From a bacterium (GTDB lineage Bacteria > Pseudomonadota > Alphaproteobacteria > Rhodobacterales > Rhodobacteraceae), in NCBI GenBank assembly GCA_016124195.1, contig WGOE01000005.1, forward strand, positions 62,001-126,000: a stretch of 64,000 nucleotides of DNA, given 5' to 3'. Below are positions 1 to 64,000 of this stretch, piece by piece. Under the pieces are notes generated by a model. That model searched no databases and had not been told where the DNA came from. It saw only the letters and a program-made list of their open reading frames with translations. The position numbers and the translations under genes are program-made. Position 1 is the first letter of the stretch, and every line of letters starts with the position of its first letter.

Positions 1-44
1 CTGGGGCTTTGGCGGATCGGGTGTCGGGGGGGGCGGACCGAGGT

Positions 45-833
45 CTACAGATCGAAGCGGGCAAAGACCGGGACGTGGTCGCTGCCCTTTTCCCAGCCGC
101 GCACCGGTCGCAGGATGCGGCTGCCATGGGCGGCGCTGGAAATGTCGGGCGTGGCCCAGATATGGTCGAGACGCCGGCCCTTGTCGCCGGCATCCCAGTC
201 GGGTGAGCGATAGGACCACCAGCTGTAAAGATTGCCCTCGGGGATGTCCTGGCGCGTCACGTCGACCCAGCCGCCGGCCTCCATCACGTCATGCAGATGG
301 GCGACCTCGATCGGAGTATGCGAGACGATCTTGAGCAGTTGCTTGTGGTTCCAGACGTCATCCTCGCGCGGGGCGATGTTCAGATCGCCGACGAGGATGG
401 CACGGTCCGGCCGCTCCCAACGGAAATGGTCGCGCATCTCGGTCAGGAAATCGAGCTTCTGGCCGAATTTCTCGTTCTCGGAGCGGTCGGGGATATCACC
501 ACCGGCGGGGACGTAGCAGTTGTGGATCGTCACGCCGTTCTCCAGCCGGGCCGCCACATGGCGGGCATGGCCAAGCCCCGCGAAATCCTTGTCGCCGGCA
601 TCGACGATGGGCAGTTTGGACAGGATCGCCACACCATTGTAGCCCTTCTGCCCCCGCGCCACCATATGACGATAGCCCAGGGCGCGGAACTGGTCCTGCG
701 GGATCAGTTCCACCGGGCTCTTGCATTCCTGCAGACACAGAATGTCGGGCTGCTCCTCACTCATCAGCCGGGCCACCAGCGCCTCGCGGAGGCGGACCGA
801 ATTGATGTTCCAGGTGGCAAGCGTGAAGGGCAT
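45..833 (-). CDS. xthA: exodeoxyribonuclease III
   Basis: This 262-residue protein has the full exonuclease III / AP endonuclease fold order, so it should cut DNA at abasic sites and degrade 3' ends during base excision repair in the cytoplasm. Visible family motifs are TWNINS at residues 7-12, the metal-binding Glu36 in LQECK, VGDLN with Asp150 and Asn152, LDHIW near 222-226, and the closing SDHVPV with Asp252 and His253. The length matches the XthA family. It starts at an ATG and is preceded on its strand by a 64-base gap after the small secreted protein. Assignment is firm; the finer choice between Xth subfamilies is not. Confidence 0.95.
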   Translation of the reverse strand: MPFTLATWNINSVRLREALVARLMSEEQPDILCLQECKSPVELIPQDQFRALGYRHMVARGQKGYNGVAILSKLPIVDAGDKDFAGLGHARHVAARLENGVTIHNCYVPAGGDIPDRSENEKFGQKLDFLTEMRDHFRWERPDRAILVGDLNIAPREDDVWNHKQLLKIVSHTPIEVAHLHDVMEAGGWVDVTRQDIPEGNLYSWWSYRSPDWDAGDKGRRLDHIWATPDISSAAHGSRILRPVRGWEKGSDHVPVFARFDL

Positions 834-897
834 CTTGAAGCTCCGGTTGCGGACGGCAGAGACTAGGCCCTGACGTCTGCAGCCTCAAGGCCATAGA

Positions 898-1212
898 TCA
901 GTCGTGCAGCGTATAGCTGCCCAGCTTGCACATGTCCTGAGTGTCTTCGACCTCGGCCCCGTCTGTGGTGACAAAGCGCATGTCGTAATCGCAGACCGAT
1001 TCGCCGTCGGTGATGGTGATCTTGCCTTGCGTTCCGGCCGCGACCACGTCGACGTTGAGGATGTTTTCACCCCAGCTGTCCTTTTCATGGGGGGAAAGAT
1101 ACATCTCGCTGATGTCATGCGACGAATTGTTGATCAGCGTGAATTGCAGATCCTCGGCACAGGCAGGCAGGGCGAAAGCCACCAGAACGGCGGCAAGGGT
1201 CGGAAGGCGCAT
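898..1212 (-). CDS. small secreted hypothetical protein
   Basis: This encodes 104 residues. The first 19 form a signal peptide (MRLPTLAAVL then a hydrophobic stretch ending PACA), so the product is probably exported to the periplasm. The mature part, beginning EDLQFTLINNSS, is acidic and looks like a small beta-rich domain with two cysteines (in ESVCDYD and DMCKLG) that could form a disulfide. An upstream in-frame extension to 1473 is possible but lacks coding character. I do not recognise a characterised family and assign no function. It lies between the response regulator and xthA on the same strand, separated from the former by a terminator. Confidence 0.75.
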   Translation of the reverse strand: MRLPTLAAVLVAFALPACAEDLQFTLINNSSHDISEMYLSPHEKDSWGENILNVDVVAAGTQGKITITDGESVCDYDMRFVTTDGAEVEDTQDMCKLGSYTLHD

Positions 1213-1606
1213 CAGTTTCTCCAAGCGGAAAATGGGCAGGCCGTCTGACCGACCCCAGTCACCAAGATGTGACACAACCGAGCCAAACTGAATACAGGGA
1301 TGATCCGAAAACTTGAGACAGCGCAGCCGGGCGGCGCTGGTCAAAATTGCGGCGCGCGGGTTCAACCACAGGAGGAAAGGCGCCTGGCTGGGCCGGGCTG
1401 TCTTGCCGTGCATCGGCCAAAAAAAGGCCGGGCAAAAAGCCCGGCCAGGTCCAACAGGGAGGAGCCGCGCCATAACCCCGACGCGGCAAGGGGAACCTTC
1501 TGCAACAATCGCTACATACCGTTAAGATAGTGTTAGAATCGGACTACAATAAGCCCCATCGCAGATTTATTCGTGTTTTTCGTGTCAGTGTTACATTTCC
1601 GCAAGG
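1213..1606. other. intergenic region of 394 bases
   Basis: This gap separates the response regulator gene from the small secreted protein. It holds the intrinsic terminator of the regulator and an AT-richer stretch (about 1500-1600) that is simply its 3' untranslated region. The promoter of the small secreted protein must lie between 1213 and about 1400, but I see no convincing -35/-10 pair. Short open frames here are Arg- and Pro-rich and lack ribosome binding sites, so I do not call genes. Confidence 0.6.
1419..1446 (-). terminator. intrinsic terminator of the response regulator
   Basis: Read on the minus strand, an 8-bp perfect GC stem (GGCCGGGC / GCCCGGCC) with a TTTTT loop is followed at once by seven T residues. 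This is a textbook rho-independent terminator, about 160 bases after the stop of the response regulator gene and before the small secreted protein. Confidence 0.85.
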
Positions 1607-2293
1607 TCAGGCGACCAGTTTGTAGCCGCCGTTTTCCGTCACCAACAGCCGCGCGTTGGCCGGATCTGCCTCTATCTTCTGGCGAAGACGATAGATGTGC
1701 GTCTCCAAAGTGTGGGTGGTCACACCCGCATTATAGCCCCAGACCTCATGCAGAAGCACATCGCGCGCCACAACCCCAGATTGCGCCCTGTACAGGAATT
1801 TCAGGATGTTGGTCTCTTTTTCGGTCAGGCGAATCTTCTTTTCCTTGGGGTCGAGCAGCATCTTTTGCGCCGGCTTGAACGTATAGGGACCCATCTGGAA
1901 GATCGCATCTTCGGACTGTTCGTGCTGGCGCAGTTGCGCCCTGATCCGGGCGAGGAGGACCGGGAACTTGAAAGGCTTGGTCACATAGTCATTGGCGCCG
2001 GAATCGAGGCCAAGGATGGTGTCGGAATCCGAATCATGCCCGGTCAGCATCAGCACCGGGCATTTGACCCCGGCCTTGCGCATCCGTTTGCACAATTCGC
2101 GTCCATCGGTATCGGGCAGGCCCACATCCAGGATAACAAGGTCATAGGCGGCGGCCTTGGCTTTCTCCATTCCCTCGGCCCCGGTGCGCGCCTCGAAGAC
2201 GTCGAAGTCTTCGGTCATCACCAGTTGCTCGCTCAAAGCCTCACGCAGGTCGTCGTCGTCATCGACCAGCAGGATCTTGCGCAATGTGGACAT
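1607..2293 (-). CDS. OmpR/PhoB-family response regulator
   Basis: A 228-residue two-component response regulator. The receiver domain (residues 5-122) shows the acidic cluster DDDDD at 11-15, phospho-acceptor Asp56 in ILDVGLP, Thr84 in LTG and Lys106 in VTKPF. The winged-helix DNA-binding domain follows (about 130-228), with [16 protein letters not shown] as recognition helix. The ATG at 2291-2293 gives the normal start; an open extension to 2653 is not conserved-looking. No histidine kinase gene is adjacent, so it is an orphan in this window. Alphaproteobacterial envelope regulators of the CenR kind have similar size and sequence flavour, but I cannot separate those subfamilies by eye. It is monocistronic and ends at a strong terminator. 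Confidence 0.9.
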
Positions 2294-2453
2294 CGTTGCC
2301 TCCTTCTTGTCAGGTTGCCCTGTGACCCAAGAGATGCGTCCACCAGCCCGCCGAGACAAGATTTGCAACATCCGCCTCACGCGGACGTGTCGCAGACCGG
2401 GGATATGTTTCAAAATCCAATCCCATCGCCTAGATAGTGTTACAGGAGATGCC

Positions 2454-3539
2454 ATGACCCTTGCCCCTACCCTGACCGAAAGACTGGCTCGCGCCCGCGG
2501 CGACCTGCGCATGGGCGTGCCTGTGGTGCTGGTGGGTGAGGGCGCTGCCCTGGTCGTCGCGGTCGAGGAACTGGACGCCGGCCGCCTCGCGGATTTTCGC
2601 GCCCTGGGCCAGCCGGTGGTCGCCCTGACGCTGCGGCGGGCCGAGACGCTCAAGGCGCGGGCCTATGACGGCGATCTGGCCCGGATTGCCGTGCCCGACG
2701 AGGTAGGGCTGGAATGGCTCAAAAGCCTTGCCGATCCGGCCGACGATCTGCGCCTGCCGATGAAGGGCCCGCTGCGAACGCTGCGCGAGGGCAGGGCCGA
2801 TCTGCACCGGGCCGGCCTTGCGCTGGCCAAATCGGCGCGGCTCTTGCCGGCGGTCCTGCTGGTGGCCATCCCCGACGGCCCGGGATTGGCGCTGCGCGAA
2901 GGGCTGACCCTTCTGGCCTTGCCAGAGATCCTGCCCGAACTGACGCGGCTCTCGCCGCTGCATCCCGTGTCGGCGGCGCGGGTGCCCATGGTCGCCTCTC
3001 AGGCGGGCCGTGTCCATGTCTTCCGCCCCGAGGATGGCGGCGAGGAACATTACGCCATCGAGATCGGCCGCCCCGACCGCAGCCAACCGGTTCTGGCGCG
3101 GCTCCATTCGGCGTGTTTCACCGGCGACGTGCTGGGCAGCCTGAAATGCGACTGCGGCCCGCAGCTGCGCGCCGCCCTGGCCCAAATGGGGGCCGAGGGG
3201 GCCGGGGTGCTTCTTTACCTCACTCAGGAGGGGCGCGGCATCGGACTTGCCAACAAGATGCGCGCTTATTCCTTGCAGGATCAGGGCTTTGACACGGTCG
3301 AGGCCAACCACCGGCTGGGATTTGAGGATGACGAGCGCGATTTCCGCATCGGGGCCGACATCCTGCGCCGGATGGGGTTCGGCGCGGTGCGGCTGATGAC
3401 CAACAACCCCCGCAAGATCGAGATGATGGAGGGCTGCGGCATCGCCGTGGCCGAACGGGTGGCGCTGAAGGTTGGGCGCAATCCGCAGAACGCCGATTAT
3501 CTGGCGACCAAGGCCAGCAAGTCTGGGCATCTGCTTTGA
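2454..3539 (+). CDS. ribA: GTP cyclohydrolase II
   Basis: RibA opens the imidazole ring of GTP, the first step of riboflavin synthesis. The C-terminal half (about 190-361) carries the catalytic domain: the zinc cysteines Cys221, Cys232 and Cys234 in SACFTGD and KCDCGPQL, then [12 protein letters not shown], and LMTNNPRK near the end. The N-terminal 190 residues are an extra domain, common in alphaproteobacterial RibA, that lacks the signature of the RibB synthase. The ATG at 2454 follows AGGAG by 5 bases; the open frame extends upstream to 2157 but that part overlaps the divergent regulator. The next gene overlaps its stop codon, so the two are probably co-translated. Confidence 0.93.
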
Positions 3540-4033
3540 CGCCGCTGGACATGGTGGTGACGCCGATGGGCCTGCGGTTTCTGGGCCGTCGGGTGCCCTG
3601 CTCGGTCGGGCGCGGCGGCATCGCGACCCGCAAACGCGAGGGCGATGGCGCCACCCCTGCGGGCGTGCACCGGATCGTGGGCATGCTCTACCGGCCCGAC
3701 CGCATGGCGCGCCCCGCCGATTGGGCCCTGCCCATCGGCCCGTCCGACCTGTGGTCGGATGATGTGCGAGACCCGGACTACAATCTGATGGTCCGCGCGC
3801 CGCATCGCTTTTCGCACGAAAGGCTGTCGCGCGCCGATCCGATGTATGATCTGATCCTGATCACCGACTGGAACTGGCCCTCGGCCGTTCCGGGACGCGG
3901 CTCTGCGATCTTTCTCCACCGCTGGCGCCGCCCCGGCGCGCCGACCGCCGGCTGCGTGGCCATGGCGGCTCATGACCTCTTGTGGATCGCCCGGCATCTG
4001 CAACCGCGCAGCCGGCTGATCGTGCCGGGCTGA
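3536..4033 (+). CDS. L,D-transpeptidase (YkuD) family protein
   Basis: This encodes 165 residues of a short YkuD-type domain with the catalytic pair His128 (FLHRW) and Cys140 in TAGCVAM, so it is probably a peptidoglycan cross-linking or modifying enzyme, or a relative with a different acyl acceptor. No signal peptide is evident; export would need another route, or the family acts on cytoplasmic substrates. The start shown is a TTG that overlaps the ribA stop and gives MTPLDMVV; an ATG at 3551 would remove five residues. I prefer the overlapping start because it couples the gene to ribA, but neither start has a strong ribosome binding site. Confidence 0.8.
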
Positions 4034-4094
4034 AAGACCTTCCCAAAACGCTTTGGAGGTCCTAAGCTCGTGGCATCAGAGGGAGGGCCGCATC

Positions 4095-5981
4095 ATGGCA
4101 AAAACGGCGTCCACCACGGATGACGACATCTTCGCCCTGCGACTGGAGCGCAGCGCGCCGGACCTGTGGCCCATGCTGGACAACTTGTACGGCCAGCATG
4201 CCGAGTACGACGGTTTTCGCGACCGGCTGCTTGCGACCCTGCGCCAAGGCTGGGCCGCGCGGCCGAAAGACCTCAAGCGGCTCGACCTCAAGCGCGATCT
4301 GGAACCCGACTGGTTTCTGCGCCCCGCCATGGCCGGCTATGTCTTCTACATCGACCGCTTTGCCGGAAATCTGACCGATGTGCTGACCAAGCTCGACTAT
4401 CTGGAAGACCTTGGCATCACCTATGTGCATTTCATGCCCTGTCTGCACCCGCGCCCCGGTGACAGCGACGGCGGCTATTCGGTGATGGACTACCGCGAGA
4501 TCAATCCGGCCTATGGCACGATGGCCGAGTTTGAAAAAGTCACCGCCGCACTGCGGGCGCGCGGAATCTCGGTCTGCATCGACCTTGTGCTGAACCACAC
4601 TGCCAAGGAACATGCCTGGGCACAGGCCGCCGCGAAGGGGAACGCCAAGTATCAGGACTATTACCTGATGTATGACGACCCTGCCCTGCCGCGCGAATAT
4701 GAAAAGACCCTGGTCGAGATTTTTCCCAACACCGCGCCGGGCAGTTTCACCGAATATCCGCATTTCGGCAAATGGGTCTGGACCACGTTCAACGAACATC
4801 AGTGGGATCTGAACTGGGCCAATCCGGAGGTGTTTCTGGAAATCACCGAGGTGATGCTGTTCCTTGCCAACAAGGGCGTCGATGTACTGCGGCTGGATGC
4901 GGTGGCCTTCATGTGGAAAAGACTCGGCACGCGCTGCCAGTCCGAGCCTGAGGTGCACATGCTGTTGCAAGCCCTGCGCGCCTGCTGCCGGATCGCCTGC
5001 CCCGCCGTCCTGCATCTGGAAGAGGCCATCGTCGGCCCGGCCGAGATGCTGCCCTATCTGGGCCGCGGCCGCCACGACGGGCGCGAAGGCAACCTCGCCT
5101 ATCACAACAGCCTGATGGTACAGTTCTGGAGCGCGCTGGCCACCCGCGATGCGCGCCTGATGCGGCATGTGCTGGCCACCCACTTCCCGGAACGGCTGAC
5201 CAATGCGACCTATGCCACCTATATCCGCTGCCATGATGACATCGGCTGGGCCATCACCGACGAGGATGCCGGCGCGCTGCACATGTCGGGCGGGGCGCAT
5301 CGCAACTTCCTGTCGAATTTCTACGAGGGCAGCTTCCCGGGCTCTTTCGCGCGGGGCGAGCTGTTTCAGGTCAACCAGGAGACCGGCGACAAGCGGATCT
5401 CGGGCAGTTTCGCCTCGCTCGCTGGCCTTGAACGCGCCGAGGAAGAGGGCGATGCCGAGGCGGCCGCGCTGGCCGTGCAGCGCATCCTGCTGGGCCATGC
5501 GCTGATCGCCTCGTTCGGCGGCATCCCTTTGATCTATATGGGGGATGAGCTGGCCACGCTGAACGACTACAGCTATCACGAGGTGGCCGAACACGCGCAC
5601 GACAGCCGCTGGGTGCACAGGCCCCGGATGGACTGGCATCTGGCGCATTTCCGGCATTCCGATGACGGCCCGGCCGGTCAGGTGTTTCGCGGCACCAGGC
5701 ACATCCTGGCGCGGCGCAAGGCCACGCCGGCCCTGCATGCCGATCACCCGGTGCAGATCATCGACCCCGGCCTCATCGGTCTGTTTGCCTTTGTCCGCAA
5801 GGCGCCGACCGGCGCGATGCTGTGTCTGTTCAACATGACCGAGCACTGGCTGCACCTGCCCGAAGCCGTGGCGCGGGCGCAGGGTGTCACGCTGATGTAT
5901 GACGCGCTGTCGGATCACCGGGTGACCTCGCATGACGGCGCGATCGCCCTGCCGCCCTATGCGCGGGTCTGGCTGACCTGA
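4095..5981 (+). CDS. amylosucrase-like GH13 glucosidase
   Basis: A 628-residue GH13 enzyme with the architecture and length of amylosucrase, which transfers glucose from sucrose onto alpha-1,4-glucan and releases fructose, or hydrolyses sucrose. Landmarks: GYVFYIDRFAG near residue 80, the YSVMDYREINP strand, nucleophile Asp268 in LRLDAVAF, acid/base Glu310 in LEEAIVG, and the HDD motif (His380, Asp381) in RCHDDIGW. The ATG at 4095 follows GGGAGG by 8 bases. No signal peptide is visible, so it is cytoplasmic. The gene stands alone, 61 bases after the L,D-transpeptidase gene and convergent with yggS. Substrate specificity (sucrose hydrolase versus polymerase) cannot be told from the sequence. 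Confidence 0.85.
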   Translation: MAKTASTTDDDIFALRLERSAPDLWPMLDNLYGQHAEYDGFRDRLLATLRQGWAARPKDLKRLDLKRDLEPDWFLRPAMAGYVFYIDRFAGNLTDVLTKLDYLEDLGITYVHFMPCLHPRPGDSDGGYSVMDYREINPAYGTMAEFEKVTAALRARGISVCIDLVLNHTAKEHAWAQAAAKGNAKYQDYYLMYDDPALPREYEKTLVEIFPNTAPGSFTEYPHFGKWVWTTFNEHQWDLNWANPEVFLEITEVMLFLANKGVDVLRLDAVAFMWKRLGTRCQSEPEVHMLLQALRACCRIACPAVLHLEEAIVGPAEMLPYLGRGRHDGREGNLAYHNSLMVQFWSALATRDARLMRHVLATHFPERLTNATYATYIRCHDDIGWAITDEDAGALHMSGGAHRNFLSNFYEGSFPGSFARGELFQVNQETGDKRISGSFASLAGLERAEEEGDAEAAALAVQRILLGHALIASFGGIPLIYMGDELATLNDYSYHEVAEHAHDSRWVHRPRMDWHLAHFRHSDDGPAGQVFRGTRHILARRKATPALHADHPVQIIDPGLIGLFAFVRKAPTGAMLCLFNMTEHWLHLPEAVARAQGVTLMYDALSDHRVTSHDGAIALPPYARVWLT

Positions 5982-5987
5982 GGCGCA

Positions 5988-6653
5988 TCAGGCGGCGGGC
6001 GGCTGCCCGTACTGTCGCGCCCCGAAGATGGCCGAGCCGACCCGGACATGCGTCGCGCCCAGGCTGATGGCGGTTTCGAAATCGCTGCTCATACCCATCG
6101 ACAGGCCGGCCAATCCGTTGCGGGCGGCCATCGCGGCCAGGGCGCGGAAATGCGGCGCCGGATCCTCGCCCTCAGGCGGAATGCACATCAGGCCTGCGGG
6201 GCGCAGATCAAGCGCGCGGCAGTCCTTCAGAAAGCCGTCAAGCGCCTCTGGGAGGATGCCGGCCTTCTGCGGCTCGGCTCCGGTATTGACCTGCACGAAC
6301 AGCTCCGGGCAAGCCCCGCGCGCCTGCGCCAGCTTTGCCAGCTTTTCGGCCAGGGACATGCGGTCCAGCGTGTGGATCGCATCGAAGAGTTCGACAGCCT
6401 GCTTGGCCTTGTTGGTCTGCAAGGGGCCGATCATGTGGACAGAGACCCCTTGGAATTCGGCCCGCAGGTCGGGCCACTTGGCGGCGGCCTCCTGCACGTA
6501 ATTCTCGCCAAAGACGCGGTGGCCGGCGTGCAGCACCGAAATCACGCGGTCCAGAGGCTGCACCTTGGACACTGCCACCAGACAGACTGACCCCGGCGCG
6601 CGCCCGGCCGCCGCCTCTGCCGCGGCAATCCTGGATTTGATTTCGTCGAGCAT
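5988..6653 (-). CDS. yggS: YggS-type PLP homeostasis protein
   Basis: A 221-residue single-domain PLP-binding TIM-barrel protein (YggS/PROSC/PLPBP). The cofactor lysine is Lys30 in VAVSKVQP. Other family marks are FGENYVQE, HMIGPLQTNK, VNTGAEPQKAG and the closing SMGMSSDFETAI with GSAIFGAR. The role in other bacteria is to buffer pyridoxal phosphate and keep amino-acid pools balanced; no catalytic activity is established. The ATG at 6651-6653 is preferred to an upstream GTG because GGGAAGGG lies 7 bases before it. It lies downstream of the porin gene, which has its own terminator. Confidence 0.93.
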   Translation of the reverse strand: MLDEIKSRIAAAEAAAGRAPGSVCLVAVSKVQPLDRVISVLHAGHRVFGENYVQEAAAKWPDLRAEFQGVSVHMIGPLQTNKAKQAVELFDAIHTLDRMSLAEKLAKLAQARGACPELFVQVNTGAEPQKAGILPEALDGFLKDCRALDLRPAGLMCIPPEGEDPAPHFRALAAMAARNGLAGLSMGMSSDFETAISLGATHVRVGSAIFGARQYGQPPAA

Positions 6654-6690
6654 GATCACGCCCTTCCCTGTTCCTGGCCCGCAAATAGCA

Positions 6691-6716
6691 AAAGAGCGGG
6701 CCGAAGCCCGCTCTTT
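6691..6716 (-). terminator. terminator downstream of the porin gene
   Basis: An 11-bp perfect stem (AAAGAGCGGGC / GCCCGCTCTTT) closes on a four-base loop (TTCG on the minus strand) and is followed by TGCTATTTG. It sits about 20 bases after the porin stop and is nearly symmetric, so it could work in both directions. Confidence 0.85.
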
Positions 6717-6737
6717 CCTGTGACACTGTTGTGTCGA

Positions 6738-7700
6738 TCAGAAGTCGAAACGCACGCCGATGTCGGCAGCGGTTTCGCCAGCCCAATCCGGACGGATCGA
6801 GCCCGACAGACGCGCACCGCCACCCAGGGCATAGTCGGCACCGACGCCGGCAATGGTCTGGTTCTTCACGGTGTTGTCGTTGGTGTTGGCGATGTAGCCC
6901 TTCAGGGTGATCGCGCCCATGGTGTAGTTGCCATAGAGCGTGGTGATCGAAGCGGCCTTGGTCGGCGCCAGCGTCGAACCGGTCAGGCCGAGGTTGGTGC
7001 CGTTGTTGTAGTTCAGGCCAACGTTGATATCTGGCGACACAGCGTAAGCCGCACCGACGAAGTTGTAGAACTGGTCCTTGACGCCTTGCGAGTTCTTGGC
7101 GGCACCGGCAGCAACAGTGAACTGACCAACAGTGTAGTCAGCCGAGATGCTGTATTCCTTGTCCGCGCCGACAGGCTGCTTGGCCAGGGTCTGGTCGTGG
7201 TTGATGACCGAGATCCGGGCATTCAGCGGGCCAGCCGAGTAGCTGAAGAACACGCCCATGCGGTTCGCGTCAGCGAGGCTGTACTGGCTGCTGCGATACG
7301 AGTCGAAGTTGTAAGCTTCACCGAAGCTGCTGTCTTCGAAGCCCATTTCCGAGTTGTAGAACAGCGCAACCGAGTCCAGAGCCTCGTTCACGTTACCAAC
7401 TTCCATACGCATGCCGTTGGCGGTCGCGTACAGCATGGCAGCGTTCGGAATGCCCGCTTGGGTGTTGTTGGCGTTCGATTCCAGACGCAGACGGCCACCG
7501 AAGGTCACGCCGCCATCGGTCACGGTCTTGCCGTCGATGTTGATGCGCATACGCTCGTCGATCACGGCCTTGGCGGCACCGACGCCGGGATTGCTGTAGT
7601 AGGCGACACCGAAGCGGCCATAGCCCGAGAACGTGATGTCAGCCGAAGCGGCCGAGGCGAACCCAACCAGGACGGTGGTAGCAAGAAGAATCTTTTTCAT
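6738..7700 (-). CDS. outer-membrane porin
   Basis: A 320-residue beta-barrel porin of the Rhodobacter type, a trimeric general diffusion channel of the outer membrane. It begins with a signal peptide (MKKILLATTVLVG, cut after ASAASA) and then ITFSGYGRFGVAYY, the usual first strand. The rest alternates amphipathic strands with Gly/Asn-rich loops and ends in ADIGVRFDF, with the terminal Phe needed for barrel assembly. The start at 7698-7700 follows GAGGGAAACT; the open frame runs on to 7829 without support. It is a single-gene unit with its own terminator. Codon use is strongly biased, as expected for a highly expressed gene. Confidence 0.92.
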   Translation of the reverse strand: MKKILLATTVLVGFASAASADITFSGYGRFGVAYYSNPGVGAAKAVIDERMRINIDGKTVTDGGVTFGGRLRLESNANNTQAGIPNAAMLYATANGMRMEVGNVNEALDSVALFYNSEMGFEDSSFGEAYNFDSYRSSQYSLADANRMGVFFSYSAGPLNARISVINHDQTLAKQPVGADKEYSISADYTVGQFTVAAGAAKNSQGVKDQFYNFVGAAYAVSPDINVGLNYNNGTNLGLTGSTLAPTKAASITTLYGNYTMGAITLKGYIANTNDNTVKNQTIAGVGADYALGGGARLSGSIRPDWAGETAADIGVRFDF

Positions 7701-8133
7701 AGTTTCCCTCGTTGTCTTTTCAGGGGTAGCCCAACTCAGGCGAGTCCGAACTGGGTATGGCCCTGTTTCGCCTTTCGGATGGCCGATTGCAACGTGAAGG
7801 ACAGGCGCGGCGGGCAAAGGCAAAGCCATTGGTGCAGCTTTGCCACAGTTCCGTCACCCCACCGCCTCAACCTGACAAGGATCGCGCGCGCTCGTCACGC
7901 GCCCGCGCGAAAGCAGGGCTTGCACCCGCTGCGGCAGCCCCGAACCAAAGGCCCGCCCGGTCGGCACGGCGACAGAACTGCCCCGCCTTCGCGGCACGGC
8001 CCAAAGCCTTGATTCGACCGGCCCCCGGGCTCTCGATCAGGGCCGCCCGCGCGCCTGCCGGGTCTTTGGCGGGGGAAAAGCCTTGGCAGCCCTGCCGCTC
8101 TGGGCTAGACACGGCGGAAACCCGGGGGTTCGG
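7701..8133. other. divergent intergenic region of 433 bases
   Basis: This region separates the divergent porin and DUF3576 lipoprotein genes and must hold both promoters. It is long for this compact chromosome. An inverted repeat GGCAAAGC (7819-7826) / GCTTTGCC (7837-7844) with a 10-base loop lies in what would be the porin leader; it could be a leader hairpin or operator. Longer open frames here (for example around 7757-8392) are Arg/Ala/Pro-rich and lack start signals. I see no confident promoter and no small gene. Confidence 0.5.
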
Positions 8134-8679
8134 ATGGTTCTTCACCGCCACAAAGCTGTTGTTTCCGCCTTGGCACTTTGTGTCACGCTTTCCGCTTGCG
8201 GCGGCGGCGGGCTTTTTGGCAACCGCAACCGCACGGCAGAGCCGGCGCTTCCGGCCGACACGACAGAGATTTCGCCGGCGGACCGTTCGGCTCAGGTCGC
8301 GGCGGACAACGGCTTGCTGGACAACCGTCCGCGCGCCAAGATCTGGGACCTGTTCAACCACAACTCGAATCCCAACGTCACCGTCAAGGTGAACAAGTAT
8401 ATCTGGAACGCCTCGCTCGATGTGCTGAACTTCCTGCCGATCCAGTCGGTCGACCCCTTCACCGGGGTGATCGTGACCGGATACGGCACGCCTCCGGGGG
8501 GCGGACGCAGCTACCGGGCCACGATCTATGTGCAGGACCCGGCGCTGGACGCCCGCTCGCTGAAACTGTCGCTGCAAGGCAGCAACGGCGCTTCGGTGGC
8601 GCCCGAGACCGTATCGGCCGTCGAAGATGCGATCCTGAACCGCGCCCGCCAGCTGCGCATCGCGGATTCTCATCTGTAA
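8134..8679 (+). CDS. DUF3576 family lipoprotein
   Basis: A 181-residue lipoprotein. Residues 1-21 are a lipoprotein signal with lipobox LSAC, so Cys22 should be lipidated. The mature protein begins GGGGLFGNRNR and has the conserved block IWDLFNHNSNPN, VNKYIWNASLDVLNFLPI and PFTGVIVTGYG that marks the alphaproteobacterial DUF3576 family. Its function is unknown to me; an outer-membrane or envelope assembly role is only a guess. The ATG at 8134 is chosen because the lipobox then sits at a normal distance; the frame is open from 8083. A weak hairpin follows the stop, before leuS. Confidence 0.85.
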   Translation: MVLHRHKAVVSALALCVTLSACGGGGLFGNRNRTAEPALPADTTEISPADRSAQVAADNGLLDNRPRAKIWDLFNHNSNPNVTVKVNKYIWNASLDVLNFLPIQSVDPFTGVIVTGYGTPPGGGRSYRATIYVQDPALDARSLKLSLQGSNGASVAPETVSAVEDAILNRARQLRIADSHL

Positions 8680-8690
8680 CCAGCCCGCCG

Positions 8691-8707
8691 GGGCGATTTT
8701 TTCGCCC
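8691..8707 (+). terminator. weak hairpin after the DUF3576 gene
   Basis: GGGCGA and TCGCCC form a 6-bp stem around a TTTTT loop, 12 bases after the stop codon. There is no T-run after the stem, so termination may be partial and leuS may receive some read-through. Confidence 0.35.
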
Positions 8708-8790
8708 GGTCCGGCCCCTGCGGCTGGACCTTCCGCAGATTACAGGTGTAATTCCGGCCCGGTCGAACTTCCCTAATGCATGGGCCAGAT

Positions 8791-11346
8791 ATGTCGCGCT
8801 ATGAACCCGCCGTGATCGAACCGAAATGGCAGAAGGCCTGGGACGAGGCGCAGGCCTTTCAGGCAAGGCGCGACCCGGCCCGGCCCAAGTACTATGTGCT
8901 TGAGATGTTCCCCTACCCTTCGGGCCGCATCCACATGGGCCATGTGCGCAACTACACGATGGGCGATGTGGTGGCGCGCACCAAGGCGGCGCAGGGCTTT
9001 TCCGTGCTGCATCCGATGGGCTGGGACGCTTTCGGCATGCCGGCCGAGAACGCCGCGATGGAGCGCGGCGGCCATCCGCGCGACTGGACCTATGGCAACA
9101 TCGCCGACATGCGCGCGCAGATGAAGCCGCTCGGCCTGTCGATCGACTGGAGCCGGGAACTCGCCACCTGCGACCCGGAGTATTACGGCCAGCAGCAGGC
9201 CATGTTCATCGACATGATGGAAGCGGGGCTGGTCTATCGCAAGAACGCGGTCGTGAACTGGGACCCGGTGGACATGACCGTTCTGGCCAATGAACAGGTC
9301 ATAGACGGGCGCGGCTGGCGGTCGAATGCGCTGGTTGAACGCCGGGCCCTGACCCAGTGGTTCTTCAAGATCTCGGACTATTCGGCCGAGCTTTTGGCCG
9401 CGCTGGACGGGTTGAAGGACTGGCCGGAAAAGGTGCGCCTGATGCAGGCCAACTGGATCGGCAAGAGCACCGGCCTGCAATTTGCCTTCAAGACGGTCGG
9501 CGCCCCCGCTGGGTTCGAGACGCTGGAGGTCTACACGACCCGGCCCGACACGCTGCTGGGCGCCTCTTTCGCGGCCATTTCGCCCGATCATCCGCTGGCC
9601 AAGGCGCTGGAATCCGACCCCGCTGTAGCCGCTTTCACAGCGCTGGCCCGCAAGGGCGGCACCTCGGCCGAAGAGATTGAAACGGCAGAGAAGATCGGCT
9701 TTGACACCGGCATCCGCGTCAAGCATCCGCTGGACCCGGACCAGGAATTGCCGGTCTGGATCGCCAATTTCATCCTGATGGACTATGGCACGGGCGCGAT
9801 TTTTGGCTGCCCGGCCCATGACGCGCGCGACTTTGAATTCGCCACGAAATACGGGCTGCCGATCACCTCTGTCTTTGTGGCGCAGGGGGCCGAGGATTCC
9901 CCGCTGACCGAAGCCTACGTGCCGATGAAGTCCGAACGGGTGCATTACGTGCGCGGCTTTGCCGGCAACGCCGTCCAGACCGGCGAAGAGGCCATCGCCG
10001 CCGCCGTGGCCCATGCCGAGGCGCAGGGCTATGGCAAGGGTGTCACCAACTACCGCCTGCGCGACTGGGGGATTTCCCGGCAACGCTACTGGGGTTGCCC
10101 GATTCCGGTGATCCACTGCGCCACCTGCGGCGTCGTGCCTGAAAAGAAAGAGAATCTGCCCGTCGAACTGCCCTATGACGTAAGCTTCGACAAACCCGGC
10201 AACCCGCTGGACCGCCACCCGACCTGGCGCGATTGCACCTGCCCGAAATGCGGCGCTGCAGCCAAACGCGAAACCGACACGATGGACACCTTTGTCGATT
10301 CGTCCTGGTACTACGCCCGCTTCACCGCGCCGCGCGCCACCACGCCGACCGTGGCCGACGATGTCGATTACTGGATGAACGTCGATCAGTATATCGGCGG
10401 CATCGAACACGCGATCCTGCACCTTTTGTATTCCCGCTTCTTCGCCCGCGCGATGCACAAGACCGGCCATCTGCCGGTGAAGGCGATCGAGCCGTTCAAC
10501 GCGCTCTTCACCCAAGGCATGGTGACGCACGAGATCTACAAGACCACCGACGCGCAGGGCCGGCCCGTCTATCACCTGCCCGAAGACATCGTGCGGACCG
10601 AGGCGGGGGCGACCCTGGCTGACGGGACCGCGGTCGAGGTGATCCCCTCGGCCAAGATGTCCAAGTCGAAGAAGAACGTTGTGGACCCGATGCACATCAT
10701 CGCCTCCTTCGGGGCGGATACCGCGCGCTGGTTCGTCATGTCGGACAGCCCGCCGGAACGCGATGTGGAATGGACGGCTTCGGGCGCCGAGGCGACCTTC
10801 AAGCATCTGTCGCGGGTCTGGGCCCTGTCGACCCGAATCGCCGAGATGCCGGCCGATCACAAGGGAGAGGGCGACGACGACCTGTTGCGCGCCATGCACC
10901 GCGCGATAGCCGAGGTGACCTCGGGGATCGAGGGCTTTGCCTTCAACAAGGCCATCGCCAAGCTTTATGAATTCACCAATGCCATCGCGCGGGCCTCGGC
11001 CTCGACTGTGGTGATGAAAGAGGCAATCCGCACCCTGTCGCGGCTGATGTCGCCGATGACGCCGCATCTGGCCGAGGAAATCTGGACCCTGCAGGGCGGC
11101 ACCGGGCTTTGCACGCAATCGCCTTGGCCCAAGGCCGACCCGGCCATGCTGATCGACGACAGCGTGACCCTGCCGATCCAGATCAATGGCAAGCGCCGGG
11201 CGGAAATCAGCGTACCCAAGGATCTGTCCGCGGCCGAGGTTGAAAAGCTGGCCCTTGCCAACGAGGATGTCATGCGCTTCCTCGCCGGTCAGACGGTCAG
11301 GAAGCTGATCGTGGTTCCGGGGCGCATCATCAATGTCGTGGTCTAG
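8791..11346 (+). CDS. leuS: leucyl-tRNA synthetase
   Basis: An 851-residue class I synthetase that charges tRNA-Leu. The HIGH motif appears as HMGH in [13 protein letters not shown] near residue 50 and KMSKS as AKMSKSKKN near 625. The editing domain (about 220-400) includes TTRPDTLLG and the conserved [12 protein letters not shown]. Two cysteine pairs (CATCG and CPKCG) mark the inserted zinc-like region. Starts at 8776 and 8791 are both in frame; [13 protein letters not shown] at 8791 matches the usual N-terminus. The gene heads a tight cluster: lptE starts 14 bases before its stop, and holA overlaps lptE. Confidence 0.97.
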
Positions 11347-11812
11347 ACGCAGCTTCCTGTTCCTGCCGCTCGCCGCCTGCGGCTTCACGCCGGCCTTTGG
11401 CACCAAGGGTCCGGCGGAAAAGCTCTTGGGCACGGTGCACGCCAGCGACCCGACCGACAAGAACAGCTTCGATTTCGTCCAGCGCCTGGAAGAGCGACTG
11501 GGCCGGCCGACCGACCCGCTGTACGATCTGACCTATGTGATCACGACCGATGCCGTGGGCGTCGGAATCACGCCGGACGGTGCGATCACGCGCTACAATC
11601 TGACCGGCGGCCTTGACTGGACGCTGACACGGCGCAAGGACGGGCTAAGGATGACGGGCGGGCATATCGACCAGTTCACCTCTTATTCCGCCACGGGGTC
11701 GACGATTGCCGGCCTGACCGCCCAAACCGATGCCAGCCTGCGGCTGATGCGACTTTTCGCCGATGACGTGGTGTTGCGGCTGACGGCGGCTTCGGCCAGC
11801 TTTCCGGCATGA
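11333..11812 (+). CDS. lptE: LPS-assembly lipoprotein LptE
   Basis: A 159-residue lipoprotein with an N-terminal RR-F-hydrophobic signal and lipobox LAAC (Cys16 lipidated). In the outer membrane LptE plugs the LptD barrel that delivers lipopolysaccharide to the surface. Sequence identity to enterobacterial LptE is always low; the call rests on the lipobox, the start GFTPAFG, the length and above all the position between leuS and holA, where lptE sits in most Gram-negative bacteria. It overlaps leuS by 14 bases and holA by 4 (ATGA), so the three are one translationally coupled unit. Confidence 0.88.
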
Positions 11813-12816
11813 AGCTCGCCGGGGCGGAGGCGCGGCGCTATCTGGCCCGGCCCGATCCGGCCAAGGCGGCACTGGTGATCTTTGGCGAAGACGCCATGCG
11901 CGTGACGATGAAGCGGGCCGAGGCGGTGCTGGCGCTCGCCGGCCCGGGCGCCGACGAAGAAATGCGTCTGACCCGCATTCCCGCAGCCGACCTGCGCAAG
12001 GACGCCGCCGCCTTGCAAGACGCGGTCAAGGCCCGCGGCTTTTTTCCCGGCGCGCGGGTCGTGGTGGTCGAGGATGCCACGGACGGCCTGTCGGCCACCC
12101 TTCAGGCCGCCTTCGACGACTGGCGCCCGGGCGATGCCAATATCGTCGTGACGGCGGGCAACCTTACGGGCAAATCCTCGCTCAAGACCCTGGCCGAAAA
12201 GCACCCCGCCGTCATCTGCATCGGCCTTTACGACGACCCGCCGACCCGCGAAGAGATCGAGGCCGAGCTGAAACGCGCAGGCCTGGCCCAGGTGCCGGGC
12301 GATGCCATGGCCGAACTGATGACCCTGTCGCGCAGCCTTGACCCCGGCGATTTCCGCCAGACCCTTGAAAAGATTTCACTTTACAAGTTTCAGGACGCAG
12401 CGCCCCTCACGCCTTCCGAAATCGCCGCCCTGACCCCTGCCACCATGGAAACCGAGGCCGAAGACCTGTTGGATGCCGTGGCCGAACAGCGCATGGGCGA
12501 TATCGGCCCCGTGCTGCGCAGGCTTGAGGGGCAAGGCATGCTGCCGGTGACCCTTTGCATCGCGGCCCTGCGCCACTTCACCACGCTGCATCTGATGAGC
12601 ACCGACCCCGATGGCCCTGCCTCTGGCTTTGCCCGGGCGCGCGGGTTTTTCAAACGGCGCGACCGGATGCTGAAACAGGCGTCAAACTGGTCAACCCGCC
12701 AGATCGAAAAGGCGCTTGCCCTTTTGGTGGAAACCGACCTGACGCTGCGGTCTTCCTCGCGGGCGCCGCTGATGGCGGTGATGGAGCGCACGCTGATCCG
12801 CATCGCGCGCCGCTAG
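11809..12816 (+). CDS. holA: DNA polymerase III subunit delta
   Basis: A 335-residue clamp-loader subunit that opens the beta sliding clamp. The family layout is visible: an N-terminal nucleotide-binding-like domain (VIFGEDAMRV, RVVVVEDATDG), a middle region with VICIGLYDDPP, and the C-terminal collar domain (FTTLHLMS, FKRRDRMLKQASNW, LVETDLTLRSS). Delta lacks a working Walker A, and none is present here. It overlaps lptE by ATGA and ends tail-to-tail with the DsbD-like gene, sharing CTAG. Confidence 0.92.
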   Translation: MKLAGAEARRYLARPDPAKAALVIFGEDAMRVTMKRAEAVLALAGPGADEEMRLTRIPAADLRKDAAALQDAVKARGFFPGARVVVVEDATDGLSATLQAAFDDWRPGDANIVVTAGNLTGKSSLKTLAEKHPAVICIGLYDDPPTREEIEAELKRAGLAQVPGDAMAELMTLSRSLDPGDFRQTLEKISLYKFQDAAPLTPSEIAALTPATMETEAEDLLDAVAEQRMGDIGPVLRRLEGQGMLPVTLCIAALRHFTTLHLMSTDPDGPASGFARARGFFKRRDRMLKQASNWSTRQIEKALALLVETDLTLRSSSRAPLMAVMERTLIRIARR

Positions 12817-13595
12817 GGCGCAGGGCAGCCGTGCAATTCGACCGAATGGTCCGGCGCCAGCACCGTTACGGTGACTCCGCCGCGGTCCAGCGCGAAGGGC
12901 GCGCCGTTCGGCGGCACCAGATCGGTCTCGGAGACCAATACCGCGCCCTCGCGATGCGATTTGCTCTCCGACACCCAGATGCTGGGATCGGGAGTTTCGA
13001 ACACCACCGTTTCGGCCTTGCCCTGCACCGGCACATTGATGCGGGCGGTCAGGCGCAGGCCATCTGCGATCGGCTCGACCTTGCATCGGGCCTCGGCGCT
13101 GCGGCTTTGCACAGGACCGGCCTTCAAGGCCGCCGAAATCAGATCATCCTTGGCGCCGGGGCCATTCAGATCCTCGGACAGGGTCAGATGCGCCGGCATG
13201 CAGACCGTGTGGCAGACGCCAAGGTCCATCTTGACCGCAAGCAGCACCGGCTTGGACGGATCGACGGCCACCACCTCGACCGGCAGGACCAGCCGGTCCA
13301 GATAGCCGATGGTCATCATGCCGTTCAGCGTCAGAACCTTGGGGCTGGGCCAATGAAACTGCACGGATTTCAGATTGGTCGAGCCGGACCAGTCGAAGAC
13401 CGGCGGAATCCCTGCATCGCCCGGTGCGCGCCAGTAGGTCTTCCACTCCGGCGCCAGTTTGAGGTCCACGGCCGCCATGTAATGCCCGTCGGCCATGCGC
13501 CAGCCGGACAAAAGCTGCCCCTGCACCACATCATCCTGGCTTTCCGCGAAAGCAGGACCGGCGAGCAGAAGCGACAGGATCAAGGTTTTCATCAT
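12813..13595 (-). CDS. periplasmic DsbD alpha-domain-like protein
   Basis: This encodes 260 residues: a signal peptide (to about residue 17, AGPAFA) and a protein resembling the N-terminal thiol-disulfide exchange domain of DsbD. The likely redox pair is Cys128 and Cys132 in GVCHTVCMP, spaced like the CxxxxxC/CxxxC pairs of that domain family. The membrane electron-carrier part and thioredoxin tail of DsbD are absent and not next door, so a separate CcdA-type partner would be needed. Two ATGs in a row (13595 and 13592) are possible starts; neither has a strong ribosome binding site. Confidence 0.75.
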   Translation of the reverse strand: MMKTLILSLLLAGPAFAESQDDVVQGQLLSGWRMADGHYMAAVDLKLAPEWKTYWRAPGDAGIPPVFDWSGSTNLKSVQFHWPSPKVLTLNGMMTIGYLDRLVLPVEVVAVDPSKPVLLAVKMDLGVCHTVCMPAHLTLSEDLNGPGAKDDLISAALKAGPVQSRSAEARCKVEPIADGLRLTARINVPVQGKAETVVFETPDPSIWVSESKSHREGAVLVSETDLVPPNGAPFALDRGGVTVTVLAPDHSVELHGCPAP

Positions 13596-13731
13596 GCGCC
13601 AAAGGTAGGCAAATCGCCCTGCGCGGGAAAGCCCCCCGCCATCACTTTGCGGCGACGTTGGTGTGATCCCGGCTCGAGGGGGTTGAGCGCAAGGGGACTT
13701 CGCCGCATCTTGGGGCAAAGGGGATGATTCC

Positions 13732-14286
13732 ATGGACCTGACCGGCAAATTGATCGTGGCCATGCCCGCCATGGGCGACACGCGGTTTCAGCGCGCCGTC
13801 ATCCTGATCTGCGCGCATACGGCTGAGGGGGCCATGGGTCTCATCATAAACAAGCCGCTGACCGACCTCAGCTTTTCCGACCTTCTGACCCAGCTGAAAA
13901 TTCCGCGCGGCGGGCAGGGGCGCGACATCCGGGTGCATTTCGGCGGACCGGTCGAACGCGGGCGCGGCTTTGTGCTGCATTCGCCCGACTATTCGGGTGG
14001 GCAGGCCACCACGACGGTTGGCGGCACCTATGGCATGACCGGCACGCTGGATGTGCTCGAGGCGCTGGCCAAGGGCACCGGGCCGCGCCAGGCCCTTCTG
14101 GCGCTTGGCTATTCCGGTTGGGGTCCGGGCCAGCTGGAGACCGAGATCGCCCGCAACGACTGGCTGACCGGCGAGCCTTCGGATGCGCTGATCTTTGGCG
14201 AGGAGGACCCGCGTAAATGGGGCCATGCCCTGCAAAGCATGGGCATCGACCCGGTTTCGCTGTCGGCCACGGCGGGGCGGGCCTGA
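13732..14286 (+). CDS. yqgE: YqgE/AlgH family protein
   Basis: A 184-residue soluble protein of the UPF0301 family. Diagnostic blocks are LTGKLIVAMPAMGD at the N-terminus, ICAHTAEGAMGLIINKP, HFGGPVERGRGFVLH, LLALGYSGWGPGQLE and NDWL near the end. The biochemical role is unsettled; relatives have been linked to alginate regulation and redox responses. The ATG at 13732 is the only sensible start. It is divergent from the DsbD-like gene and precedes the flavoprotein by about 70 bases. Confidence 0.93.
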   Translation: MDLTGKLIVAMPAMGDTRFQRAVILICAHTAEGAMGLIINKPLTDLSFSDLLTQLKIPRGGQGRDIRVHFGGPVERGRGFVLHSPDYSGGQATTTVGGTYGMTGTLDVLEALAKGTGPRQALLALGYSGWGPGQLETEIARNDWLTGEPSDALIFGEEDPRKWGHALQSMGIDPVSLSATAGRA

Positions 14287-14355
14287 GGTTTCCTCGCCGC
14301 CTTATTCTTGCTATCGCTGCGGCTTGAAGGCGGGCGGCGGTGGGGGCGGGGTTCG

Positions 14356-15543
14356 GTGACGGATGCATTGGTGATCGGGGCGGGTCCGGCTGGCCTGATG
14401 GCGGCCGAGGAACTGGCCCGCGCCGGACGCCGCGTTGTGATCTGCGAGGCCAAGCTCTCGCCCGCGCGCAAGTTCCTGATGGCCGGCAAGAGCGGGCTGA
14501 ACATCACGAAGGATCAGGCGCTTGCCGCCTTTGTGCAAACCTTTGACGCGCCCGCGCTGGCGCCGATGCTGGCAGAGTTCGGCCCCGAAGCCGTGATGGG
14601 CTGGTGCCGCGAACTGGGGCAAGAGGTGTTCACCGGATCTTCGGGCCGGGTGTTTCCCGTGGCGATGAAGGGCTCGCCCCTGTTGCGGGCCTGGCTGCTG
14701 CGTCTGGGCGGGCTGGGGGTGGACCTGCGCACCCGCTGGCGATGGACCGGGTTTGACGCCGGCGGCGTGGTCTTTCAGACCCCTGACGGCGTCAGGATCC
14801 TGGCACCGGCCGTCACGGTTCTGGCGCTGGGGGGTGCCAGCTGGGCGCGGCTTGGGTCCGATGCGGCCTGGGTGCCATGGCTGTCAGACAAAGGGGTCGA
14901 GATCCGCCAATTCAGACCGGCAAACATGGGCTTTTCGGTGGACTGGTCGGCCCATATGGCCAAGTTCTTCGGCGAGGCAGTGAAGGGCGTGGCCCTTTGC
15001 GTCGGCCCAAGGCGCGAGCGGGGTGAGTTCGTGATTTCCGCCAAGGGGGTGGAGGGCGGCGGCATCTATGCCGTCTCGCGGGCGCTGCGCGAGGGGGCGG
15101 GCCTGCGGCTCGACCTGATGCCGGATCTGGCCGAGGCGGTCGTTGCCGCCCGGCTGGCCGCGATGCGTGGCGGCGAGACCTTGACGAACCGGCTGCGCAA
15201 GCTGGGGCTGTCCAGCGTCGCCGTGGCCCTGGTGATGGAGTTCGGCCGCGATCTGCCGACCCTGCAAGCGGTCAAGACGCTGCCCCTCCGCCTTGGCCCG
15301 CCGCGCCCGCTGGACGAGGCGATCTCTTCCGCCGGGGGCGTGGCGTTTTCCGGTCTGACCGCGGACCTGGAGCTCAAGGCCCTGCCCCGGACCTTTGTCT
15401 GTGGCGAAATGCTGGACTGGGAGGCGCCGACCGGCGGATATCTTCTGACCGGCTGCCTTGCGACCGGCCGCTGGGCGGGGCGGGCCGCGGCGCGGCGCTA
15501 TTTGCCCGAACCCGCCGTCTCTGACCCTTCCCGCGTCAGGTAA
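14356..15543 (+). CDS. HI0933-type NAD(P)/FAD flavoprotein (TIGR03862-like)
   Basis: A 395-residue flavoprotein with an N-terminal dinucleotide-binding motif [15 protein letters not shown] and the family hallmark [10 protein letters not shown] near residue 45. The C-terminus has the usual FAD-closing block [21 protein letters not shown]0933-like proteins are putative oxidoreductases of unknown substrate. The start is a GTG at 14356 placed after a GGGG-rich stretch; it leaves [10 protein letters not shown] at the N-terminus, right for the Rossmann fold. The last 46 bases overlap the convergent permease gene. Confidence 0.85.
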
Positions 15544-16310
15544 TAAGCCAACAGGATCGGCAGGAAGGTCGTGGCAAAGACGACCATGGCCACCACATTG
15601 GTGACCGGACGCTGGCGCGGGCGGATCAGTTCGTCCAGCATCCAGATCGGCAGGGTCTTGGAGGCAGCGCCGGTGCCGGCGGTGAAGGTGGTGACAATCA
15701 CTTCATCGAAAGACAGGGCAAAGGCAAGCATGCCACCCGCCAGCAGCGCGGTGCCCAGATTGGGCAACAGGATGTAGCGGAAGGTCTGAAAGGCATTGGC
15801 CCCAAGATCGGCCGAGGCCTCAAGAATGCCGCCTGACAGACGGCGGAACCGGGCGACAGCGTTGTTGTAGACGATGACGATGCAGAAGGTGGCATGGCCA
15901 AGCACGATGGTCTGCCAGCCGAAATTCAGATGCAGCATCGGGATGGCCGAACGCAGGGCGATGCCGGTGATCACGCCCGGCAAGGCGATCGGCAAGACGA
16001 TCAGCAGGGACAACTGGTCGCGGCCAAAAAAGCGTGCCCCGCTCATCGCGGCGGCGACCAGCGTGCCTAGAACCAGGGCCAGCAGGGTGGAGAAGAGCGC
16101 CACCTGCAAGGAAAGCATCAGGGGCGGCCATATGTCGGCCCGGTTCCAGGCCACGGCGAACCATTGTGTCGTCAGGCCGGGCGGCGGGAAGGTGAAGGTC
16201 CGCTCGTCCGTCGTGAAGGCGTAAAGGAAGATCAACAGGATCGGCAGATGCAGGAACAAAAGCCCGGCAAGGGCCGCGATCCTTAGCGGCCATGACGCTT
16301 CAGAGCGCAT
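15498..16310 (-). CDS. polyamine-type ABC transporter permease (PotC/YdcV-like)
   Basis: A 270-residue inner-membrane permease with six predicted membrane segments and the ABC coupling loop [20 protein letters not shown] (EAA motif). It is the second permease of the importer encoded at 15498-19537 and starts 11 bases before the end of the first permease. With its partner it forms the channel through which the binding protein's cargo passes. The family (PotC/YdcV) handles spermidine, putrescine and related compounds; the actual substrate cannot be read from the sequence. Confidence 0.88.
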
Positions 16311-17235
16311 CGAAAGCTCCGGCCCGGCGGGCGAGGGTCAGATAGACCAGCATGATCAGGATCGGCACCACCGCGAAGGCCGCGGCCAGGGGCACATTCC
16401 CCGCGGTGCCCTGCAGTTGGTACACCGCCATGCCGATGAAGCTGGCGGAATTGCCGATGATCTGCGGGATGATGTAATCGCCCAGGGTCAGAGAGAAGGT
16501 GAAGATCGACCCCGCGATGATGCCCGGCAAGGCGAGCGGCAGGGTCACGGTCCGAAAGGTCTGGCCCGCGGTGGCGCCAAGATCGGCCGAAGCCTCGAGC
16601 ATCGAGGTCGGCACCCTTTCGAGCGCGGCCTGCATCGGAAGGATCATGTAGGGCAGCCAGACATAGCAGAAGACGAGGAAGGTGCCGATATAGCTGGTGG
16701 ACAGCGAACTGCCGCCGATGCCGGGCAGGCTCAGGGCGGCGTCCAGAAGCCAGTCGGTATGCGTCGCCGTGGCGGCCCAGGTCACGATGCCTTCCTTGGC
16801 GAGGATCAGCTTCCAGGCATAGACCTTGACAAGATAGCTCGACCACAGGGGCAGCATGACGCCAAGGTAGAAGGCCGCCTTCCAGCGCCCCCTCGCAAAG
16901 CGGGCGGCGTAATAGGCGACGGGAAAGGCGATCACGCCCGACGCCACCGTCACCGAAAGCGCCATCAGGAGGGTGCGCGTTATCACGTCGAAGTTGGAGG
17001 GGCGGAAGAGCTGGGCATAGGTCTTGAGCGTAAGCTCCGGCACGATGAGGCCGGAGAAGTCGTCGATCGAATAGAAGGATTGCAGCAGCAGTGCTGCCAG
17101 CGCGCCAAGATAGACGAGGCCCAGCCACAAGAGCGGCGGCGCCAGCAAAAGGCCAAGCAGCAGCCGGGGATGGCGCCAGAACAGCGTCGTCAGGCGCGAG
17201 GCCACCGACCGGGAGGGGAAGACCGCCGGGCTCAT
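16300..17235 (-). CDS. polyamine-type ABC transporter permease (PotB/YdcU-like)
   Basis: A 311-residue permease with a basic N-terminus, six membrane segments and the EAA loop [20 protein letters not shown]. Periplasmic and membrane segments such as IYGYD-like residues are typical of the PotB group. It is the third gene of the operon, separated from the ATPase gene by 67 bases that contain an interspersed repeat element, and overlaps the next permease by 11 bases. Confidence 0.88.
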
Positions 17236-17249
17236 CGGCGGCCAGCCGA

Positions 17250-17302
17250 AGGGGGCGCTGCCCCCTTCACCCCCGGGATATTTGCAAACAGATGAAATGG
17301 GG
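17250..17302. repeat. intergenic repeat element, copy A
   Basis: The stretch has a GGGGGC-gct-GCCCCC hairpin, then CACCCCCGGGATATTTGC, then GATGAAATGGGG. The same order of parts occurs at 51832-51887. It lies exactly between the stop of the ATPase gene and the first permease. I recall that Rhodobacterales genomes carry many elements of this kind after genes; whether it is a mobile relic or a 3' RNA element is unknown. Confidence 0.6.
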
Positions 17303-18301
17303 TCATTCGGCGTCGATCACATGCAGGGCCGCGGGGGCGAAGGTCAGGGTGATGGGGGCGCCCTCGGGCGGGACCTGGGTGCCGGCGGGCAGGAAGGCTG
17401 CAATCTCGGTGCCCTGGACCGCAAGCGTGACCCGGGTGCCAAGCCCGAGATAGCGCTGGCCCTGCACAGTCCCGGTCAGGGCGGGGCCGGGCGCGGCGCT
17501 CTGGGCCAGATGCAGGGCCTCGGGGCGCAGGCTGCTCCACTTCGGCGGGCCGCCGAGGCTTGCGGTCAGGGCGGGCGGCAGAAGGTTGGACGATCCCACG
17601 AAGTCGGCCACGAAGCGGGTGGCCGGCTGGGTGTAGATCTGGGACGGCGTGCCGATCTGGGCGATCTTGCCGTTGTGAAAGACGGCGAGGCTGTCGGCCA
17701 TGGACAGCGCCTCGCCCTGGTCATGGGTGACGAAGACAAAGGTGATGCCCAGGCGGCGCTGCAGGGATTTCAGTTCGTCCTGCATCGCCTCGCGCAGCTT
17801 GAGGTCGAGGGCGCCCAGAGGTTCGTCCAGAAGCAGGACGCGCGGCTCGCCCACCAGGGCGCGGGCGAGGGCGACGCGCTGGCGCTGGCCACCAGACAGT
17901 TGGGCGGGTTTGCGCCCGCCGTAGCCGTCCAGCTTGACGAGGTCCAGCATCGCCTCGGCCTTGGCATGGCGCGCGGCGCGGCCCATTCCCTTGACCATCA
18001 GCCCATAAGCCACGTTGTCGCGCACATTCATGTGCGGGAACAGCGCGTAGTCCTGAAACACCGTGTTGACGTTGCGCAGATGCGGCGGGACGGCCGAGAC
18101 ATCCTCGCCAAAGATGCGGATCTGTCCGTACGAGGGCTGCTCGAAGCCCGAGATCAGCCGCAGGCAGGTGGTCTTGCCAGAGCCGGACGGCCCCAGCATG
18201 GCAAAGAAGGCGCCCTCCGCAATCGTAAGGTCAACGGCATCGACCGCCTTCACGGGGCCGAAATGCCGTGAGACGGCGCGGAATTCGACGGCAGGGCTCA
18301 T
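17303..18301 (-). CDS. polyamine-type ABC transporter ATPase (PotA-like)
   Basis: A 332-residue ATPase with Walker [10 protein letters not shown] near residue 37, Q-loop in [10 protein letters not shown], signature [15 protein letters not shown], Walker B LLLDEP and the switch His in VTHDQ. After the nucleotide-binding domain (to about 235) comes a TOBE-type regulatory domain (LRPEALHL and following), which places it in the PotA/FbpC/MalK group. It drives import through the two permeases downstream and the binding protein upstream. A hairpin and a short palindromic repeat precede it, which probably lowers its expression relative to the binding protein. Confidence 0.92.
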
Positions 18302-18313
18302 GCGACAGGTCCG

Positions 18314-18342
18314 AAAAAGGCCGGGCGGGGAAGACCCCGGCC
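18314..18342 (-). terminator. attenuating terminator after the binding-protein gene
   Basis: On the minus strand GGCCGGG and CCCGGCC form a 7-bp stem closed by a 10-base loop and followed by TTTTT. It sits between the binding-protein gene and the ATPase gene of one operon, so partial termination here would give more binding protein than membrane components. Confidence 0.7.
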
Positions 18343-18350
18343 CGGATGAG

Positions 18351-18372
18351 GTAGGATGGGCAATCTGCCCAT
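18351..18372. repeat. 22-base palindromic repeat, copy A
   Basis: A 22-base sequence with the palindromic core ATGGGCA-atc-TGCCCAT starts 7 bases after the stop of the binding-protein gene. The identical 22 bases recur at 51928-51949, also directly after a minus-strand stop codon. As RNA it would fold into a short 3' hairpin. Confidence 0.75.
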
Positions 18373-18379
18373 GCCGGCG

Positions 18380-19537
18380 TCAGTTGCCCCCGACGACGGC
18401 CATGAAATCCGACACCCAGCGCGCATAGGGCACGCAGGCGCCCGCCCCCGCCGCGCAATCGGCGATCGGCGTGGTCCAGAAGCGGATCTTGTCGAAGGTC
18501 TCGGACCCGTTGGCCTTGCAGCCCTCGGCGGTTTGCTGGCCCGAACCGTCGGTGCAGGCCGCCGGCACCACCGGGACCGAGCCGAACCAGACCGACAGAT
18601 CCGATTGCAGGTTCGAATTCAGCGTGTGTTCCATCCACTTGTATGCGCAGTTCGGATGCGGCGCATCGGTCGCCATCATCGTGGTGTCGGACCAGCCGGT
18701 GGCCCCTTCCGAGGGGATGGTCGAGCCGACCGGCGCCTTCTCGCCCAGAAGCAGGTTGACCTGATAGGGCCAGGAGGACGAGGCGACGATGCCTTCGTTC
18801 TTGAAATCATCGGTCTGGACGGTCGCATCGCTCCAATAGCGCGACACAAGCTTGCGCTGCCCGCGCAGAAGGTCCAGAGCCGCCGCATATTGCGGTTCGG
18901 TCAGTTCATAAGGGTTGGTGATGCCAAGCTCGGGCTTGTGCGCCATCAGGTAAAGGGCGGCATCGGCCACATAGATCGGGCCGGAATAGGCCTGCACCCG
19001 TCCCTTGTTGGATTTGCCGTCGGGCAGGTTCTGTTCCTCGAACACCACCGACCACGAGGTGGGCGCCTCCTTGAATACATCCGTGTTGTACATCAACACG
19101 TTGGGCCCCCATTGATAGGGCACGCCATAGTGCTTGCCGCCGACGGTGAACCAGGCGCCATCCTTCAGCCGCGGGTCCAACTTGCTCCAGGACGGGATCA
19201 GCGCGGTGTTGATCTCTTGCACCTTCTTGCCCGCCACCAGCCGCAGCGAGGCATCGCCCGAGGCGGTGACAAGGTCGAACCCGCCCTGGTTCATCAGCGT
19301 CACCATCTCGTCCGAGGTGCCGGCGGTCTTGACGTTGACCTTGCACGAGGTCTCTTTCTCGAACTTGGTGATCCAGTCGAAGTCCTTGTCGCTTTCGCCA
19401 CGCTCCATATAACCGGGCCAGGCGACGATATCGACCTCGCCCTCGCCCGGGCCGATGGCGGTGACCTGGGCCAGCAGCGGCGAGGTCGCAAGGCTAAGGG
19501 CAACAAGGCCGGTGGCCACGAATTTCAGTTTCTGCAT
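18380..19537 (-). CDS. polyamine-type ABC transporter binding protein (YdcS/PotD-like)
   Basis: A 385-residue periplasmic binding protein with a signal peptide (cleavage near PLLAQ). The mature sequence has the family pattern of PotD/YdcS: VDIVAWPGYMERG, FEKETSCKVNVKTAGTSDEM, FDLVTASGDASLRLV, and WGPNVLMYNTDVF. An extra Cys pair near the C-terminus (CTDGSGQ and CKANG, plus CAAGAGAC) suggests disulfides. The ATG at 19535-19537 follows AGGGAG by 8 bases; a TTG two codons upstream is less likely. It heads the importer operon and is separated from the ATPase gene by an attenuator hairpin. Substrate is probably a polyamine or a related cation. Confidence 0.88.
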   Translation of the reverse strand: MQKLKFVATGLVALSLATSPLLAQVTAIGPGEGEVDIVAWPGYMERGESDKDFDWITKFEKETSCKVNVKTAGTSDEMVTLMNQGGFDLVTASGDASLRLVAGKKVQEINTALIPSWSKLDPRLKDGAWFTVGGKHYGVPYQWGPNVLMYNTDVFKEAPTSWSVVFEEQNLPDGKSNKGRVQAYSGPIYVADAALYLMAHKPELGITNPYELTEPQYAAALDLLRGQRKLVSRYWSDATVQTDDFKNEGIVASSSWPYQVNLLLGEKAPVGSTIPSEGATGWSDTTMMATDAPHPNCAYKWMEHTLNSNLQSDLSVWFGSVPVVPAACTDGSGQQTAEGCKANGSETFDKIRFWTTPIADCAAGAGACVPYARWVSDFMAVVGGN

Positions 19538-19679
19538 TTGCAAGCTCCCTGAATTTGCGCATGTCGCGCAGTGCCGCTTGAGCGGTCATATGATCAAATT
19601 AAAGAGAGCCATGCGGGAAGCAAGCAGAATCGCTGGGCCCCGGAACAGCGTGTCCCGGGGCGCCACAGGTTTGGGCGCC

Positions 19680-20876
19680 TCAGACGCGCTCCAGCGCCAC
19701 GGCGATGCCCTGGCCCACGCCGATGCACATGGTGGAGAGGCTGCGCTGGCCGGGGGCGAGGTCCAGCGCCGCGGTGCCGGTGATCCGCGCACCCGACATG
19801 CCGAGCGGATGGCCAAGGGCGATGGCCCCGCCGTTGCGGTTGACGCGCGGGTCATCGTCGGCGATGCCCAGTTCGCGCAAGGTGGCAAGACCCTGGCTGG
19901 CAAAGGCCTCGTTCAGTTCGATCACCGCGAAATCGGCCTCGGTCAGGCCAAGGCGGGCCATCAGATTCTGGCTGGCCGGCGCCGGGCCGATCCCCATGAT
20001 GCGGGGCGGCACGCCGGCCGTGGCGCCGCCAAGGACGCGGGCGATGGGTGTCAGGCCATACCGCGCTGCCGTCTCGGCATTGGAGAGGATCAGCGCCGCA
20101 GCCCCATCGTTCACACCCGAAGCATTGCCCGCCGTGACGGTGCCGCCTTTGCGGAACGGCGTGCCAAGCTTGGCCAGCGCCTCCATCGTGGTGGCGCGGG
20201 GGTGTTCGTCGCGGTCGATGACCAGCGCCTCGCCCTTGCGCTGCGGGATGGTCACGGGCGTGATCTCGCGCGCCAGACGGCCATTGGCCTGCGCGGCCGA
20301 AGCCTTGGCCTGCGACCGCAGCGCGAAGGCGTCCTGATCCTCGCGCGAGACCTTGTAATCCTCGGCCACGTTCTCGCCGGTCTCGGGCATGGAATCGACG
20401 CCGTATTGCGCCTTCATCACCGGATTGACGAAGCGCCAGCCGATGGTCGTGTCATGGATTTCGGCGTTACGGGAGAAGGCGGTGTCGGCCTTCGGCATCA
20501 CGAAGGGGGCGCGCGACATGGATTCCACGCCGCCCGCGATCATCAGCCCCGCCTCACCCGCCTTGATCTGGCGCGCGGCGATCAGCACGGCGTCCATGCC
20601 CGACCCGCACAGCCGGTTGACCGTGGTGCCTGGCACGCTGACCGGCATTCCCGCCAGGAGCGCCGACATGCGGGCCACGTTGCGGTTGTCCTCGCCAGCC
20701 TGATTGGCGCAGCCGAAGATCACGTCATCGACCGCCGCCCAATCGACCCCGGCATTGCGCGCCATCAGCGCCCGCAAGGGCACGGCGCCAAGGTCATCGG
20801 CCCGCACCGAAGACAGCGCGCCGCCAAAGCGGCCGATGGGCGTGCGGATATAGTCGCAGATGAAAACGTCGGTCAT
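19680..20876 (-). CDS. pcaF: 3-oxoadipyl-CoA thiolase
   Basis: A 398-residue thiolase with nucleophile Cys90 (NRLCGSGMDAV), His356 (GGAIALGHPLG) and Cys384 (STMCIGVGQG). It cleaves 3-oxoadipyl-CoA to succinyl-CoA and acetyl-CoA at the end of the beta-ketoadipate pathway for aromatic compounds. The general thiolase family is broad, so the specificity is taken from the pcaI-pcaJ genes that immediately precede it and overlap it by ATGA. It is the last gene of that operon. Confidence 0.9.
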   Translation of the reverse strand: MTDVFICDYIRTPIGRFGGALSSVRADDLGAVPLRALMARNAGVDWAAVDDVIFGCANQAGEDNRNVARMSALLAGMPVSVPGTTVNRLCGSGMDAVLIAARQIKAGEAGLMIAGGVESMSRAPFVMPKADTAFSRNAEIHDTTIGWRFVNPVMKAQYGVDSMPETGENVAEDYKVSREDQDAFALRSQAKASAAQANGRLAREITPVTIPQRKGEALVIDRDEHPRATTMEALAKLGTPFRKGGTVTAGNASGVNDGAAALILSNAETAARYGLTPIARVLGGATAGVPPRIMGIGPAPASQNLMARLGLTEADFAVIELNEAFASQGLATLRELGIADDDPRVNRNGGAIALGHPLGMSGARITGTAALDLAPGQRSLSTMCIGVGQGIAVALERV

Positions 20877-21544
20877 GACAGCTCCGGTACGATGAGGTCT
20901 TGCACCGCGCCGTCCAGATGCAGCGGCGCGCCGGTCAGGGCTTGCAGGTCGGCCAGGGCGATTGACGGCAGCTTTTCGCGCAGCACGAAATGGCCTTCGA
21001 CGATGTCGATCACGGCAAGCGAGGTATAGATGCGGGTCACGCAGCCCACCCCGGTCAAGGGCAGGGTGCAGCGGTCGAGCAATTTGGGCTTGCCGTCCTT
21101 GGTGACGTGTTCGGTGATGACCGCCACCCGCTTGGCCCCGTGAACGAGGTCCATCGCCCCGCCCACCGCGGGCACGCCCTTGGCGCCCACGCTCCAATTG
21201 GCGAGGTCGCCGTTCTGCGCCACCTGATAGGCGCCGAGGATCGCCACATCCAGATGCCCGCCGCGCACCATGGCAAAGCTGTCGGCGTGGTGGAAAAAGG
21301 CGGCCCCGGGGTTGAGCGTGACGGCCTTCTTGCCGGCGTTGATCAGGTCCCAATCCTCGGACCCCGCGGGCGGAGCCTCGCCAAAGTCAAGGATGCCGTT
21401 CTCGGTGTGGAAGATCGCCTGCCGGCCGGGCGGCTGGTACTGGGCCACCATCTCGGGAAAGCCGATGCCGAGGTTGACATAGGCGCCATCCTCGATGTCC
21501 TGGGCGGCGCGCCAGGCGATCTGGGCGTTGGAAAGTTTGGTCAT
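20873..21544 (-). CDS. pcaJ: 3-oxoadipate CoA-transferase subunit B
   Basis: A 223-residue beta subunit of a family I CoA-transferase. The catalytic glutamate is Glu49 in the TENG motif. With PcaI it moves CoA from succinyl-CoA to 3-oxoadipate. The C-terminus (GVGCVTRIYT, VVEG-like) has the usual family pattern. It overlaps pcaI by 4 bases and pcaF by 4, so translation of the three is coupled. Close relatives act on acetoacetate; the pathway assignment rests on the linked thiolase and IclR regulator. Confidence 0.9.
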   Translation of the reverse strand: MTKLSNAQIAWRAAQDIEDGAYVNLGIGFPEMVAQYQPPGRQAIFHTENGILDFGEAPPAGSEDWDLINAGKKAVTLNPGAAFFHHADSFAMVRGGHLDVAILGAYQVAQNGDLANWSVGAKGVPAVGGAMDLVHGAKRVAVITEHVTKDGKPKLLDRCTLPLTGVGCVTRIYTSLAVIDIVEGHFVLREKLPSIALADLQALTGAPLHLDGAVQDLIVPELS

Positions 21545-22263
21545 GGATACACCGCCTTTGCGCGGTTGAGGACTTCTTCCTGTTGCGGATCAGGCACTTC
21601 GACAAGGCGCTGCACAAAGATGCCGGGGGTGACGACGGTTTCGGGGTCGATGGCACCCGGCGCCACGAGGTGGCTGACCTGCACGATGGTCGTTCTGGCC
21701 GCCGTGGCCATCAGCGGGGCAAAGTTGCGCGCGGCGGCGCGGTAGGTCAGGTTGCCATGGGTATCGCCCACTTCGGCCTTGATCAGGGCGAAGTCAGCCT
21801 TGAGCCAGCGTTCCTGCACATAGGGGCGGCCGTCGAATTCCTCGATCTTCTTGCCCTTGGCCAGGGCGGTGCCGTAGGCGGTGGGCGTGTAGAAGGCCGG
21901 GATCCCGGCGCCGCCGGCGCGGATGCGTTCGGCAAGGGTGCCCTGCGGGACCAGCTCCAGCTCGATCTTGCCGGCGAGGTAAAGCTCGGTGAAGACCACC
22001 GGATCGGCCGAGCGCGGGAAAGAGCAGATCAGCTTGGCCACCATGCCCTGTTCGATCAGCGCGGCAAGGCCGACATGGCCGTTGCCGGCGTTGTTGTTGA
22101 CCACGGTCAGGCCGGTCGGATGGCCGGTCGCCACGAAACGGTCGATCAGTGCGTGGATCAGTTCGATCGGCGCGCCTGATCCGCCGAAGCCGCCGATCAT
22201 CACCGTCGCACCGTCACCGATGCCGGCGACCGCCTCGGCCAGGCTGGGAATTGTCTTGTCCAT
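21541..22263 (-). CDS. pcaI: 3-oxoadipate CoA-transferase subunit A
   Basis: A 240-residue alpha subunit with the CoA-transferase signature MIGGFGGSGAP at residues 22-32 and NNNAGNGHVG, CSFPRS and LVPQGTLAERIRAGGAGIPAF downstream. It works as a heterodimer with PcaJ. It is the first gene of the operon; the start at 22261-22263 is followed upstream by a GGAGGGC ribosome binding site on the minus strand, and about 55 bases further lies the 12-bp inverted repeat shared with the regulator gene. Confidence 0.92.
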   Translation of the reverse strand: MDKTIPSLAEAVAGIGDGATVMIGGFGGSGAPIELIHALIDRFVATGHPTGLTVVNNNAGNGHVGLAALIEQGMVAKLICSFPRSADPVVFTELYLAGKIELELVPQGTLAERIRAGGAGIPAFYTPTAYGTALAKGKKIEEFDGRPYVQERWLKADFALIKAEVGDTHGNLTYRAAARNFAPLMATAARTTIVQVSHLVAPGAIDPETVVTPGIFVQRLVEVPDPQQEEVLNRAKAVYP

Positions 22264-22318
22264 GAGGGCCCTCCTTCCCGGCCGGATTTAGGCGCAGACA
22301 GGCTTTGCGTCCAGCGCA

Positions 22319-22357
22319 TTTGTGCGATATACAACCTTTGTTACCATATCGCACAAA
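22319..22357. promoter_or_regulatory. inverted repeat, probable operator of the IclR regulator
   Basis: TTTGTGCGATAT at 22319-22330 is matched perfectly by ATATCGCACAAA at 22346-22357, a 12-bp inverted repeat with 15 bases between arms. It lies midway between divergent pcaI and the IclR regulator and ends 7 bases before the regulator's ATG. PcaR/PobR-type IclR proteins bind repeats containing ATCGCAC-like half-sites, as I recall, so this is the obvious binding site and would control both directions. Confidence 0.8.
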
Positions 22358-22364
22358 GGCCGCA

Positions 22365-23120
22365 ATGATCAACGCACGGGACACCATGTCGGGGCTGGCC
22401 AAGGGGCTGGCGGTGATCGAGACCTTTTCGGCCGCGCGGCCGCGCCAGTCGATTGCCGAGGTCTCGGCCGCCAGCGGGCTCGACAGGGCGACGGCGCGGC
22501 GCTGTCTCTTGACGCTGGCAAGCCAGGGCTATGCCGATTACGACGGCAAGTTCTTTACCCTGACGCCGCGGGTGCTGCGGCTGGGCACGGCCTGCCTGGC
22601 CACCATGCCGCTGCCGCAGGTCGTGCAGCCCTACCTTGACCGCCTGTCCGAGGATCTCGGCGAAAGCACCTCGGTTTCCATCCTCGACGCGGACGAGATC
22701 GTCTATGTCGCCCGCGCCGCGCATCGCAAGGTGATGTCGATCGCGCTGATGCCGGGATCGCGGCTGCCGGCCTTCTGTACCTCGATGGGGCGGGTCCTCC
22801 TGGCCGCCCTGCCCGAGGCCGAGGCGCGCCAGCGGCTTAAACCGCCGCTGAGGCCGATGACACCGCGCACCGTCACGGACCCCGAGGCGCTGATGGCGAT
22901 CCTGGCCGAAACCCGGGTGCAGGGCTGGTGCCTGAATGACCAGGAGGTGGAAATCGGGCTGCGTTCGATCGCCGTACCGGTCATCTCGGCGCGGGGCGTG
23001 ACGGTGGCCGCGCTCAACCTGGGCATGCCGGTGCGCGGCGAAGCGGCCGGTGATGTCGCCCGCCAATATCTGCCGCCGCTCCTTGCGCTGCAGGCCGAAT
23101 TGCGCAAGGTCCTGACCTGA
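22365..23120 (+). CDS. IclR-family regulator of the pca genes (PcaR/PobR type)
   Basis: A 251-residue IclR-type regulator: N-terminal winged helix (residues about 8-70, with SIAEVSAASGLDRATARRCL) and a C-terminal effector-binding domain (LGESTSVSILDADEIVYVAR, CTSMGRVLLA, GLRSIAVPV). Its divergent position to pcaIJF and the perfect inverted repeat between them argue that it senses a pathway intermediate such as 3-oxoadipate or protocatechuate and activates the operon. The ATG at 22365 is chosen because the helix-turn-helix then starts at the normal distance; the frame is open further upstream through the operator. Confidence 0.87.
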   Translation: MINARDTMSGLAKGLAVIETFSAARPRQSIAEVSAASGLDRATARRCLLTLASQGYADYDGKFFTLTPRVLRLGTACLATMPLPQVVQPYLDRLSEDLGESTSVSILDADEIVYVARAAHRKVMSIALMPGSRLPAFCTSMGRVLLAALPEAEARQRLKPPLRPMTPRTVTDPEALMAILAETRVQGWCLNDQEVEIGLRSIAVPVISARGVTVAALNLGMPVRGEAAGDVARQYLPPLLALQAELRKVLT

Positions 23121-23208
23121 CCCAAAATTTGCCGAAATCTTGCGGCACAACTCCAAGATGCAACACTTCGTCCCGATCGGGTAGGAAAGGCTGGCATTCA
23201 GGGCGGGA

Positions 23209-25317
23209 TTGCCGCATGTTGACCGGGATGCATCGCCCGACGCAGAGCTGACAACAACCAAAGGCCTGAGTTCGTTGACCGAGCCGCCGGAACCGGAAAT
23301 CGATGTCAATCTTGGTGCGGGACCCGAGGACCGTCCCCATGTGACGCTGAAGGATCTGGGGGCCTATCGCGACAGCCAGTTTCCGGTCTGGGTGCTGGAT
23401 GTCGATCACTTCCGGATCGTCTGGGCCAATGACGCGGCGGTGGACCTGTGGGCCGCGGGCTCGGCGGCGGAGCTGATGCAACGGGATCTGTCGCTCGACA
23501 TGACCTCGACCATCCAGACCAGGCTGCGCAACTATACGGCCGACCTGTGGAAGGGCGCGCATTTCGACGAAGAATGGACGCTGTTTCCGCGCGGCATGCC
23601 GCGGACCGTGCTGGGGCGCCTGCGTGGCTGCCTGCTGGGCGACGGCCGCATGGCCATCCTGTGCGAAGGCCAGGTCATCAAGCCGAATGACGCGAACATG
23701 CTGCGCGCCTCGCAGGCGCTGCTGTACACGACGATGATGGTCACGACCTATGCCGAAGGCGGCCAGCTCACCTATGCCAATCCAGCCGCGCGCCGAGCCT
23801 TCGCGGGCTTTGACCTGTCAGCCGCGTCCCGGTTTCAGAATCCCGAACTGCGCGCCGTCCTGAAGGCCGCCCCCGAAGCCGCGCGCGAAGGCATCTGGCG
23901 CAGCGCGGTGATCACGACGCAAGGCCCGCGGATCCACGAGGTCGAGGTGCGGCAGAGTTTTGACCCTGTCGAGGGCCGCAGGAATTTCCTGCTCACCGAA
24001 CTGGACGTCACGGCCCAAGAGGCGGTGGCGCACGAATTGTCCAACCTCGCGATGCGGGATGGGCTGACCGGGCTGCGCAACCGGGCCCATCTGACCGGGG
24101 CCGCGCCAGATTTCATCGCCAACGCCGCGCAGGCCGGGCAGACGGCTGGCCTTTTCCTGCTGGACGTGGACCGCTTCAAGCTGGTCAACGACAGCCTCGG
24201 CCATGCCGCGGGCGACACGCTGTTGCAGGAAATCAGCCGGCGCCTGACCGAGGCCCTGCCCGGCACCGTGCTGCTGGCGCGGCTTGGCGGTGACGAATTC
24301 TGCTGCCTTCTGACCACCGGCGGCGGGGAAAAGGTGCTGGCCAGCATCGCCAGCCATCTGCTGCGCGACATGCGCCGGCCCCTGCAGATCGAGGGCAACG
24401 ACCTCAGCGTTTCGGTCAGCATCGGGCTCAGCATCGCCGACAGCGGGCAGACCACGTTCCCCGACCTGTTGCACAAGGCCGACCTTGCGCTGTTCGACGC
24501 CAAGGCCAAGGGCGGCAACCGGCTGCGGATGTTCCGCCCCGAACTGGCCGAACGCAACAACCGCTTCCTGCAACTGGACGCCGAATTGCGCGATGCGCTG
24601 CGGCTGGGCCGGCTGGAGCTGTACTATCAGCCGCGCATCTCGTTTCAGACCGGCAAGATCGTCGCGGCCGAGGCGCTGATCCGGCTGAACTCTCCCACCG
24701 GGTCGCAGGTGTTGCCCGGCGAGTTCATCCCGATCGCCGAGGCAACCGGCCGCATCGCCGCCATCGGGCGCTGGGTCCTGGCCGAGGCCACGCGGCATCT
24801 GGTGCGGCTGCGCGGCATCGGCCATGCCATCAATCTGTCGGTCAATGTCTCGCCCAAGCAATTCGCCGATCCGTCCTTTCTGGCGCTGCTGCGGCAGGTG
24901 CGGCCCGCCATCGAAGAAGTCAGCGGCGAGATCGAGCTTGAGATCACCGAGAACGTCCTGATCGAGAACGACCAGCGGCTGCAGCGGGTGCTGGCGCAGA
25001 TCTCACGCCTGGGCTACCGGCTGGCGATCGACGATTTCGGCACGGCCTATTCCAATCTGGCCAGCCTGACGCGCTATCCGATCTCGTGCCTCAAGGTCGA
25101 CCGCACCCTGGTGGCGCACAAGGATTTCCGCCTGATCCTGACCGGCGTGATGACTCTGGCGCGGGCCTATGGCGCCAAGATCGTGGCCGAGGGTGTGGAA
25201 ACCACCGAACAGCACGCCTGGCTGGCCGAGAACCTGTGCGACGAATATCAGGGCTACCTGTTTTCGGGCCCGGTGCCCTTTGCTGAATTGCAGCGCATGG
25301 TCAACTCCGGGCAATAG
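23209..25317 (+). CDS. PAS-GGDEF-EAL cyclic-di-GMP protein
   Basis: About 702 residues. Two PAS-like domains (roughly 50-150 and 170-265), then a diguanylate cyclase domain with intact GGDEF at 360-364, then a phosphodiesterase domain with intact EAL at 488-490, LEITEN, DDFGTAYSN, KVDRTLV and AEGVET. No RxxD inhibitory site precedes GGDEF. Both active sites look usable, so net output (making or breaking c-di-GMP) must depend on the sensor part. There is no membrane segment. The start is uncertain: this TTG at 23209 gives the longest form, a TTG at 23275 or GTG at 23341 are alternatives. The gene is monocistronic and ends 9 bases from convergent galE. Confidence 0.9.
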   Translation: MPHVDRDASPDAELTTTKGLSSLTEPPEPEIDVNLGAGPEDRPHVTLKDLGAYRDSQFPVWVLDVDHFRIVWANDAAVDLWAAGSAAELMQRDLSLDMTSTIQTRLRNYTADLWKGAHFDEEWTLFPRGMPRTVLGRLRGCLLGDGRMAILCEGQVIKPNDANMLRASQALLYTTMMVTTYAEGGQLTYANPAARRAFAGFDLSAASRFQNPELRAVLKAAPEAAREGIWRSAVITTQGPRIHEVEVRQSFDPVEGRRNFLLTELDVTAQEAVAHELSNLAMRDGLTGLRNRAHLTGAAPDFIANAAQAGQTAGLFLLDVDRFKLVNDSLGHAAGDTLLQEISRRLTEALPGTVLLARLGGDEFCCLLTTGGGEKVLASIASHLLRDMRRPLQIEGNDLSVSVSIGLSIADSGQTTFPDLLHKADLALFDAKAKGGNRLRMFRPELAERNNRFLQLDAELRDALRLGRLELYYQPRISFQTGKIVAAEALIRLNSPTGSQVLPGEFIPIAEATGRIAAIGRWVLAEATRHLVRLRGIGHAINLSVNVSPKQFADPSFLALLRQVRPAIEEVSGEIELEITENVLIENDQRLQRVLAQISRLGYRLAIDDFGTAYSNLASLTRYPISCLKVDRTLVAHKDFRLILTGVMTLARAYGAKIVAEGVETTEQHAWLAENLCDEYQGYLFSGPVPFAELQRMVNSGQ

Positions 25318-25326
25318 CGGCTGCGT

Positions 25327-26310
25327 TCAGGCCTCGAACCGGGGCTTGCGGCTCCAGAGCAAGGCGTCGCCGATCATCTTGGTCAGGGTCGAACGGTCGG
25401 GCGTCCAGCCCAGTTCGCTGACGGCGCGGTGCGAACCCGACACCAGCGAGGTCGCATCGCCGGCCCGGCGCTGGCCCTCGATGATGGGAACCTCGCGGTT
25501 GGTGACGATGCGGCTGGCCTCGATCACCTCGCGCACCGAAAAGCCGCGGCCCGAGCCGAGGCAGAACACCCGGCTGCCCTTGCCATCCATCAGCCAGCGC
25601 AGGCCCAGCACATGGGCATCAACCAGATCCGAGACATGGACGTAATCGCGGATGCAGGTGCCGTCGGGCGTGTTGTAATCCGATCCGAACACTGTCAGCG
25701 CCGGGCGCTTGCCCTCGATGGCATCCAGCATCAGGGGGATCAGGTGGGTTTCGGGCACATGCTGTTCGCCCACCTCGCCTTCGGGATCGGCGCCAGCCAC
25801 GTTGAAATAGCGGAAGATCACCGAATTGAGGCCCGAGCTTTTCTGGAAATCGCGCAGCATCATCTCGATGGCGAGTTTCGATCCGCCATAGGCGTTGATC
25901 GGGGTCTGCGGCGTGTCCTCGTCCAGCGCCACGCCGTCCAACTCGCCATAGGTCGCACAGGTCGAGGAAAAGACGAAGTTGCGCACGCCGGCGGCCAGCG
26001 TCGCCTCGATCAGGTTGAGCGAGCCGTTGACGTTGGTGCGCCAGTATTTGCCCGGGTTGGTCATCGATTCGCCGACCAGCGACAGGGCGGCGAAGTGCAT
26101 GACGGCAACCGGCTGATACTGCGCGAAACAGGCATCCAGCGCAGCCCGATCCATCAGATCGCCCTTGAACAGCGGGCCGAACTTGACCGCCTGCCCCCAG
26201 CCGGTGGTCAGGTTGTCAAAAGCCACGGGAATGAAGCCGGCACGCGACAGGGCCTTGCAGGCATGGGCGCCGATATAGCCCGCTCCGCCGGTTACAATCA
26301 CGTGCTGCAT
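25327..26310 (-). CDS. galE: UDP-glucose 4-epimerase
   Basis: A 327-residue extended short-chain dehydrogenase with NAD motif TGGAGYIG at residues 7-14, the active-site Ser in SSTCATYG, and Tyr/Lys in NAYGGSK (YxxxK). It interconverts UDP-glucose and UDP-galactose. The ATG at 26308-26310 follows GGAG by 7 bases; a TTG two codons upstream is less likely. It lies downstream of kpsT in the same direction, 129 bases away, and with ugd on the other side it can supply sugar nucleotides for the capsule exported by the KpsMTE system. The DTPQTPINAYG and IIEGQRRAGD blocks are standard for GalE. Confidence 0.93.
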   Translation of the reverse strand: MQHVIVTGGAGYIGAHACKALSRAGFIPVAFDNLTTGWGQAVKFGPLFKGDLMDRAALDACFAQYQPVAVMHFAALSLVGESMTNPGKYWRTNVNGSLNLIEATLAAGVRNFVFSSTCATYGELDGVALDEDTPQTPINAYGGSKLAIEMMLRDFQKSSGLNSVIFRYFNVAGADPEGEVGEQHVPETHLIPLMLDAIEGKRPALTVFGSDYNTPDGTCIRDYVHVSDLVDAHVLGLRWLMDGKGSRVFCLGSGRGFSVREVIEASRIVTNREVPIIEGQRRAGDATSLVSGSHRAVSELGWTPDRSTLTKMIGDALLWSRKPRFEA

Positions 26311-26439
26311 CGCCAAACTCCGTATCGGGCATCAAAGTCGCCCGCGGTTACTGCCGCAGCCTTGCCCAGTTGTCGAGTCCCCCTGCGCAGGCCCCGGCAG
26401 GGGCCCGCCGCAGCGCAGCACGATGGCGTTCCGTGATGA

Positions 26440-27132
26440 TTATTCCAGCAGTTCGGCCGCGGTGTTCGTGATGCCGGCGCCGCGCAGATTGGCGTTGTGC
26501 ACTTCCAGCGCCTCTTCGATATCGTCGTAGAAGGTGATCGAGCCGTTTTCCAGCACAGCCCCGCTGTCGCACATCGACCGCATCAGCCCGTCGGAATGCG
26601 ACACCATGATCAGGCCGGACGAGGCCATCCGATCCTCGAACACCTTCTTGCTTTTGCCGCGGAAGGCGGCGTCGCCGGTCGCCGTCACCTCGTCGATCAG
26701 ATAGGTGTCGAAATGAATGCCCATCGACATGCCGAAGTTCAGCCGCGCCCGCATCCCCGAGGAATAGGTCCAGACCGGTTCGTGGTAATTCATCCCCAGT
26801 TCGGCAAAGTCATCGACGAAGTCGAGAAGCTCGTCCGTGTCCACCCCATAGACGCGCCCGATGAACTTGACGTTCTGCGCGCCGGTCAATTCGGTCTGGA
26901 TGCAGCCGGTCAACCCGATCGGCCAGGACATGTTGCCCGTCAGCCGGATGCGGCCGCGGTCGGGGTTGATCGACCCCGCGATCATGCTGAGCATGGTCGA
27001 CTTGCCCGCGCCGTTGCGCCCCATCAGCGCCACGCGGGCGCCATCAGGGATAAAGGCGTTGAGGTTGCGGGCAATGTATTTGGGATGCCCGCGATACCAA
27101 TAGGCCTTGGTCAGGTTCTCGATCTCGATCAT
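26440..27132 (-). CDS. kpsT: capsular polysaccharide export ATPase KpsT
   Basis: A 230-residue ATPase of the KpsT/RfbE polysaccharide exporter group: Walker A GRNGAGKST at 38-46, signature YSSGMRARLNF, Walker B YLIDEV and switch VSHS. KpsT energises KpsM to move capsule chains across the inner membrane. The gene follows kpsE by 21 bases; its permease kpsM lies on the other strand upstream of kpsE. The stretch FHFDTYLIDEV... is typical, and residue patterns such as NVKFIGRVYG distinguish it from importer ATPases. Confidence 0.93.
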   Translation of the reverse strand: MIEIENLTKAYWYRGHPKYIARNLNAFIPDGARVALMGRNGAGKSTMLSMIAGSINPDRGRIRLTGNMSWPIGLTGCIQTELTGAQNVKFIGRVYGVDTDELLDFVDDFAELGMNYHEPVWTYSSGMRARLNFGMSMGIHFDTYLIDEVTATGDAAFRGKSKKVFEDRMASSGLIMVSHSDGLMRSMCDSGAVLENGSITFYDDIEEALEVHNANLRGAGITNTAAELLE

Positions 27133-27153
27133 CGCAACGGGCTCCGCACCAGG

Positions 27154-28875
27154 TCAGCGGCGGTCGCGCAGCGCGTAATAGATCATCGACAGCGAAGCCC
27201 AGATCAGGAAACCGATCAGCCCCACCATGAAGATCCACAGCGGCCGGTTCGGCGCCTCGGACGATTGCGCGAGCGTCGGCGAAACGAAGGTCGCCAGATA
27301 CCGGGTCTTGTGCTGCGCGTCGTTGACCGCCTGATCATAGGCGCCAAGTGCCGTCAGATAGGCCTTCTGTGCGAAGTCGCTCGCCATCTGCAGGCTTTGG
27401 TAATCGGCCACCAGATTGGCATAGCCGGGCGCCTTGGTGTCTGACAGGCCGCCGACCTTGGATTTCTCTTCGTCGATGCGTTTCTGGATCACGTCGATCC
27501 GGCGGTTGAGCAGGGCAATCCGCGGATCGTTGTCGGGCACCGTGCCGTTGAGCATGTCAAGGTCGACCTCGGCCGAAGCAAGCTGCTGGATCAACGAGTT
27601 GACCACCAGGCCCGCGCCCGCCAACTGGTCGGTCGGATCGACGATGTTGTTCTTGATCCGATAGCTCGTCAGCGCCTTTTGCGCCGCCATCATGTCAGAC
27701 TGCGCCTTGTCCAGCGCCTCCTTGCCATAGCGGGTCGCATCCTGCTGGGCGGTCACCGACAGTTCATTGATGATCGAGGCCGATTCGTCCAGAACGACCG
27801 AGGCGATCTTCTGGGCATCCTGGGGATCGAAGGCATAGACCTTGACCGTCATCAGACCGGTGGAGGGGTCGTAGGACGGCACGACCATTTTGGACCAATA
27901 GGACACCAGATCCTCGATCGTGCCGTCGCGCGGGAAGCTCAGCAACGGATCATTGGTCGGCTTGGAATAGAGCGCGCGCAGGTCGACCTTCTTGTCGACC
28001 CGGCTGACCAGTTCCTGGCTCGCGATGAACTGATAAAGGATATCCATGTCGCCGGATGACGAACCGCCAAGGCCCCCCAAGGAGCCAAGGAACGAGAAGG
28101 TCGATGGCGCATCCTCGGTCCGGCTGCCGAAACCGATATCGCTTTCATATTGATCGGCGGCGCGGGTGTACATGTACCAGGCGGTCACCGCCGCCGGCAG
28201 CGCGACCATCAGCATGAACGCGGCGACCAGTCCCCAGTGGCGCTGGCGCATGCGGGCCGATTTCACGGTCGGGGCGGGCACGTAATTGGCAAAGGGATCC
28301 TCGCGCAGCGGTTTGGCCGGCGTGGCGGCAGGCTTGGGCACAGGCGCCCGGGCCGGCGCGCGCTTTGGCGCCTCGGCCGGGGCGTCAGGAGCACGCGCCT
28401 CCGCGCCGCCGGTCCGGGCGGGTTCGGGACGTGCAGAAGGGGTCCCGGCGGTCTCGGGTGCGGGTGCAGCGGCGGCATCGGCCTCGCGGGCCAGACGCTC
28501 TTCCTCCGCCGCCCGGCGCTGGCGCATCAGCAGGGCCGGACGACCCACTGTGCCGGGCCCCGGGTGCGGTGCTGCGTTCGGCGCCGCATCCTGGCCGGCA
28601 GCGGCCAGCGCGCGGGCCCGCGGCGCGCCGGCAACCGGGCCGGCTGCGCGCATGCCGGGCGCGGCCTTGCGGCCTGCAACCGGGCGCAACTGCGTCACGC
28701 TTTCGGCGGGAACGACCGTCTCTTCGGGGCTGGCAGGCGTCACGGGCAAGGCCGCACCGCCCCCGCCCGCGTCCGAAGTTTCGGCGACGGGAGCACCGGC
28801 ACCCGCTTCGCGATTGGTTGACGACTCGTCCGGCGCGACTGTTTCGGGCTTTGCAGAAGGGGGGGTCACGGTCAT
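27154..28875 (-). CDS. kpsE: capsule export inner-membrane protein KpsE/CtrB-like, with long N-terminal extension
   Basis: A 573-residue polysaccharide co-polymerase type protein. Two membrane segments frame a large periplasmic part: one at about 214-236 (HWGLVAAFMLMVALPA), one near the C-terminus (WIFMVGLIGFLIW). The periplasmic region has the family's coiled-coil-prone stretches (DKAQSDMMAAQKAL, RRIDVIQKRIDEEKSK) and the hallmark ending SSEAPNRP before the last segment. Unusual is the first 210 residues: a cytoplasmic tail very rich in Ala, Pro and charged residues, low complexity, absent from typical KpsE of about 380 residues. KpsE links the KpsMT exporter to the outer-membrane KpsD, which is not in this window. 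The ATG at 28873-28875 is the first after the divergent promoter region. Confidence 0.88.
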   Translation of the reverse strand: MTVTPPSAKPETVAPDESSTNREAGAGAPVAETSDAGGGGAALPVTPASPEETVVPAESVTQLRPVAGRKAAPGMRAAGPVAGAPRARALAAAGQDAAPNAAPHPGPGTVGRPALLMRQRRAAEEERLAREADAAAAPAPETAGTPSARPEPARTGGAEARAPDAPAEAPKRAPARAPVPKPAATPAKPLREDPFANYVPAPTVKSARMRQRHWGLVAAFMLMVALPAAVTAWYMYTRAADQYESDIGFGSRTEDAPSTFSFLGSLGGLGGSSSGDMDILYQFIASQELVSRVDKKVDLRALYSKPTNDPLLSFPRDGTIEDLVSYWSKMVVPSYDPSTGLMTVKVYAFDPQDAQKIASVVLDESASIINELSVTAQQDATRYGKEALDKAQSDMMAAQKALTSYRIKNNIVDPTDQLAGAGLVVNSLIQQLASAEVDLDMLNGTVPDNDPRIALLNRRIDVIQKRIDEEKSKVGGLSDTKAPGYANLVADYQSLQMASDFAQKAYLTALGAYDQAVNDAQHKTRYLATFVSPTLAQSSEAPNRPLWIFMVGLIGFLIWASLSMIYYALRDRR

Positions 28876-29008
28876 GTTCCAATTTCGCGCAACGGTTTGC
28901 GCATGACTTACATTCTTGATAAAGATACCGCAAAACGGCCTTGGGCCACAAGCACCGACTCTTTCAGACGGTGAAAAGCAGCCGTTCCGATGCGGGAATA
29001 CAGCGAAA

Positions 29009-29851
29009 ATGCAAGAAATTAGCATGAATTCTGGCGATTCCGCCAATCCTGCGATCCGCCCCTATGTGCCGCAAAAGCCGCGCATCCGCCGGTTTCGCAC
29101 GTTGCGGGTGGTCGCGGCGCTCATCATGCGCGAAACCGGATCGCGCGAGACTCGCACCTCGCTGGGATTCCTGTGGAACATGATCGACCCGGTCGCCTCG
29201 GTCTTCGTGCTGACCGTGGCGTTCAGCCTGTTCGCAAAGAACCCGCCCCTTGGCACCAATTTTCCGCTGTTCTACATCACCGGCGTGCTGCCTTTCACGA
29301 TGTACGGCCAAGTCGAAAACCGGGTATCCGGGTCCATCCGCTTTTCGCGGCCGCTGCTGGGCTTTCCAGCGGTGACTGTGCTGGACGCGCTGCTGGCGCG
29401 CTTCCTGTTGAACGTATTCACCAATGTTGTGGTCTTCGTGACGCTCGCCTCGATCATAATCATGCAGTACCACTTGCGCGTGACCATCGACGCGCGCGCG
29501 GTGGTGCTGAGCCTTGCGATGGCCGCGGCCCTGGGTCTGGGCATAGGCACCCTGAATTCGGTGCTCTATCTTGCATCGCCCACCTATCAAAGCGTCTGGG
29601 GCATCATCAATCGGCCGCAGATGCTGGTATCGGGCGTTATTTTCCTTCTCAACGATATGCCCGACTTCGTCTTCAAATACCTGAAATGGAACCCGGTCGC
29701 GCATGTGATCGCCGAGATGCGGCATGGCTTTTACCCGACCTACGATTCCTCTTTCGTCAACCCGACCTATGTCTTCATCGTGGCCGGTACGGCGTTCGTG
29801 CTGGGCCTTGTGGGCCTGCACAGCTATGTCTTTGACGCGCTTGAAAAATAG
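29009..29851 (+). CDS. kpsM: capsular polysaccharide export permease KpsM
   Basis: About 280 residues with six membrane segments and the ABC-2 exporter pattern LIMRETGSRETRTSLGFLWNMIDP, ILLN... and WNPVAHVIAEMRHGFY, which marks KpsM-type permeases. It pairs with KpsT. It is transcribed divergently from kpsE, sharing a 133-base region (28876-29008) that must hold both promoters. Starts at 29009 and 29024 are both plausible; I choose the first because GGAA lies 8 bases before it. The gene ends 9 bases from the convergent ugd gene. Confidence 0.9.
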   Translation: MQEISMNSGDSANPAIRPYVPQKPRIRRFRTLRVVAALIMRETGSRETRTSLGFLWNMIDPVASVFVLTVAFSLFAKNPPLGTNFPLFYITGVLPFTMYGQVENRVSGSIRFSRPLLGFPAVTVLDALLARFLLNVFTNVVVFVTLASIIIMQYHLRVTIDARAVVLSLAMAAALGLGIGTLNSVLYLASPTYQSVWGIINRPQMLVSGVIFLLNDMPDFVFKYLKWNPVAHVIAEMRHGFYPTYDSSFVNPTYVFIVAGTAFVLGLVGLHSYVFDALEK

Positions 29852-29860
29852 GCCTTTGGT

Positions 29861-31165
29861 CTAACGGCCGACGCCGAGGTATTTTTCAAAGCCGGACTCA
29901 AGCACCTCTTCGGCCGAATAGACGTTGCGCAGATCGGCCATGCGGGCCGAGGTCATCTTGCGTGCCATCCGCTCGAGGTCGAGCGCGCGGAATTCGTTCC
30001 ATTCGGTCAGGATAACAACGGCATCGGCCGATTGGGTGGCCTGATAGGCGTTATCGACCCAGCGCACGCCGGGCAGCAGCGCCTCGCCCTCGCGGCGGCC
30101 CTGCGGATCGGCGACGCGGACCTTGACGCCGGCCCCGACCAGCGCGGGGATGATGGTCAGGCTGGGGGCATCGCGCATGTCGTCGGTGTTGGGCTTGAAG
30201 GTCACGCCGAGGATGGCGATGGTCTTGCCGTTCAACTGCCCGTCACACAGATCGACGATCTTGTCGAGCATCCGGCGCTTGATCTCTTCGTTGACCTTGA
30301 TGACGGTCTCGGTGATCTGCATCGGCACCGCGTGATCCTGGCCGATCCGGGCCAGGGCCTTGGTATCCTTGGGAAAACACGAACCGCCGTAGCCCGGCCC
30401 CGCATGCAGGAACTTGTTGCCGATCCGCCCGTCGAGCCCCATGCCCTTGGCGACATCCTTGATATCGGCGCCCACCCTTTCGCACAGCGAGGCGATTTCG
30501 TTGATGAAGGTGATCTTGGTCGCCAGAAAGGCATTGGCCGCGTATTTGATCATCTCGGCCGATTCCAGCCCGGTGAAGACCACGGGGAATTCACGCAGGA
30601 ACAGCGGGCGGTAGATATCGGCCATCACCTTGCGGGCCTTGGCGGATTCGACGCCGACCACCACACGGTCGGGCCGCATGAAATCGTCGATGGCAGCCCC
30701 TTCGCGCAGGAATTCGGGGTTGGAGGCCACATCGAAACTGGCCTCCGGGTTGGCCGCGCGGACCGCCTCGCCCACCTTGCGGTTGGTGCCGACGGGAACG
30801 GTGGATTTGGTCACAACGACCGCGTAACCGGTCAGCGCAGCGCCGATCTCGGCCGCGGCCTGCATCACGTAGGTCAGGTCGGCATGGCCATCGCCGCGCC
30901 GCGTCGGCGTGCCCACCGCGATGAAGACCGCATCGGCTCCGGCGACCGCCTCGGCGAGGTCGAGCGTGAAGGACAGCCGCCCCGCCGCCACGTTCTTGGC
31001 CATCAGATCCTCGAGCCCGGGCTCAAAGATCGGAACCTCGCCAGCCTGGAGGCGGGCGATCTTGTCGGGGTTCTTGTCGACGCAGACAACCTCGTGGCCG
31101 AAATCCGAAAAACATACACCGGAGACAAGGCCCACATAGCCCGTGCCGATCATCGCAATCTTCAT
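29861..31165 (-). CDS. ugd: UDP-glucose 6-dehydrogenase
   Basis: A 434-residue nucleotide-sugar dehydrogenase: NAD motif GTGYVGLVSG at 8-17, STVPVGT, SNPEFLREG, KYAANAFLATKI, catalytic Cys263 in YGGSCFPKD, and GVTFKPNTDDMRDAPS. It oxidises UDP-glucose to UDP-glucuronate in two steps, a standard capsule precursor. GDP-mannose dehydrogenase relatives look similar; the combination of motifs and the neighbourhood with galE and kps favours Ugd. The ATG at 31163-31165 is clear; the upstream extension to 31201 is not needed. Confidence 0.93.
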   Translation of the reverse strand: MKIAMIGTGYVGLVSGVCFSDFGHEVVCVDKNPDKIARLQAGEVPIFEPGLEDLMAKNVAAGRLSFTLDLAEAVAGADAVFIAVGTPTRRGDGHADLTYVMQAAAEIGAALTGYAVVVTKSTVPVGTNRKVGEAVRAANPEASFDVASNPEFLREGAAIDDFMRPDRVVVGVESAKARKVMADIYRPLFLREFPVVFTGLESAEMIKYAANAFLATKITFINEIASLCERVGADIKDVAKGMGLDGRIGNKFLHAGPGYGGSCFPKDTKALARIGQDHAVPMQITETVIKVNEEIKRRMLDKIVDLCDGQLNGKTIAILGVTFKPNTDDMRDAPSLTIIPALVGAGVKVRVADPQGRREGEALLPGVRWVDNAYQATQSADAVVILTEWNEFRALDLERMARKMTSARMADLRNVYSAEEVLESGFEKYLGVGR

Positions 31166-31242
31166 GATACCGCCTGTTCCGGGCCTTGCCCGGCCAATCA
31201 ATCTGCTTCTGTCTAGAAAGCCAAGGCTGTCGTGTCAAATGC

Positions 31243-31270
31243 GAAAGGGCGACCCGAGGGCCGCCCTTCG
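31243..31270 (-). terminator. hairpin terminator after the spike protein gene
   Basis: AAGGGCG (31245-31251) and CGCCCTT (31262-31268) form a 7-bp stem, with further GC pairs possible inside the loop. It starts 20 bases after the stop of the spike protein gene on the minus strand. The T-run is short, so efficiency is uncertain. Confidence 0.55.
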
Positions 31271-31289
31271 ATTGCCTCGACGGATGGGA

Positions 31290-34200
31290 TCAATAATCCG
31301 TTTCGACATAGATCCGGTTGAGGCCAAGCTGCACTGAATTGACCAGGGTCAGCGCCGCGTTGCTGGCCAGGACTCCGGCTGTCAGCAGCGCCGTACTGAC
31401 CGGAAGGTTGGCGGTGGCACTGCCCGACACCTCGACCCCGGCGTTGAAGTCCACGATGCGCCAGCCGATCTTGGTGTCGTTCGGCGCGCAGAACATGTAA
31501 AGGTCGTAGCCCTTGCCCGAGGTGATCGTCAGGCCGGTGGCGGCCTTGGTCGCGCCGGTCGTGTCGCGGGTCAGGAAGCTGATCGCCCCGTTGTCGCCGG
31601 AATCGACGGCAAACCCGCAGACATTGTTGGTGGCCGAGGGCTCGCCCGTCACGACGGCGGTGGAGCCGTGCATGCCGCCGAAGAAGCGGCCGCCATTGGT
31701 CCAGATGTCAAGACCGCAGCGGGCGAAGAAAAAGAACCCCCCCTGCCCGGCCACCGATCCGCGCATGAACATCGCCTCGGTGTTGCGCTGGCCAAGGACC
31801 TGGTTGGTCGTGGTGACCACATTGGCCCAGCGCCCCCGCTTGATGCCGGTGTACAGGCTCGTCGTCGTGGGCAGGCCAGTGGCATAGGTGCCCGCGCCCG
31901 CGCCTGTGGTGCCCAGCCAGACGCCCGCTGTGGCGCCGGTCGGGTTCCACATCGTGATGTTGTTCTGCCAGAAGGCGTTCTGCATCGGCGTGTCGAGCCC
32001 GGCCGGACCCTTGATCTTCGGCACCATGCGGCCGGCGATCGACTTGGAATACTGACGCAGGACACCAGGAGCCGGGGCCGCGGGCTCGGTCGTGATGCCC
32101 GTCAGCTCGACCCCGGTATCCGTGCCCGCAAGGCCAAGCGTGTTGGTGGCCTTGATCCAGACGAAGTCGGCATCGCCACCCAGCGCGCCCGCATCGTTGA
32201 ACTGGATCTGCGTGCTGGCCCCGCCCGGCACACCGCCTCCGGCCGGCGCGGCCCAGGACCCATCCGCCCGCAGAAAGGCCGCGGTGCCGCCGCCCGAGGC
32301 CGGCACCACGCCCTTGGTCGAACTGGTAAAGGAATCCAGCATCGCCGTCACCTGCGTGCCCGTCAGGTCGCGGCCCGGACCGAAACTACCCGAATTGTTG
32401 CCCTTCAAGGTGTTGGAGGCCATCTGGTCGATCACGTTGACGCTGCTGTCGGCGGTAATCAGCGGCGTGCCGCCGACCATGGTGTTGCCGGTCACCGTGT
32501 TGCCGGTGCAGCCTGCGTCGATCCAGACCGCGCCATATTCGACGATGCCCGTACCGGCCGCGTTGCCGATCGTGTCGAAGACGTTGGCCGTGATCACATG
32601 CGCGAAGTTGTTGCCATCCGCGCCGGTGCTGACGCCCTTCATCCAGACCCCGACCTTGGCGTCGGCGATATAGTTGCTTTCCACCGTGCAGCCGATCGAA
32701 TCCTGAATGTTGTTGACGAAACAGATCGCCGCCCGGTTGCGGTTGTTCAGGGTGCTGACGTTGGTGTGCACGCCGATGATCGTGTTCTTGACGATCCGCG
32801 CTCCGACCGAGCCATCGACGCCAATGCCGCCCACCCCGCCGCCACCCACCGCCAGATAGCCCGTGCCGGCATCGAGGTCGGGAAACTGGTTGGTGTTGGT
32901 CATCGCCACGTTCAGAACCGTGTTGCCCGAGACGACAGAATAGTCGCACCGGTCTATGGTGATGGCCTCGGACCAGATGTTCTGCGCCACACAGCGTTGA
33001 ATGCGCGAATGAGGCACCTGCTTCTGGCTGAAGGCGGTGGAACCGGCATGGCTCGCCCGGCAATTCTCGAAATAGCAGCCGATGGGAAAGAAGGTTGGCG
33101 TGCCGAAGCCCGCGTCATCCGAGGTCTTGCCCGTGCTGTCGATCCCGTAGGTCGTATTGCCGCCGCCGATCATCTGGAACGGACGATCCGGACTGTTGAT
33201 GCACTCGCAATCCTCGATGCCCGAGAACTGGTCTCCCAGAAAGAAGCCGATGCCCGAATAGCCCGCGCAATCCAGAAGAAGATTGCGGATGCGGTTGTTG
33301 GCGCCGCCCCAGAACTTGATCGCCGCCGCCGCCTGATTGCCGGCCCGCACGATCCGCGTGGCGTTGCCTTCGCCTTGCAGCGTGACCTTGTTCAGGCCGT
33401 ACTTGATCATCTGCCCCGCCCAGCGATAGGTGCCGGCCGGCATCAACGCCAATCCGCCGCCATTGGCGTTGACATAGTCGATCATCGCCGAAACGGCGGT
33501 AATGGCCGAGACGACCCCGGTGTTGTCGGCATTCCAGTGCATCGCAGTCGCCACGTCATGCGGCACCCAGCCCGGCAGATCCGAAATGGCCGTGCCGCTG
33601 CCGATGTAGCGATAGGAATAGCCGGCGGCCTTCATCACAAGCCCGGTCGATGGCACACGCCCCGCCGCCCAGGACACGAAAGAGGCGCGGGTCGAGAAAT
33701 CCTGCCGCTCCAGCGAGGTGCGGGCCGCATTCACATTGACGCTGCCGATCAGGTTGCGGCCGACGGTGCTGAGCGAGGTCAGCGCCGCCACCGAAGGTGC
33801 CGTGAAATAGGGGATGCTGTTGGCGACCGGCGTCAGGGCGTCCAGCGCGTCGATCGCCGCAGGAATCCCGCTGAGCGCGGCATAGGACCCAGCCCCACCG
33901 CTGCCAGCGGGCGGCGCGGCCCAGGTGCCGTCCGCCCGCAGGAAATTCGTGCTGCCGCCGCCGCTGGCCGGCACGATGCCCGGCGTCAGCGGCGCAAAGA
34001 CGGTGTTCAGCGCCAAAGTCCCGTCCGCGTCCGGCAGGCCAATCGTGCGTGCACTGCCCGAGGTCAAGCCGGACAGATCGAATTTCGCCTGTTTTGAGGG
34101 ATCGGCATTGTCGAGCAGAGTGAACTGCGAATCGGTCGCAGAGACGGCTCCGGCGAAGGTCACGCCAGCGGCAAATGTCTTGGCCCCGCCGATGGTCTGC

Positions 34201-35360
34201 GTGCTCGACAGATCCACCGCATCGGTGATGCCAAAGCCCGCCACGGTCGTGGGCTTGCCGGTCAGTCCGCTCCAATCCGTCGTCGAATTGGCAATCTCGA
34301 CATAGACGGTGCCGGACCAGCGGTAGGTCTTGTTGGTGTCCAGCGTGACATAGATCTTGCCCGTGGCACCCGTGGTCGGAAAGGCCGCCAGATTGGCATA
34401 TTCCAGCACCGAATCGACATAAGAAGGCAGTTGCGAGGCCGGCACCTTGCCCGAGCCGTCCAGCCCGGCATAGCCGTTGGCGATCCCCTTGTTGTCGGTC
34501 GTCTCGGCGGACAGGGCTGCCCTCTGATCGGCCGCGGTCGCGGCCGTCAGAAGGGCGCGACCAGCGGCGGAGCTGTCGGTGATCTGGGTCGAGACGACCT
34601 CGTAAAGGTCGACATTCACGCCCGCCTGCCGCCCACGAAGCTTGCCCGAGCTTGCGTTGTACCAGATGTCGCCGTTCTGCGGCGTCACCGGGTCGCCGGC
34701 ATCCAGCGTGACATTGATGCCATTGGGCGCCAGAACCCGCCCCGTCGCAGCCTCGATCAACAGGCCAGTCAGGAAGGTCGTACCATCCGGGCTGACCTTG
34801 ACGGCGAAATCGTTGCCGCCGACGTTGCCCATCTCGGCCCGGCCCGAATAGCCGGTCTGGAACAGAAGGCTCGCGGTATCTTCGGTCGTGGCCTTGTTGA
34901 TCTTCAACTGATGGCCCGCACCCGCGTTGGTCAACAGCGTCGCATCGGCCGAGACGGTCAGACGGTTGGTGTCGTCCGGCGTGGCCGAGATGCCAAGCGC
35001 CGCCACCAATTCTGGCCGGTCGGCCGAGGTCGTCCAGGCCGCGCCGTTGAAGACCGCCTCGGTCTGTTCCTCCTCGACCCAGACGCGCCAGCCGGTCTTG
35101 GGCGTATAGACGTCCCAATAGACACCGCTGTAGACCGCCACGGCCTGATCGTCGCCCAGCCAGTCCCCGGTGGCGCCATCGGCGACGATGTAGCTGTCGC
35201 CCGCCACAGCCCCCACCGGCGGCGCGGTCAGCGCGCGGCTTTTGACCGAGGTCTGGACCAACACATCCAGGGCCATCATGGCCGCATTCACTGTCACATG
35301 CTTTTGCGCCTGCGCCGGCTGAATGAGGGGCAGCAACTGCAGCGTCGTCTTGTTCGTCAT
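31290..35360 (-). CDS. DUF2793 / beta-helix phage-like spike or fibre protein
   Basis: A 1356-residue modular protein without a signal peptide. Residues 1-90 form a DUF2793-like domain (PAQAQKHVTVNAAM, then GDSYIVADGATGDWLG). After tail-fibre-like segments (PQNGDIWYNASSG) comes a repeat GIVPASGGGSTNFLRADGTW near 460. A right-handed beta-helix of pectate-lyase type spans about 625-985 (NNRIRNLLLDC, SRIQRCVAQ, NSVVSGNTV-like turns), then a second copy of the repeat (GVVPASGGGTAAFLRADGSW) near 1017, and a Gly/Thr-rich C-terminal fold. The ATG follows GGAGG by 5 bases. No other phage genes surround it. DUF2793 proteins occur in alphaproteobacterial phages and gene transfer agents, so a particle spike that binds capsule is the best idea, not a certainty. 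Confidence 0.8.
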   Translation of the reverse strand: MTNKTTLQLLPLIQPAQAQKHVTVNAAMMALDVLVQTSVKSRALTAPPVGAVAGDSYIVADGATGDWLGDDQAVAVYSGVYWDVYTPKTGWRVWVEEEQTEAVFNGAAWTTSADRPELVAALGISATPDDTNRLTVSADATLLTNAGAGHQLKINKATTEDTASLLFQTGYSGRAEMGNVGGNDFAVKVSPDGTTFLTGLLIEAATGRVLAPNGINVTLDAGDPVTPQNGDIWYNASSGKLRGRQAGVNVDLYEVVSTQITDSSAAGRALLTAATAADQRAALSAETTDNKGIANGYAGLDGSGKVPASQLPSYVDSVLEYANLAAFPTTGATGKIYVTLDTNKTYRWSGTVYVEIANSTTDWSGLTGKPTTVAGFGITDAVDLSSTQTIGGAKTFAAGVTFAGAVSATDSQFTLLDNADPSKQAKFDLSGLTSGSARTIGLPDADGTLALNTVFAPLTPGIVPASGGGSTNFLRADGTWAAPPAGSGGAGSYAALSGIPAAIDALDALTPVANSIPYFTAPSVAALTSLSTVGRNLIGSVNVNAARTSLERQDFSTRASFVSWAAGRVPSTGLVMKAAGYSYRYIGSGTAISDLPGWVPHDVATAMHWNADNTGVVSAITAVSAMIDYVNANGGGLALMPAGTYRWAGQMIKYGLNKVTLQGEGNATRIVRAGNQAAAAIKFWGGANNRIRNLLLDCAGYSGIGFFLGDQFSGIEDCECINSPDRPFQMIGGGNTTYGIDSTGKTSDDAGFGTPTFFPIGCYFENCRASHAGSTAFSQKQVPHSRIQRCVAQNIWSEAITIDRCDYSVVSGNTVLNVAMTNTNQFPDLDAGTGYLAVGGGGVGGIGVDGSVGARIVKNTIIGVHTNVSTLNNRNRAAICFVNNIQDSIGCTVESNYIADAKVGVWMKGVSTGADGNNFAHVITANVFDTIGNAAGTGIVEYGAVWIDAGCTGNTVTGNTMVGGTPLITADSSVNVIDQMASNTLKGNNSGSFGPGRDLTGTQVTAMLDSFTSSTKGVVPASGGGTAAFLRADGSWAAPAGGGVPGGASTQIQFNDAGALGGDADFVWIKATNTLGLAGTDTGVELTGITTEPAAPAPGVLRQYSKSIAGRMVPKIKGPAGLDTPMQNAFWQNNITMWNPTGATAGVWLGTTGAGAGTYATGLPTTTSLYTGIKRGRWANVVTTTNQVLGQRNTEAMFMRGSVAGQGGFFFFARCGLDIWTNGGRFFGGMHGSTAVVTGEPSATNNVCGFAVDSGDNGAISFLTRDTTGATKAATGLTITSGKGYDLYMFCAPNDTKIGWRIVDFNAGVEVSGSATANLPVSTALLTAGVLASNAALTLVNSVQLGLNRIYVETDY

Positions 35361-35537
35361 GGGAACCTCCGCGGGGATCGCTTTGACCCGCGAAGCTAGG
35401 AAGACAGGCTGAATTAGTGGTAACCGATGCGCACGCTCCCCCGGCCCGCCGCGCAACACCCGCTGGCGCGACCGTTGCACAACGTTCAAGCATGACGGCC
35501 AAATCTTTCGGATTGCTTTACGTCGCGGCGCCCGGCC

Positions 35538-36140
35538 TCAGCCCAGCAACAGCGTCGCGGCAATTGCCCACATGGTCAGGCCGACGACGACCTCCAGCAC
35601 GACCCAGGCGCGCGGCGCGGCAAAGATCGGCGCCAGAAGCCGCGCGCCAAAGCCCAGGGCGGCAAAGAAGCTGAACGAGGCCGCAGCCGCCCCGACCCCG
35701 AAAGCGGCTTCCTGCGGCGCGTAATGGGTCGAGATCGAGCCCAGCAGCACCATCGTGTCCAGATAGACATGTGGATTGGCCCAGGTCAGCAAGGCACAGG
35801 TCGCCAGAACCTTGCCCAGTGGCGCCGGCGCATCGGCGCTTGGCATCAAGGCCTCGCCGCCGCGCCGTGCGGCCCTGAACCGCAAGGCCCCGTAATAAAT
35901 CAGAAACGCCACGCCAAACCAGCGCATCGCCGGCACGATCCACGGCAGGACCTGGGTCACCGCGCCGAAACCTGTCACGCCAAAACCGATCAGGATCGCA
36001 TCCGACAGACCGCAAAGCGCCACGACCGCCGCCACATGCTCGCGCCGGATTCCCTGCCGCAGCACGAAGGCATTCTGCGCGCCAATCGCAAGGATCAGGC
36101 TCAGCGAAGTCACAAACCCATGGCCCAAAGCGGAAAACAT
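35538..36140 (-). CDS. argO: LysE/ArgO-type amino-acid exporter
   Basis: A 200-residue membrane protein of the LysE superfamily: six hydrophobic segments and the conserved N-terminal GHGFVTSLSLILAIGAQNAFVLRQG with GIRREHV, and ANPHVYLDT in the middle, which is diagnostic for LysE/ArgO. It should export arginine or lysine when intracellular pools rise. The gene is divergent from an ArgP-type regulator 88 bases away, the arrangement known for argO/argP and lysE/lysG. The ATG at 36138-36140 is the natural start; extension to 36191 would enter the shared promoter. Confidence 0.92.
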   Translation of the reverse strand: MFSALGHGFVTSLSLILAIGAQNAFVLRQGIRREHVAAVVALCGLSDAILIGFGVTGFGAVTQVLPWIVPAMRWFGVAFLIYYGALRFRAARRGGEALMPSADAPAPLGKVLATCALLTWANPHVYLDTMVLLGSISTHYAPQEAAFGVGAAAASFSFFAALGFGARLLAPIFAAPRAWVVLEVVVGLTMWAIAATLLLG

Positions 36141-36228
36141 CGCGACCCCATCCCGTTGCGGCCTTGACCTAGCGCGGCTGCAACGCTTCACTCAAGTTAA
36201 TCTGTTTCACGCGGCGTAAGGGATGCTA
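36141..36228. promoter_or_regulatory. argO/argP divergent promoter region
   Basis: These 88 bases separate the two start codons and must carry both promoters. Around 36188-36200 the sequence TTCACTCAAGTTAA has the T-N11-A spacing of LysR-type boxes. The match is weak and its choice among other AT-rich bits is a judgement. Confidence 0.35.
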
Positions 36229-37098
36229 ATGTTCGACCCGGCCCAGCTTGCGGCATTGGCGGCCGTGCACCGACGCGGCTCTTTCGACCTTGCCGCCAGC
36301 GCGCTGCATGTCACGCCCTCGGCCATCTCGCAGCGCATCAAGGCGCTGGAAGAGGCCGCGGGCTGCCTGTTGATCCGGCGTGGCCAGCCCTGCACCGCCA
36401 CCGAAACCGGCCTGCGCCTTGTGCGCCATCACGAAGAAATATCGCTTTTGAACAAGGCACTGGCCGAGGATCTGGCCCTATCCGCCGGCCCCGCCGTTCT
36501 GCGCATCGCGATCAATGCCGACAGCCTGGCCACATGGGTCATCCCGGCGCTGGCCCGGACCGAGGGCTTCTTGTACGACCTCATCATCGACGATCAGGAC
36601 TTTTCTCAGGACCTGCTGAAGCGTGGAGAGGTCAGCGGCGCCATCACCTCCCATCCCGGCCCCTTGCAGGGCTGCGACACCGTGGCGCTTGGCCGCTTAC
36701 GCTATCGCGCCACCGCGAGCCCGGGCTTTGTCGCGCGCTGGTTCGCCAATGGAGTGACCCCGGCGGCGCTGAGCCTGGCCCCCTCGCTGCGCTTTGACGA
36801 CAAGGATGGGCTGCAGGCCCAATGGGCCCGCCGCTTCGGACATGAGGCAGCCTTGCCCAGCCACCGCCTTGCCTCCAGCCACGGGTTTCTTGACGCCTGC
36901 CTTGCGGGTCTGGGGTGGAGCATGAACCCGGAGGCTCTGGTGGCCCGGGCACTCGCCCAAGGCCGTCTGGTCGACCTTGGCCCGCAGGCACCCCTGGACC
37001 TGGATCTTTACTGGCAATTCAATCGTTTGACAGCACGGGCGCTGGAACCGTTGACCCAGTCGCTGCTGTCAGCTGCCAAGGCGATGTTGCCGGCCTAG
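36229..37098 (+). CDS. argP: LysR-family regulator ArgP
   Basis: A 289-residue LysR-type regulator of the ArgP/LysG group. The winged helix is at residues 1-60 (LAALAAVHRRGSFDLAASALHVTPSAISQRIKALE in parts) followed by the effector domain (LRIAINADSLATWVIPAL, LIIDDQD). The phrase AINADSLATW is typical for ArgP. It should activate argO when arginine or lysine is high. The second of two close ATGs (36229) is preferred because TAAGGG lies 7 bases before it. The gene ends 8 bases from the convergent acyltransferase gene. Confidence 0.92.
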   Translation: MFDPAQLAALAAVHRRGSFDLAASALHVTPSAISQRIKALEEAAGCLLIRRGQPCTATETGLRLVRHHEEISLLNKALAEDLALSAGPAVLRIAINADSLATWVIPALARTEGFLYDLIIDDQDFSQDLLKRGEVSGAITSHPGPLQGCDTVALGRLRYRATASPGFVARWFANGVTPAALSLAPSLRFDDKDGLQAQWARRFGHEAALPSHRLASSHGFLDACLAGLGWSMNPEALVARALAQGRLVDLGPQAPLDLDLYWQFNRLTARALEPLTQSLLSAAKAMLPA

Positions 37099-37106
37099 CC
37101 CCGACG

Positions 37107-38027
37107 TCAGACCTCGATCCGGGCAGGAAAGTTGAAAACCTCATCCGCCCGCGGCCCGCCCGGTTCCGCCATCGCATAGGTGCGCTCGCGCAGCCAGGCC
37201 ACCACGTCACCCTTGCCCATCGCGGCACATTCGACCGGGGCTGCGATGCGCACGGTGACCGGCCGATGCATCCGGCGCCGCGTCTCGAAAAAGATCAGGG
37301 CCACGCGCAGCGCATAGGAAAAATGGCTGGCCATCTGAAACAGCCGCGAGTTCCGTCCCGCCACGTACAGCGCCAGCGTCTTGACCCCGGCCCGCCGCGC
37401 CAGCCGAGACACGAAGGGATGCCATTCGAAATCGGCCGCATTGCGCGCCATGGGCGCCACCGAGGTCGCAACCCCGCCGGCCGGAAAAATGATCAGCACA
37501 TGCCCCTGATCCAGCCACTCCACCGCCTTGCGCCGGGTTTCGGCCGAGGTGCGCCGCGCCTCCGGCCCCGGGCCGAAGTCGATCGGCAGCAGGACGTCGC
37601 GCGCCTCACGCGGCTGGCACAGCAGGGAATGGCAGATCAGCTTCACATCCTTGCGCACCAAGGCGATCAGATGCCCGATGAACAAACCGTCTACGATGCC
37701 GTAAGGGTGGTTCGACACCACCAGCAAGGGCCCGGTTTCCGGAATATGGCCCAGATCTTCCGCAGTCACATCCGCACTCAGCCCCAGTTCGCCGATCGCC
37801 TCGGAGAAGATCGAGGCATCGGGGTCGCGCGGTTTTTTCTGCCAGGTCCGATACAGCCGTTCAAACCCCGCCCGCCCGCTCAATCGTTCCACGCTCCGGA
37901 TCAGGGTCCGGCGGAACCACGGCATCTCTGGCGTGGAATAGGTGAAGATCGGGCCTGTCTGCGCGGGAAAATTCGGCTCGGGCAGCAGATCCAGAAGGTC
38001 CAGCTCCGCCACATCGTCGTTCATCAT
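37107..38027 (-). CDS. lysophospholipid/ornithine-lipid type acyltransferase
   Basis: About 306 residues of the PlsC-like superfamily with the acyltransferase motif in VVSNHPYGIVDG and the substrate block IIFPAGGVA. The NHPYG form is typical of the group annotated as hemolysin-related or OlsA-like acyltransferases, which attach fatty acids to ornithine-lipid or lysophospholipid precursors at the inner membrane. I do not see the OlsB partner nearby. Start candidates are 38060 (MGQVAG...), 38027 and 38024; I choose 38027 (MMNDDVAEL). It is divergent from the sugar isomerase gene. Confidence 0.78.
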   Translation of the reverse strand: MMNDDVAELDLLDLLPEPNFPAQTGPIFTYSTPEMPWFRRTLIRSVERLSGRAGFERLYRTWQKKPRDPDASIFSEAIGELGLSADVTAEDLGHIPETGPLLVVSNHPYGIVDGLFIGHLIALVRKDVKLICHSLLCQPREARDVLLPIDFGPGPEARRTSAETRRKAVEWLDQGHVLIIFPAGGVATSVAPMARNAADFEWHPFVSRLARRAGVKTLALYVAGRNSRLFQMASHFSYALRVALIFFETRRRMHRPVTVRIAAPVECAAMGKGDVVAWLRERTYAMAEPGGPRADEVFNFPARIEV

Positions 38028-38199
38028 GTCCAAAGCCCCGCGTCCGGCCACTTGGCCCATCGCATGAGCCCTGCCACAATTTCGTGAACGCTTTATGACA
38101 GCGTGCGGCACAGGGCAACAGGCGGCAGAGCGCATCGGGCCGGGGATAATCCTTGCGCTTTACGAAACTTTCCATGATTGTGAAGCCCGGAGGACTGAA

Positions 38200-39204
38200 A
38201 TGCTTGGACACCGCTTCGCCACCCGGATCAACTCTTTTGCCTCGAACGCCGCGGACTATTGGCCCGGGCTGGTGGGCAAGCCCTCGCTGGCGCAGATGGT
38301 GGCACGGGCCGCCACTGTGGAAGGGCTGAGCGAGCTGGACCTCAACTACCCCGACCACATCGGCACAGACCCGGGGCAGGTCGCAGTGACGGTCCGCGAC
38401 ACCGGACTTGCGATCAGCGGCCTTGCCATGCGCTACTACACCAATCCGGCCTTCAAGCGCGGCGCCTTCACCAATCCTGACCCCGCCGTCCGGCGCGAGG
38501 CGATCGACCTGACCAAGCGCGGCATCGACGCCGCCCGCGACATGGGCGCCCCCATGATGACGCTGTGGCTGGGGCAGGACGGCTATGACTATGCCTTCCA
38601 GTGCGACTATTCCGCCCTGTGGGAGGCCGAGATTTCCGGCATTGCCGAGGTCTGCGCCCACGACCCGCAGTGTATGATCTCCATCGAGTATAAACCTAAC
38701 GAACCAAGGGCTTACAGCCTTCTGCCCGATGCCGCCACGACACTTCTGGCCATCGCGGAGGTGGGGGCCGGCAATCTGGGCGTCACCATCGACTTTGCCC
38801 ATTCGCTTTATGCCGACGAACAGCCCGCCTTTGCGGCTGCCCTGATCGCCCGCAAGAGCCGGCTTCTGGGCCTGCACCTCAACGATGGCTATGCCAAGCG
38901 CGATGACGGGCTGATGGTCGCCTCGGTCCACGAACTCGCCACGATGGAACTGTTGCGCGAGGTGGCGCGGTCCGGCTTTGACGGCGCCATCTATTTCGAC
39001 ACCTTTCCCGACGCCTCCGGCCTTGATCCGGTGGCGGAATGTGCCGCAAACATCCGCACGGTGCGCCGCCTTCTGGCCGGAGTGGAAGCGATGGAGCGCG
39101 ACAACCGTCTGGCGCAGGCGCAAGCCCTGCAAGACCCCGTCGCGGCGCAGGATATCGCCCGCATGGCGGCTGCCCGGGGGGCAATGCCTGGGCAAACTTC
39201 ATGA
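38200..39204 (+). CDS. TIM-barrel sugar phosphate isomerase/epimerase
   Basis: A 334-residue AP-endonuclease-2-type TIM barrel (IolE/IolI/MocC-like superfamily). Metal and substrate residues expected of the fold are visible in SIEYKPNEP (Glu), GVTIDFAHS (Asp, His), GLHLNDGY (His, Asp) and FDTFPDAS. The reaction cannot be named; members isomerise, epimerise or dehydrate sugars and inositols. The ATG follows CGGAGG by about 7 bases. It opens the first unit of the sugar island, with an RpiR regulator and a PfkB kinase downstream in the same direction. Confidence 0.82.
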   Translation: MLGHRFATRINSFASNAADYWPGLVGKPSLAQMVARAATVEGLSELDLNYPDHIGTDPGQVAVTVRDTGLAISGLAMRYYTNPAFKRGAFTNPDPAVRREAIDLTKRGIDAARDMGAPMMTLWLGQDGYDYAFQCDYSALWEAEISGIAEVCAHDPQCMISIEYKPNEPRAYSLLPDAATTLLAIAEVGAGNLGVTIDFAHSLYADEQPAFAAALIARKSRLLGLHLNDGYAKRDDGLMVASVHELATMELLREVARSGFDGAIYFDTFPDASGLDPVAECAANIRTVRRLLAGVEAMERDNRLAQAQALQDPVAAQDIARMAAARGAMPGQTS

Positions 39205-39287
39205 ACGTGCACCAAGTCGTGTTGCCCGGCAGCGACGCCGCGTTGAACTCTTTCTGATAGGCGCCCGGCGCCGCAACAGGGGAAAAG

Positions 39288-40142
39288 ATGGGTGATCCAA
39301 GGGCCGTCGCCGCACAGATCCGGATGAAATTGCCAAGCCTGACCCCACTTGAGGCCAAGGTCGCAGCCGAGATCCTTGCCCGCAAGGACATCGGAGAGAC
39401 GACCTCCCTCCGCGAGATCGCGCTGAAATCGGCGGTTTCCGAGGCGATGGTGGTCAAGGTCGCCAAGAAGCTCGGCTTTGACGGTTTTCGCGATTTCCGT
39501 CAGGGGCTTGTCGCATATTACCGCTCTGACACGGCCAACCTTCATGCCGAGATCCTGCCCGGCGATGCGGCGGGCGAGATCGTGCAGAAGGTCTTCCGTA
39601 CCGCCATGCAGGCGCTGGAAGAGACCTACGCCATCCTCGACCTTTCCGCCTTTGAAAGGGCCGCCGACCATATCTTCCGCGCAAAGCAGCGCGACTTTTA
39701 CGGTCTCGGCGGATCGGCCCAGATCGCCCGCGATGTCAGCCACAAATTCCTGCGCATTGGCATCCGGACATCGGTCTTTGACGATGCGCATATGATGATG
39801 ATGTCGGCGGCCCTGCTGGGGCCCGACGATGTGGCGCTGGCCTTTTCGCATTCGGGCGCGACCGCTGCCGTTCTGGACGCGACCGAGATGGCCCGACGCA
39901 ATGGCGCGCGCACCATCGCCATCACCAACTATGCAGAAAGCCCGCTGGCGCGCATGGCCGATGTGACGCTGTGTTCGACCGCGCAGAACTCTCCCCTGCT
40001 GGGGGAAAATGCCACAGCGCGGATCGCCCAGCTTAACCTTCTGGACGCGCTGTTCGTCACCGTCGCCCAGTGCGATCGCAAGGCCGCCGATGCCAATCTT
40101 GACCGTACCATGCACGCGGTGCAGTCCAAACGCCGTTTGTGA
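39288..40142 (+). CDS. MurR/RpiR-family regulator with SIS domain
   Basis: A 284-residue regulator: N-terminal helix-turn-helix (about 1-75, with TTSLREIALKSAVSEAMVVKVAKKLGFDGF) and a C-terminal SIS domain (about 110-260, with IFRAKQRDFYGLGGSAQIARD and LAFSHSGATAAVLDATEMARRNGA) that binds phosphosugars. RpiR proteins control sugar and inositol catabolism. It sits 83 bases after the isomerase gene and 7 before the kinase gene, so all three are one operon and its effector is probably a phosphorylated pathway sugar. Confidence 0.9.
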   Translation: MGDPRAVAAQIRMKLPSLTPLEAKVAAEILARKDIGETTSLREIALKSAVSEAMVVKVAKKLGFDGFRDFRQGLVAYYRSDTANLHAEILPGDAAGEIVQKVFRTAMQALEETYAILDLSAFERAADHIFRAKQRDFYGLGGSAQIARDVSHKFLRIGIRTSVFDDAHMMMMSAALLGPDDVALAFSHSGATAAVLDATEMARRNGARTIAITNYAESPLARMADVTLCSTAQNSPLLGENATARIAQLNLLDALFVTVAQCDRKAADANLDRTMHAVQSKRRL

Positions 40143-40149
40143 GAAACCC

Positions 40150-41019
40150 ATGCCAGCCACTCCGCCGACCGTCCTGACCGTGGGAAGCCTGCATTATGAC
40201 ATCATGGTCCGGGCCGATCACCTGCCGCGCCGCGATGAAACGGCCATCGGCTCGGCGTGGTTTCCCAAATTTGGCGGCAAGGGCGGCAATCAGGCCGTGG
40301 CGGCGGCCAGGGCGGGGGCGGTCAGCCGCATGGTCGGGGCCACGGGCGACGACGATTTCGGCCGCTTCCTGCGCCAGAACCTGACCCTTTGGCAGGTGGA
40401 TGACCGCTTCGTCGCGACCTGCGCCGATGTCGGCTCGGGGATGAGCGTCGCCATTCAGGACGGCGCCGGCGATTATGCCGCCACGATCGTCTCGGGTGCC
40501 AATCTGCGCATCGACCCGGAGATGCTCGATCAGGAGGCTGTCTGGGATGGCGTCAAGATCGTCGTCCTGCAGAACGAGGTGCCAGAGGAGGTCAACCTCG
40601 CTGCCGCGCGTCAGGCCCGCCTGCGGGGCATCCCGACCCTGCTGAACGCCGCCCCCTTCCGTGCGCTTGGGCCGGAATTCCGCCGTCTGGTCGACATTCT
40701 GGTCGTCAACGCCGTTGAAGCCGAGATGATGGGCACCCCGCGCGTCTGCTGCCTGCACGGCGCGGCCGAGGCCGCCCAGAAGCTCGCCGATCAGTTCGAG
40801 ACCGTCATCGTGACCGCCGGCAAGGACGGGCTTGCGGCCTGGGGCGCGCAGGACGAAGTGCTGCAACTGCCCGCCGAACCGGTCGAAGTCGTCAGCAGCC
40901 ACGGCGCGGGCGACAGCTTCATCGGCACGCTGGCCGCCGCACTTGCCGCTGGTCAGGGGCTCGAGCCAGCCTGCCGTGCGGCCTCCAGTGCGGCGGCCCG
41001 CCATGTCGCAGGGCTTTGA
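40150..41019 (+). CDS. PfkB-family carbohydrate kinase (ribokinase-like)
   Basis: A 289-residue PfkB kinase. The N-terminal signature KFGGKGGNQAVAAARAGA (about 39-56) is the ribokinase type, and the C-terminal catalytic block is SHGAGDSFIGTLAAAL with the base Asp. It phosphorylates a sugar imported or produced by the island. Adenosine and inositol-type kinases belong to the same superfamily, so substrate is open. It ends the first unit and is convergent with the LacI gene, 21 bases apart. The gene uses an ATG after GAGAAACCC with only a weak ribosome binding site, probably coupled to the regulator gene upstream. Confidence 0.87.
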   Translation: MPATPPTVLTVGSLHYDIMVRADHLPRRDETAIGSAWFPKFGGKGGNQAVAAARAGAVSRMVGATGDDDFGRFLRQNLTLWQVDDRFVATCADVGSGMSVAIQDGAGDYAATIVSGANLRIDPEMLDQEAVWDGVKIVVLQNEVPEEVNLAAARQARLRGIPTLLNAAPFRALGPEFRRLVDILVVNAVEAEMMGTPRVCCLHGAAEAAQKLADQFETVIVTAGKDGLAAWGAQDEVLQLPAEPVEVVSSHGAGDSFIGTLAAALAAGQGLEPACRAASSAAARHVAGL

Positions 41020-41040
41020 GCCCGAAGCCCCGGTAAAGGG

Positions 41041-42066
41041 TCAACGGATCGGGATGTTTTCGCGCAGAACGATCCGCGGCTCGATATCCTTCAGCGTCAA
41101 GAGAGGCGTGCTGGTGGCGATGGCTCCCAAGAGCCGGATCACGGCCTGTTCGCCCACCAGGCGCGCGTTCTGGTCGATCACGACGTCGATCTGATCCTCG
41201 GCCAGCCAGGCGCGGGTGCTGTCGGTCAGGTCATGCATGATGACGAAGGGCCGCCTGGCCGGGCGCGCCTCTTGCAGGGCGCGGACGATCCCGGTGCGGC
41301 CAGCCCCCACGCAATAGACCCCGACCAAGTCCGGCGTGGTGCGCAGCAAGGCCGTCATCCCGGCGCGTGATCTTTCGCGGTCCTCGCCCGTCTCGACCGC
41401 GGGCAACAGGGTCAGATCGGGGAAATCGTGCTCCAGGAGGCTGCGAAAGCCGTATTCCCGGCCCTGATGCCCATGAAAGGCGCGCGAGCCCAGAAACAAC
41501 CCGACCGCCCCGCGCGAGGCCCCCGCCATCCGCCCCATGATCAGCGCGGCGGTGCGCCCGGCGATGGTGTTGTCCACACCGACATAGGCCGAACGCGGCG
41601 TGGCCAGCACATCCGAAGCGATAGTGACGACGCGCAGGCCCGCCTCGCAGATCCGCCGGATCGCCTCGCGCGTCTTGGGGTGATCGACGGTGACAAGGCC
41701 GACACCGCTGGTCTTCAGCGACAGGCCCTCCAGTGCGGGCAGCAGCGCCTCGGGGCCGAACCCGTCCAGCACACGGACATTGCACGATGCGACCAGCGGC
41801 AGGCTGGCGGAAAAGGCGCGGATGCTTTCGGCCATCTCGCCCATGAAACCGTTGTGCAGAAAGGGGATGAAGAACTCCAGATGCACCGGGCGCGACGGCA
41901 GCGGCACCATGCCTTCGAACGGCAGATAGCCCAGATCGCGCGCCGCCTGCAGCACGCGGTGCCGGTTCGCCGCCGAAACGCCGGCGCGCCCGTTCAGCAC
42001 CCGGTCTACCGTCGCCGTCGAGACGCCGGCGCTTTGGGCGATGTCAATGATGGTGGTCTTGCCCAT
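41041..42066 (-). CDS. LacI-family transcriptional regulator
   Basis: A 341-residue LacI/GalR regulator: helix-turn-helix and hinge (residues 2-60: TIIDIAQSAGVSTATVDRVLNGRAGVS, ARDLGYLP) and a periplasmic-binding-protein-like effector domain with DHPKTREAI, SAYVGVDNTIAGRTAAL and VGVYCVGAGRTGI. It is divergent from the oxygenase-ABC operon that it most likely represses in the absence of the sugar. The tail FMV... MHDLTDSTRAWLAEDQIDVVIDQN is typical of the LacI subgroup with sugar ligand. ATG at 42064-42066; the longer open frame to 42090 is less likely. Confidence 0.9.
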   Translation of the reverse strand: MGKTTIIDIAQSAGVSTATVDRVLNGRAGVSAANRHRVLQAARDLGYLPFEGMVPLPSRPVHLEFFIPFLHNGFMGEMAESIRAFSASLPLVASCNVRVLDGFGPEALLPALEGLSLKTSGVGLVTVDHPKTREAIRRICEAGLRVVTIASDVLATPRSAYVGVDNTIAGRTAALIMGRMAGASRGAVGLFLGSRAFHGHQGREYGFRSLLEHDFPDLTLLPAVETGEDRERSRAGMTALLRTTPDLVGVYCVGAGRTGIVRALQEARPARRPFVIMHDLTDSTRAWLAEDQIDVVIDQNARLVGEQAVIRLLGAIATSTPLLTLKDIEPRIVLRENIPIR

Positions 42067-42130
42067 GCCCGTCCTTCTATGGCGCCTCAAGGGCCTAGCA
42101 CGGCCGGCATGCGGCTGTCACCGCAGAACC

Positions 42131-42158
42131 CATCAGGCCGATCTGATGTGATCTGATG
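42131..42158. promoter_or_regulatory. CATCAG/CTGATG repeats, candidate operator
   Basis: CATCAG at 42131-42136 is followed by CTGATG at 42143-42148, an inverted repeat with a 6-base spacer, and by a second CTGATG at 42153-42158, exactly 10 bases (one helical turn) after the first. The region lies between divergent LacI and the oxygenase operon. It is the most regular element there, so it is the candidate site for the LacI protein. No experiment or family consensus confirms it. Confidence 0.45.
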
Positions 42159-42255
42159 GAAAGCGCGGTTGTGACACTCTGTCGCATGGCCGAAGATACC
42201 GGTGAGTCCCGCGACGGCCTTGGCGCCGGCAGCGGCCTCACCAGGGGAGGAGCGC

Positions 42256-42294
42256 ATGCAACCTCAGGCTGGCGGCAGAGGCCGCGCGTCATGA
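42256..42294 (+). CDS. 12-codon leader peptide overlapping the oxygenase start
   Basis: An ATG 4 bases after a strong ribosome binding site (GGGGAGGAGCGC) opens a 12-residue frame, MQPQAGGRGRAS, and its TGA overlaps the oxygenase ATG as ATGA. The oxygenase itself has no comparable ribosome binding site, so ribosomes probably reach it by re-initiation after this leader. It could also be a chance frame. No run of a regulatory codon (for example repeated His or Leu) is present. Confidence 0.5.
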   Translation: MQPQAGGRGRAS

Positions 42295-43415
42295 CTGCGA
42301 CCGAGGCGGGTCTGGTTCCGGCCCGCGATTATTCACTGACCGGGCCCGAAGCGCAGGCCGCCGTGGCCCGTGGCCTTGCGGCGGCCGAATGGTATCACAC
42401 CGATGTGCCGCGCAAGGTGATGAAGGACCTGATGCAGCGCAAGGACGGTCCGGCGCTGCGCGATACGGCTTTGTGGGTGGCGCTGCACATCGTCTTTGCC
42501 GCCTTGGGAATCTGGTTCTGGGGCAGTTGGGCGGCCCTGCCCTTCTGGCTGGCTTACGGCGTGCTTTACGGGTCGGCCTGCGATTCGCGCTGGCACGAGT
42601 GCGGGCATGGCACTGCCTTTCGCACGCCCTGGATGAACGATGTCGTCTACCACATCGCCTCGTTCCAGGTGATCCGCAACCCGGTCAACTGGCGGTGGAG
42701 CCATGCGCGCCACCACACCGACACGATCATCGTGGGCCGCGATGCCGAAATCGCCTGGATGCATCCGGTCAAGATCGCTTTGAAGGCGCTGGCCGTTGTC
42801 GGGGTCATCGACACCTGGGCCTCGCTGAAGGGGTTGGCGCGCAACGCCATGGGCAACCTGTCGCCCGACGAGAAGGACTATATCCCGCAAAGCGAATGGC
42901 CGAAGGCAGTGTTCTGGGCGCGAGTCCATATGGCGACCTACGCGCTGACCCTCGCAGCTACCCTGGCGATGCTGGCCATGGGCATGGGCTGGCGGGCCGC
43001 GATCCCCTTCCTCTTGATCGGCGGGCCGCGGGTCTATGGCTGCTGGCACATGATCATGACCGGCCTCTTGCAGCACGGCGGGCTGGCCGAGGATGTGCTG
43101 GACCACCGGCTCAACAGCCGCACGGTCTATATGAACCCGGTGACGCGCTGGCTTTACTGGAACATGAATTACCATGTCGAGCATCACATGTTCCCGATGG
43201 TGCCCTATCACGCCTTGCCGCGCCTGCATGCGGCGATCCGGCACGACCTGCCCGAACCCAACCCCTCGATCTGGCATGCCTATCGCGAGGTCTGGCGCGC
43301 CGTCCTGCGCCAGCGTCACGAAAGGGGCTATTACGTCCGGCGCGACCTGCCACCCACCGCCCGGCCCTACCGCGAGGATCTGCACCAGGCCGTGCCCGAA
43401 CGCGCCTCTGCCTGA
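42291..43415 (+). CDS. three-histidine-box membrane oxygenase (fatty acid desaturase superfamily, MocD-like)
   Basis: A 374-residue integral membrane protein with the three histidine boxes of the di-iron desaturase/hydroxylase superfamily: HECGH at 102-106, HARHH at 138-142 and HVEHH at 295-299. Hydrophobic stretches lie around 61-95 and 215-245. Such enzymes use oxygen and a ferredoxin or cytochrome b5 to hydroxylate or desaturate. It is the first gene of an operon with a sugar ABC importer, so a role on a sugar derivative is more likely than on lipids. MocD of rhizopine catabolism belongs to this superfamily and is the model I have in mind. No ferredoxin or reductase gene is next to it. Confidence 0.85.
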   Translation: MTATEAGLVPARDYSLTGPEAQAAVARGLAAAEWYHTDVPRKVMKDLMQRKDGPALRDTALWVALHIVFAALGIWFWGSWAALPFWLAYGVLYGSACDSRWHECGHGTAFRTPWMNDVVYHIASFQVIRNPVNWRWSHARHHTDTIIVGRDAEIAWMHPVKIALKALAVVGVIDTWASLKGLARNAMGNLSPDEKDYIPQSEWPKAVFWARVHMATYALTLAATLAMLAMGMGWRAAIPFLLIGGPRVYGCWHMIMTGLLQHGGLAEDVLDHRLNSRTVYMNPVTRWLYWNMNYHVEHHMFPMVPYHALPRLHAAIRHDLPEPNPSIWHAYREVWRAVLRQRHERGYYVRRDLPPTARPYREDLHQAVPERASA

Positions 43416-43480
43416 ACCCCTGACATGCGAGACGACATGCGATTGATTGCCGCCCGCCCCGACTGTCCGACCGAACCCAG

Positions 43481-43494
43481 CGCCATATGGCGCC
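43481..43494. promoter_or_regulatory. 14-base perfect palindrome before the binding-protein gene
   Basis: GCGCCATATGGCGC is a perfect palindrome in the 176 bases between the oxygenase and the binding-protein genes. Further on CGGGCA-ttc-TGCCCG (43552-43566) forms a second inverted repeat just before the GGAGGAGGAG ribosome binding site. The gap therefore looks like an internal promoter or RNA-control region; which of the two is functional cannot be told. Confidence 0.4.
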
Positions 43495-43591
43495 CTGCTC
43501 ACCGCCGGTCGGTCGATCCCGGCAGGGCCGTCGAACACCCATAATAACCGTCGGGCATTCTGCCCGGCGACCATTGGAGGAGGAGAACCAA

Positions 43592-44518
43592 ATGCTGAAA
43601 CGGACATTGATGGGCGCTGTTGCGATCCTGGCCATGACGGCCGGAATGGCCAGTGCCAAGACCTTTTACTGGATCTCGCACGGCGGTCCGGCGGACCCGG
43701 TCTGGACCTATTTCCTGCAGGGCGCCGAGGCCTGGGCCAAAGAGACCGGCAACACCGTCAACACCTCGTTCTATTCGGGCGACGTCCCGAGCCAGCAAGA
43801 GGCGGTGCGCGCCGCCATCGCGGCCAAGGCCGACGGCATCTGTTCGACCAGCCCGGACCCGGGCTCGATGGTCGATGTGGTCAAGGAGGCGCGCGACGCG
43901 GGCATTCCGATCGTCAACTTCAACACGCCCGACAGCAAGCCGAACTGGAACGCCTATGTCGGCGGCGACCTCATCCATGTGGGCCACACCTGGGCGCAGT
44001 ACCTGGTCGACCACAAGATGGTGAAAGAGGGCGATTTCGTCTGGATGCCGGTCGAAGTGCCCGGCGCCTCTTACGGTGTCGAAGAGGAAAAGGGCATCGC
44101 CGAGGTGTTCAAGCCGCTCAACATCACCTGGGAGGTCACCGATGCCACGCTTGATCAGGCCGAGGTGATCAACCGGATGACCGATTACGTCACCGCCAAC
44201 CGCGCCAAGATCAAGGCGATGATCGGTCTGGGCGACATGGTGACAGGCTCGGTCAAGCGGGTCTGGGATCAGGCTGGCATCAAGCCCGGCGAAATTCCGG
44301 TCGTGGGCTGGGGCAATTCGCTCGACACCACCTCCGAAGTGACCGACGGCTATGTGGCAGCCGGCATGTGGCAGGATCCGCAGGCGACCTCTTACATGTG
44401 CCTTTCGGCCCTGCTGATGGAGACGGACGGCATCCCGATCGGTTTCAACATCATCACCGGCGCGCTTTATGAAAAGGACAAGGCGCCGCTTTACGCCAAG
44501 ATCATGGGCGGCAAGTAA
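43592..44518 (+). CDS. sugar ABC transporter binding protein (RbsB/FrcB-like)
   Basis: A 308-residue periplasmic sugar-binding protein. The signal peptide ends at MASA (residue 22); the mature part starts KTFYWISHGGPADPVW. It has the RbsB fold marks QQEAVRAAIAAKADGI, GIPIVNFNTPDS and VVGWGNSLDT. The ribosome binding site GGAGGAGGAG is very strong, fitting high expression. It delivers the sugar to the permease and ATPase encoded downstream, with an attenuator hairpin between. FrcB-type proteins bind fructose, ribose or mannose, and rhizopine-binding MocB is a relative; the ligand here is open. Confidence 0.9.
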   Translation: MLKRTLMGAVAILAMTAGMASAKTFYWISHGGPADPVWTYFLQGAEAWAKETGNTVNTSFYSGDVPSQQEAVRAAIAAKADGICSTSPDPGSMVDVVKEARDAGIPIVNFNTPDSKPNWNAYVGGDLIHVGHTWAQYLVDHKMVKEGDFVWMPVEVPGASYGVEEEKGIAEVFKPLNITWEVTDATLDQAEVINRMTDYVTANRAKIKAMIGLGDMVTGSVKRVWDQAGIKPGEIPVVGWGNSLDTTSEVTDGYVAAGMWQDPQATSYMCLSALLMETDGIPIGFNIITGALYEKDKAPLYAKIMGGK

Positions 44519-44533
44519 GCTCTGGCGCCCTCA

Positions 44534-44566
44534 CCGCCCGCGGGATGCCGCGGGCGGCCCCCTTTT
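44534..44566 (+). terminator. attenuator hairpin after the sugar-binding-protein gene
   Basis: CCGCCCGCGG and CCGCGGGCGG make a perfect 10-bp stem around a GATG loop, followed by CCCCCTTTT. It is 15 bases after the stop, inside the operon. Partial termination or protection of the upstream mRNA from decay would raise binding-protein levels above those of the permease. Confidence 0.7.
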
Positions 44567-44586
44567 CCCCATCGGCAGGACCCGCC

Positions 44587-45606
44587 ATGACCGACCGCAG
44601 CACCCCATCCGCCGCCCATCCTCCGGAACTGGGGGTGGTCAAGCTATTGATCGCCAAACCGGAGTTCGGCCCCCTTGTGCTGTTGGTGCTGATGATCGTG
44701 GTCTTCACCGCCATCAACCCGGCCTTCGCCTCTATCACCAACATCGGCAATGCGCTGACCTTCACCGTGGAGCTGGGCCTGATCGCGCTGGCCATGACGC
44801 TTCTGATGACGGCGGGAGAGTTCGATCTTTCGGTCGGATCCGTCTTCGGCTTTGCGCCCGTGATGATGTGGGCCTTCTTCAACGGTGGGGTCCTGTCGCT
44901 GCCGCTTTCCTTCATCGTGGCGCTTCTGATCGCACTGGCCATCGGGCTTGTGTCGGGCCTCTTTGTCACGCGGCTGGGCATCCCGTCGTTTCTGGTGACG
45001 CTGGGCATGCTTCTGGTGGTGCGCGGCAGTGCCTTGTGGCTGACCTCTGGCTTTCCGCAGCGCACCTGGGATGCGCATGACCAGTGGCTGTCCAACGTGC
45101 TGGTGGGCGATTTCTACATCGGCGGCCTCAGGGTCTATATGAGCCTGATCTGGTTCATACTTCTGGCGGTGATCTGCCATTATCTTCTGACCCGCACCCG
45201 GTTCGGCAACTGGATCCAGGCGACCGGCGGCAACCCGGGTGCGGCGCGCAACCGCGGGGTTCCGACGCAAAGGGTCAAGGTCATCCTCTTCATGGTCTCG
45301 GCGGCGATGGCGGCCTTTGCGGGGATCATCTCCTCGATCCGCGTCTCGGCGGCCAATCCGAATTCGGGCACCGGATACGAGCTGGAGGTCATCGCCATGG
45401 TGGTGATCGGCGGCACCGTGCTGACCGGCGGGCGCGGCACGATCGTGGGCACCGTGCTGGGCGTGCTGATCCTGCGGCTGATGCGCAACGGCATCGTGCT
45501 GATCGGTGTGCCGGGTCTGGCTTACAACATCTTCATCGGGGCGATCATCCTTGGGATGATGGCGCTGCACGCCGGGCTGGAACGCCGGCACAACACGGGG
45601 ACCTGA
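44587..45606 (+). CDS. sugar ABC transporter permease (RbsC/FrcC-like)
   Basis: A 339-residue permease with eight to ten hydrophobic segments. RbsC-type hallmarks are AMTLLMTAGEFDLSVGSVFGFAP, RLGIPSFLVTLGML, and ATGGNPGAARNRGV (coupling region), with IGGTVLTGGRGTIVGTVLGV near the end. It probably works as a homodimer with the ATPase downstream. The ATG at 44587 follows GGCAGGACCCGCC. Confidence 0.92.
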   Translation: MTDRSTPSAAHPPELGVVKLLIAKPEFGPLVLLVLMIVVFTAINPAFASITNIGNALTFTVELGLIALAMTLLMTAGEFDLSVGSVFGFAPVMMWAFFNGGVLSLPLSFIVALLIALAIGLVSGLFVTRLGIPSFLVTLGMLLVVRGSALWLTSGFPQRTWDAHDQWLSNVLVGDFYIGGLRVYMSLIWFILLAVICHYLLTRTRFGNWIQATGGNPGAARNRGVPTQRVKVILFMVSAAMAAFAGIISSIRVSAANPNSGTGYELEVIAMVVIGGTVLTGGRGTIVGTVLGVLILRLMRNGIVLIGVPGLAYNIFIGAIILGMMALHAGLERRHNTGT

Positions 45607-45609
45607 GCC

Positions 45610-46368
45610 ATGACCGACACACCCCTGGTCGAGATGCGCCAGATCGAGAAATACTATGGCCGCGTCCACGCGCTGCGCGATGTGAACCTGACCATCCGCA
45701 AGGGCGAGATCGTGGGTCTTCTGGGCGACAATGGCGCCGGAAAATCCACCCTGATCAAGGTCCTGTCGGGTGCCGTGCCCTATACCTCGGGCGAGATCCG
45801 AATCAAGGGCGAACCCCGGATGATGACCTCGACCAATGACGCCATCGACGCGGGCATCGAGACGATTTATCAGGATTCCGCGCTGGTGCCGATGCTGTCC
45901 ATCGCGCGCAACCTGTTTCTGGGGCGCGAGCTGACCAAGGGCCCGGGCTTTCTGGGCCGGCTGGATCAGGACCGCATGAACGCGGTGGCGGCCGACCTGT
46001 TGCGCCGCGTCGGCATCTCGAAAAACATCCCGCCTACCACGCCGATCGGCTCGCTTTCGGGGGGGGAGCGGCAGGCCGTGGCCATCGCCCGCGCCATGTA
46101 TTTCGACAGCGACCTCATCATCCTGGACGAGCCGACCAACAACCTTGGCGTGGCCGAAACCCAAGGCGTCCTGCGCTTTGTCCGTGAGGCGCGCGACACC
46201 GGCCATTCCTGCATCTTCATCGCGCACAACATCCACCATGTCTTTCAGGTGGTCGATCGCATGGTGGTGATGCGGCGCGGCACCGTGGTGGCCGATGACC
46301 TGCGGCCCGCCACCTCGTCGATACAGGATGTCGAGGATGTCATCACCGGCGAACACCTGGCCCTGTGA
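45610..46368 (+). CDS. sugar ABC transporter ATPase (FrcA-like)
   Basis: A 252-residue single-domain ATPase: Walker A GDNGAGKST at 39-47, signature SLSGGERQAVAIARAM, Walker B LIILDEPTNNLG and switch IFIAHNIHH. Most RbsA-type sugar ATPases are double-length (about 500 residues); the short form with one domain is the FrcA type, so two copies work with the permease. It starts 3 bases after the permease gene and its stop overlaps the next gene (TGATG). Confidence 0.92.
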   Translation: MTDTPLVEMRQIEKYYGRVHALRDVNLTIRKGEIVGLLGDNGAGKSTLIKVLSGAVPYTSGEIRIKGEPRMMTSTNDAIDAGIETIYQDSALVPMLSIARNLFLGRELTKGPGFLGRLDQDRMNAVAADLLRRVGISKNIPPTTPIGSLSGGERQAVAIARAMYFDSDLIILDEPTNNLGVAETQGVLRFVREARDTGHSCIFIAHNIHHVFQVVDRMVVMRRGTVVADDLRPATSSIQDVEDVITGEHLAL

Positions 46369-47417
46369 TGCAGATCGCGGCGCAGGGCATAAGCTTCGGC
46401 TTTGACGCAAGGACCGGGCTGCTGGACGGCTTCACCGTCGAAGACGGCGGCAAGACCATCGCCCCCCTGCACCGCGCGCCCTGGGTCGGCACGGGCGAGG
46501 TGCTGCCGCCCGGCACGGCGCCCCATCTGGCGACGCTGGGCGGCGACTTCTTCTGCGCGCCCTTCGCGCTGGCCGAGGCGGGGGCGCCCATGCATGGCTG
46601 GTCCGCCAACGCGCCCTGGACTGTGCTGACTGCGGATGAGGGCCGGTTGCGCGCTGTCCTTACCCGGACGGTGCGCGGCGCCACGCTGATCAAGGAGTTG
46701 GCTGTCGCCGACGGCCATCCTTTCGTCTATCAGCGCCACATCTTCATCGGCGGCACCGGCCGGTTGCCCGTGGCGAACCATGCCAATCTGTCGCTGCCGC
46801 AGGGCGGGCTGATCCGCACCTCGGCCAAGCTGCGGTGGGAGACCCCGGCCACTCCGCAGGAAAGCGATCCCACCCGGGGCCGCTCGGCCTTGATCTACCC
46901 CGCGCAAGGCACCGATCCGCGCGCCTTTCCCGGCGTGGGCGGCCCCACCGACCTGACCCGCTATCCCTGGAGCCCGCGGCACGAGGATTTCGTCGTGGGG
47001 CTGGAGGCGCCCGGTCACTGGCTGGGCTGGACCGCCGTCACCCGGCCGGTCGAGGGCGACCTTTACCTGTCGCTGCGCAATGCCCATGCCCTGCCGATGA
47101 CGATGCTGTGGCATTCCAACGGCGGGCGCGACTATGCCCCCTGGTCCGGCCGCCACTTCGGCTGCCTTGGCGTCGAAGAGGGCGCGGCGGACCATATGCT
47201 TGGCCAATCGTCCGATGCCGACCTGACCGGCCCCGGCGCCCTGAGCCTCTTCCCCGACGGTCTGGCCGAGGTGCGCCACGTCATCGGCGCCGTCTCCTGG
47301 CCCTCGGGCGAAGGTCTGGCCGCCATCGTGCCGGGCGAGGGTTTCCTGACGCTGCACGGCGAAGGCGGGGCCTTCAGCCGCGTGCCCTGCCGGACCGGTT
47401 TATTGAAGGACCGATGA
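46368..47417 (+). CDS. aldose-1-epimerase-like protein
   Basis: A 349-residue protein with the galactose-mutarotase-like fold pattern. Marks are PLHRAPWVGTGE, LGGDFFCAPFA, HGWSANAPW and FVYQRHIFIGGTG in the first half and LWHSNGGRDYAPW later. It could interconvert anomers of the imported sugar, but the usual catalytic His/Glu arrangement of GalM cannot be checked by eye and the substrate is unknown. Overlaps the ATPase stop by one base and the dehydrogenase start by 4 bases, so it belongs to the operon. A GTG one codon before this ATG is an alternative start. Confidence 0.72.
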   Translation: MQIAAQGISFGFDARTGLLDGFTVEDGGKTIAPLHRAPWVGTGEVLPPGTAPHLATLGGDFFCAPFALAEAGAPMHGWSANAPWTVLTADEGRLRAVLTRTVRGATLIKELAVADGHPFVYQRHIFIGGTGRLPVANHANLSLPQGGLIRTSAKLRWETPATPQESDPTRGRSALIYPAQGTDPRAFPGVGGPTDLTRYPWSPRHEDFVVGLEAPGHWLGWTAVTRPVEGDLYLSLRNAHALPMTMLWHSNGGRDYAPWSGRHFGCLGVEEGAADHMLGQSSDADLTGPGALSLFPDGLAEVRHVIGAVSWPSGEGLAAIVPGEGFLTLHGEGGAFSRVPCRTGLLKDR

Positions 47418-48454
47418 TGCATATCCTCTACGACCCCGAACCGCGTGCGACGGACGAGATCTTTTCCCCCGCCGAATTCAACGCCCTGCGCGCCGGCCAT
47501 GGCGTCGTCGAATGGCAGGGGCAGGACCGCGCCGCCTTTTACGCGCAGCATCTGCCGCAGACGGAAATCCTGATCTCGCAGCAGGCGATGGAGACCGACC
47601 GGCTTGCCCTCGCCCCCCGGCTGCGCGCGATCTTCAATGTCGAGACCAATTTCCTGCCCAATGTCGATTACGAGGCCTGCTTTCGCCGGGGCATCCACGT
47701 GCTGGCCCCCGGTGCCGTCTTTGCCGCGCCGGTGGCCGAAATGGCGCTTGGCATGGCGCTTTCGCTTGCGCGCAACATCCATGGCGAACATGCGGCCTTT
47801 CTCAGGGGTGAAGAGAAATGGCTGTTCGAGGGCAACCGGCAATCCGAACTTCTTGCCGGATCGACCGTGGGGATCATCGGCTTCGGTGATCTTGGCCGCG
47901 CGCTGCACCGCCTGTTGCAGCCCTTCGCGCCGCGCGTGCAGGTCCATGACCCCTGGCTGCCAGAGGGTCATCTGCGGCGCCTGGGCGTCGAACCGGTCAG
48001 CTTTGACCGGCTGATGGCCGAGAACCGCTTTGTCTTTGTCATGGCGACGATCACCACCGACAACCTCGGCATGATCGACGCCCGCGCCCTGGGTCTGATG
48101 CAGCCGGGTGCGATGCTCTTGCTGATGAGCCGCGCGGCCGCCGCCGATTTTCCCGCGCTGATCCGGGCCGCGCAATCGGGCCGCATCCGGATCGCCACCG
48201 ATGTCTTTCCGGTCGAACCCTTGCCCAAGGACGATCCGATCCGCGCCGTGCCAAACCTGCTTTTCTCGCCGCACCGCGCTGGCGCCCTGACCTTCGCGCT
48301 GCGCGAAATCGGGACACGCGTGCTGGAGGACATCGAGCTGATCGCGCGTGGCCTGCCACCCGTCGCCTGCCGCAGGGCCGAACGTGAAACCGTGGCGCGG
48401 ATGCGGTCAAAACCCGTGGAAAAGCCGCAAGAGACCGGTGCCGATCAGCCCTGA
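47414..48454 (+). CDS. D-isomer-specific 2-hydroxyacid dehydrogenase
   Basis: A 346-residue NAD-dependent dehydrogenase of the D-2-hydroxyacid family. The dinucleotide motif GFGDLG is at 156-161; the catalytic triad expected for the family is Arg240, Glu269 (PVEPLP) and His287 (SPHRAG). It reduces a 2-keto acid or oxidises a 2-hydroxy acid or a related cyclic compound. It is the last gene of the sugar-import operon; two adjacent ATGs at 47414 and 47417 are possible starts, with GAAGGA before them. It converges with zapE. Confidence 0.88.
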   Translation: MMHILYDPEPRATDEIFSPAEFNALRAGHGVVEWQGQDRAAFYAQHLPQTEILISQQAMETDRLALAPRLRAIFNVETNFLPNVDYEACFRRGIHVLAPGAVFAAPVAEMALGMALSLARNIHGEHAAFLRGEEKWLFEGNRQSELLAGSTVGIIGFGDLGRALHRLLQPFAPRVQVHDPWLPEGHLRRLGVEPVSFDRLMAENRFVFVMATITTDNLGMIDARALGLMQPGAMLLLMSRAAAADFPALIRAAQSGRIRIATDVFPVEPLPKDDPIRAVPNLLFSPHRAGALTFALREIGTRVLEDIELIARGLPPVACRRAERETVARMRSKPVEKPQETGADQP

Positions 48455-48487
48455 GGCCCCCGATGCGGCGCCGGCGTTCTGCCAGAC

Positions 48488-49597
48488 CTAGCCGCGATCC
48501 GGGGGCGTCTGAGCCGCGCCCCTGGCCCAGTCGGCCGACTGCATCTCGCGCAGGCGGCTGGCGGTTCTGGCGAATTCGAACGATCCTTCGCCTTCGATAT
48601 ACAGATGTTCGGGAACATCGGCCGCCGAACAGATCAGCCGCACATGCGCCTCGTAAAGCGCGTCGATCAGGGTGACAAAGCGCTTGGCCTCGTTGTAATT
48701 CGAGGCGGAGAGCTGCGGGATATCCTCGAGGATCAGCACCCGCACGGCGCCCGCCAGCGCCAGATAATCGGCGGCCCCGAGCGGGCGGGCGCACAACTCC
48801 CAGAACGTCGCGCGGGCGGCGCCATTGGCATAGCGCGGCAGTTCGACCTGCCGACCATTGACCGCCAACCGCAAGGGTCCGACCTCTGACCCATAGGTCA
48901 GGTCCTGCCAGATCGCGTTGATCGCCCCGGCAGAGCGGCCTGCCGGATGGAAATAGACCTGCGCGCCCTCCAGCCGATGCTGTCGGTAATCCTCGGCGCT
49001 TTCCAGTTCCACCACATCCATATGTACGCGCAACAGGTCGATGAAGGGCAGGAACAGCGCCCGGTTGAGCCCGTTCTTGTACAGATCCTCGGGCGGGCGG
49101 TTCGAGGTCGTCACGATCACCACACCGGCCGCGAAGAGCTTTTCGAAAAGCCGGCCCACCAGCATCGCATCGGTGATGTCGGTGATCTGCATCTCGTCAA
49201 AGGCCAAAAGCCGCACCTCGGCGATGATCTCTTCGGCAAAGGGGGTCAGCGGATCCTCGACGCCGCGCTGGCGGGCGGCATGGATGGCGCGGTGCGCCTC
49301 TTGCATGAAGGCGTGGAAATGCACGCGACGCTTGCGAGGAATGTCGGTTGCAGCAGCAAACATGTCCATCAGCATGGATTTGCCGCGGCCGACCCCGCCC
49401 CAGAGATACAACCCTTTGGGTACGACGGGCGCCTTGGCAAAAAGGCCCGACAACCGGCCCGGACGCCGCTGCGACTGGGTTTCGAGCCAAAGCCGCAAAG
49501 GCTCCAGCCGCGCCAGCACCGCGGCTTGCTGAGGATCGGGCTTGACCGTGCCGGCAGCGATGCGGCCTGCCAGAAGTTCGGGAAGGGTCTGACGCAT
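48488..49597 (-). CDS. zapE: AFG1-family ATPase ZapE
   Basis: A 369-residue P-loop ATPase: Walker A GGVGRGKS at 67-74, Walker B LLAFDE at 130-135, then VTTSNRPPEDLYKNGLNRALFLPFI, the strongest family signature. E. coli ZapE helps the Z ring constrict under stress; mitochondrial relatives are called AFG1/LACE1. The ATG at 49595-49597 gives MRQTLPELL; the frame is open to 49612. It is transcribed alone, convergent with the sugar operon. Confidence 0.93.
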   Translation of the reverse strand: MRQTLPELLAGRIAAGTVKPDPQQAAVLARLEPLRLWLETQSQRRPGRLSGLFAKAPVVPKGLYLWGGVGRGKSMLMDMFAAATDIPRKRRVHFHAFMQEAHRAIHAARQRGVEDPLTPFAEEIIAEVRLLAFDEMQITDITDAMLVGRLFEKLFAAGVVIVTTSNRPPEDLYKNGLNRALFLPFIDLLRVHMDVVELESAEDYRQHRLEGAQVYFHPAGRSAGAINAIWQDLTYGSEVGPLRLAVNGRQVELPRYANGAARATFWELCARPLGAADYLALAGAVRVLILEDIPQLSASNYNEAKRFVTLIDALYEAHVRLICSAADVPEHLYIEGEGSFEFARTASRLREMQSADWARGAAQTPPDRG

Positions 49598-49858
49598 GCC
49601 GCCGCATAGCAAACTCTGCCGCTCCGGAACAGGGGTTCGGTTTCGCCCCGGGCCAGAGGCCGCGGACCGAACTGTGACGGGCGGGATTTACGGCCCACGC
49701 GTGGCAGGGCTTGCTTTTGCGGCGGAAAGGGCGCATATGCATCTGGCGAACCGCTAATTATCGACCCTGTCTGGCTACGGCTGCAGCTTTCGATCTTGAT
49801 GTGACTGCGCCAAGCCATCGCATTCCTGCGGATGGCAGACCAAACAGGAGTAAACACG

Positions 49859-50065
49859 ATGGCCAAGGGCACCGTGAAATGGTTTAACGCAACTAAAGGT
49901 TTCGGCTTTATCGCTCCGGAAGGCGGCAAGAAGGACGTGTTCGTCCACATCACCGCCATGGAACGTGCCGGCATCCGCCAACTGGCCGATGGCCAAGCCG
50001 TGACCTTCGACATCGAAGCCGGCCGTGATGGCCGCGAGTCGGCGATCAATCTGGCGCTGGCGTAA
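49859..50065 (+). CDS. cold-shock protein CspA family
   Basis: A 68-residue single cold-shock domain. RNP-1 is KGFGFI and RNP-2 is VFVHI; the start [18 protein letters not shown] is canonical. It binds single-stranded RNA or DNA and melts structure. The ATG follows AGGAG by 8 bases. A leader of about 100 bases could hold regulatory RNA structure. A strong terminator follows, so the gene is a single-gene unit. Confidence 0.95.
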
Positions 50066-50104
50066 GCTTTTCGCTGCCGGATCGCTTCGGCGGCAAGAGT
50101 TCGG

Positions 50105-50131
50105 AAAGGGTGGCTTCGGCCGCCCTTTTTT
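50105..50131 (+). terminator. terminator of the cold-shock gene
   Basis: AAAGGGTGGC and GCCGCCCTTT form a 10-bp stem with one G-U pair around a TTCG tetraloop, and T residues run on to 50131. It is 40 bases after the stop codon. Confidence 0.88.
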
Positions 50132-50193
50132 CGTTTTCGGCTGGCGTTTGGCGCCGTCCTCGGTCAGGTTTCCGCCAAAAAGGACGCCGCACC

Positions 50194-51333
50194 ATGATGA
50201 ACCGCATCGACCTGATCCGCCCGGACGCGCCCGAATTGGCCAGACTGGGCCCCCACCGGGTGGGCGTGAGGACGTTGGATCTGGTGAACCCCGGGCAGAT
50301 GGATGTGATGGCCGCGATGGCCGGCTCTCCTGCGCTCTATGACCGCAAGATCGTGGTCGAGGTCTGGTATCCGGCACGGCCCGGAACGGGGCCGGATGCG
50401 GGCGCCGTCTATCCAACTTTGCTGCGCGATGGCCGGACCGAAGTTGCCCTGCACGGCCTTGCCCAGCGCGATGCCCAGGCGGAGCCGGGCCCCTTCCCCC
50501 TGGTGATCCTGTCGCATGGCTATCCGGGCAACCGGATGCTGATGAGCCATCTGGGCGAAAACCTCGCCTCCAAGGGCTACGTCGTGGCCAGCCTCGACCA
50601 TGCTGACAGCACCTATGGCGATCCGGCCTATCTGGGCGGCGCGGCCTTCGGCTCGACCCTGGTCAACCGGTCGCTGGATACAAAGGCCGTGATGGAGGCC
50701 CTGCCGGCCCCCGCCGTGGCGATCATCGGCTATTCGATGGGCGGTTATGGCGCCCTGGTCGCGGCAGGCGCCGCCGTCGCCAAGGCCGCCCTGCAACTGC
50801 AGCGGGCCGGGTCTGTCGGCCCTTGGCTGGACCAGCACACCCGCGCCAAGGCGGACCCGCGGCTGAAGGCCATCGTGCCGATCGGGCCCTGGGGGCGGCA
50901 GCACGGCGTCTGGGACGCGGCGGGGCTTGCCGGGTTGTCGGTGCCGGCCCTCATCATCGCGGGCGGCCGCGACGAGGTTTCAGGATATGAGACCGGCATG
51001 CGAAGGATCTTTGCCGAGGCCACCGGGGTCGAGCGGCATCTCTTGACCTTCGAAGCGGCCGGCCACAATGCCGGCGCCCCGATCCCCGCGCCGCAGGAAA
51101 GCTGGACGCCGGTGCCCTGGCTCGACTTCGTGCCCTTCGAACATTATGCCGACAAGGTCTGGGACACGGTGCGGATGAACAACATCACCCAGCATTTTGT
51201 CACCGCCTTCCTCGACAGGCACCTGAAGGGCGATGAGGACAAGGCCCGCTATCTGTCGGCCGATTTTGCGGGCTTTGCACCCGGCACGGCGATCGGCCTG
51301 ACGTGGGAAAGCCTCGCCCCCGCGCGCCCCTGA
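50194..51333 (+). CDS. alpha/beta-hydrolase (serine esterase/acetylhydrolase type)
   Basis: A 379-residue alpha/beta-hydrolase with the nucleophile Ser181 in IGYSMGGYGA, the oxyanion region in ILSHGYPGNR (His108, Gly109), Asp in AGGRDEV near 290 and His in FEAAGHNAG near 318. Many such proteins with a 'YDRKIVVEVWYPA' start are annotated as platelet-activating-factor acetylhydrolase-like. No signal peptide, so cytoplasmic. Start candidates are the ATGs at 50194 and 50197, with AAGGA about 10 bases before. Substrate unknown. It runs into convergent allA 5 bases away. Confidence 0.8.
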   Translation: MMNRIDLIRPDAPELARLGPHRVGVRTLDLVNPGQMDVMAAMAGSPALYDRKIVVEVWYPARPGTGPDAGAVYPTLLRDGRTEVALHGLAQRDAQAEPGPFPLVILSHGYPGNRMLMSHLGENLASKGYVVASLDHADSTYGDPAYLGGAAFGSTLVNRSLDTKAVMEALPAPAVAIIGYSMGGYGALVAAGAAVAKAALQLQRAGSVGPWLDQHTRAKADPRLKAIVPIGPWGRQHGVWDAAGLAGLSVPALIIAGGRDEVSGYETGMRRIFAEATGVERHLLTFEAAGHNAGAPIPAPQESWTPVPWLDFVPFEHYADKVWDTVRMNNITQHFVTAFLDRHLKGDEDKARYLSADFAGFAPGTAIGLTWESLAPARP

Positions 51334-51338
51334 TCTGG

Positions 51339-51809
51339 TCAGCCTTCCACGACCGTCCAGGGCGCGGGGTAGCGATATTCCTCGAGGTTGGGCGTCGGGC
51401 CGATCCGGTCCACGACCGCGAAAAGGCCCGGCGCGCTCAGTGGCGTCAGGACGCCATGCCAGATGCCGCGATGCAGGTTGATGCCCTGCGCCCCATTGGT
51501 CAGGAAGGCGCGCGGCCTGGCACCGGGGCCAGCGGCAACGATCACGAGAAACGGGTGTTCGGACATCGGCAGGAAGGCCTGGCTGCCCTCGGGGTGACGC
51601 TCGATCAGATCAAAGCTGTAGGGCAGGCTGCGTGGGGCGGCCTTGAAGATCGAGATGCCCGTGCGCGCATCGCCGGTGTCGATCAGGGCACGGTCATGGT
51701 GGCGCTGGCAAAGGCCCTCGTTGATCAGCCGGAAGTCTCCGGTCGCGTCGAGCACGTCGCCGAAGGGGGCAAAGGCGTCCTGCGTCAGGGGTTCGGTGTA
51801 AAGCGTCAT
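51339..51809 (-). CDS. allA: ureidoglycolate lyase
   Basis: A 156-residue cupin-type protein that splits ureidoglycolate into glyoxylate and urea, the last step of the ureide branch of purine breakdown. Family marks are LTQDAFAPFGDVL, FKAAPRSLPYSFDLIERHPEGSQAF, MSEHPFLVIVA and HRGIWHGVLTPL. It is the last gene of the purine catabolic set on this strand, separated from allE by 141 bases containing two interspersed repeats. Confidence 0.93.
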   Translation of the reverse strand: MTLYTEPLTQDAFAPFGDVLDATGDFRLINEGLCQRHHDRALIDTGDARTGISIFKAAPRSLPYSFDLIERHPEGSQAFLPMSEHPFLVIVAAGPGARPRAFLTNGAQGINLHRGIWHGVLTPLSAPGLFAVVDRIGPTPNLEEYRYPAPWTVVEG

Positions 51810-51831
51810 GCGGCCCTCTGGAGGAAAGCGC

Positions 51832-51887
51832 CCGGGGGTTTCACACCCCCGGACCCCCGTGGAGTATTTCCACCTGGATGAATGGGG
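51832..51887. repeat. intergenic repeat element, copy B
   Basis: CCGGGGGT and ACCCCCGG form an 8-bp hairpin, followed by ACCCCCGTGGAGTATTTCCA and GATGAATGGGG. This matches the order of parts at 17250-17302 (hairpin, CCCCCG-GGA-TATTT, GATGAA-TGGGG). It lies in the allE-allA gap, together with the 22-base palindromic repeat, so two repeat families meet here. Confidence 0.6.
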
Positions 51888-51927
51888 GGATGCGGCGGAT
51901 CCGATCGGGAGCGCGGTTTTGACAAGG

Positions 51928-51949
51928 GTAGGATGGGCAATCTGCCCAT
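51928..51949. repeat. 22-base palindromic repeat, copy B
   Basis: Identical over 22 bases to the element at 18351-18372. Its arms GATGGGCA and TGCCCATC (with ATC between) make an 8-bp stem. The repeat abuts the stop codon of allE (51951-51953). Position after a stop and identity between loci far apart argue against chance. Confidence 0.75.
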
Positions 51950-51950
51950 C

Positions 51951-52787
51951 TTAGCGACCAAAGGCACCGACGCCACGCAGGCGCGCATGGCGGTTCATGT
52001 CCTTGTAGAGCAGATAGCGGAAAGGGCCCGGCCCTGCGGCATAGCAGGCCTGCGGGCAAAAGGCGCGCAACCACATGAAATCGCCGGCCTCGACCTCGAC
52101 CCAATCGGTGTTGAGCTTGTAGACGGCCTTGCCCTCCAGCACGTACAGCCCGTGCTCCATGACATGGGTTTCCTCGAAGGGAATCACCCCGCCGGGCTGG
52201 AAAGTCACGATATTGACCTGCATGTCATGGCTGAGGTTGTCATTGGACACAAAGCGGGTGGTGGCCCAGCGGCCTTCGGTATCGGGCATGGCAGAGGGGG
52301 TCAGGTGCCGTTCGTTGGTCACTAAGGGTTCCGGCACGGGCCAGCCTGGCGCGGGTTCATAGAGCTTGCGGATCCAATGCAGCCGCGCCGGCTTGTCGCC
52401 GACATTGCGCAGCGTCCAGTGCAGGCCGGGCGGCAGATAGGCATAGCCGCCGGGTGCGAGGTCATGGACGCCATCGGGCAGGACCAGCCTCAGATGCCCT
52501 TCGGTGACAAAAAGCACGCCTTCGACCCCCGGATCAGGTTCGGGCGCATCCGAGCCGCCCTGCGGGCCAAGCTCCAGAACATACTGGGCGAAGGTTTCCG
52601 AAAAACCCGACATTGGCCGCGCGATGATCCAGGCGCGGGTGTCCTGCCAGCCCGGAAGGACAGAGGTGACGATATCGGTCATCACCCCGCGCGGGATCAC
52701 CGCATAGGCCTCGGTGAAGATGGCGCGGCCGGTGTGGAGTTTGGTTTGCGGCGGCAGGCCGCCGGGCGCAGAGGCATAGCTTGTCAT
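51951..52787 (-). CDS. allE: (S)-ureidoglycine aminohydrolase
   Basis: A 278-residue double-cupin protein (UGHY/AllE) that releases ammonia from ureidoglycine to give S-ureidoglycolate. Cupin 1 includes VEGVLFVTEGHLRLVLPDG; cupin 2 includes FEETHVMEHGLYVLEGKAVY with the metal ligands His, Glu and Gln-type positions in HVMEHG. The closing DFMWLRAFCPQACYAAG is characteristic. Overlaps the PuuE-UraD stop by ATGA, so it is co-translated. It supplies substrate to AllA. Confidence 0.92.
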   Translation of the reverse strand: MTSYASAPGGLPPQTKLHTGRAIFTEAYAVIPRGVMTDIVTSVLPGWQDTRAWIIARPMSGFSETFAQYVLELGPQGGSDAPEPDPGVEGVLFVTEGHLRLVLPDGVHDLAPGGYAYLPPGLHWTLRNVGDKPARLHWIRKLYEPAPGWPVPEPLVTNERHLTPSAMPDTEGRWATTRFVSNDNLSHDMQVNIVTFQPGGVIPFEETHVMEHGLYVLEGKAVYKLNTDWVEVEAGDFMWLRAFCPQACYAAGPGPFRYLLYKDMNRHARLRGVGAFGR

Positions 52788-54199
52788 GGCAGCAGGTCTT
52801 TCAGACGAAGTTCGGCGATGCGTTCGACCTGGGCCGCGGCAGTGGCCAATTCGGTCGCGGTGTCGTTGTTCAGGCGGGTGTGGAAGGCATGCAGGATCGA
52901 AGCCTTGGTGTTGTCGCGCACCGCGATGATGAAGGGGAAGCCGTGCTTTTCGACATATCGGGCGTTGAGGCTCTGGAAGGTCTCGCGCTCGGCATCGGTC
53001 AGGGCGTCCAGCGCGGCCGATGCCTGTTCGGCGGTACTTTCGGGCGTCAGGCGACGGGCGGCGGCGAGTTTGCCGGCCAGGTCGGGATGGGCTTTCAGGA
53101 CGCCAAGACGCTCCTCCGGGCTGGCAGAGCGGAAGATGCGGGCCAGCGCATTGTGCAGGCCCACCGCACTGTCGTGGGCGGGGCCGAGTTCAAGGTCGAA
53201 AGCGCGGTCGGCGATCCAGGGAGAGTGTTCGAAGACCCCGCCGAAGCGGGCAACGAACCTTTCGCGGCTCATCGCCGAGGGCCGCTCGATCCGCTGGTGC
53301 GGGTGATGGGCGGCCCAATGGCGGGCAATCTCGATCCGCCGCGCGAACCAGACCCCGTCATGGGCGCGGGCATAGTCGAGGAACCGCTTCAGCCCCGCCA
53401 CCTTTCCCGGCCGCCCGATCAGCCGGTTGTGCAGCCCGATCGAGAACATCTTCGGCCGGCCCGCCTCGCCCTCGGCATAGAGCGTGTCGAAGCTGTCGCG
53501 CAGATAGGTGAAGAACTGTTCGCCCTCGATATAGCCCGGCGCGGTGGCAAAGCGCATGTCGTTGGCTTCCAGCGTGTAGGGGATGATCAGCTGATCCCGG
53601 TCGCCCACCTCGCGCCAATAGGGCAGATCGTCGTCATAGGTGTCGGAGATCCACTCGAAGGCGCCGGTGGCCGCGGTCAGGTCCACGGTGTTGACCGAAC
53701 AGCGCCCGGTGTACCAGCCAAGCGGGGGCTCGCCCACCACCTCGGTGTGCAGGCGGATCGATTCGGCGATCTGGCGGGCCTCTTCGGCGGGGTCCATGTC
53801 GCGGTGATCGATCCACTTCAGCCCATGGCTCGCAATCTCCCACCCGGCCGCCTTCATCGCGGCCACCTGTTCGGGGTTGCGCGCCAGCGCGGTCGATACG
53901 CCGTAGATCGTCACCGGAACCTTGAGCCCGGTGAACAGCCGATGCAGGCGCCAGAACCCGGCCCGCGCGCCATAGTCGTAGATCGATTCCATGTTCCAGT
54001 GCCGCATCCCCGGCCAGGGCGCCGCACCGGCGATGTCGGACAGGAAGGCCTCGGACTGGCCATCGCCGTGCAGGATGTTGTTCTCGCCGCCCTCTTCGTA
54101 GTTCAGCACCAGCGAGATGGCGATCCTGGCACCATTGGGCCAGGCGGCATCGGGGGGCGTGGCGCCGTGGCCACGGAAATCACGGGGGTAGCGTTGCAT
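52784..54199 (-). CDS. puuE: allantoinase PuuE fused to OHCU decarboxylase UraD
   Basis: A 471-residue bifunctional protein. Residues 1-305 are the PuuE-type allantoinase, a polysaccharide-deacetylase-like domain (MQRYPRDFRGHG, LVLNYEEGGENN, WEIASHGLKWIDHRDM, YDDDLPYW, FSIGLHNRLIGRPG). Residues about 310-471 are UraD (FGGVFEHSPWIAD, LKAHPDLAGKLA, EQASAALDALT, LNARYVEKHGFPFI). UraD makes S-allantoin from OHCU and PuuE opens it to allantoate, so the fusion joins two consecutive steps. It is the first gene of the minus-strand purine unit; fusions of this kind are known in proteobacteria. Confidence 0.94.
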   Translation of the reverse strand: MQRYPRDFRGHGATPPDAAWPNGARIAISLVLNYEEGGENNILHGDGQSEAFLSDIAGAAPWPGMRHWNMESIYDYGARAGFWRLHRLFTGLKVPVTIYGVSTALARNPEQVAAMKAAGWEIASHGLKWIDHRDMDPAEEARQIAESIRLHTEVVGEPPLGWYTGRCSVNTVDLTAATGAFEWISDTYDDDLPYWREVGDRDQLIIPYTLEANDMRFATAPGYIEGEQFFTYLRDSFDTLYAEGEAGRPKMFSIGLHNRLIGRPGKVAGLKRFLDYARAHDGVWFARRIEIARHWAAHHPHQRIERPSAMSRERFVARFGGVFEHSPWIADRAFDLELGPAHDSAVGLHNALARIFRSASPEERLGVLKAHPDLAGKLAAARRLTPESTAEQASAALDALTDAERETFQSLNARYVEKHGFPFIIAVRDNTKASILHAFHTRLNNDTATELATAAAQVERIAELRLKDLLP

Positions 54200-54338
54200 C
54201 GGACACCTCGACCTGACAGGCTTACCCTATGCGGGATAGGCAAGACCCGGTATCAAATAAAGCCGGAAAGTGCTTTGCGCTGCGGCGGGGGTGCAGGGAT
54301 GCGCCAGGTGCGGCAGGATGCGGCAAACGGAGGCGAAG

Positions 54339-54698
54339 ATGGCAGATGGCTGGCTGACGACCCATATCCTTGACACCGCGCGGGGCGTGCCCGCGGCTGG
54401 CGTCAGGATCACGCTGTACCGGCTGACCGGCACCAGCCGCGTCCAGATCACCGAGACCGTGACCAATGCCGATGGCCGCACCGACGCGCCGCTGCTCAAA
54501 GGCGCCGAATTTCGTACCGGCGGCTATGAGCTGGTGTTTCAGGCCGGCGACTATCTGCGCGCCTCCGGTCAGGTGACGGGCGAGACGCTGTTTCTGGACG
54601 AGGTGCCGATCCGCTTTGGCATCAGCGACGCGGGATCGCATTACCATGTGCCGCTGCTTTTGTCGGCCTTCGGCTATTCGACCTATCGCGGCAGCTGA
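54339..54698 (+). CDS. uraH: 5-hydroxyisourate hydrolase
   Basis: A 119-residue transthyretin-like enzyme that hydrolyses 5-hydroxyisourate to OHCU. The N-terminal LTTHILDTARGVPAAGV carries the catalytic His, and the protein ends with the family tetrapeptide YRGS. The ATG follows CGGAGG by 5 bases; an upstream in-frame ATG at 54270 is less likely. It is divergent from the PuuE-UraD gene and convergent with the LysR gene, one base from its end. Product of PuuD, substrate of UraD. Confidence 0.95.
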   Translation: MADGWLTTHILDTARGVPAAGVRITLYRLTGTSRVQITETVTNADGRTDAPLLKGAEFRTGGYELVFQAGDYLRASGQVTGETLFLDEVPIRFGISDAGSHYHVPLLLSAFGYSTYRGS

Positions 54699-54699
54699 G

Positions 54700-55632
54700 T
54701 CACGGCGCGGGTTTCGGGCCTTCGGTGGCGCGGCGCATTTCATCCTTGATGCGCGCCACCATGAAATCGGTGAAAAGGCGCACCTTGCTGTCCTTGGCGC
54801 TGCGCTGCTGAGACAGAAGCGAAAGCTGCGTGGGCAAGGGTGGGGTCGCAGTGGCGACCGGCACCAGACGGCCGGCGCGCAGATGGTCTGCCACCTCGAA
54901 GGCCGGTTTCAGGACGATGCCGCGCCCATCCAGCGCCCATCCGGTCAACACGTCGCCGTCATCCGATTCAAACGGACCGGTGATTTCGAACCGGCGCGGG
55001 CCTTCCGCAGTTTGCAGCGTCCACTGGAACTCTTTCGCGCCGGGAAAGCGCAGGTTCAGGCAATCGTGCCGGTCGCGGACCAAGGCCTCGCCACCCTCTG
55101 GCATGCCGCGCCGGGCGATATAGGCGGGGGCAGCGCACAACAGGCGCGGGCAATCGGCGATGATGCGGACCTTGAGCGTGGAATCCTCCAGCACGCCCAG
55201 ATGAAAGGCCAGGTCCAGCCCCTCGGCCGTCATGTCGATCACCCGGTCCGACAGGCGCAGGCGCACGTCGATCTGCGGGAACTGGTCCTTGAAGGCCGGC
55301 ACATGCGGCGCGATGAAGCGCCGCCCGATGCCAAGCGGGGCCGCGACAAAGACCACGCCGCGCGGGTTCTGCGCGGTCTCCATGACCAGCGCCTCGGCTT
55401 CGTCGATCGCCTCCAGCACCTTGCGGGCGCCGTCATAGAACAGGCGGCCATTCTCGGTCGGTTGCAGGCTGCGGGTGGTGCGGTTGAAGAGCCTGACCCC
55501 CAGATGCTTTTCCAGTTCAGAGATTCGCGCCGAGGCCACGGCGGGCGAGGTGCGCTGATCGCGCGCCGCCGCCGACATCGAGGACAGTTCGTAGACCCGC
55601 ACGAACATGCGCAAATTATTCACATAAGACAT
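54700..55632 (-). CDS. LysR-family regulator of purine catabolism genes
   Basis: A 310-residue LysR regulator: winged helix (residues about 1-62, with SYVNNLRMFVRVYELSSMSAAARDQRTSPAVASARISELEKHLGVRLFNR in part) and an effector domain. It is divergent from puuD (127 bases apart) and next to uraH, so it probably controls urate breakdown; effector unknown. The ATG at 55630-55632 is the first that leaves a normal helix-turn-helix; the open frame extends to 55824 over the puuD start and is not coding. Confidence 0.88.
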   Translation of the reverse strand: MSYVNNLRMFVRVYELSSMSAAARDQRTSPAVASARISELEKHLGVRLFNRTTRSLQPTENGRLFYDGARKVLEAIDEAEALVMETAQNPRGVVFVAAPLGIGRRFIAPHVPAFKDQFPQIDVRLRLSDRVIDMTAEGLDLAFHLGVLEDSTLKVRIIADCPRLLCAAPAYIARRGMPEGGEALVRDRHDCLNLRFPGAKEFQWTLQTAEGPRRFEITGPFESDDGDVLTGWALDGRGIVLKPAFEVADHLRAGRLVPVATATPPLPTQLSLLSQQRSAKDSKVRLFTDFMVARIKDEMRRATEGPKPAP

Positions 55633-55759
55633 GGACTGAGCGGCCCTTCTGCGCGCCGTGCCAGCATTTTGGCTTTCTTGAAAGTGATCCGGCATTTGAC
55701 GGATTAACAGAAGAGTGCGCCCCGGTATAGGTTTTTGCCAAAGGCCGAAAGGGATGCGC

Positions 55760-56995
55760 ATGGACGACTGGGTGGTTCTGTGGGAATGGGTGATGATCGC
55801 GGTGCGGTGGACCCATGTGATCACCGCGATGGCCTGGATCGGGTCGAGCTTCTATTTCATCGCCCTCGACCTTGGCCTGCGCCGCGACGTGCCCTTGCCG
55901 CCCGGCGCCAATGGCGAGGAGTGGCAGGTCCATGGCGGCGGGTTCTACCACATCCAGAAATACCTCGTGGCCCCGGCGTCGCTGCCCGAACACCTGATCT
56001 GGTTCAAATGGGAAAGCTACACGACCTGGATGTCGGGCTTTGCCATGCTGGTCCTGGTCTATTACATGGGCGCGCAGTTCTTCCTGATCGACCCGGCGGT
56101 GATGGATCTGAGCGTCTGGCAGGCGGTGGCGATCTCGATGGGTTCGCTCGCCTTCGGCTGGATCGCCTATACCACGATCTGCCGGGTCTTCGTGAACGCC
56201 AACCAGACCGCGGTGATGGTCGCCCTGTTCGCGCTGCTGGTCGCGATGAGCTGGTTTTACGTCCATGTCTTTTCCGGCCGTGCCGCGATGCTGCATCTGG
56301 GCGCCTTCACCGCCTCGATCATGTCGGGCAACGTGTTCTTCATCATCATGCCAAACCAGCGCATCGTGGTGGCCGACCTCAAGGCCGGGCGCACGCCGGA
56401 TGCGAAATACGGCAAGATCGCCAAACAGCGCAGCACCCACAACAACTACCTGACCCTGCCGGTCATCTTCCTGATGCTGTCGAACCATTATCCGCTGATC
56501 TTCGCCACGCCCTACAACTGGGTGATCGCGAGCCTGGTGTTCCTGATGGGGGTGACGATCCGCCACTGGTTCAACACGCGTCACGCCAAGAAGGGCAGCC
56601 CGCACTGGACCTGGGCGGTGACGGCCCTCTTGTTCCTGATCATCGCCTGGCTCTCGACCGCGCCGATGACCCACCCGCAGGAGGACAGCAAGCTGGAAGG
56701 CCCGGCGCTGGTCTATGCCTCGGCCAAGGGGTTTGACGATGTGGTGACCATTATCCAGGGCCGCTGTTCGATGTGGCATGCACGCGAGCCTGCTTATGAG
56801 GGCATCCACTGGGCGCCCAAGGGTGTCGTGCTGGAAACCCCCTCCGACATCGCGCGCGAGGCCCGACGCATCTATGTGCAGGCCGGGATCACCCATGCCA
56901 TGCCACCCGCAAACCTGTCCTATATCGAGCCGCAGGAACGCGCCGCCATCGTCAAATGGTTTCGCGGCGCCGGAATGGCCGGGATCGACGGCTGA
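55760..56995 (+). CDS. puuD: urate hydroxylase PuuD with altered haem motif
   Basis: A 411-residue membrane urate oxidase of the PuuD type, eight or so hydrophobic segments plus a C-terminal cytochrome c-like domain (about 320-411). It converts urate to 5-hydroxyisourate and passes electrons to the respiratory chain. N-terminal marks are MAWIGSSFYFI and the family block HIQKYLVAP. The haem site reads C336-S-M-W339-H340: the second Cys of CxxCH is Trp. The distal Met is probably Met381 in HAMPPANL. The ATG at 55760 follows AAGGGA by 6 bases. Divergent from the LysR gene; uraH and the PuuE-UraD fusion continue the pathway. Confidence 0.88.
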   Translation: MDDWVVLWEWVMIAVRWTHVITAMAWIGSSFYFIALDLGLRRDVPLPPGANGEEWQVHGGGFYHIQKYLVAPASLPEHLIWFKWESYTTWMSGFAMLVLVYYMGAQFFLIDPAVMDLSVWQAVAISMGSLAFGWIAYTTICRVFVNANQTAVMVALFALLVAMSWFYVHVFSGRAAMLHLGAFTASIMSGNVFFIIMPNQRIVVADLKAGRTPDAKYGKIAKQRSTHNNYLTLPVIFLMLSNHYPLIFATPYNWVIASLVFLMGVTIRHWFNTRHAKKGSPHWTWAVTALLFLIIAWLSTAPMTHPQEDSKLEGPALVYASAKGFDDVVTIIQGRCSMWHAREPAYEGIHWAPKGVVLETPSDIAREARRIYVQAGITHAMPPANLSYIEPQERAAIVKWFRGAGMAGIDG

Positions 56996-57053
56996 GCCTT
57001 TGACGCGGCGCGACTTGCCGCTAGCTTGGCCTTGAACGTCGATGGAGGACAGG

Positions 57054-57791
57054 ATGGCCGGACAGATCAGACAAGCCCAGACCGCCGAGGGCACCATTCC
57101 GGCCAAGGTCTTTCACCCGGACAAGGCCTCGACCACCGGGGTCATCCTTTACATGGACGCCTTCGGCCCCCGCCCCGCGCTGGAGCGGATGGCCGAGCGG
57201 ATGGCAACCCTTGGCCATGTGGTGCTGCTGCCCGACCTGATGTACCGTCTGGGTCCCTATGGCCCCTTTGACGCCGCCACGACCTTTTCCGACCCGGAGA
57301 AGGCGGCGCAGTTGCGCGGCATGATGGGCGCAACCACGATGGCCATGACCGAGCGCGACACCGCGACCTTCATCGCGATGCTGGCGGCCGAAGGCGTCAC
57401 CGGCCCCATCGCCACCGCGGGCTATTGCATGGGGGGCGCGCGGGCGCTGGTGGCGGCGGCGGCTTACCCCGACCGTATCGCGGCGGCGGCAAGCCTGCAT
57501 GGCGGCAACCTCGCCACCGATCAGCCCGACAGCCCGCATCTGCGCGTGGGCACGATCAAGGGCCGGGTCTATGTCGGCTGCTCTGGTGTGGACCGCAGCT
57601 TTCCGCCCGAACAATCGGCGCGGCTCGCCCAGGCGCTGCGCGAGGCCGAGGTGGATCACGTCATCGAAAATTATGTCGGCATGGCGCATGGCTGGTGCGT
57701 GCCCGACCATTCGGTCTTTGACGCAATGGGGGCCGAGCGGCACTGGAGGCGGATCGAAACCCTGTTCGGCGAATGCCTTACGACCGGGTAA
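57054..57791 (+). CDS. dienelactone hydrolase family protein
   Basis: A 245-residue alpha/beta-hydrolase of the dienelactone hydrolase family: nucleophile Cys125 in AGYCMGGAR, and an Asp/His pair in the C-terminal region (CSGVDRSFPPEQ and MAHGWCVPDHSVFD). Such enzymes open lactone rings or hydrolyse esters. It follows puuD by about 60 bases and might be cotranscribed, but a purine role is not implied by the fold. The ATG at 57054 follows GGAGGACAGG. The last 14 bases overlap convergent galM. Confidence 0.88.
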   Translation: MAGQIRQAQTAEGTIPAKVFHPDKASTTGVILYMDAFGPRPALERMAERMATLGHVVLLPDLMYRLGPYGPFDAATTFSDPEKAAQLRGMMGATTMAMTERDTATFIAMLAAEGVTGPIATAGYCMGGARALVAAAAYPDRIAAAASLHGGNLATDQPDSPHLRVGTIKGRVYVGCSGVDRSFPPEQSARLAQALREAEVDHVIENYVGMAHGWCVPDHSVFDAMGAERHWRRIETLFGECLTTG

Positions 57792-58761
57792 AGCGCCATT
57801 CGGTGACTTGCCGATAGGTCTCGCCCGGTTTCAGCTCGATCGAGGGGAAGCCGGGGTGGTTGGGCGCGTCCGGCCAGTTCTGCGCCTCGATGGCGATGCC
57901 CTCATAGGTCGTGTGCCCGGGCCGCATCGCGTTGCGCCCGTCATAGACCTGGATGCCGGCCTCGGTGGTGGCGACAGTCATGGTCAGGCCAGAAGTGCCA
58001 GTCAGCCACAGCACATCGCGCAGGGATTGCCGGCCGCCCGACAGGCAGAAGTTGTGGTCCAGCGCCGTGTCGGACGGGGTGATCTTGCGGCCGCGGCGGA
58101 AATCCATCGCGGTGCCCGTCACATCGGCAATCGTGCCCGTCGGGGCAAAGGTCTCGGACGTCGGCAGATAGGTCGCGGCGGCGATCTGCAGGCTGTGGCC
58201 GGCCCAGGTCTCTGATCCGTCCATGTTCCAGTAGCTGTGGTTGGCCGCGTTGAACAGGGTCAGCGCATCGGTGGTGGCCGTCACCTCCATCCGCAGCACA
58301 TGGCCGGGATGGAGCGAAAAGCGCGCCTCGACGTGGCGGTTGCCGGGAAAGTTCCCCTCGCCATCGGGCAGGTCCAGCGCCAGCGTGGCCGAGGTCGCAT
58401 CCGACGCGGCTAGGGCCCAGACCTTGGCCTGCGTGCTGGCCCCGGCGGAATGCAGCGTGTGGATGCCGTTCTGGTTCTTTTCAAAGCTGTAGGGCTTGCC
58501 GCCGATCGTGGCCCTGCCATCGGTGAAGCGGTTGACCACCGGCGCCACAAGCGAGCCATGGCTGCGCATCTTGCCTTCGTAATCGGCCAGATTGTCCGAG
58601 CCCAGCGTCAGGTCATGGTCCACCCCGGCCAGCCGGACCGATTGCAGCACGGCGCCCCGGGTCAGAAGGGCAACACTCAGCCCCTCGCAGGTCAGGGCGA
58701 TGCGCGCGACATCTTCGCCCTTGGCTGTGGTGCCGAATTTGCTGATCGTGACCGCTGACAT
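57778..58761 (-). CDS. galM: aldose 1-epimerase (galactose mutarotase)
   Basis: A 327-residue GalM family protein. Recognised marks are NRFTDGRATIGGKPYSFEKN, the active-site His in NGIHTLHSA, NAANHSYWNMDG with the second His, and GIAIEAQNWPDAPNHPGFP with the acid Glu. It interconverts the alpha and beta forms of sugars such as galactose. ATG at 58759-58761 with AGGGAGAGCGGA before it; an open extension to 58815 overlaps znuA and is unlikely. It follows znuA by 50 bases in the same direction. Confidence 0.92.
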   Translation of the reverse strand: MSAVTISKFGTTAKGEDVARIALTCEGLSVALLTRGAVLQSVRLAGVDHDLTLGSDNLADYEGKMRSHGSLVAPVVNRFTDGRATIGGKPYSFEKNQNGIHTLHSAGASTQAKVWALAASDATSATLALDLPDGEGNFPGNRHVEARFSLHPGHVLRMEVTATTDALTLFNAANHSYWNMDGSETWAGHSLQIAAATYLPTSETFAPTGTIADVTGTAMDFRRGRKITPSDTALDHNFCLSGGRQSLRDVLWLTGTSGLTMTVATTEAGIQVYDGRNAMRPGHTTYEGIAIEAQNWPDAPNHPGFPSIELKPGETYRQVTEWRFTRS

Positions 58762-58811
58762 TCCGCTCTCCCTGACATGGCGCCAAGTGGTGGCGGATGG
58801 CGGGGGTCGGG

Positions 58812-59681
58812 TCAAGGCATATCGGCCGTGGCACAGGCCAAAAGCGCCGTGGCAAGCCCGGTCAAGAGCAGATCATAGGCATCCGGACCGGGGTCCAGCA
58901 TCGAGCCCACCGGGTCGAGCGGCGGGCCGACAAACAGGCCGGTGCCCTCGGCCAGGCTGTCGATCAGGGCGGGGTCGTGCTGCGCCTCGGGAAAGGCGCA
59001 GCGGATGGCGCCGCTGGCCGCGTCCTGATGCAGCCGGGCGATCTGGGCGGCGCCGGGCGGGGCGGCATCTCCGGCGGCAAGGCCGCCCCGGTAGGGCAAG
59101 TTGTAATGCCGGGCGAAATAGCCGTAAGCGTCGTGATAGGTCACGAAGGGCCGCTTGAGCGGGGCCAGTTTCGCCGCAAGCGCCGCATCCAGCGTGACGA
59201 TCCGGGCCTGCGCCGCCGCCGCATTGGCGCGGTAGGTGGCGGCATGGTCGGGGTCGAGCGCCTGCAGACACGCCGCGATCAGGTCGATCCAGATCGCGGC
59301 ATTGGCGGGGTCGAGCCAGGCATGCGGGTTCAGTCCGCCTTCGGCATAGTCCTGCCGCAGGGTCCGCGGATCGTCCAGAAGTGCCAGGCTTTGCACCTGC
59401 GCCGCGGCGCGCGCCTGATCCAACCCCGGCGTCAACTCTGGCCCGACCCAGATCAGCAGGGTCGCGGCCGCCAGATCGCGCCTCTGGCTCGGGCGCAACT
59501 GCATGTCATGTTCATCGCCGCCCTTGTCCAGCAACAGGCCGGGCCGGCCCAGATCGCCCATGACCTGCGCCACCAGCGCTGCGACGGGCGAAATATCGGT
59601 CTGAACCCTTGGCACTTCGGCCCGCGCCGGAAGGGTTGGCAGGCCGAGGACCAGGGCGAGCACCAAAGTCAGAACGCGCAT
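58812..59681 (-). CDS. znuA: zinc ABC transporter binding protein
   Basis: A 289-residue periplasmic cluster A-I metal-binding protein. Signal peptide ends near LPARA. Zinc ligands are likely in GGDEHDMQLRPSQ (His), GLNPHAWLDP (His) and TYHDAYGYFARHYNLPY (His). It lacks the long His/Asp-rich loop seen in some ZnuA. It captures zinc for ZnuBC. The gene is divergent from zur and shares two Zur-like palindromes with it. ATG at 59679-59681 with AGGTG before it. Confidence 0.92.
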   Translation of the reverse strand: MRVLTLVLALVLGLPTLPARAEVPRVQTDISPVAALVAQVMGDLGRPGLLLDKGGDEHDMQLRPSQRRDLAAATLLIWVGPELTPGLDQARAAAQVQSLALLDDPRTLRQDYAEGGLNPHAWLDPANAAIWIDLIAACLQALDPDHAATYRANAAAAQARIVTLDAALAAKLAPLKRPFVTYHDAYGYFARHYNLPYRGGLAAGDAAPPGAAQIARLHQDAASGAIRCAFPEAQHDPALIDSLAEGTGLFVGPPLDPVGSMLDPGPDAYDLLLTGLATALLACATADMP

Positions 59682-59718
59682 TTTGCACCTTTCGCAGCCG
59701 GGAAGGCTTCTGTAGTGT

Positions 59719-59731
59719 GTTATATCATAAC
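59719..59731. promoter_or_regulatory. Zur-box-like palindrome 1
   Basis: GTTATATCATAAC has 5-bp inverted arms (GTTAT / ATAAC) around ATC. It resembles the GTTATnnnATAAC pattern of alphaproteobacterial Zur boxes and lies in the znuA-zur region close to the znuA start. Confidence 0.75.
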
Positions 59732-59743
59732 GTGTCAAGTGAG

Positions 59744-59760
59744 ACGTTATAGTATAACGT
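59744..59760. promoter_or_regulatory. Zur-box-like palindrome 2
   Basis: ACGTTATAGTATAACGT has 7-bp inverted arms (ACGTTAT / ATAACGT) around AGT. It is a stronger palindrome than the first, 26 bases away centre to centre, and 17 bases before the zur ATG. Together they let Zur repress znuA and zur-znuCB. Confidence 0.8.
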
Positions 59761-59777
59761 TAGCAAAGGCCACGCCC

Positions 59778-60332
59778 ATGCCGGACGACCCCGATTGCCC
59801 CGGTTGCGGCCAGCCCGACCTGGCCTTTGCCCCGCATGACCATGCGCGTTGCGCCGATGACCTGATGGCCCTGGCCGAGGCGCAACTGGTCAAGGGCGGG
59901 CAAAGGCTGACCCCCGTGCGCCGCCGCACGCTGGAGATCCTGCTGGAGGCGCACCGCGCCCTGGGCGCCTATGACGTGCTGGAGCGCCTCGCCCGGGATG
60001 GCTTTGGCAACCAGCCCCCAGTCGCCTATCGCGCGCTGGAATTTCTTGAGGATCAGGGCCTTGCCCACCGCATCCGCCGGCTGAACGCCTTTACCGCCTG
60101 CATGCATCCGGGCGAGACCCACGCCCCGGCCTTCCTGATCTGCCGCGCCTGCCACGCCGTGGCCGAAGCACCCGGCCGCGCCGTGGGCGAGGCGCTTGCC
60201 TGCGCGGCCCACAGTCTGGGCTTCACCATCGAACGCAGCACGGTCGAGGCTCTGGGCCTCTGCCCCGGCTGCCGTGGCGCGGGGCCGGATGCAGAGGCGG
60301 CCAGCCTCGCCGCACCGCGCGGGGTCGCCTGA
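59778..60332 (+). CDS. zur: zinc uptake regulator Zur
   Basis: A 184-residue Fur-family regulator. The winged helix (about 40-100) includes LTPVRRRTLEILLEAHRALGAYDVLERLA; the structural zinc cysteines are in LICRACH and GLCPGCRG. An extra N-terminal segment MPDDPDCPGCGQ followed by FAPHDHARC adds another CxxC and His residues. Zur represses zinc uptake genes when zinc is sufficient. It starts at the ATG 17 bases after the second palindrome and its stop overlaps the znuC start (TGATG). Confidence 0.93.
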   Translation: MPDDPDCPGCGQPDLAFAPHDHARCADDLMALAEAQLVKGGQRLTPVRRRTLEILLEAHRALGAYDVLERLARDGFGNQPPVAYRALEFLEDQGLAHRIRRLNAFTACMHPGETHAPAFLICRACHAVAEAPGRAVGEALACAAHSLGFTIERSTVEALGLCPGCRGAGPDAEAASLAAPRGVA

Positions 60333-61093
60333 TGCTGGTGCAAGCCAAGGATCTGACGGTGCGCCTTGGTGGCGCCGAGGTGCTGAGCCATGTCACGATG
60401 ACGATCGAAGCGGGCGAGATCGTGACCATCCTCGGCCCGAACGGGTCGGGCAAAAGCACCCTTCTGCGCGCCCTTCTGGGCATGGTGCCGCTGTCGGGCG
60501 GCCAGGTCACCCGGGCGCCCGGCCTGCGCATCGGCTATGTGCCGCAAAAGCTGTCGATCGACGCGACCCTTCCTCTGACCGTCCGCCGCTTCCTGTCGCT
60601 GCCGCACCGCATTTCGGAGGTCGAGGCCAAGGCGGCTCTGGCCCGCGTCGGCATGGCGGACGCCGAGGCCAAACCGATGAGCGGCCTGTCCGGCGGCCAG
60701 ATGCAACGGGTGATGCTGGCGCGCGCACTGTTGGCCAAGCCCGGCCTTCTGGTGCTGGATGAGCCAACCCAGGGCCTCGATCAGCCCGGCGAGGCCGGAT
60801 TCTACCGGCTGATCGCCGAGGTCCGGCAAGAGACCGGCGCGGCGGTGCTGATGGTCAGCCATGATCTGCATGTGGTCATGGCGGCCAGCGATCGGGTGAT
60901 CTGCCTCAACCACCACATCTGCTGCGAGGGCACGCCGCGCGTCGTCTCTGCCGCGCCAGAGTATCGCGCCCTGTTCGGGCTGGGAACGCAAGGCGCGCTG
61001 GCGCTTTACCAGCACCGGCACGACCATTCGCATGACGCGCCTGCGCCCCATGATCACGACCATTCCCACGAAGGGCACAGCCATGCTGGATGA
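60332..61093 (+). CDS. znuC: zinc ABC transporter ATPase with His-rich tail
   Basis: A 253-residue ATPase: Walker A GPNGSGKST near 37, signature SGLSGGQMQRVMLARAL, Walker B LLVLDEP and switch SHDLHV. The last 30 residues (HRHDHSHDAPAPHDHDHSH and following) are a His/Asp-rich tail that probably binds zinc and could sense or buffer it. It follows zur by overlap and ends 11 bases into znuB. Confidence 0.94.
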   Translation: MLVQAKDLTVRLGGAEVLSHVTMTIEAGEIVTILGPNGSGKSTLLRALLGMVPLSGGQVTRAPGLRIGYVPQKLSIDATLPLTVRRFLSLPHRISEVEAKAALARVGMADAEAKPMSGLSGGQMQRVMLARALLAKPGLLVLDEPTQGLDQPGEAGFYRLIAEVRQETGAAVLMVSHDLHVVMAASDRVICLNHHICCEGTPRVVSAAPEYRALFGLGTQGALALYQHRHDHSHDAPAPHDHDHSHEGHSHAG

Positions 61094-61874
61094 TTTTCTG
61101 GTCCGGGCCGGTCTGGCGGGGTTCGGGGTTTCGCTGGCGACCGGGCCGCTTGGGGCCTTTGTGCTATGGCGCCGGATGGCCTATTTCGGCGATGCCACGG
61201 CGCATGCCGCCATCCTGGGCGTGGCACTGGCGCTGGCCACCGATATGCCGGTGCCCCTCGGCACGCTGATCGTGGCCGTGGCGATGGCGGTGACGGTGGC
61301 CGGGCTGGCGGCGCGCGGCTGGGCGGTGGACACGACGCTGGGCGTGCTGAGCCACGGGGCGCTTGCCCTTGGGCTCGTGGCGATCAGCTTTGTGCACGGG
61401 GTTCATACCAGCCTCGAATCCTATCTCTTCGGCGACATTCTCGCGGTGACCAAGGGCGATCTGGCCTATATCTGGGTCGGGGCCCTGGCGGTGGTGGCGC
61501 TGTTGGCCTGGCGCTGGCAGGGCCTGCTGACCGCGACGCTGAACGACGATCTGGCCCGGGCGGACGGCATCTCGCCCGACGTGGAGCGCCTGATCCTGAC
61601 GCTGGCGCTGGCGCTGGTGGTGGCGGTGGCACTGAAGGTGGTAGGGGCCCTGCTGATCGCGGCCATGCTGGTCATTCCGGCTGCTGCGGCGCGAGCCATC
61701 TCTCGCGGGCCCGAACAGATGGCGATCCTGGGCTCGGTCATCGGCGCCGTCGCCTGCCTTTCGGGGCTGGCGCTGTCTTTCTGGCAGGACACGCCGGCCG
61801 GCCCCTCGATCGTGGCGGCGGCGGCGGTTCTCTTCGCGCTTGCGGCCGGCTTCGGCAAGATGCGGCGGCACTAG
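61083..61874 (+). CDS. znuB: zinc ABC transporter permease
   Basis: A 263-residue metal-type ABC permease (ZnuB/TroC). Marks: GPLGAFVLWRRMAYFGDATAHAAILGVALA at the N-terminus, VHTSLESYLFGDILAV and GALLIAAMLVIPAAAARAISR. Seven or eight membrane segments. It forms the channel for ZnuA-delivered zinc and overlaps znuC by 11 bases. ATG at 61083; the frame is open from 61032 inside znuC. Confidence 0.94.
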   Translation: MLDDFLVRAGLAGFGVSLATGPLGAFVLWRRMAYFGDATAHAAILGVALALATDMPVPLGTLIVAVAMAVTVAGLAARGWAVDTTLGVLSHGALALGLVAISFVHGVHTSLESYLFGDILAVTKGDLAYIWVGALAVVALLAWRWQGLLTATLNDDLARADGISPDVERLILTLALALVVAVALKVVGALLIAAMLVIPAAAARAISRGPEQMAILGSVIGAVACLSGLALSFWQDTPAGPSIVAAAAVLFALAAGFGKMRRH

Positions 61875-62009
61875 GGCGCGTCGGCCCGGCCAATCCCGTG
61901 CCGCTTTCGTGCGCCATGTCGTTTTCGGCCAACAAGTGTCGGGTCGCCTTGCCCGGTGGGCCGGCGATGCGGCACATAAGAGGAAAATCCTTTTGCGGAG
62001 TCGCAGCCC

Positions 62010-64000
62010 ATGAAAACCCATGTCAAAGCCCTGGTCGTCGGCGGTGGCGCCGTCGGCAACGGCATCGCCTATCACCTGGCCAAAGCCGGGTGGGACACGA
62101 TGCTGGTGGAACGTGACGAACTGACCTCGGGCTCGACCTGGCACGCGGCGGGTCTTTTGCCCCTGTTCAACATGGGCTATGCCACGACCCATATCCACAA
62201 ATACTCGGTCGACTTCTACAAGGGGCTCGAGGCCGAAACCGGCCTCAACCCCGGCTTCTATGTCGTGGGCAACCTGCGCATGGCGCAGCGCCAGGAACGG
62301 ATGGACGAATATATGCTCTATTCCTCGGTGGCCGAAACCGCCGGGGTCCATCACGAATTCCTGTCGCCGAAAGAGATCAAGGACCGCTGGCCCCTGGTGC
62401 GCACCGACGATCTGGTGGGCGCGCTTTATCACCCGCAGGACGGCTATATCAACCCGGCCGACGTGACGCAGGCCATGGCCAAGGGCGCCCGCCAGCTGGG
62501 CGCCACGATCGAACGCAAGATCCAGGTCGATGGCTATCGTTGGACCGGGTCGGAATGGATCGTGTCTTGCTCTCGCATGGTGGAAACCGGCGGGCGTCTG
62601 GTGCCCTCGGACGACAAGTTCGAAATCCATGCCGAGCATGTCGTCACCGCCACCGGCAACCATGCGCAGCGCACCGCCAAGCTCCTGGGCATCAAGATCC
62701 CGGCGATCCCGGTCGAGCATCAGTATATCGTCACCGAACCCGACCCGATGCTGGTGGAATACCGCAAGACCCATCCCCAGCACCCGGTCCTGCGTGACGC
62801 CGATGCCAAATGGTATGTCCGCGAAGAGCGCGGTGGCTGGATCCTCGGGCCCTATGAATACGGCGCCCCGGCGCGGGTCCTCTATGACGTGCCGGAAAGC
62901 TTCCGCGCCGACCTGTTCCCGCTGGATCTGGAAAGGATCGAGGCGGAATACATGTCGATGATCCACCGCATCCCCTCGTCCGAAACCGTGGGGCTGAAGG
63001 ACGATTTCAACGGCCCGATCTGCTATACGCCCGACGGCAACCCACTGGTCGGCCCGGCACCCGGCCTGCGCAACATGTGGCTGGCCGAAGGCTTCAGCTT
63101 TGGCATCACGGCGGCGGGCGGCACGGGCTATTACCTTGCGCAGATGATGGTGAATGGCGAGGCCGAGATCGACATGGCCAGCCTGGACCCCAAGCGCTAC
63201 GGGTCGTGGATGACCACCGAATACGCCGCGCGCAAGAACGAGGAATGCTACAACCACGTCTTCATCCTGCACCACCCGGATGAGGAGCGCGAAGCCTGCC
63301 GCCCCCTGCGCACGGCCCCGGTCTATGACCGGCAAAAGGCCTTGGGCGCGCAGTTTGGCCAGGTGAACGGCTGGGAGCGCCCGATCTATTACGGCCCCAA
63401 GGATGCGCCGGAGGATTTCGACCACAAGGCGCGGTCGTTCCGTCGTGGCGGCTGGTGGCAATATGCGGTGGACGAGGCCAAGGCAATCCGCGAGACCGCC
63501 GGCCTGATCGATGCCACCGCCTTTACCAAGCATCTGGTGCGCGGACCGGGGGCCACGGCCTTCCTCGACTGGTTCACCTGCAACACGCTGCCCAAGGTCG
63601 GCCGCATCAACCTGACCTATGCTCTGACCCCGCAGGGCACGACGCGCACCGAATATACGATCGTTCGCAATGGCGAGAACGATTACTATCTGGTCTCCGC
63701 CGGCGCCTGGACGGCCTATGACGCCGACTATCTGCGCAAATGCGCCGAGGACATGGCGCCGAAGTTCGGCCATGTCGAAATCCATGACGTGACAACGCAG
63801 TGGGGCGTCTTTGCCCTCGCCGGGCCGAACTCGCGCAAGATCCTGGCAGAGCTGATCCGGGATGCCGACCCCGCCACGGCGCTGTCGAACAAGCGCTTCC
63901 CCTGGCTCTCGGCACGCAAGATCGAACTCGGCATGTGCCCGGTCAACGCGATCCGCGTGGCCTATACCGGCGAGTTGGGCTGGGAATTGCACCACCCGAT
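62010..64000 (+). CDS. FAD-dependent dimethylglycine/sarcosine dehydrogenase-like protein (partial)
   Basis: The first 663 residues of a large protein, cut by the window end. The N-terminal part is a DAO-type FAD domain: VVGGGAVGNGIAYHL at residues 9-23 and the covalent-FAD site His45 in SGSTWHAAGLL. From about 400 a GcvT-like aminomethyltransferase domain follows (ETAGLIDATAFTKHLVRGPGA, FALAGPNSRKI, MCPVNAIRVAYTGELGWE). Such two-domain proteins demethylate dimethylglycine, sarcosine or similar N-methyl compounds and hand the one-carbon unit to tetrahydrofolate. ATG at 62010 with GGAG about 9 bases upstream. No partner gene is visible on the 5' side. Confidence 0.88.
   Translation, partial: MKTHVKALVVGGGAVGNGIAYHLAKAGWDTMLVERDELTSGSTWHAAGLLPLFNMGYATTHIHKYSVDFYKGLEAETGLNPGFYVVGNLRMAQRQERMDEYMLYSSVAETAGVHHEFLSPKEIKDRWPLVRTDDLVGALYHPQDGYINPADVTQAMAKGARQLGATIERKIQVDGYRWTGSEWIVSCSRMVETGGRLVPSDDKFEIHAEHVVTATGNHAQRTAKLLGIKIPAIPVEHQYIVTEPDPMLVEYRKTHPQHPVLRDADAKWYVREERGGWILGPYEYGAPARVLYDVPESFRADLFPLDLERIEAEYMSMIHRIPSSETVGLKDDFNGPICYTPDGNPLVGPAPGLRNMWLAEGFSFGITAAGGTGYYLAQMMVNGEAEIDMASLDPKRYGSWMTTEYAARKNEECYNHVFILHHPDEEREACRPLRTAPVYDRQKALGAQFGQVNGWERPIYYGPKDAPEDFDHKARSFRRGGWWQYAVDEAKAIRETAGLIDATAFTKHLVRGPGATAFLDWFTCNTLPKVGRINLTYALTPQGTTRTEYTIVRNGENDYYLVSAGAWTAYDADYLRKCAEDMAPKFGHVEIHDVTTQWGVFALAGPNSRKILAELIRDADPATALSNKRFPWLSARKIELGMCPVNAIRVAYTGELGWELHHP

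Follow-up and report, generated by a model that had tools for sequence, protein, structure and literature searches.

A DUF2793 protein encoded among capsule-export genes as the probable tail fibre of a gene transfer agent in a Pseudorhodobacter-like alphaproteobacterium

Gene transfer agents (GTAs), phage-like particles that ferry DNA between cells, occur widely among the alphaproteobacteria of marine and freshwater habitats. Which cells receive this DNA has long been an open question; such a domesticated particle pays off most when it reaches relatives. The tail fibre of RcGTA, the GTA of Rhodobacter capsulatus, binds the capsule (PMC10218006). Its protein, Rcc00171, carries a DUF2793 domain at the N-terminus (PMC8265664), and DUF2793 co-evolves with GTA genes (PMC10883770). 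The RcGTA head spikes comprise Rcc01079, which has a jelly-roll base, and Rcc01080, which starts with I-A-L-G-L-G-L-G-L (PMC7296036). In roseophage vB_DshS-R4C, the N-terminus of the tail fibre binds the megatron (PMC10276861).

We examined one gene of a 64,000-nucleotide stretch of DNA (the window) that an earlier note had described, from the letters alone, as encoding 1356 residues and lying after ugd and beside kpsE/kpsM, with no terminase, capsid or tail genes nearby; its product, the note proposed, may be a head spike or tail fibre of the resident GTA, or a cell-surface factor directed at the neighbouring capsule. The description holds: the frame opens with an ATG at 35360, encodes 1356 aa with 0 internal stops, and is flanked by ugd/kps/galE and by lysE/lysR/acyltransferase genes (Table 1), and we found no terminase, capsid or tail genes in the neighbourhood of the locus. 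The kpsE-like frame has 0 Pfam matches and owes its name to its position and to the earlier note. Of the two particle-related identities, that of tail fibre is now strongly supported and that of head spike is contradicted by the N-terminus. We consider this, with a probability of roughly 85%, to be the gene for the receptor-binding tail fibre of an RcGTA-type GTA in a Pseudorhodobacter-like alphaproteobacterium.

Anchor, arm and tip of the fibre protein

The DUF2793-like domain noticed earlier corresponds to Pfam family PF10983 (90 bits versus a cut-off of 27; E 8e-26), and the N-terminal end matches 8gtc_S (residues 6-124), the R4C tail fibre chain, with an E-value of 2.5e-8. In all seven DUF2793 phages inspected (7/7), the DUF2793 gene directly follows a megatron-like gene. 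Homologues of known structure suggest that this end, comprising DUF2793 and the residues preceding it, would trimerise and plug into the fibre-binding domain of g15, the sole megatron of the genome. The anchor region is under purifying selection within the genus (dN/dS 0.11-0.22).

The arm contains exactly two copies of the junction motif P-A-S-G-G-G-x3-F-L-R-A-D-G-x-W, the number counted in the earlier note, whose central beta-helix is likewise recovered by structure prediction as a right-handed one. Mean confidence is low in the AF2 models of the fibre parts (54 and 58), although the beta-helix core reaches a pLDDT of 70-87, and the beta-helix model aligns with AlgE6 (Z 28.9 over 293 residues, rmsd 2.8) and with the Sf6 tailspike (Z 26.6), so that an AlgE-like fold, that of polysaccharide epimerases/lyases, is predicted. 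A single pattern scan of viral contigs, which is not proof of absence, found no relatives of this beta-helix. The C-terminus, read earlier as a Gly/Thr-rich end, is better described as a folded domain, spanning residues 1049 or so to 1356, that has phage relatives at 37-75% identity; a concanavalin-like lectin fold is predicted for its last 190 residues (Z about 13 at a mean pLDDT of 58). This tip is replaceable: it is phage-like here and unlike that of most sister species, which carry another one, and the change lies beside the repeated junction motif. Its relatives indicate a phage-derived replacement, predicted to be lectin-like. Taken at face value, the predicted folds describe a long arm, with a polysaccharide-active or tailspike-type beta-helix and a lectin-like end, that would grip, and perhaps trim, the surface polysaccharide of recipient cells.

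Table 1. Features of the fibre gene and its surroundings (window positions)
Feature	Position	Strand	Basis or remark
Probable tail fibre gene, whole CDS with stop	31290..35360	-	ORF, DUF2793 match, conservation in genus
Conserved N-terminal anchor region, residues 1-286	34503..35360	-	63-72% identity to named genus relatives
DUF2793 domain, residues 24-109; with preceding residues predicted to bind megatron fibre-binding domain	35034..35291	-	PF10983 match; 8gtc_S match
Mobile fibre module, residues about 283-404 (PHROG 15439/3018)	34149..34514	-	Common to many unrelated phages
Junction repeat 1, PASGGGSTNFLRADGTW, residues 464-480	33921..33971	-	
Beta-helix domain (predicted) and short N-terminal part, residues 531-1016	32313..33770	-	63-70% identity in six genus relatives
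Junction repeat 2, PASGGGTAAFLRADGSW, residues 1020-1036	32253..32303	-	Tip replacement beside this repeat
Tip, residues 1049-1356	31293..32216	-	63-75% identity to Flavobacterium phage 11b and IMG/VR contig proteins
Candidate promoter element, common to GTA cluster promoter	35401..35444	-	Core GAGCGTGCGC at 35429-35438, 69-78 bases before ATG
ugd, UDP-glucose dehydrogenase, next downstream gene	29861..31201	-	Pfam UDPG_MGDP_dh; sister species 86-90% identity, same place
kpsM-like capsule export permease	28916..29851	+	ABC2_membrane; conserved order; real start probably further in
kpsE-like export protein	27154..29046	-	Position, conserved order; ORF start probably too far upstream
kpsT-like export ATPase	26440..27132	-	ABC_tran; conserved order
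galE-like UDP-sugar epimerase	25327..26316	-	Epimerase; conserved order
Other flank: lysE, lysR, acyltransferase			Named from look of sequences

The resident GTA and a shared promoter element

The genome has one GTA gp12, one megatron and only one DUF2793 gene, that of the window. Its GTA cluster is complete, from g1/g2 to g15, and lies on another contig than the fibre gene; cysE starts 30 bp after g15 (the megatron gene) with no fibre gene between them, exactly where other genera have a 233-aa DUF2793 fibre. The same holds for the GTA-type megatron ends examined in the genus, none of which is followed by a DUF2793 gene (11/11, with cysE next in 9/11), and for those of the genera with the fibre elsewhere (30/30, with cysE next in 28/30). 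A DUF2793 gene is present in 16/16 species of the genus and evolves under purifying selection (dN/dS of the fibre gene 0.11-0.40); the order lysE-fibre-ugd-kpsM-kpsE-kpsT-galE is kept in most of them, and two have lost ugd/kps beside the fibre.

Upstream of the fibre gene lies an element that is also found at the GTA cluster promoter, where it stands in the opposite orientation and 166 bases, rather than about 75, away from g1, a point against the shared-control reading. A matrix learned from the promoters of ectopic-fibre-type genes of 22 other genera ranked, in 115 kb, the GTA promoter of this genome first (21.6) and its fibre promoter second (19.8), the next score being 13.9; the test was not wholly blind, as promoters had been viewed before the core for aligning the training sites was picked, although its k-mers GTTAAC and CGTACG had been listed before the GTA promoter was read. 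The pattern GAGCGTRCGCWTMRG has exactly two matches in the genome but was drawn from those two sites, which leaves the matrix trained on other genera as the test that counts. This candidate cis-element, which would tie scattered GTA genes together, suggests that the fibre gene may be activated along with the GTA cluster. The tail fibre identity is strongly supported because a complete GTA cluster without a fibre, a sole DUF2793 gene whose domain is the megatron-binding end in known GTA and roseophage fibres, the shared promoter element and genus-wide conservation all point to it.

Ectopic fibres in surface-polysaccharide loci

The fibre gene lies outside the GTA cluster in 42 of the 75 genera with a single DUF2793 gene, and surface-polysaccharide genes occur within about 9 kb of 41/51 such ectopic loci versus 1/36 random regions. 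What is new here is this distribution: the fibre of many genera is encoded outside the GTA cluster, mostly in surface-polysaccharide loci. The prophage-only relatives and lack of co-occurrence with GTAs that the earlier note had named as the contrary outcome are not what we observe, since 52/54 ectopic-fibre genomes have a GTA-type megatron versus 29/54 genomes without DUF2793 (p = 2e-7); the latter figure also implies that a fibre can be absent or unrecognised. Mapped on the megatron tree, the setting of the fibre changed at least 10 times. In the N-terminal tree, a weak one built on about 110 columns and interpreted without branch support, ectopic fibres are not nested within the in-cluster GTA fibres but nearer to prophage and phage ones, so that they are probably replacements from phages rather than moved copies, and simple relocation of an in-cluster fibre is disfavoured.

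Because ectopic fibres usually sit in surface-polysaccharide loci, a fibre would be passed on jointly with the genes that make its likely target, here ugd-kpsM-kpsE-kpsT-galE; we infer the reason for this placement, which may be that it keeps docking tool and target together. It is plausible that the adjacent capsule is the fibre target, which fits the recurrent linkage. More tentatively, and with odds somewhat against it, the fibre of roughly half the GTA-bearing Rhodobacteraceae genera would repeatedly have ended up within the locus for the very polysaccharide that it binds, the two making up a linked recognition cassette for greenbeard-like, kin-directed gene transfer. If true, a coat that is inherited or received would bring its targeting fibre with it, steering DNA sharing to cells that wear a matching coat. 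A fibre with switchable tips in a polysaccharide locus makes the idea that GTAs serve kin genetically testable, and annotators missing the fibre of a GTA have in surface-polysaccharide loci a place to seek it.

Polysaccharide loci are recombination hot spots. The protein could then be a GTA fibre whose position is incidental, in a place where incoming genes, phage fibre genes often among them, tend to land; the phage-derived look of the tip and the proximity of ectopic N-termini to phage and prophage ones agree with this, and we regard it as a serious contender that nonetheless falls short of an even chance, as the place is stable through the genus, the megatron tree shows repeated changes of setting, and polysaccharide loci hold about 80% of ectopic fibres against 3% of random regions. 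It is improbable that the gene encodes instead a stand-alone, secreted or detachable protein acting on polysaccharides in biofilm or capsule remodelling, like TspA. The beta-helix fold of polysaccharide-active enzymes would suit such a role, and TspA of RcGTA is itself a beta-helix biofilm enzyme (PMC13420450), but TspA has a carbohydrate-binding beta-sandwich in the place of the megatron-binding DUF2793 end, is loosely bound and adjoins lysS (PMC13420450), whereas the neighbours here are a LysE-type exporter gene and ugd; moreover, were this gene set aside, the searches would recognise no GTA fibre in the genome.

Less probable still is a tail fibre of a remnant or active prophage unconnected with the GTA: the closest relatives of the modules are phage fibres, yet there are no phage genes around and no second megatron in the genome, the locus and the intact frame are kept across the genus under purifying selection, and the promoter element is common to the GTA. 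We rejected a prophage remnant on the conserved locus and the lack of phage genes nearby. A GTA head spike is very improbable. The R. capsulatus head-spike genes do lie beside capsule genes (PMC10218006), but the protein begins MTNKTTLQLLPLIQPAQAQKH, with a DUF2793 tail-fibre end instead of the I-A-L-G-L-G-L-G-L capsid-plug start of GhsB (PMC7296036).

Comparison with known systems

The probable tail fibre of the window resembles Rcc00171 (371 aa) in its N-terminal DUF2793, its location outside the main GTA cluster and the capsule as (here plausible) target (PMC8265664, PMC7296036, PMC10218006), and differs from it in its length of 1356 aa, its added mobile module, predicted beta-helix and phage-derived, putatively lectin-like tip, and the placement of its gene among those for capsule export. 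The tail fibre of vB_DshS-R4C (8gtc chain S, which was deposited under the name 'Ribonuclease III') is similar over the N-terminal 120 residues; it binds a megatron and has a lectin-like foot (PMC10276861), but it is a phage fibre of 230 aa and lacks a beta-helix. Fibres encoded within the GTA cluster in other Rhodobacteraceae share the DUF2793 anchor, the single copy per genome and the GTA-bearing genome, but have a nearly fixed length (233 aa), lie between g15 and cysE and form a separate branch of the N-terminal tree. TspA (Rcc02623), the detachable RcGTA tailspike, is likewise an ectopic beta-helix protein, polysaccharide-active and GafA-controlled (PMC13420450), the likeness of our fibre being one of predicted fold; it differs in its N-terminal beta-sandwich, its lysS neighbour and its loose binding to baseplate and tail tube (PMC13420450). 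A parallel in gene placement is rcc01079/01080 of R. capsulatus, the head-spike genes beside the capsule genes rcc01081-01086, where GTA receptor-binding genes are linked to those for the polysaccharide receptor (PMC10218006), although they encode another protein at the other end of the particle and are known from one species.

The probable DUF2793 fibre and the gene transfer agent of its genome

The intact open reading frame, with an N-terminal DUF2793 domain and two junction repeats, and its ugd and kps neighbours, all described in the earlier note, are present as stated (see table). Host genes occupy both flanks, namely galE, kpsT, kpsE, kpsM and ugd on one side and lysE, lysR and an acyltransferase on the other. 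PHROGs matches in the protein represent further fibre modules, and one of these, at about residues 283-367, lies in a stretch that shares 46-68% identity with phage proteins from very different hosts; this unusually mobile piece is common to phages of Gordonia, Rhodococcus, Planktothrix, crAss-like phages and phages of gut hosts. A GGDEF/EAL c-di-GMP gene directly adjoins the galE-kps block.

Coordinates of the features discussed in the text
Feature	Position	Details
Window gene (probable fibre)	31290-35360, minus strand	ATG at 35360; 1356 aa
DUF2793 domain	residues 24-109	E 8e-26
PHROGs fibre module	residues about 283-367	
Mobile phage module	residues 283-404	window 34149-34514
Junction repeats	residues 464-480 and 1020-1036	PASGGG-FLRADG-W
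Tip	residues about 1049-1356	
GGDEF/EAL gene	23209-25317	
RTX protein near an ectopic fibre	L123:2045-4627	
Prophage with its own DUF2793 fibre	L051 (G077:C83:28700-43069)	same-genus genome

This is the sole DUF2793 gene in the 4.26 Mb genome, which carries one gp12-type gene and one megatron (g15). The whole gene transfer agent (GTA) cluster lies on the megatron contig, in the order g1 (a 108 aa ORF), terL, portal, protease, capsid, head-tail and tail genes, tape measure, g12, g13, g14, g15 and cysE, which starts 30 bp beyond g15; profiles confirmed g12 and g15, the other genes being named from order and look. No fibre gene occurs in this cluster in the 31 kb of contig read. Likewise, no DUF2793 gene was found past the megatron end in the 30 genomes with ectopic fibres (away from GTA genes) or the 11 genus members readable there, and cysE comes next in 28 and 9 of them, respectively. 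Of the 54 genomes in the ectopic set, 52 have a GTA-type megatron (50/52 for the ectopic ones proper), versus 29/54 genomes without DUF2793 (p = 2e-7). All seven inspected phages carrying DUF2793 encode it immediately after a megatron-like gene. The N-terminus of Rcc00171 is a DUF2793 domain (PMC8265664), and this domain and the GTA genes co-evolve (PMC10883770). The fibre of phage R4C binds the fibre-binding domain of the megatron through its N-terminal extension (PMC10276861), which resembles the N-terminus of the window protein in sequence. These published structures and genetics are consistent with ectopic fibres belonging to GTA genomes. With a GTA in the genome, a cluster lacking a fibre and a single DUF2793 gene, the gene is very probably the tail fibre of the resident GTA (probability about 0.85), one of the readings offered in the earlier note. 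Some DUF2793 roseophage tail fibres are annotated as 'ribonuclease III' (KP162168.1, HM151342.1), a name that has reached the PDB (8gtc chain S).

Placement and promoter of the fibre across the family

We surveyed the regions around DUF2793 genes across the family, taking a single genome from each of the other genera; the first 20 regions were hand-picked for mix, so that proportions there are not a fair sample. Besides prophages, two settings were found: 41 in-cluster loci between g15 and cysE, with fibres of nearly constant length (median 233 aa), versus 52 ectopic loci with no GTA gene nearby and longer fibres (median 376 aa, range 159-637, some truncated at contig ends; p = 4e-15). In a block of single-copy genomes sampled regardless of setting, 42 were ectopic and 33 in-cluster. 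Both settings are intermixed on the megatron tree, with at least 10 changes, implying that the fibre switched setting repeatedly. IMG/VR 'viral' contigs (L033-L042) with a 233-aa DUF2793 gene resemble pieces of GTA clusters mistaken for viruses.

The core [GC]CG[CT][AG]CG[CG] is enriched upstream of ectopic fibres (23/51 versus 24/172 control promoters, p = 8e-6) and occurs in 12 of 14 genus fibre promoters, almost always 74-77 bases ahead of the ATG. When about 115 kb of the window species' own genome was scanned with a 44-base matrix built from 22 other genera, the GTA promoter ranked first (21.6) and the fibre promoter second (19.8), the next site scoring 13.9; across 648 kb of random regions, two sites reach 16. 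GafA of R. capsulatus binds the tspA upstream region at 50-100 bases (PMC13420450), and late GTA loci have been reported to carry putative CtrA and GafA sites (PMC9638019). The element shared by the GTA and fibre promoters is a candidate GafA site.

Capsule linkage, conservation and tip exchange

A test for the five families beside the window gene (galE, kpsT, kpsE, kpsM, ugd) within about 9 kb of the fibre was positive in 24/52 ectopic loci versus 1 of 36 random 18-kb regions off the same contigs (p = 3e-6). Pfam annotation of the three nearest genes of ectopic fibres (128 proteins) yielded Epimerase (17), Polysacc_synt_2 (13), nucleotidyl transferase (5), glycosyltransferase family 2 (5), Wzz (3) and UDPG_MGDP_dh (3), all absent among the families with at least two members listed for 127 random-region proteins. 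With 15 families, ten of them drawn from ectopic loci and none scored in its own locus, linkage reached 41/51 ectopic loci versus 1/36 random regions (p = 7e-14), and 32 versus 1 for at least two families; the sole scoring random region comes from a contig that also carries an ectopic fibre. RTX calcium-binding repeat proteins also recur up to 9 kb from ectopic fibres, with relatives in 18 loci, and make up 3/127 random-region proteins; the RTX homologue Rcc00280 is a repressor of the R. capsulatus GTA.

Named GenBank loci put the genus close to Pseudorhodobacter. Each of its 16 genomes carries a DUF2793 gene, and most species with readable loci retain the order acyltransferase-lysR-lysE-fibre-ugd-kpsM-kpsE-kpsT-galE, lysR not being found in several. 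Two species keep the fibre beside lysE with ugd and kps gone, so the linkage is not obligatory; in these same two species (L221, L222; L233, L234) no cysE was found behind the GTA megatron either. That the linkage serves receptor-ligand matching is a good, if tentative, hypothesis; its main rival, in which the fibre sits in the polysaccharide locus because such loci are recombination hot spots, is about as probable.

Identity to the window protein within the genus is 47-76% in the N-terminal region and mostly 61-70% in the beta-helix, and fibre dN/dS is 0.11-0.22 at residues 1-280 and 0.16-0.40 over the remainder. Ten species have one tip type in common (35-83% identity), and the window species and G077, the same-genus genome with a prophage bearing a GTA-like baseplate besides its stand-alone long fibre, carry other tips (30% mutual identity). 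The window tip shares 63-75% identity with proteins of IMG/VR contigs and of Flavobacterium phage 11b, whose hosts belong to another phylum, and with proteins at about 26-35% in 36/395 sampled family genomes, many of these proteins being DUF2793 fibres. Since tips differ between species, the window tip matches phage proteins and the switch adjoins the second junction repeat, the tip was exchanged with phages. The beta-helix model (core pLDDT 70-87, mean 54) resembles AlgE6 (Z 28.9, 293 residues, rmsd 2.8), RbmB lyase (Z 27.7) and the Sf6 tailspike (Z 26.6), and concanavalin-fold legume lectins and glucanases are matched by the tip model (Z about 13; mean pLDDT 58, about 80 in its best stretch). 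These are predicted likenesses of fold, which need not imply activity.

GTA tail fibres with DUF2793, the dispersal of GTA genes over several loci, the capsule as receptor and the R. capsulatus head-spike genes adjoining capsule genes were already known. As far as the literature searched shows, with most subscription papers outside it, four features appear to be new: tail fibres in surface-polysaccharide loci in about half of the sampled genera, two length classes of fibre, GTA fibres of 1000-1500 aa that combine a beta-helix with a lectin-like tip gained by exchange, and a promoter element common to fibre and GTA cluster.
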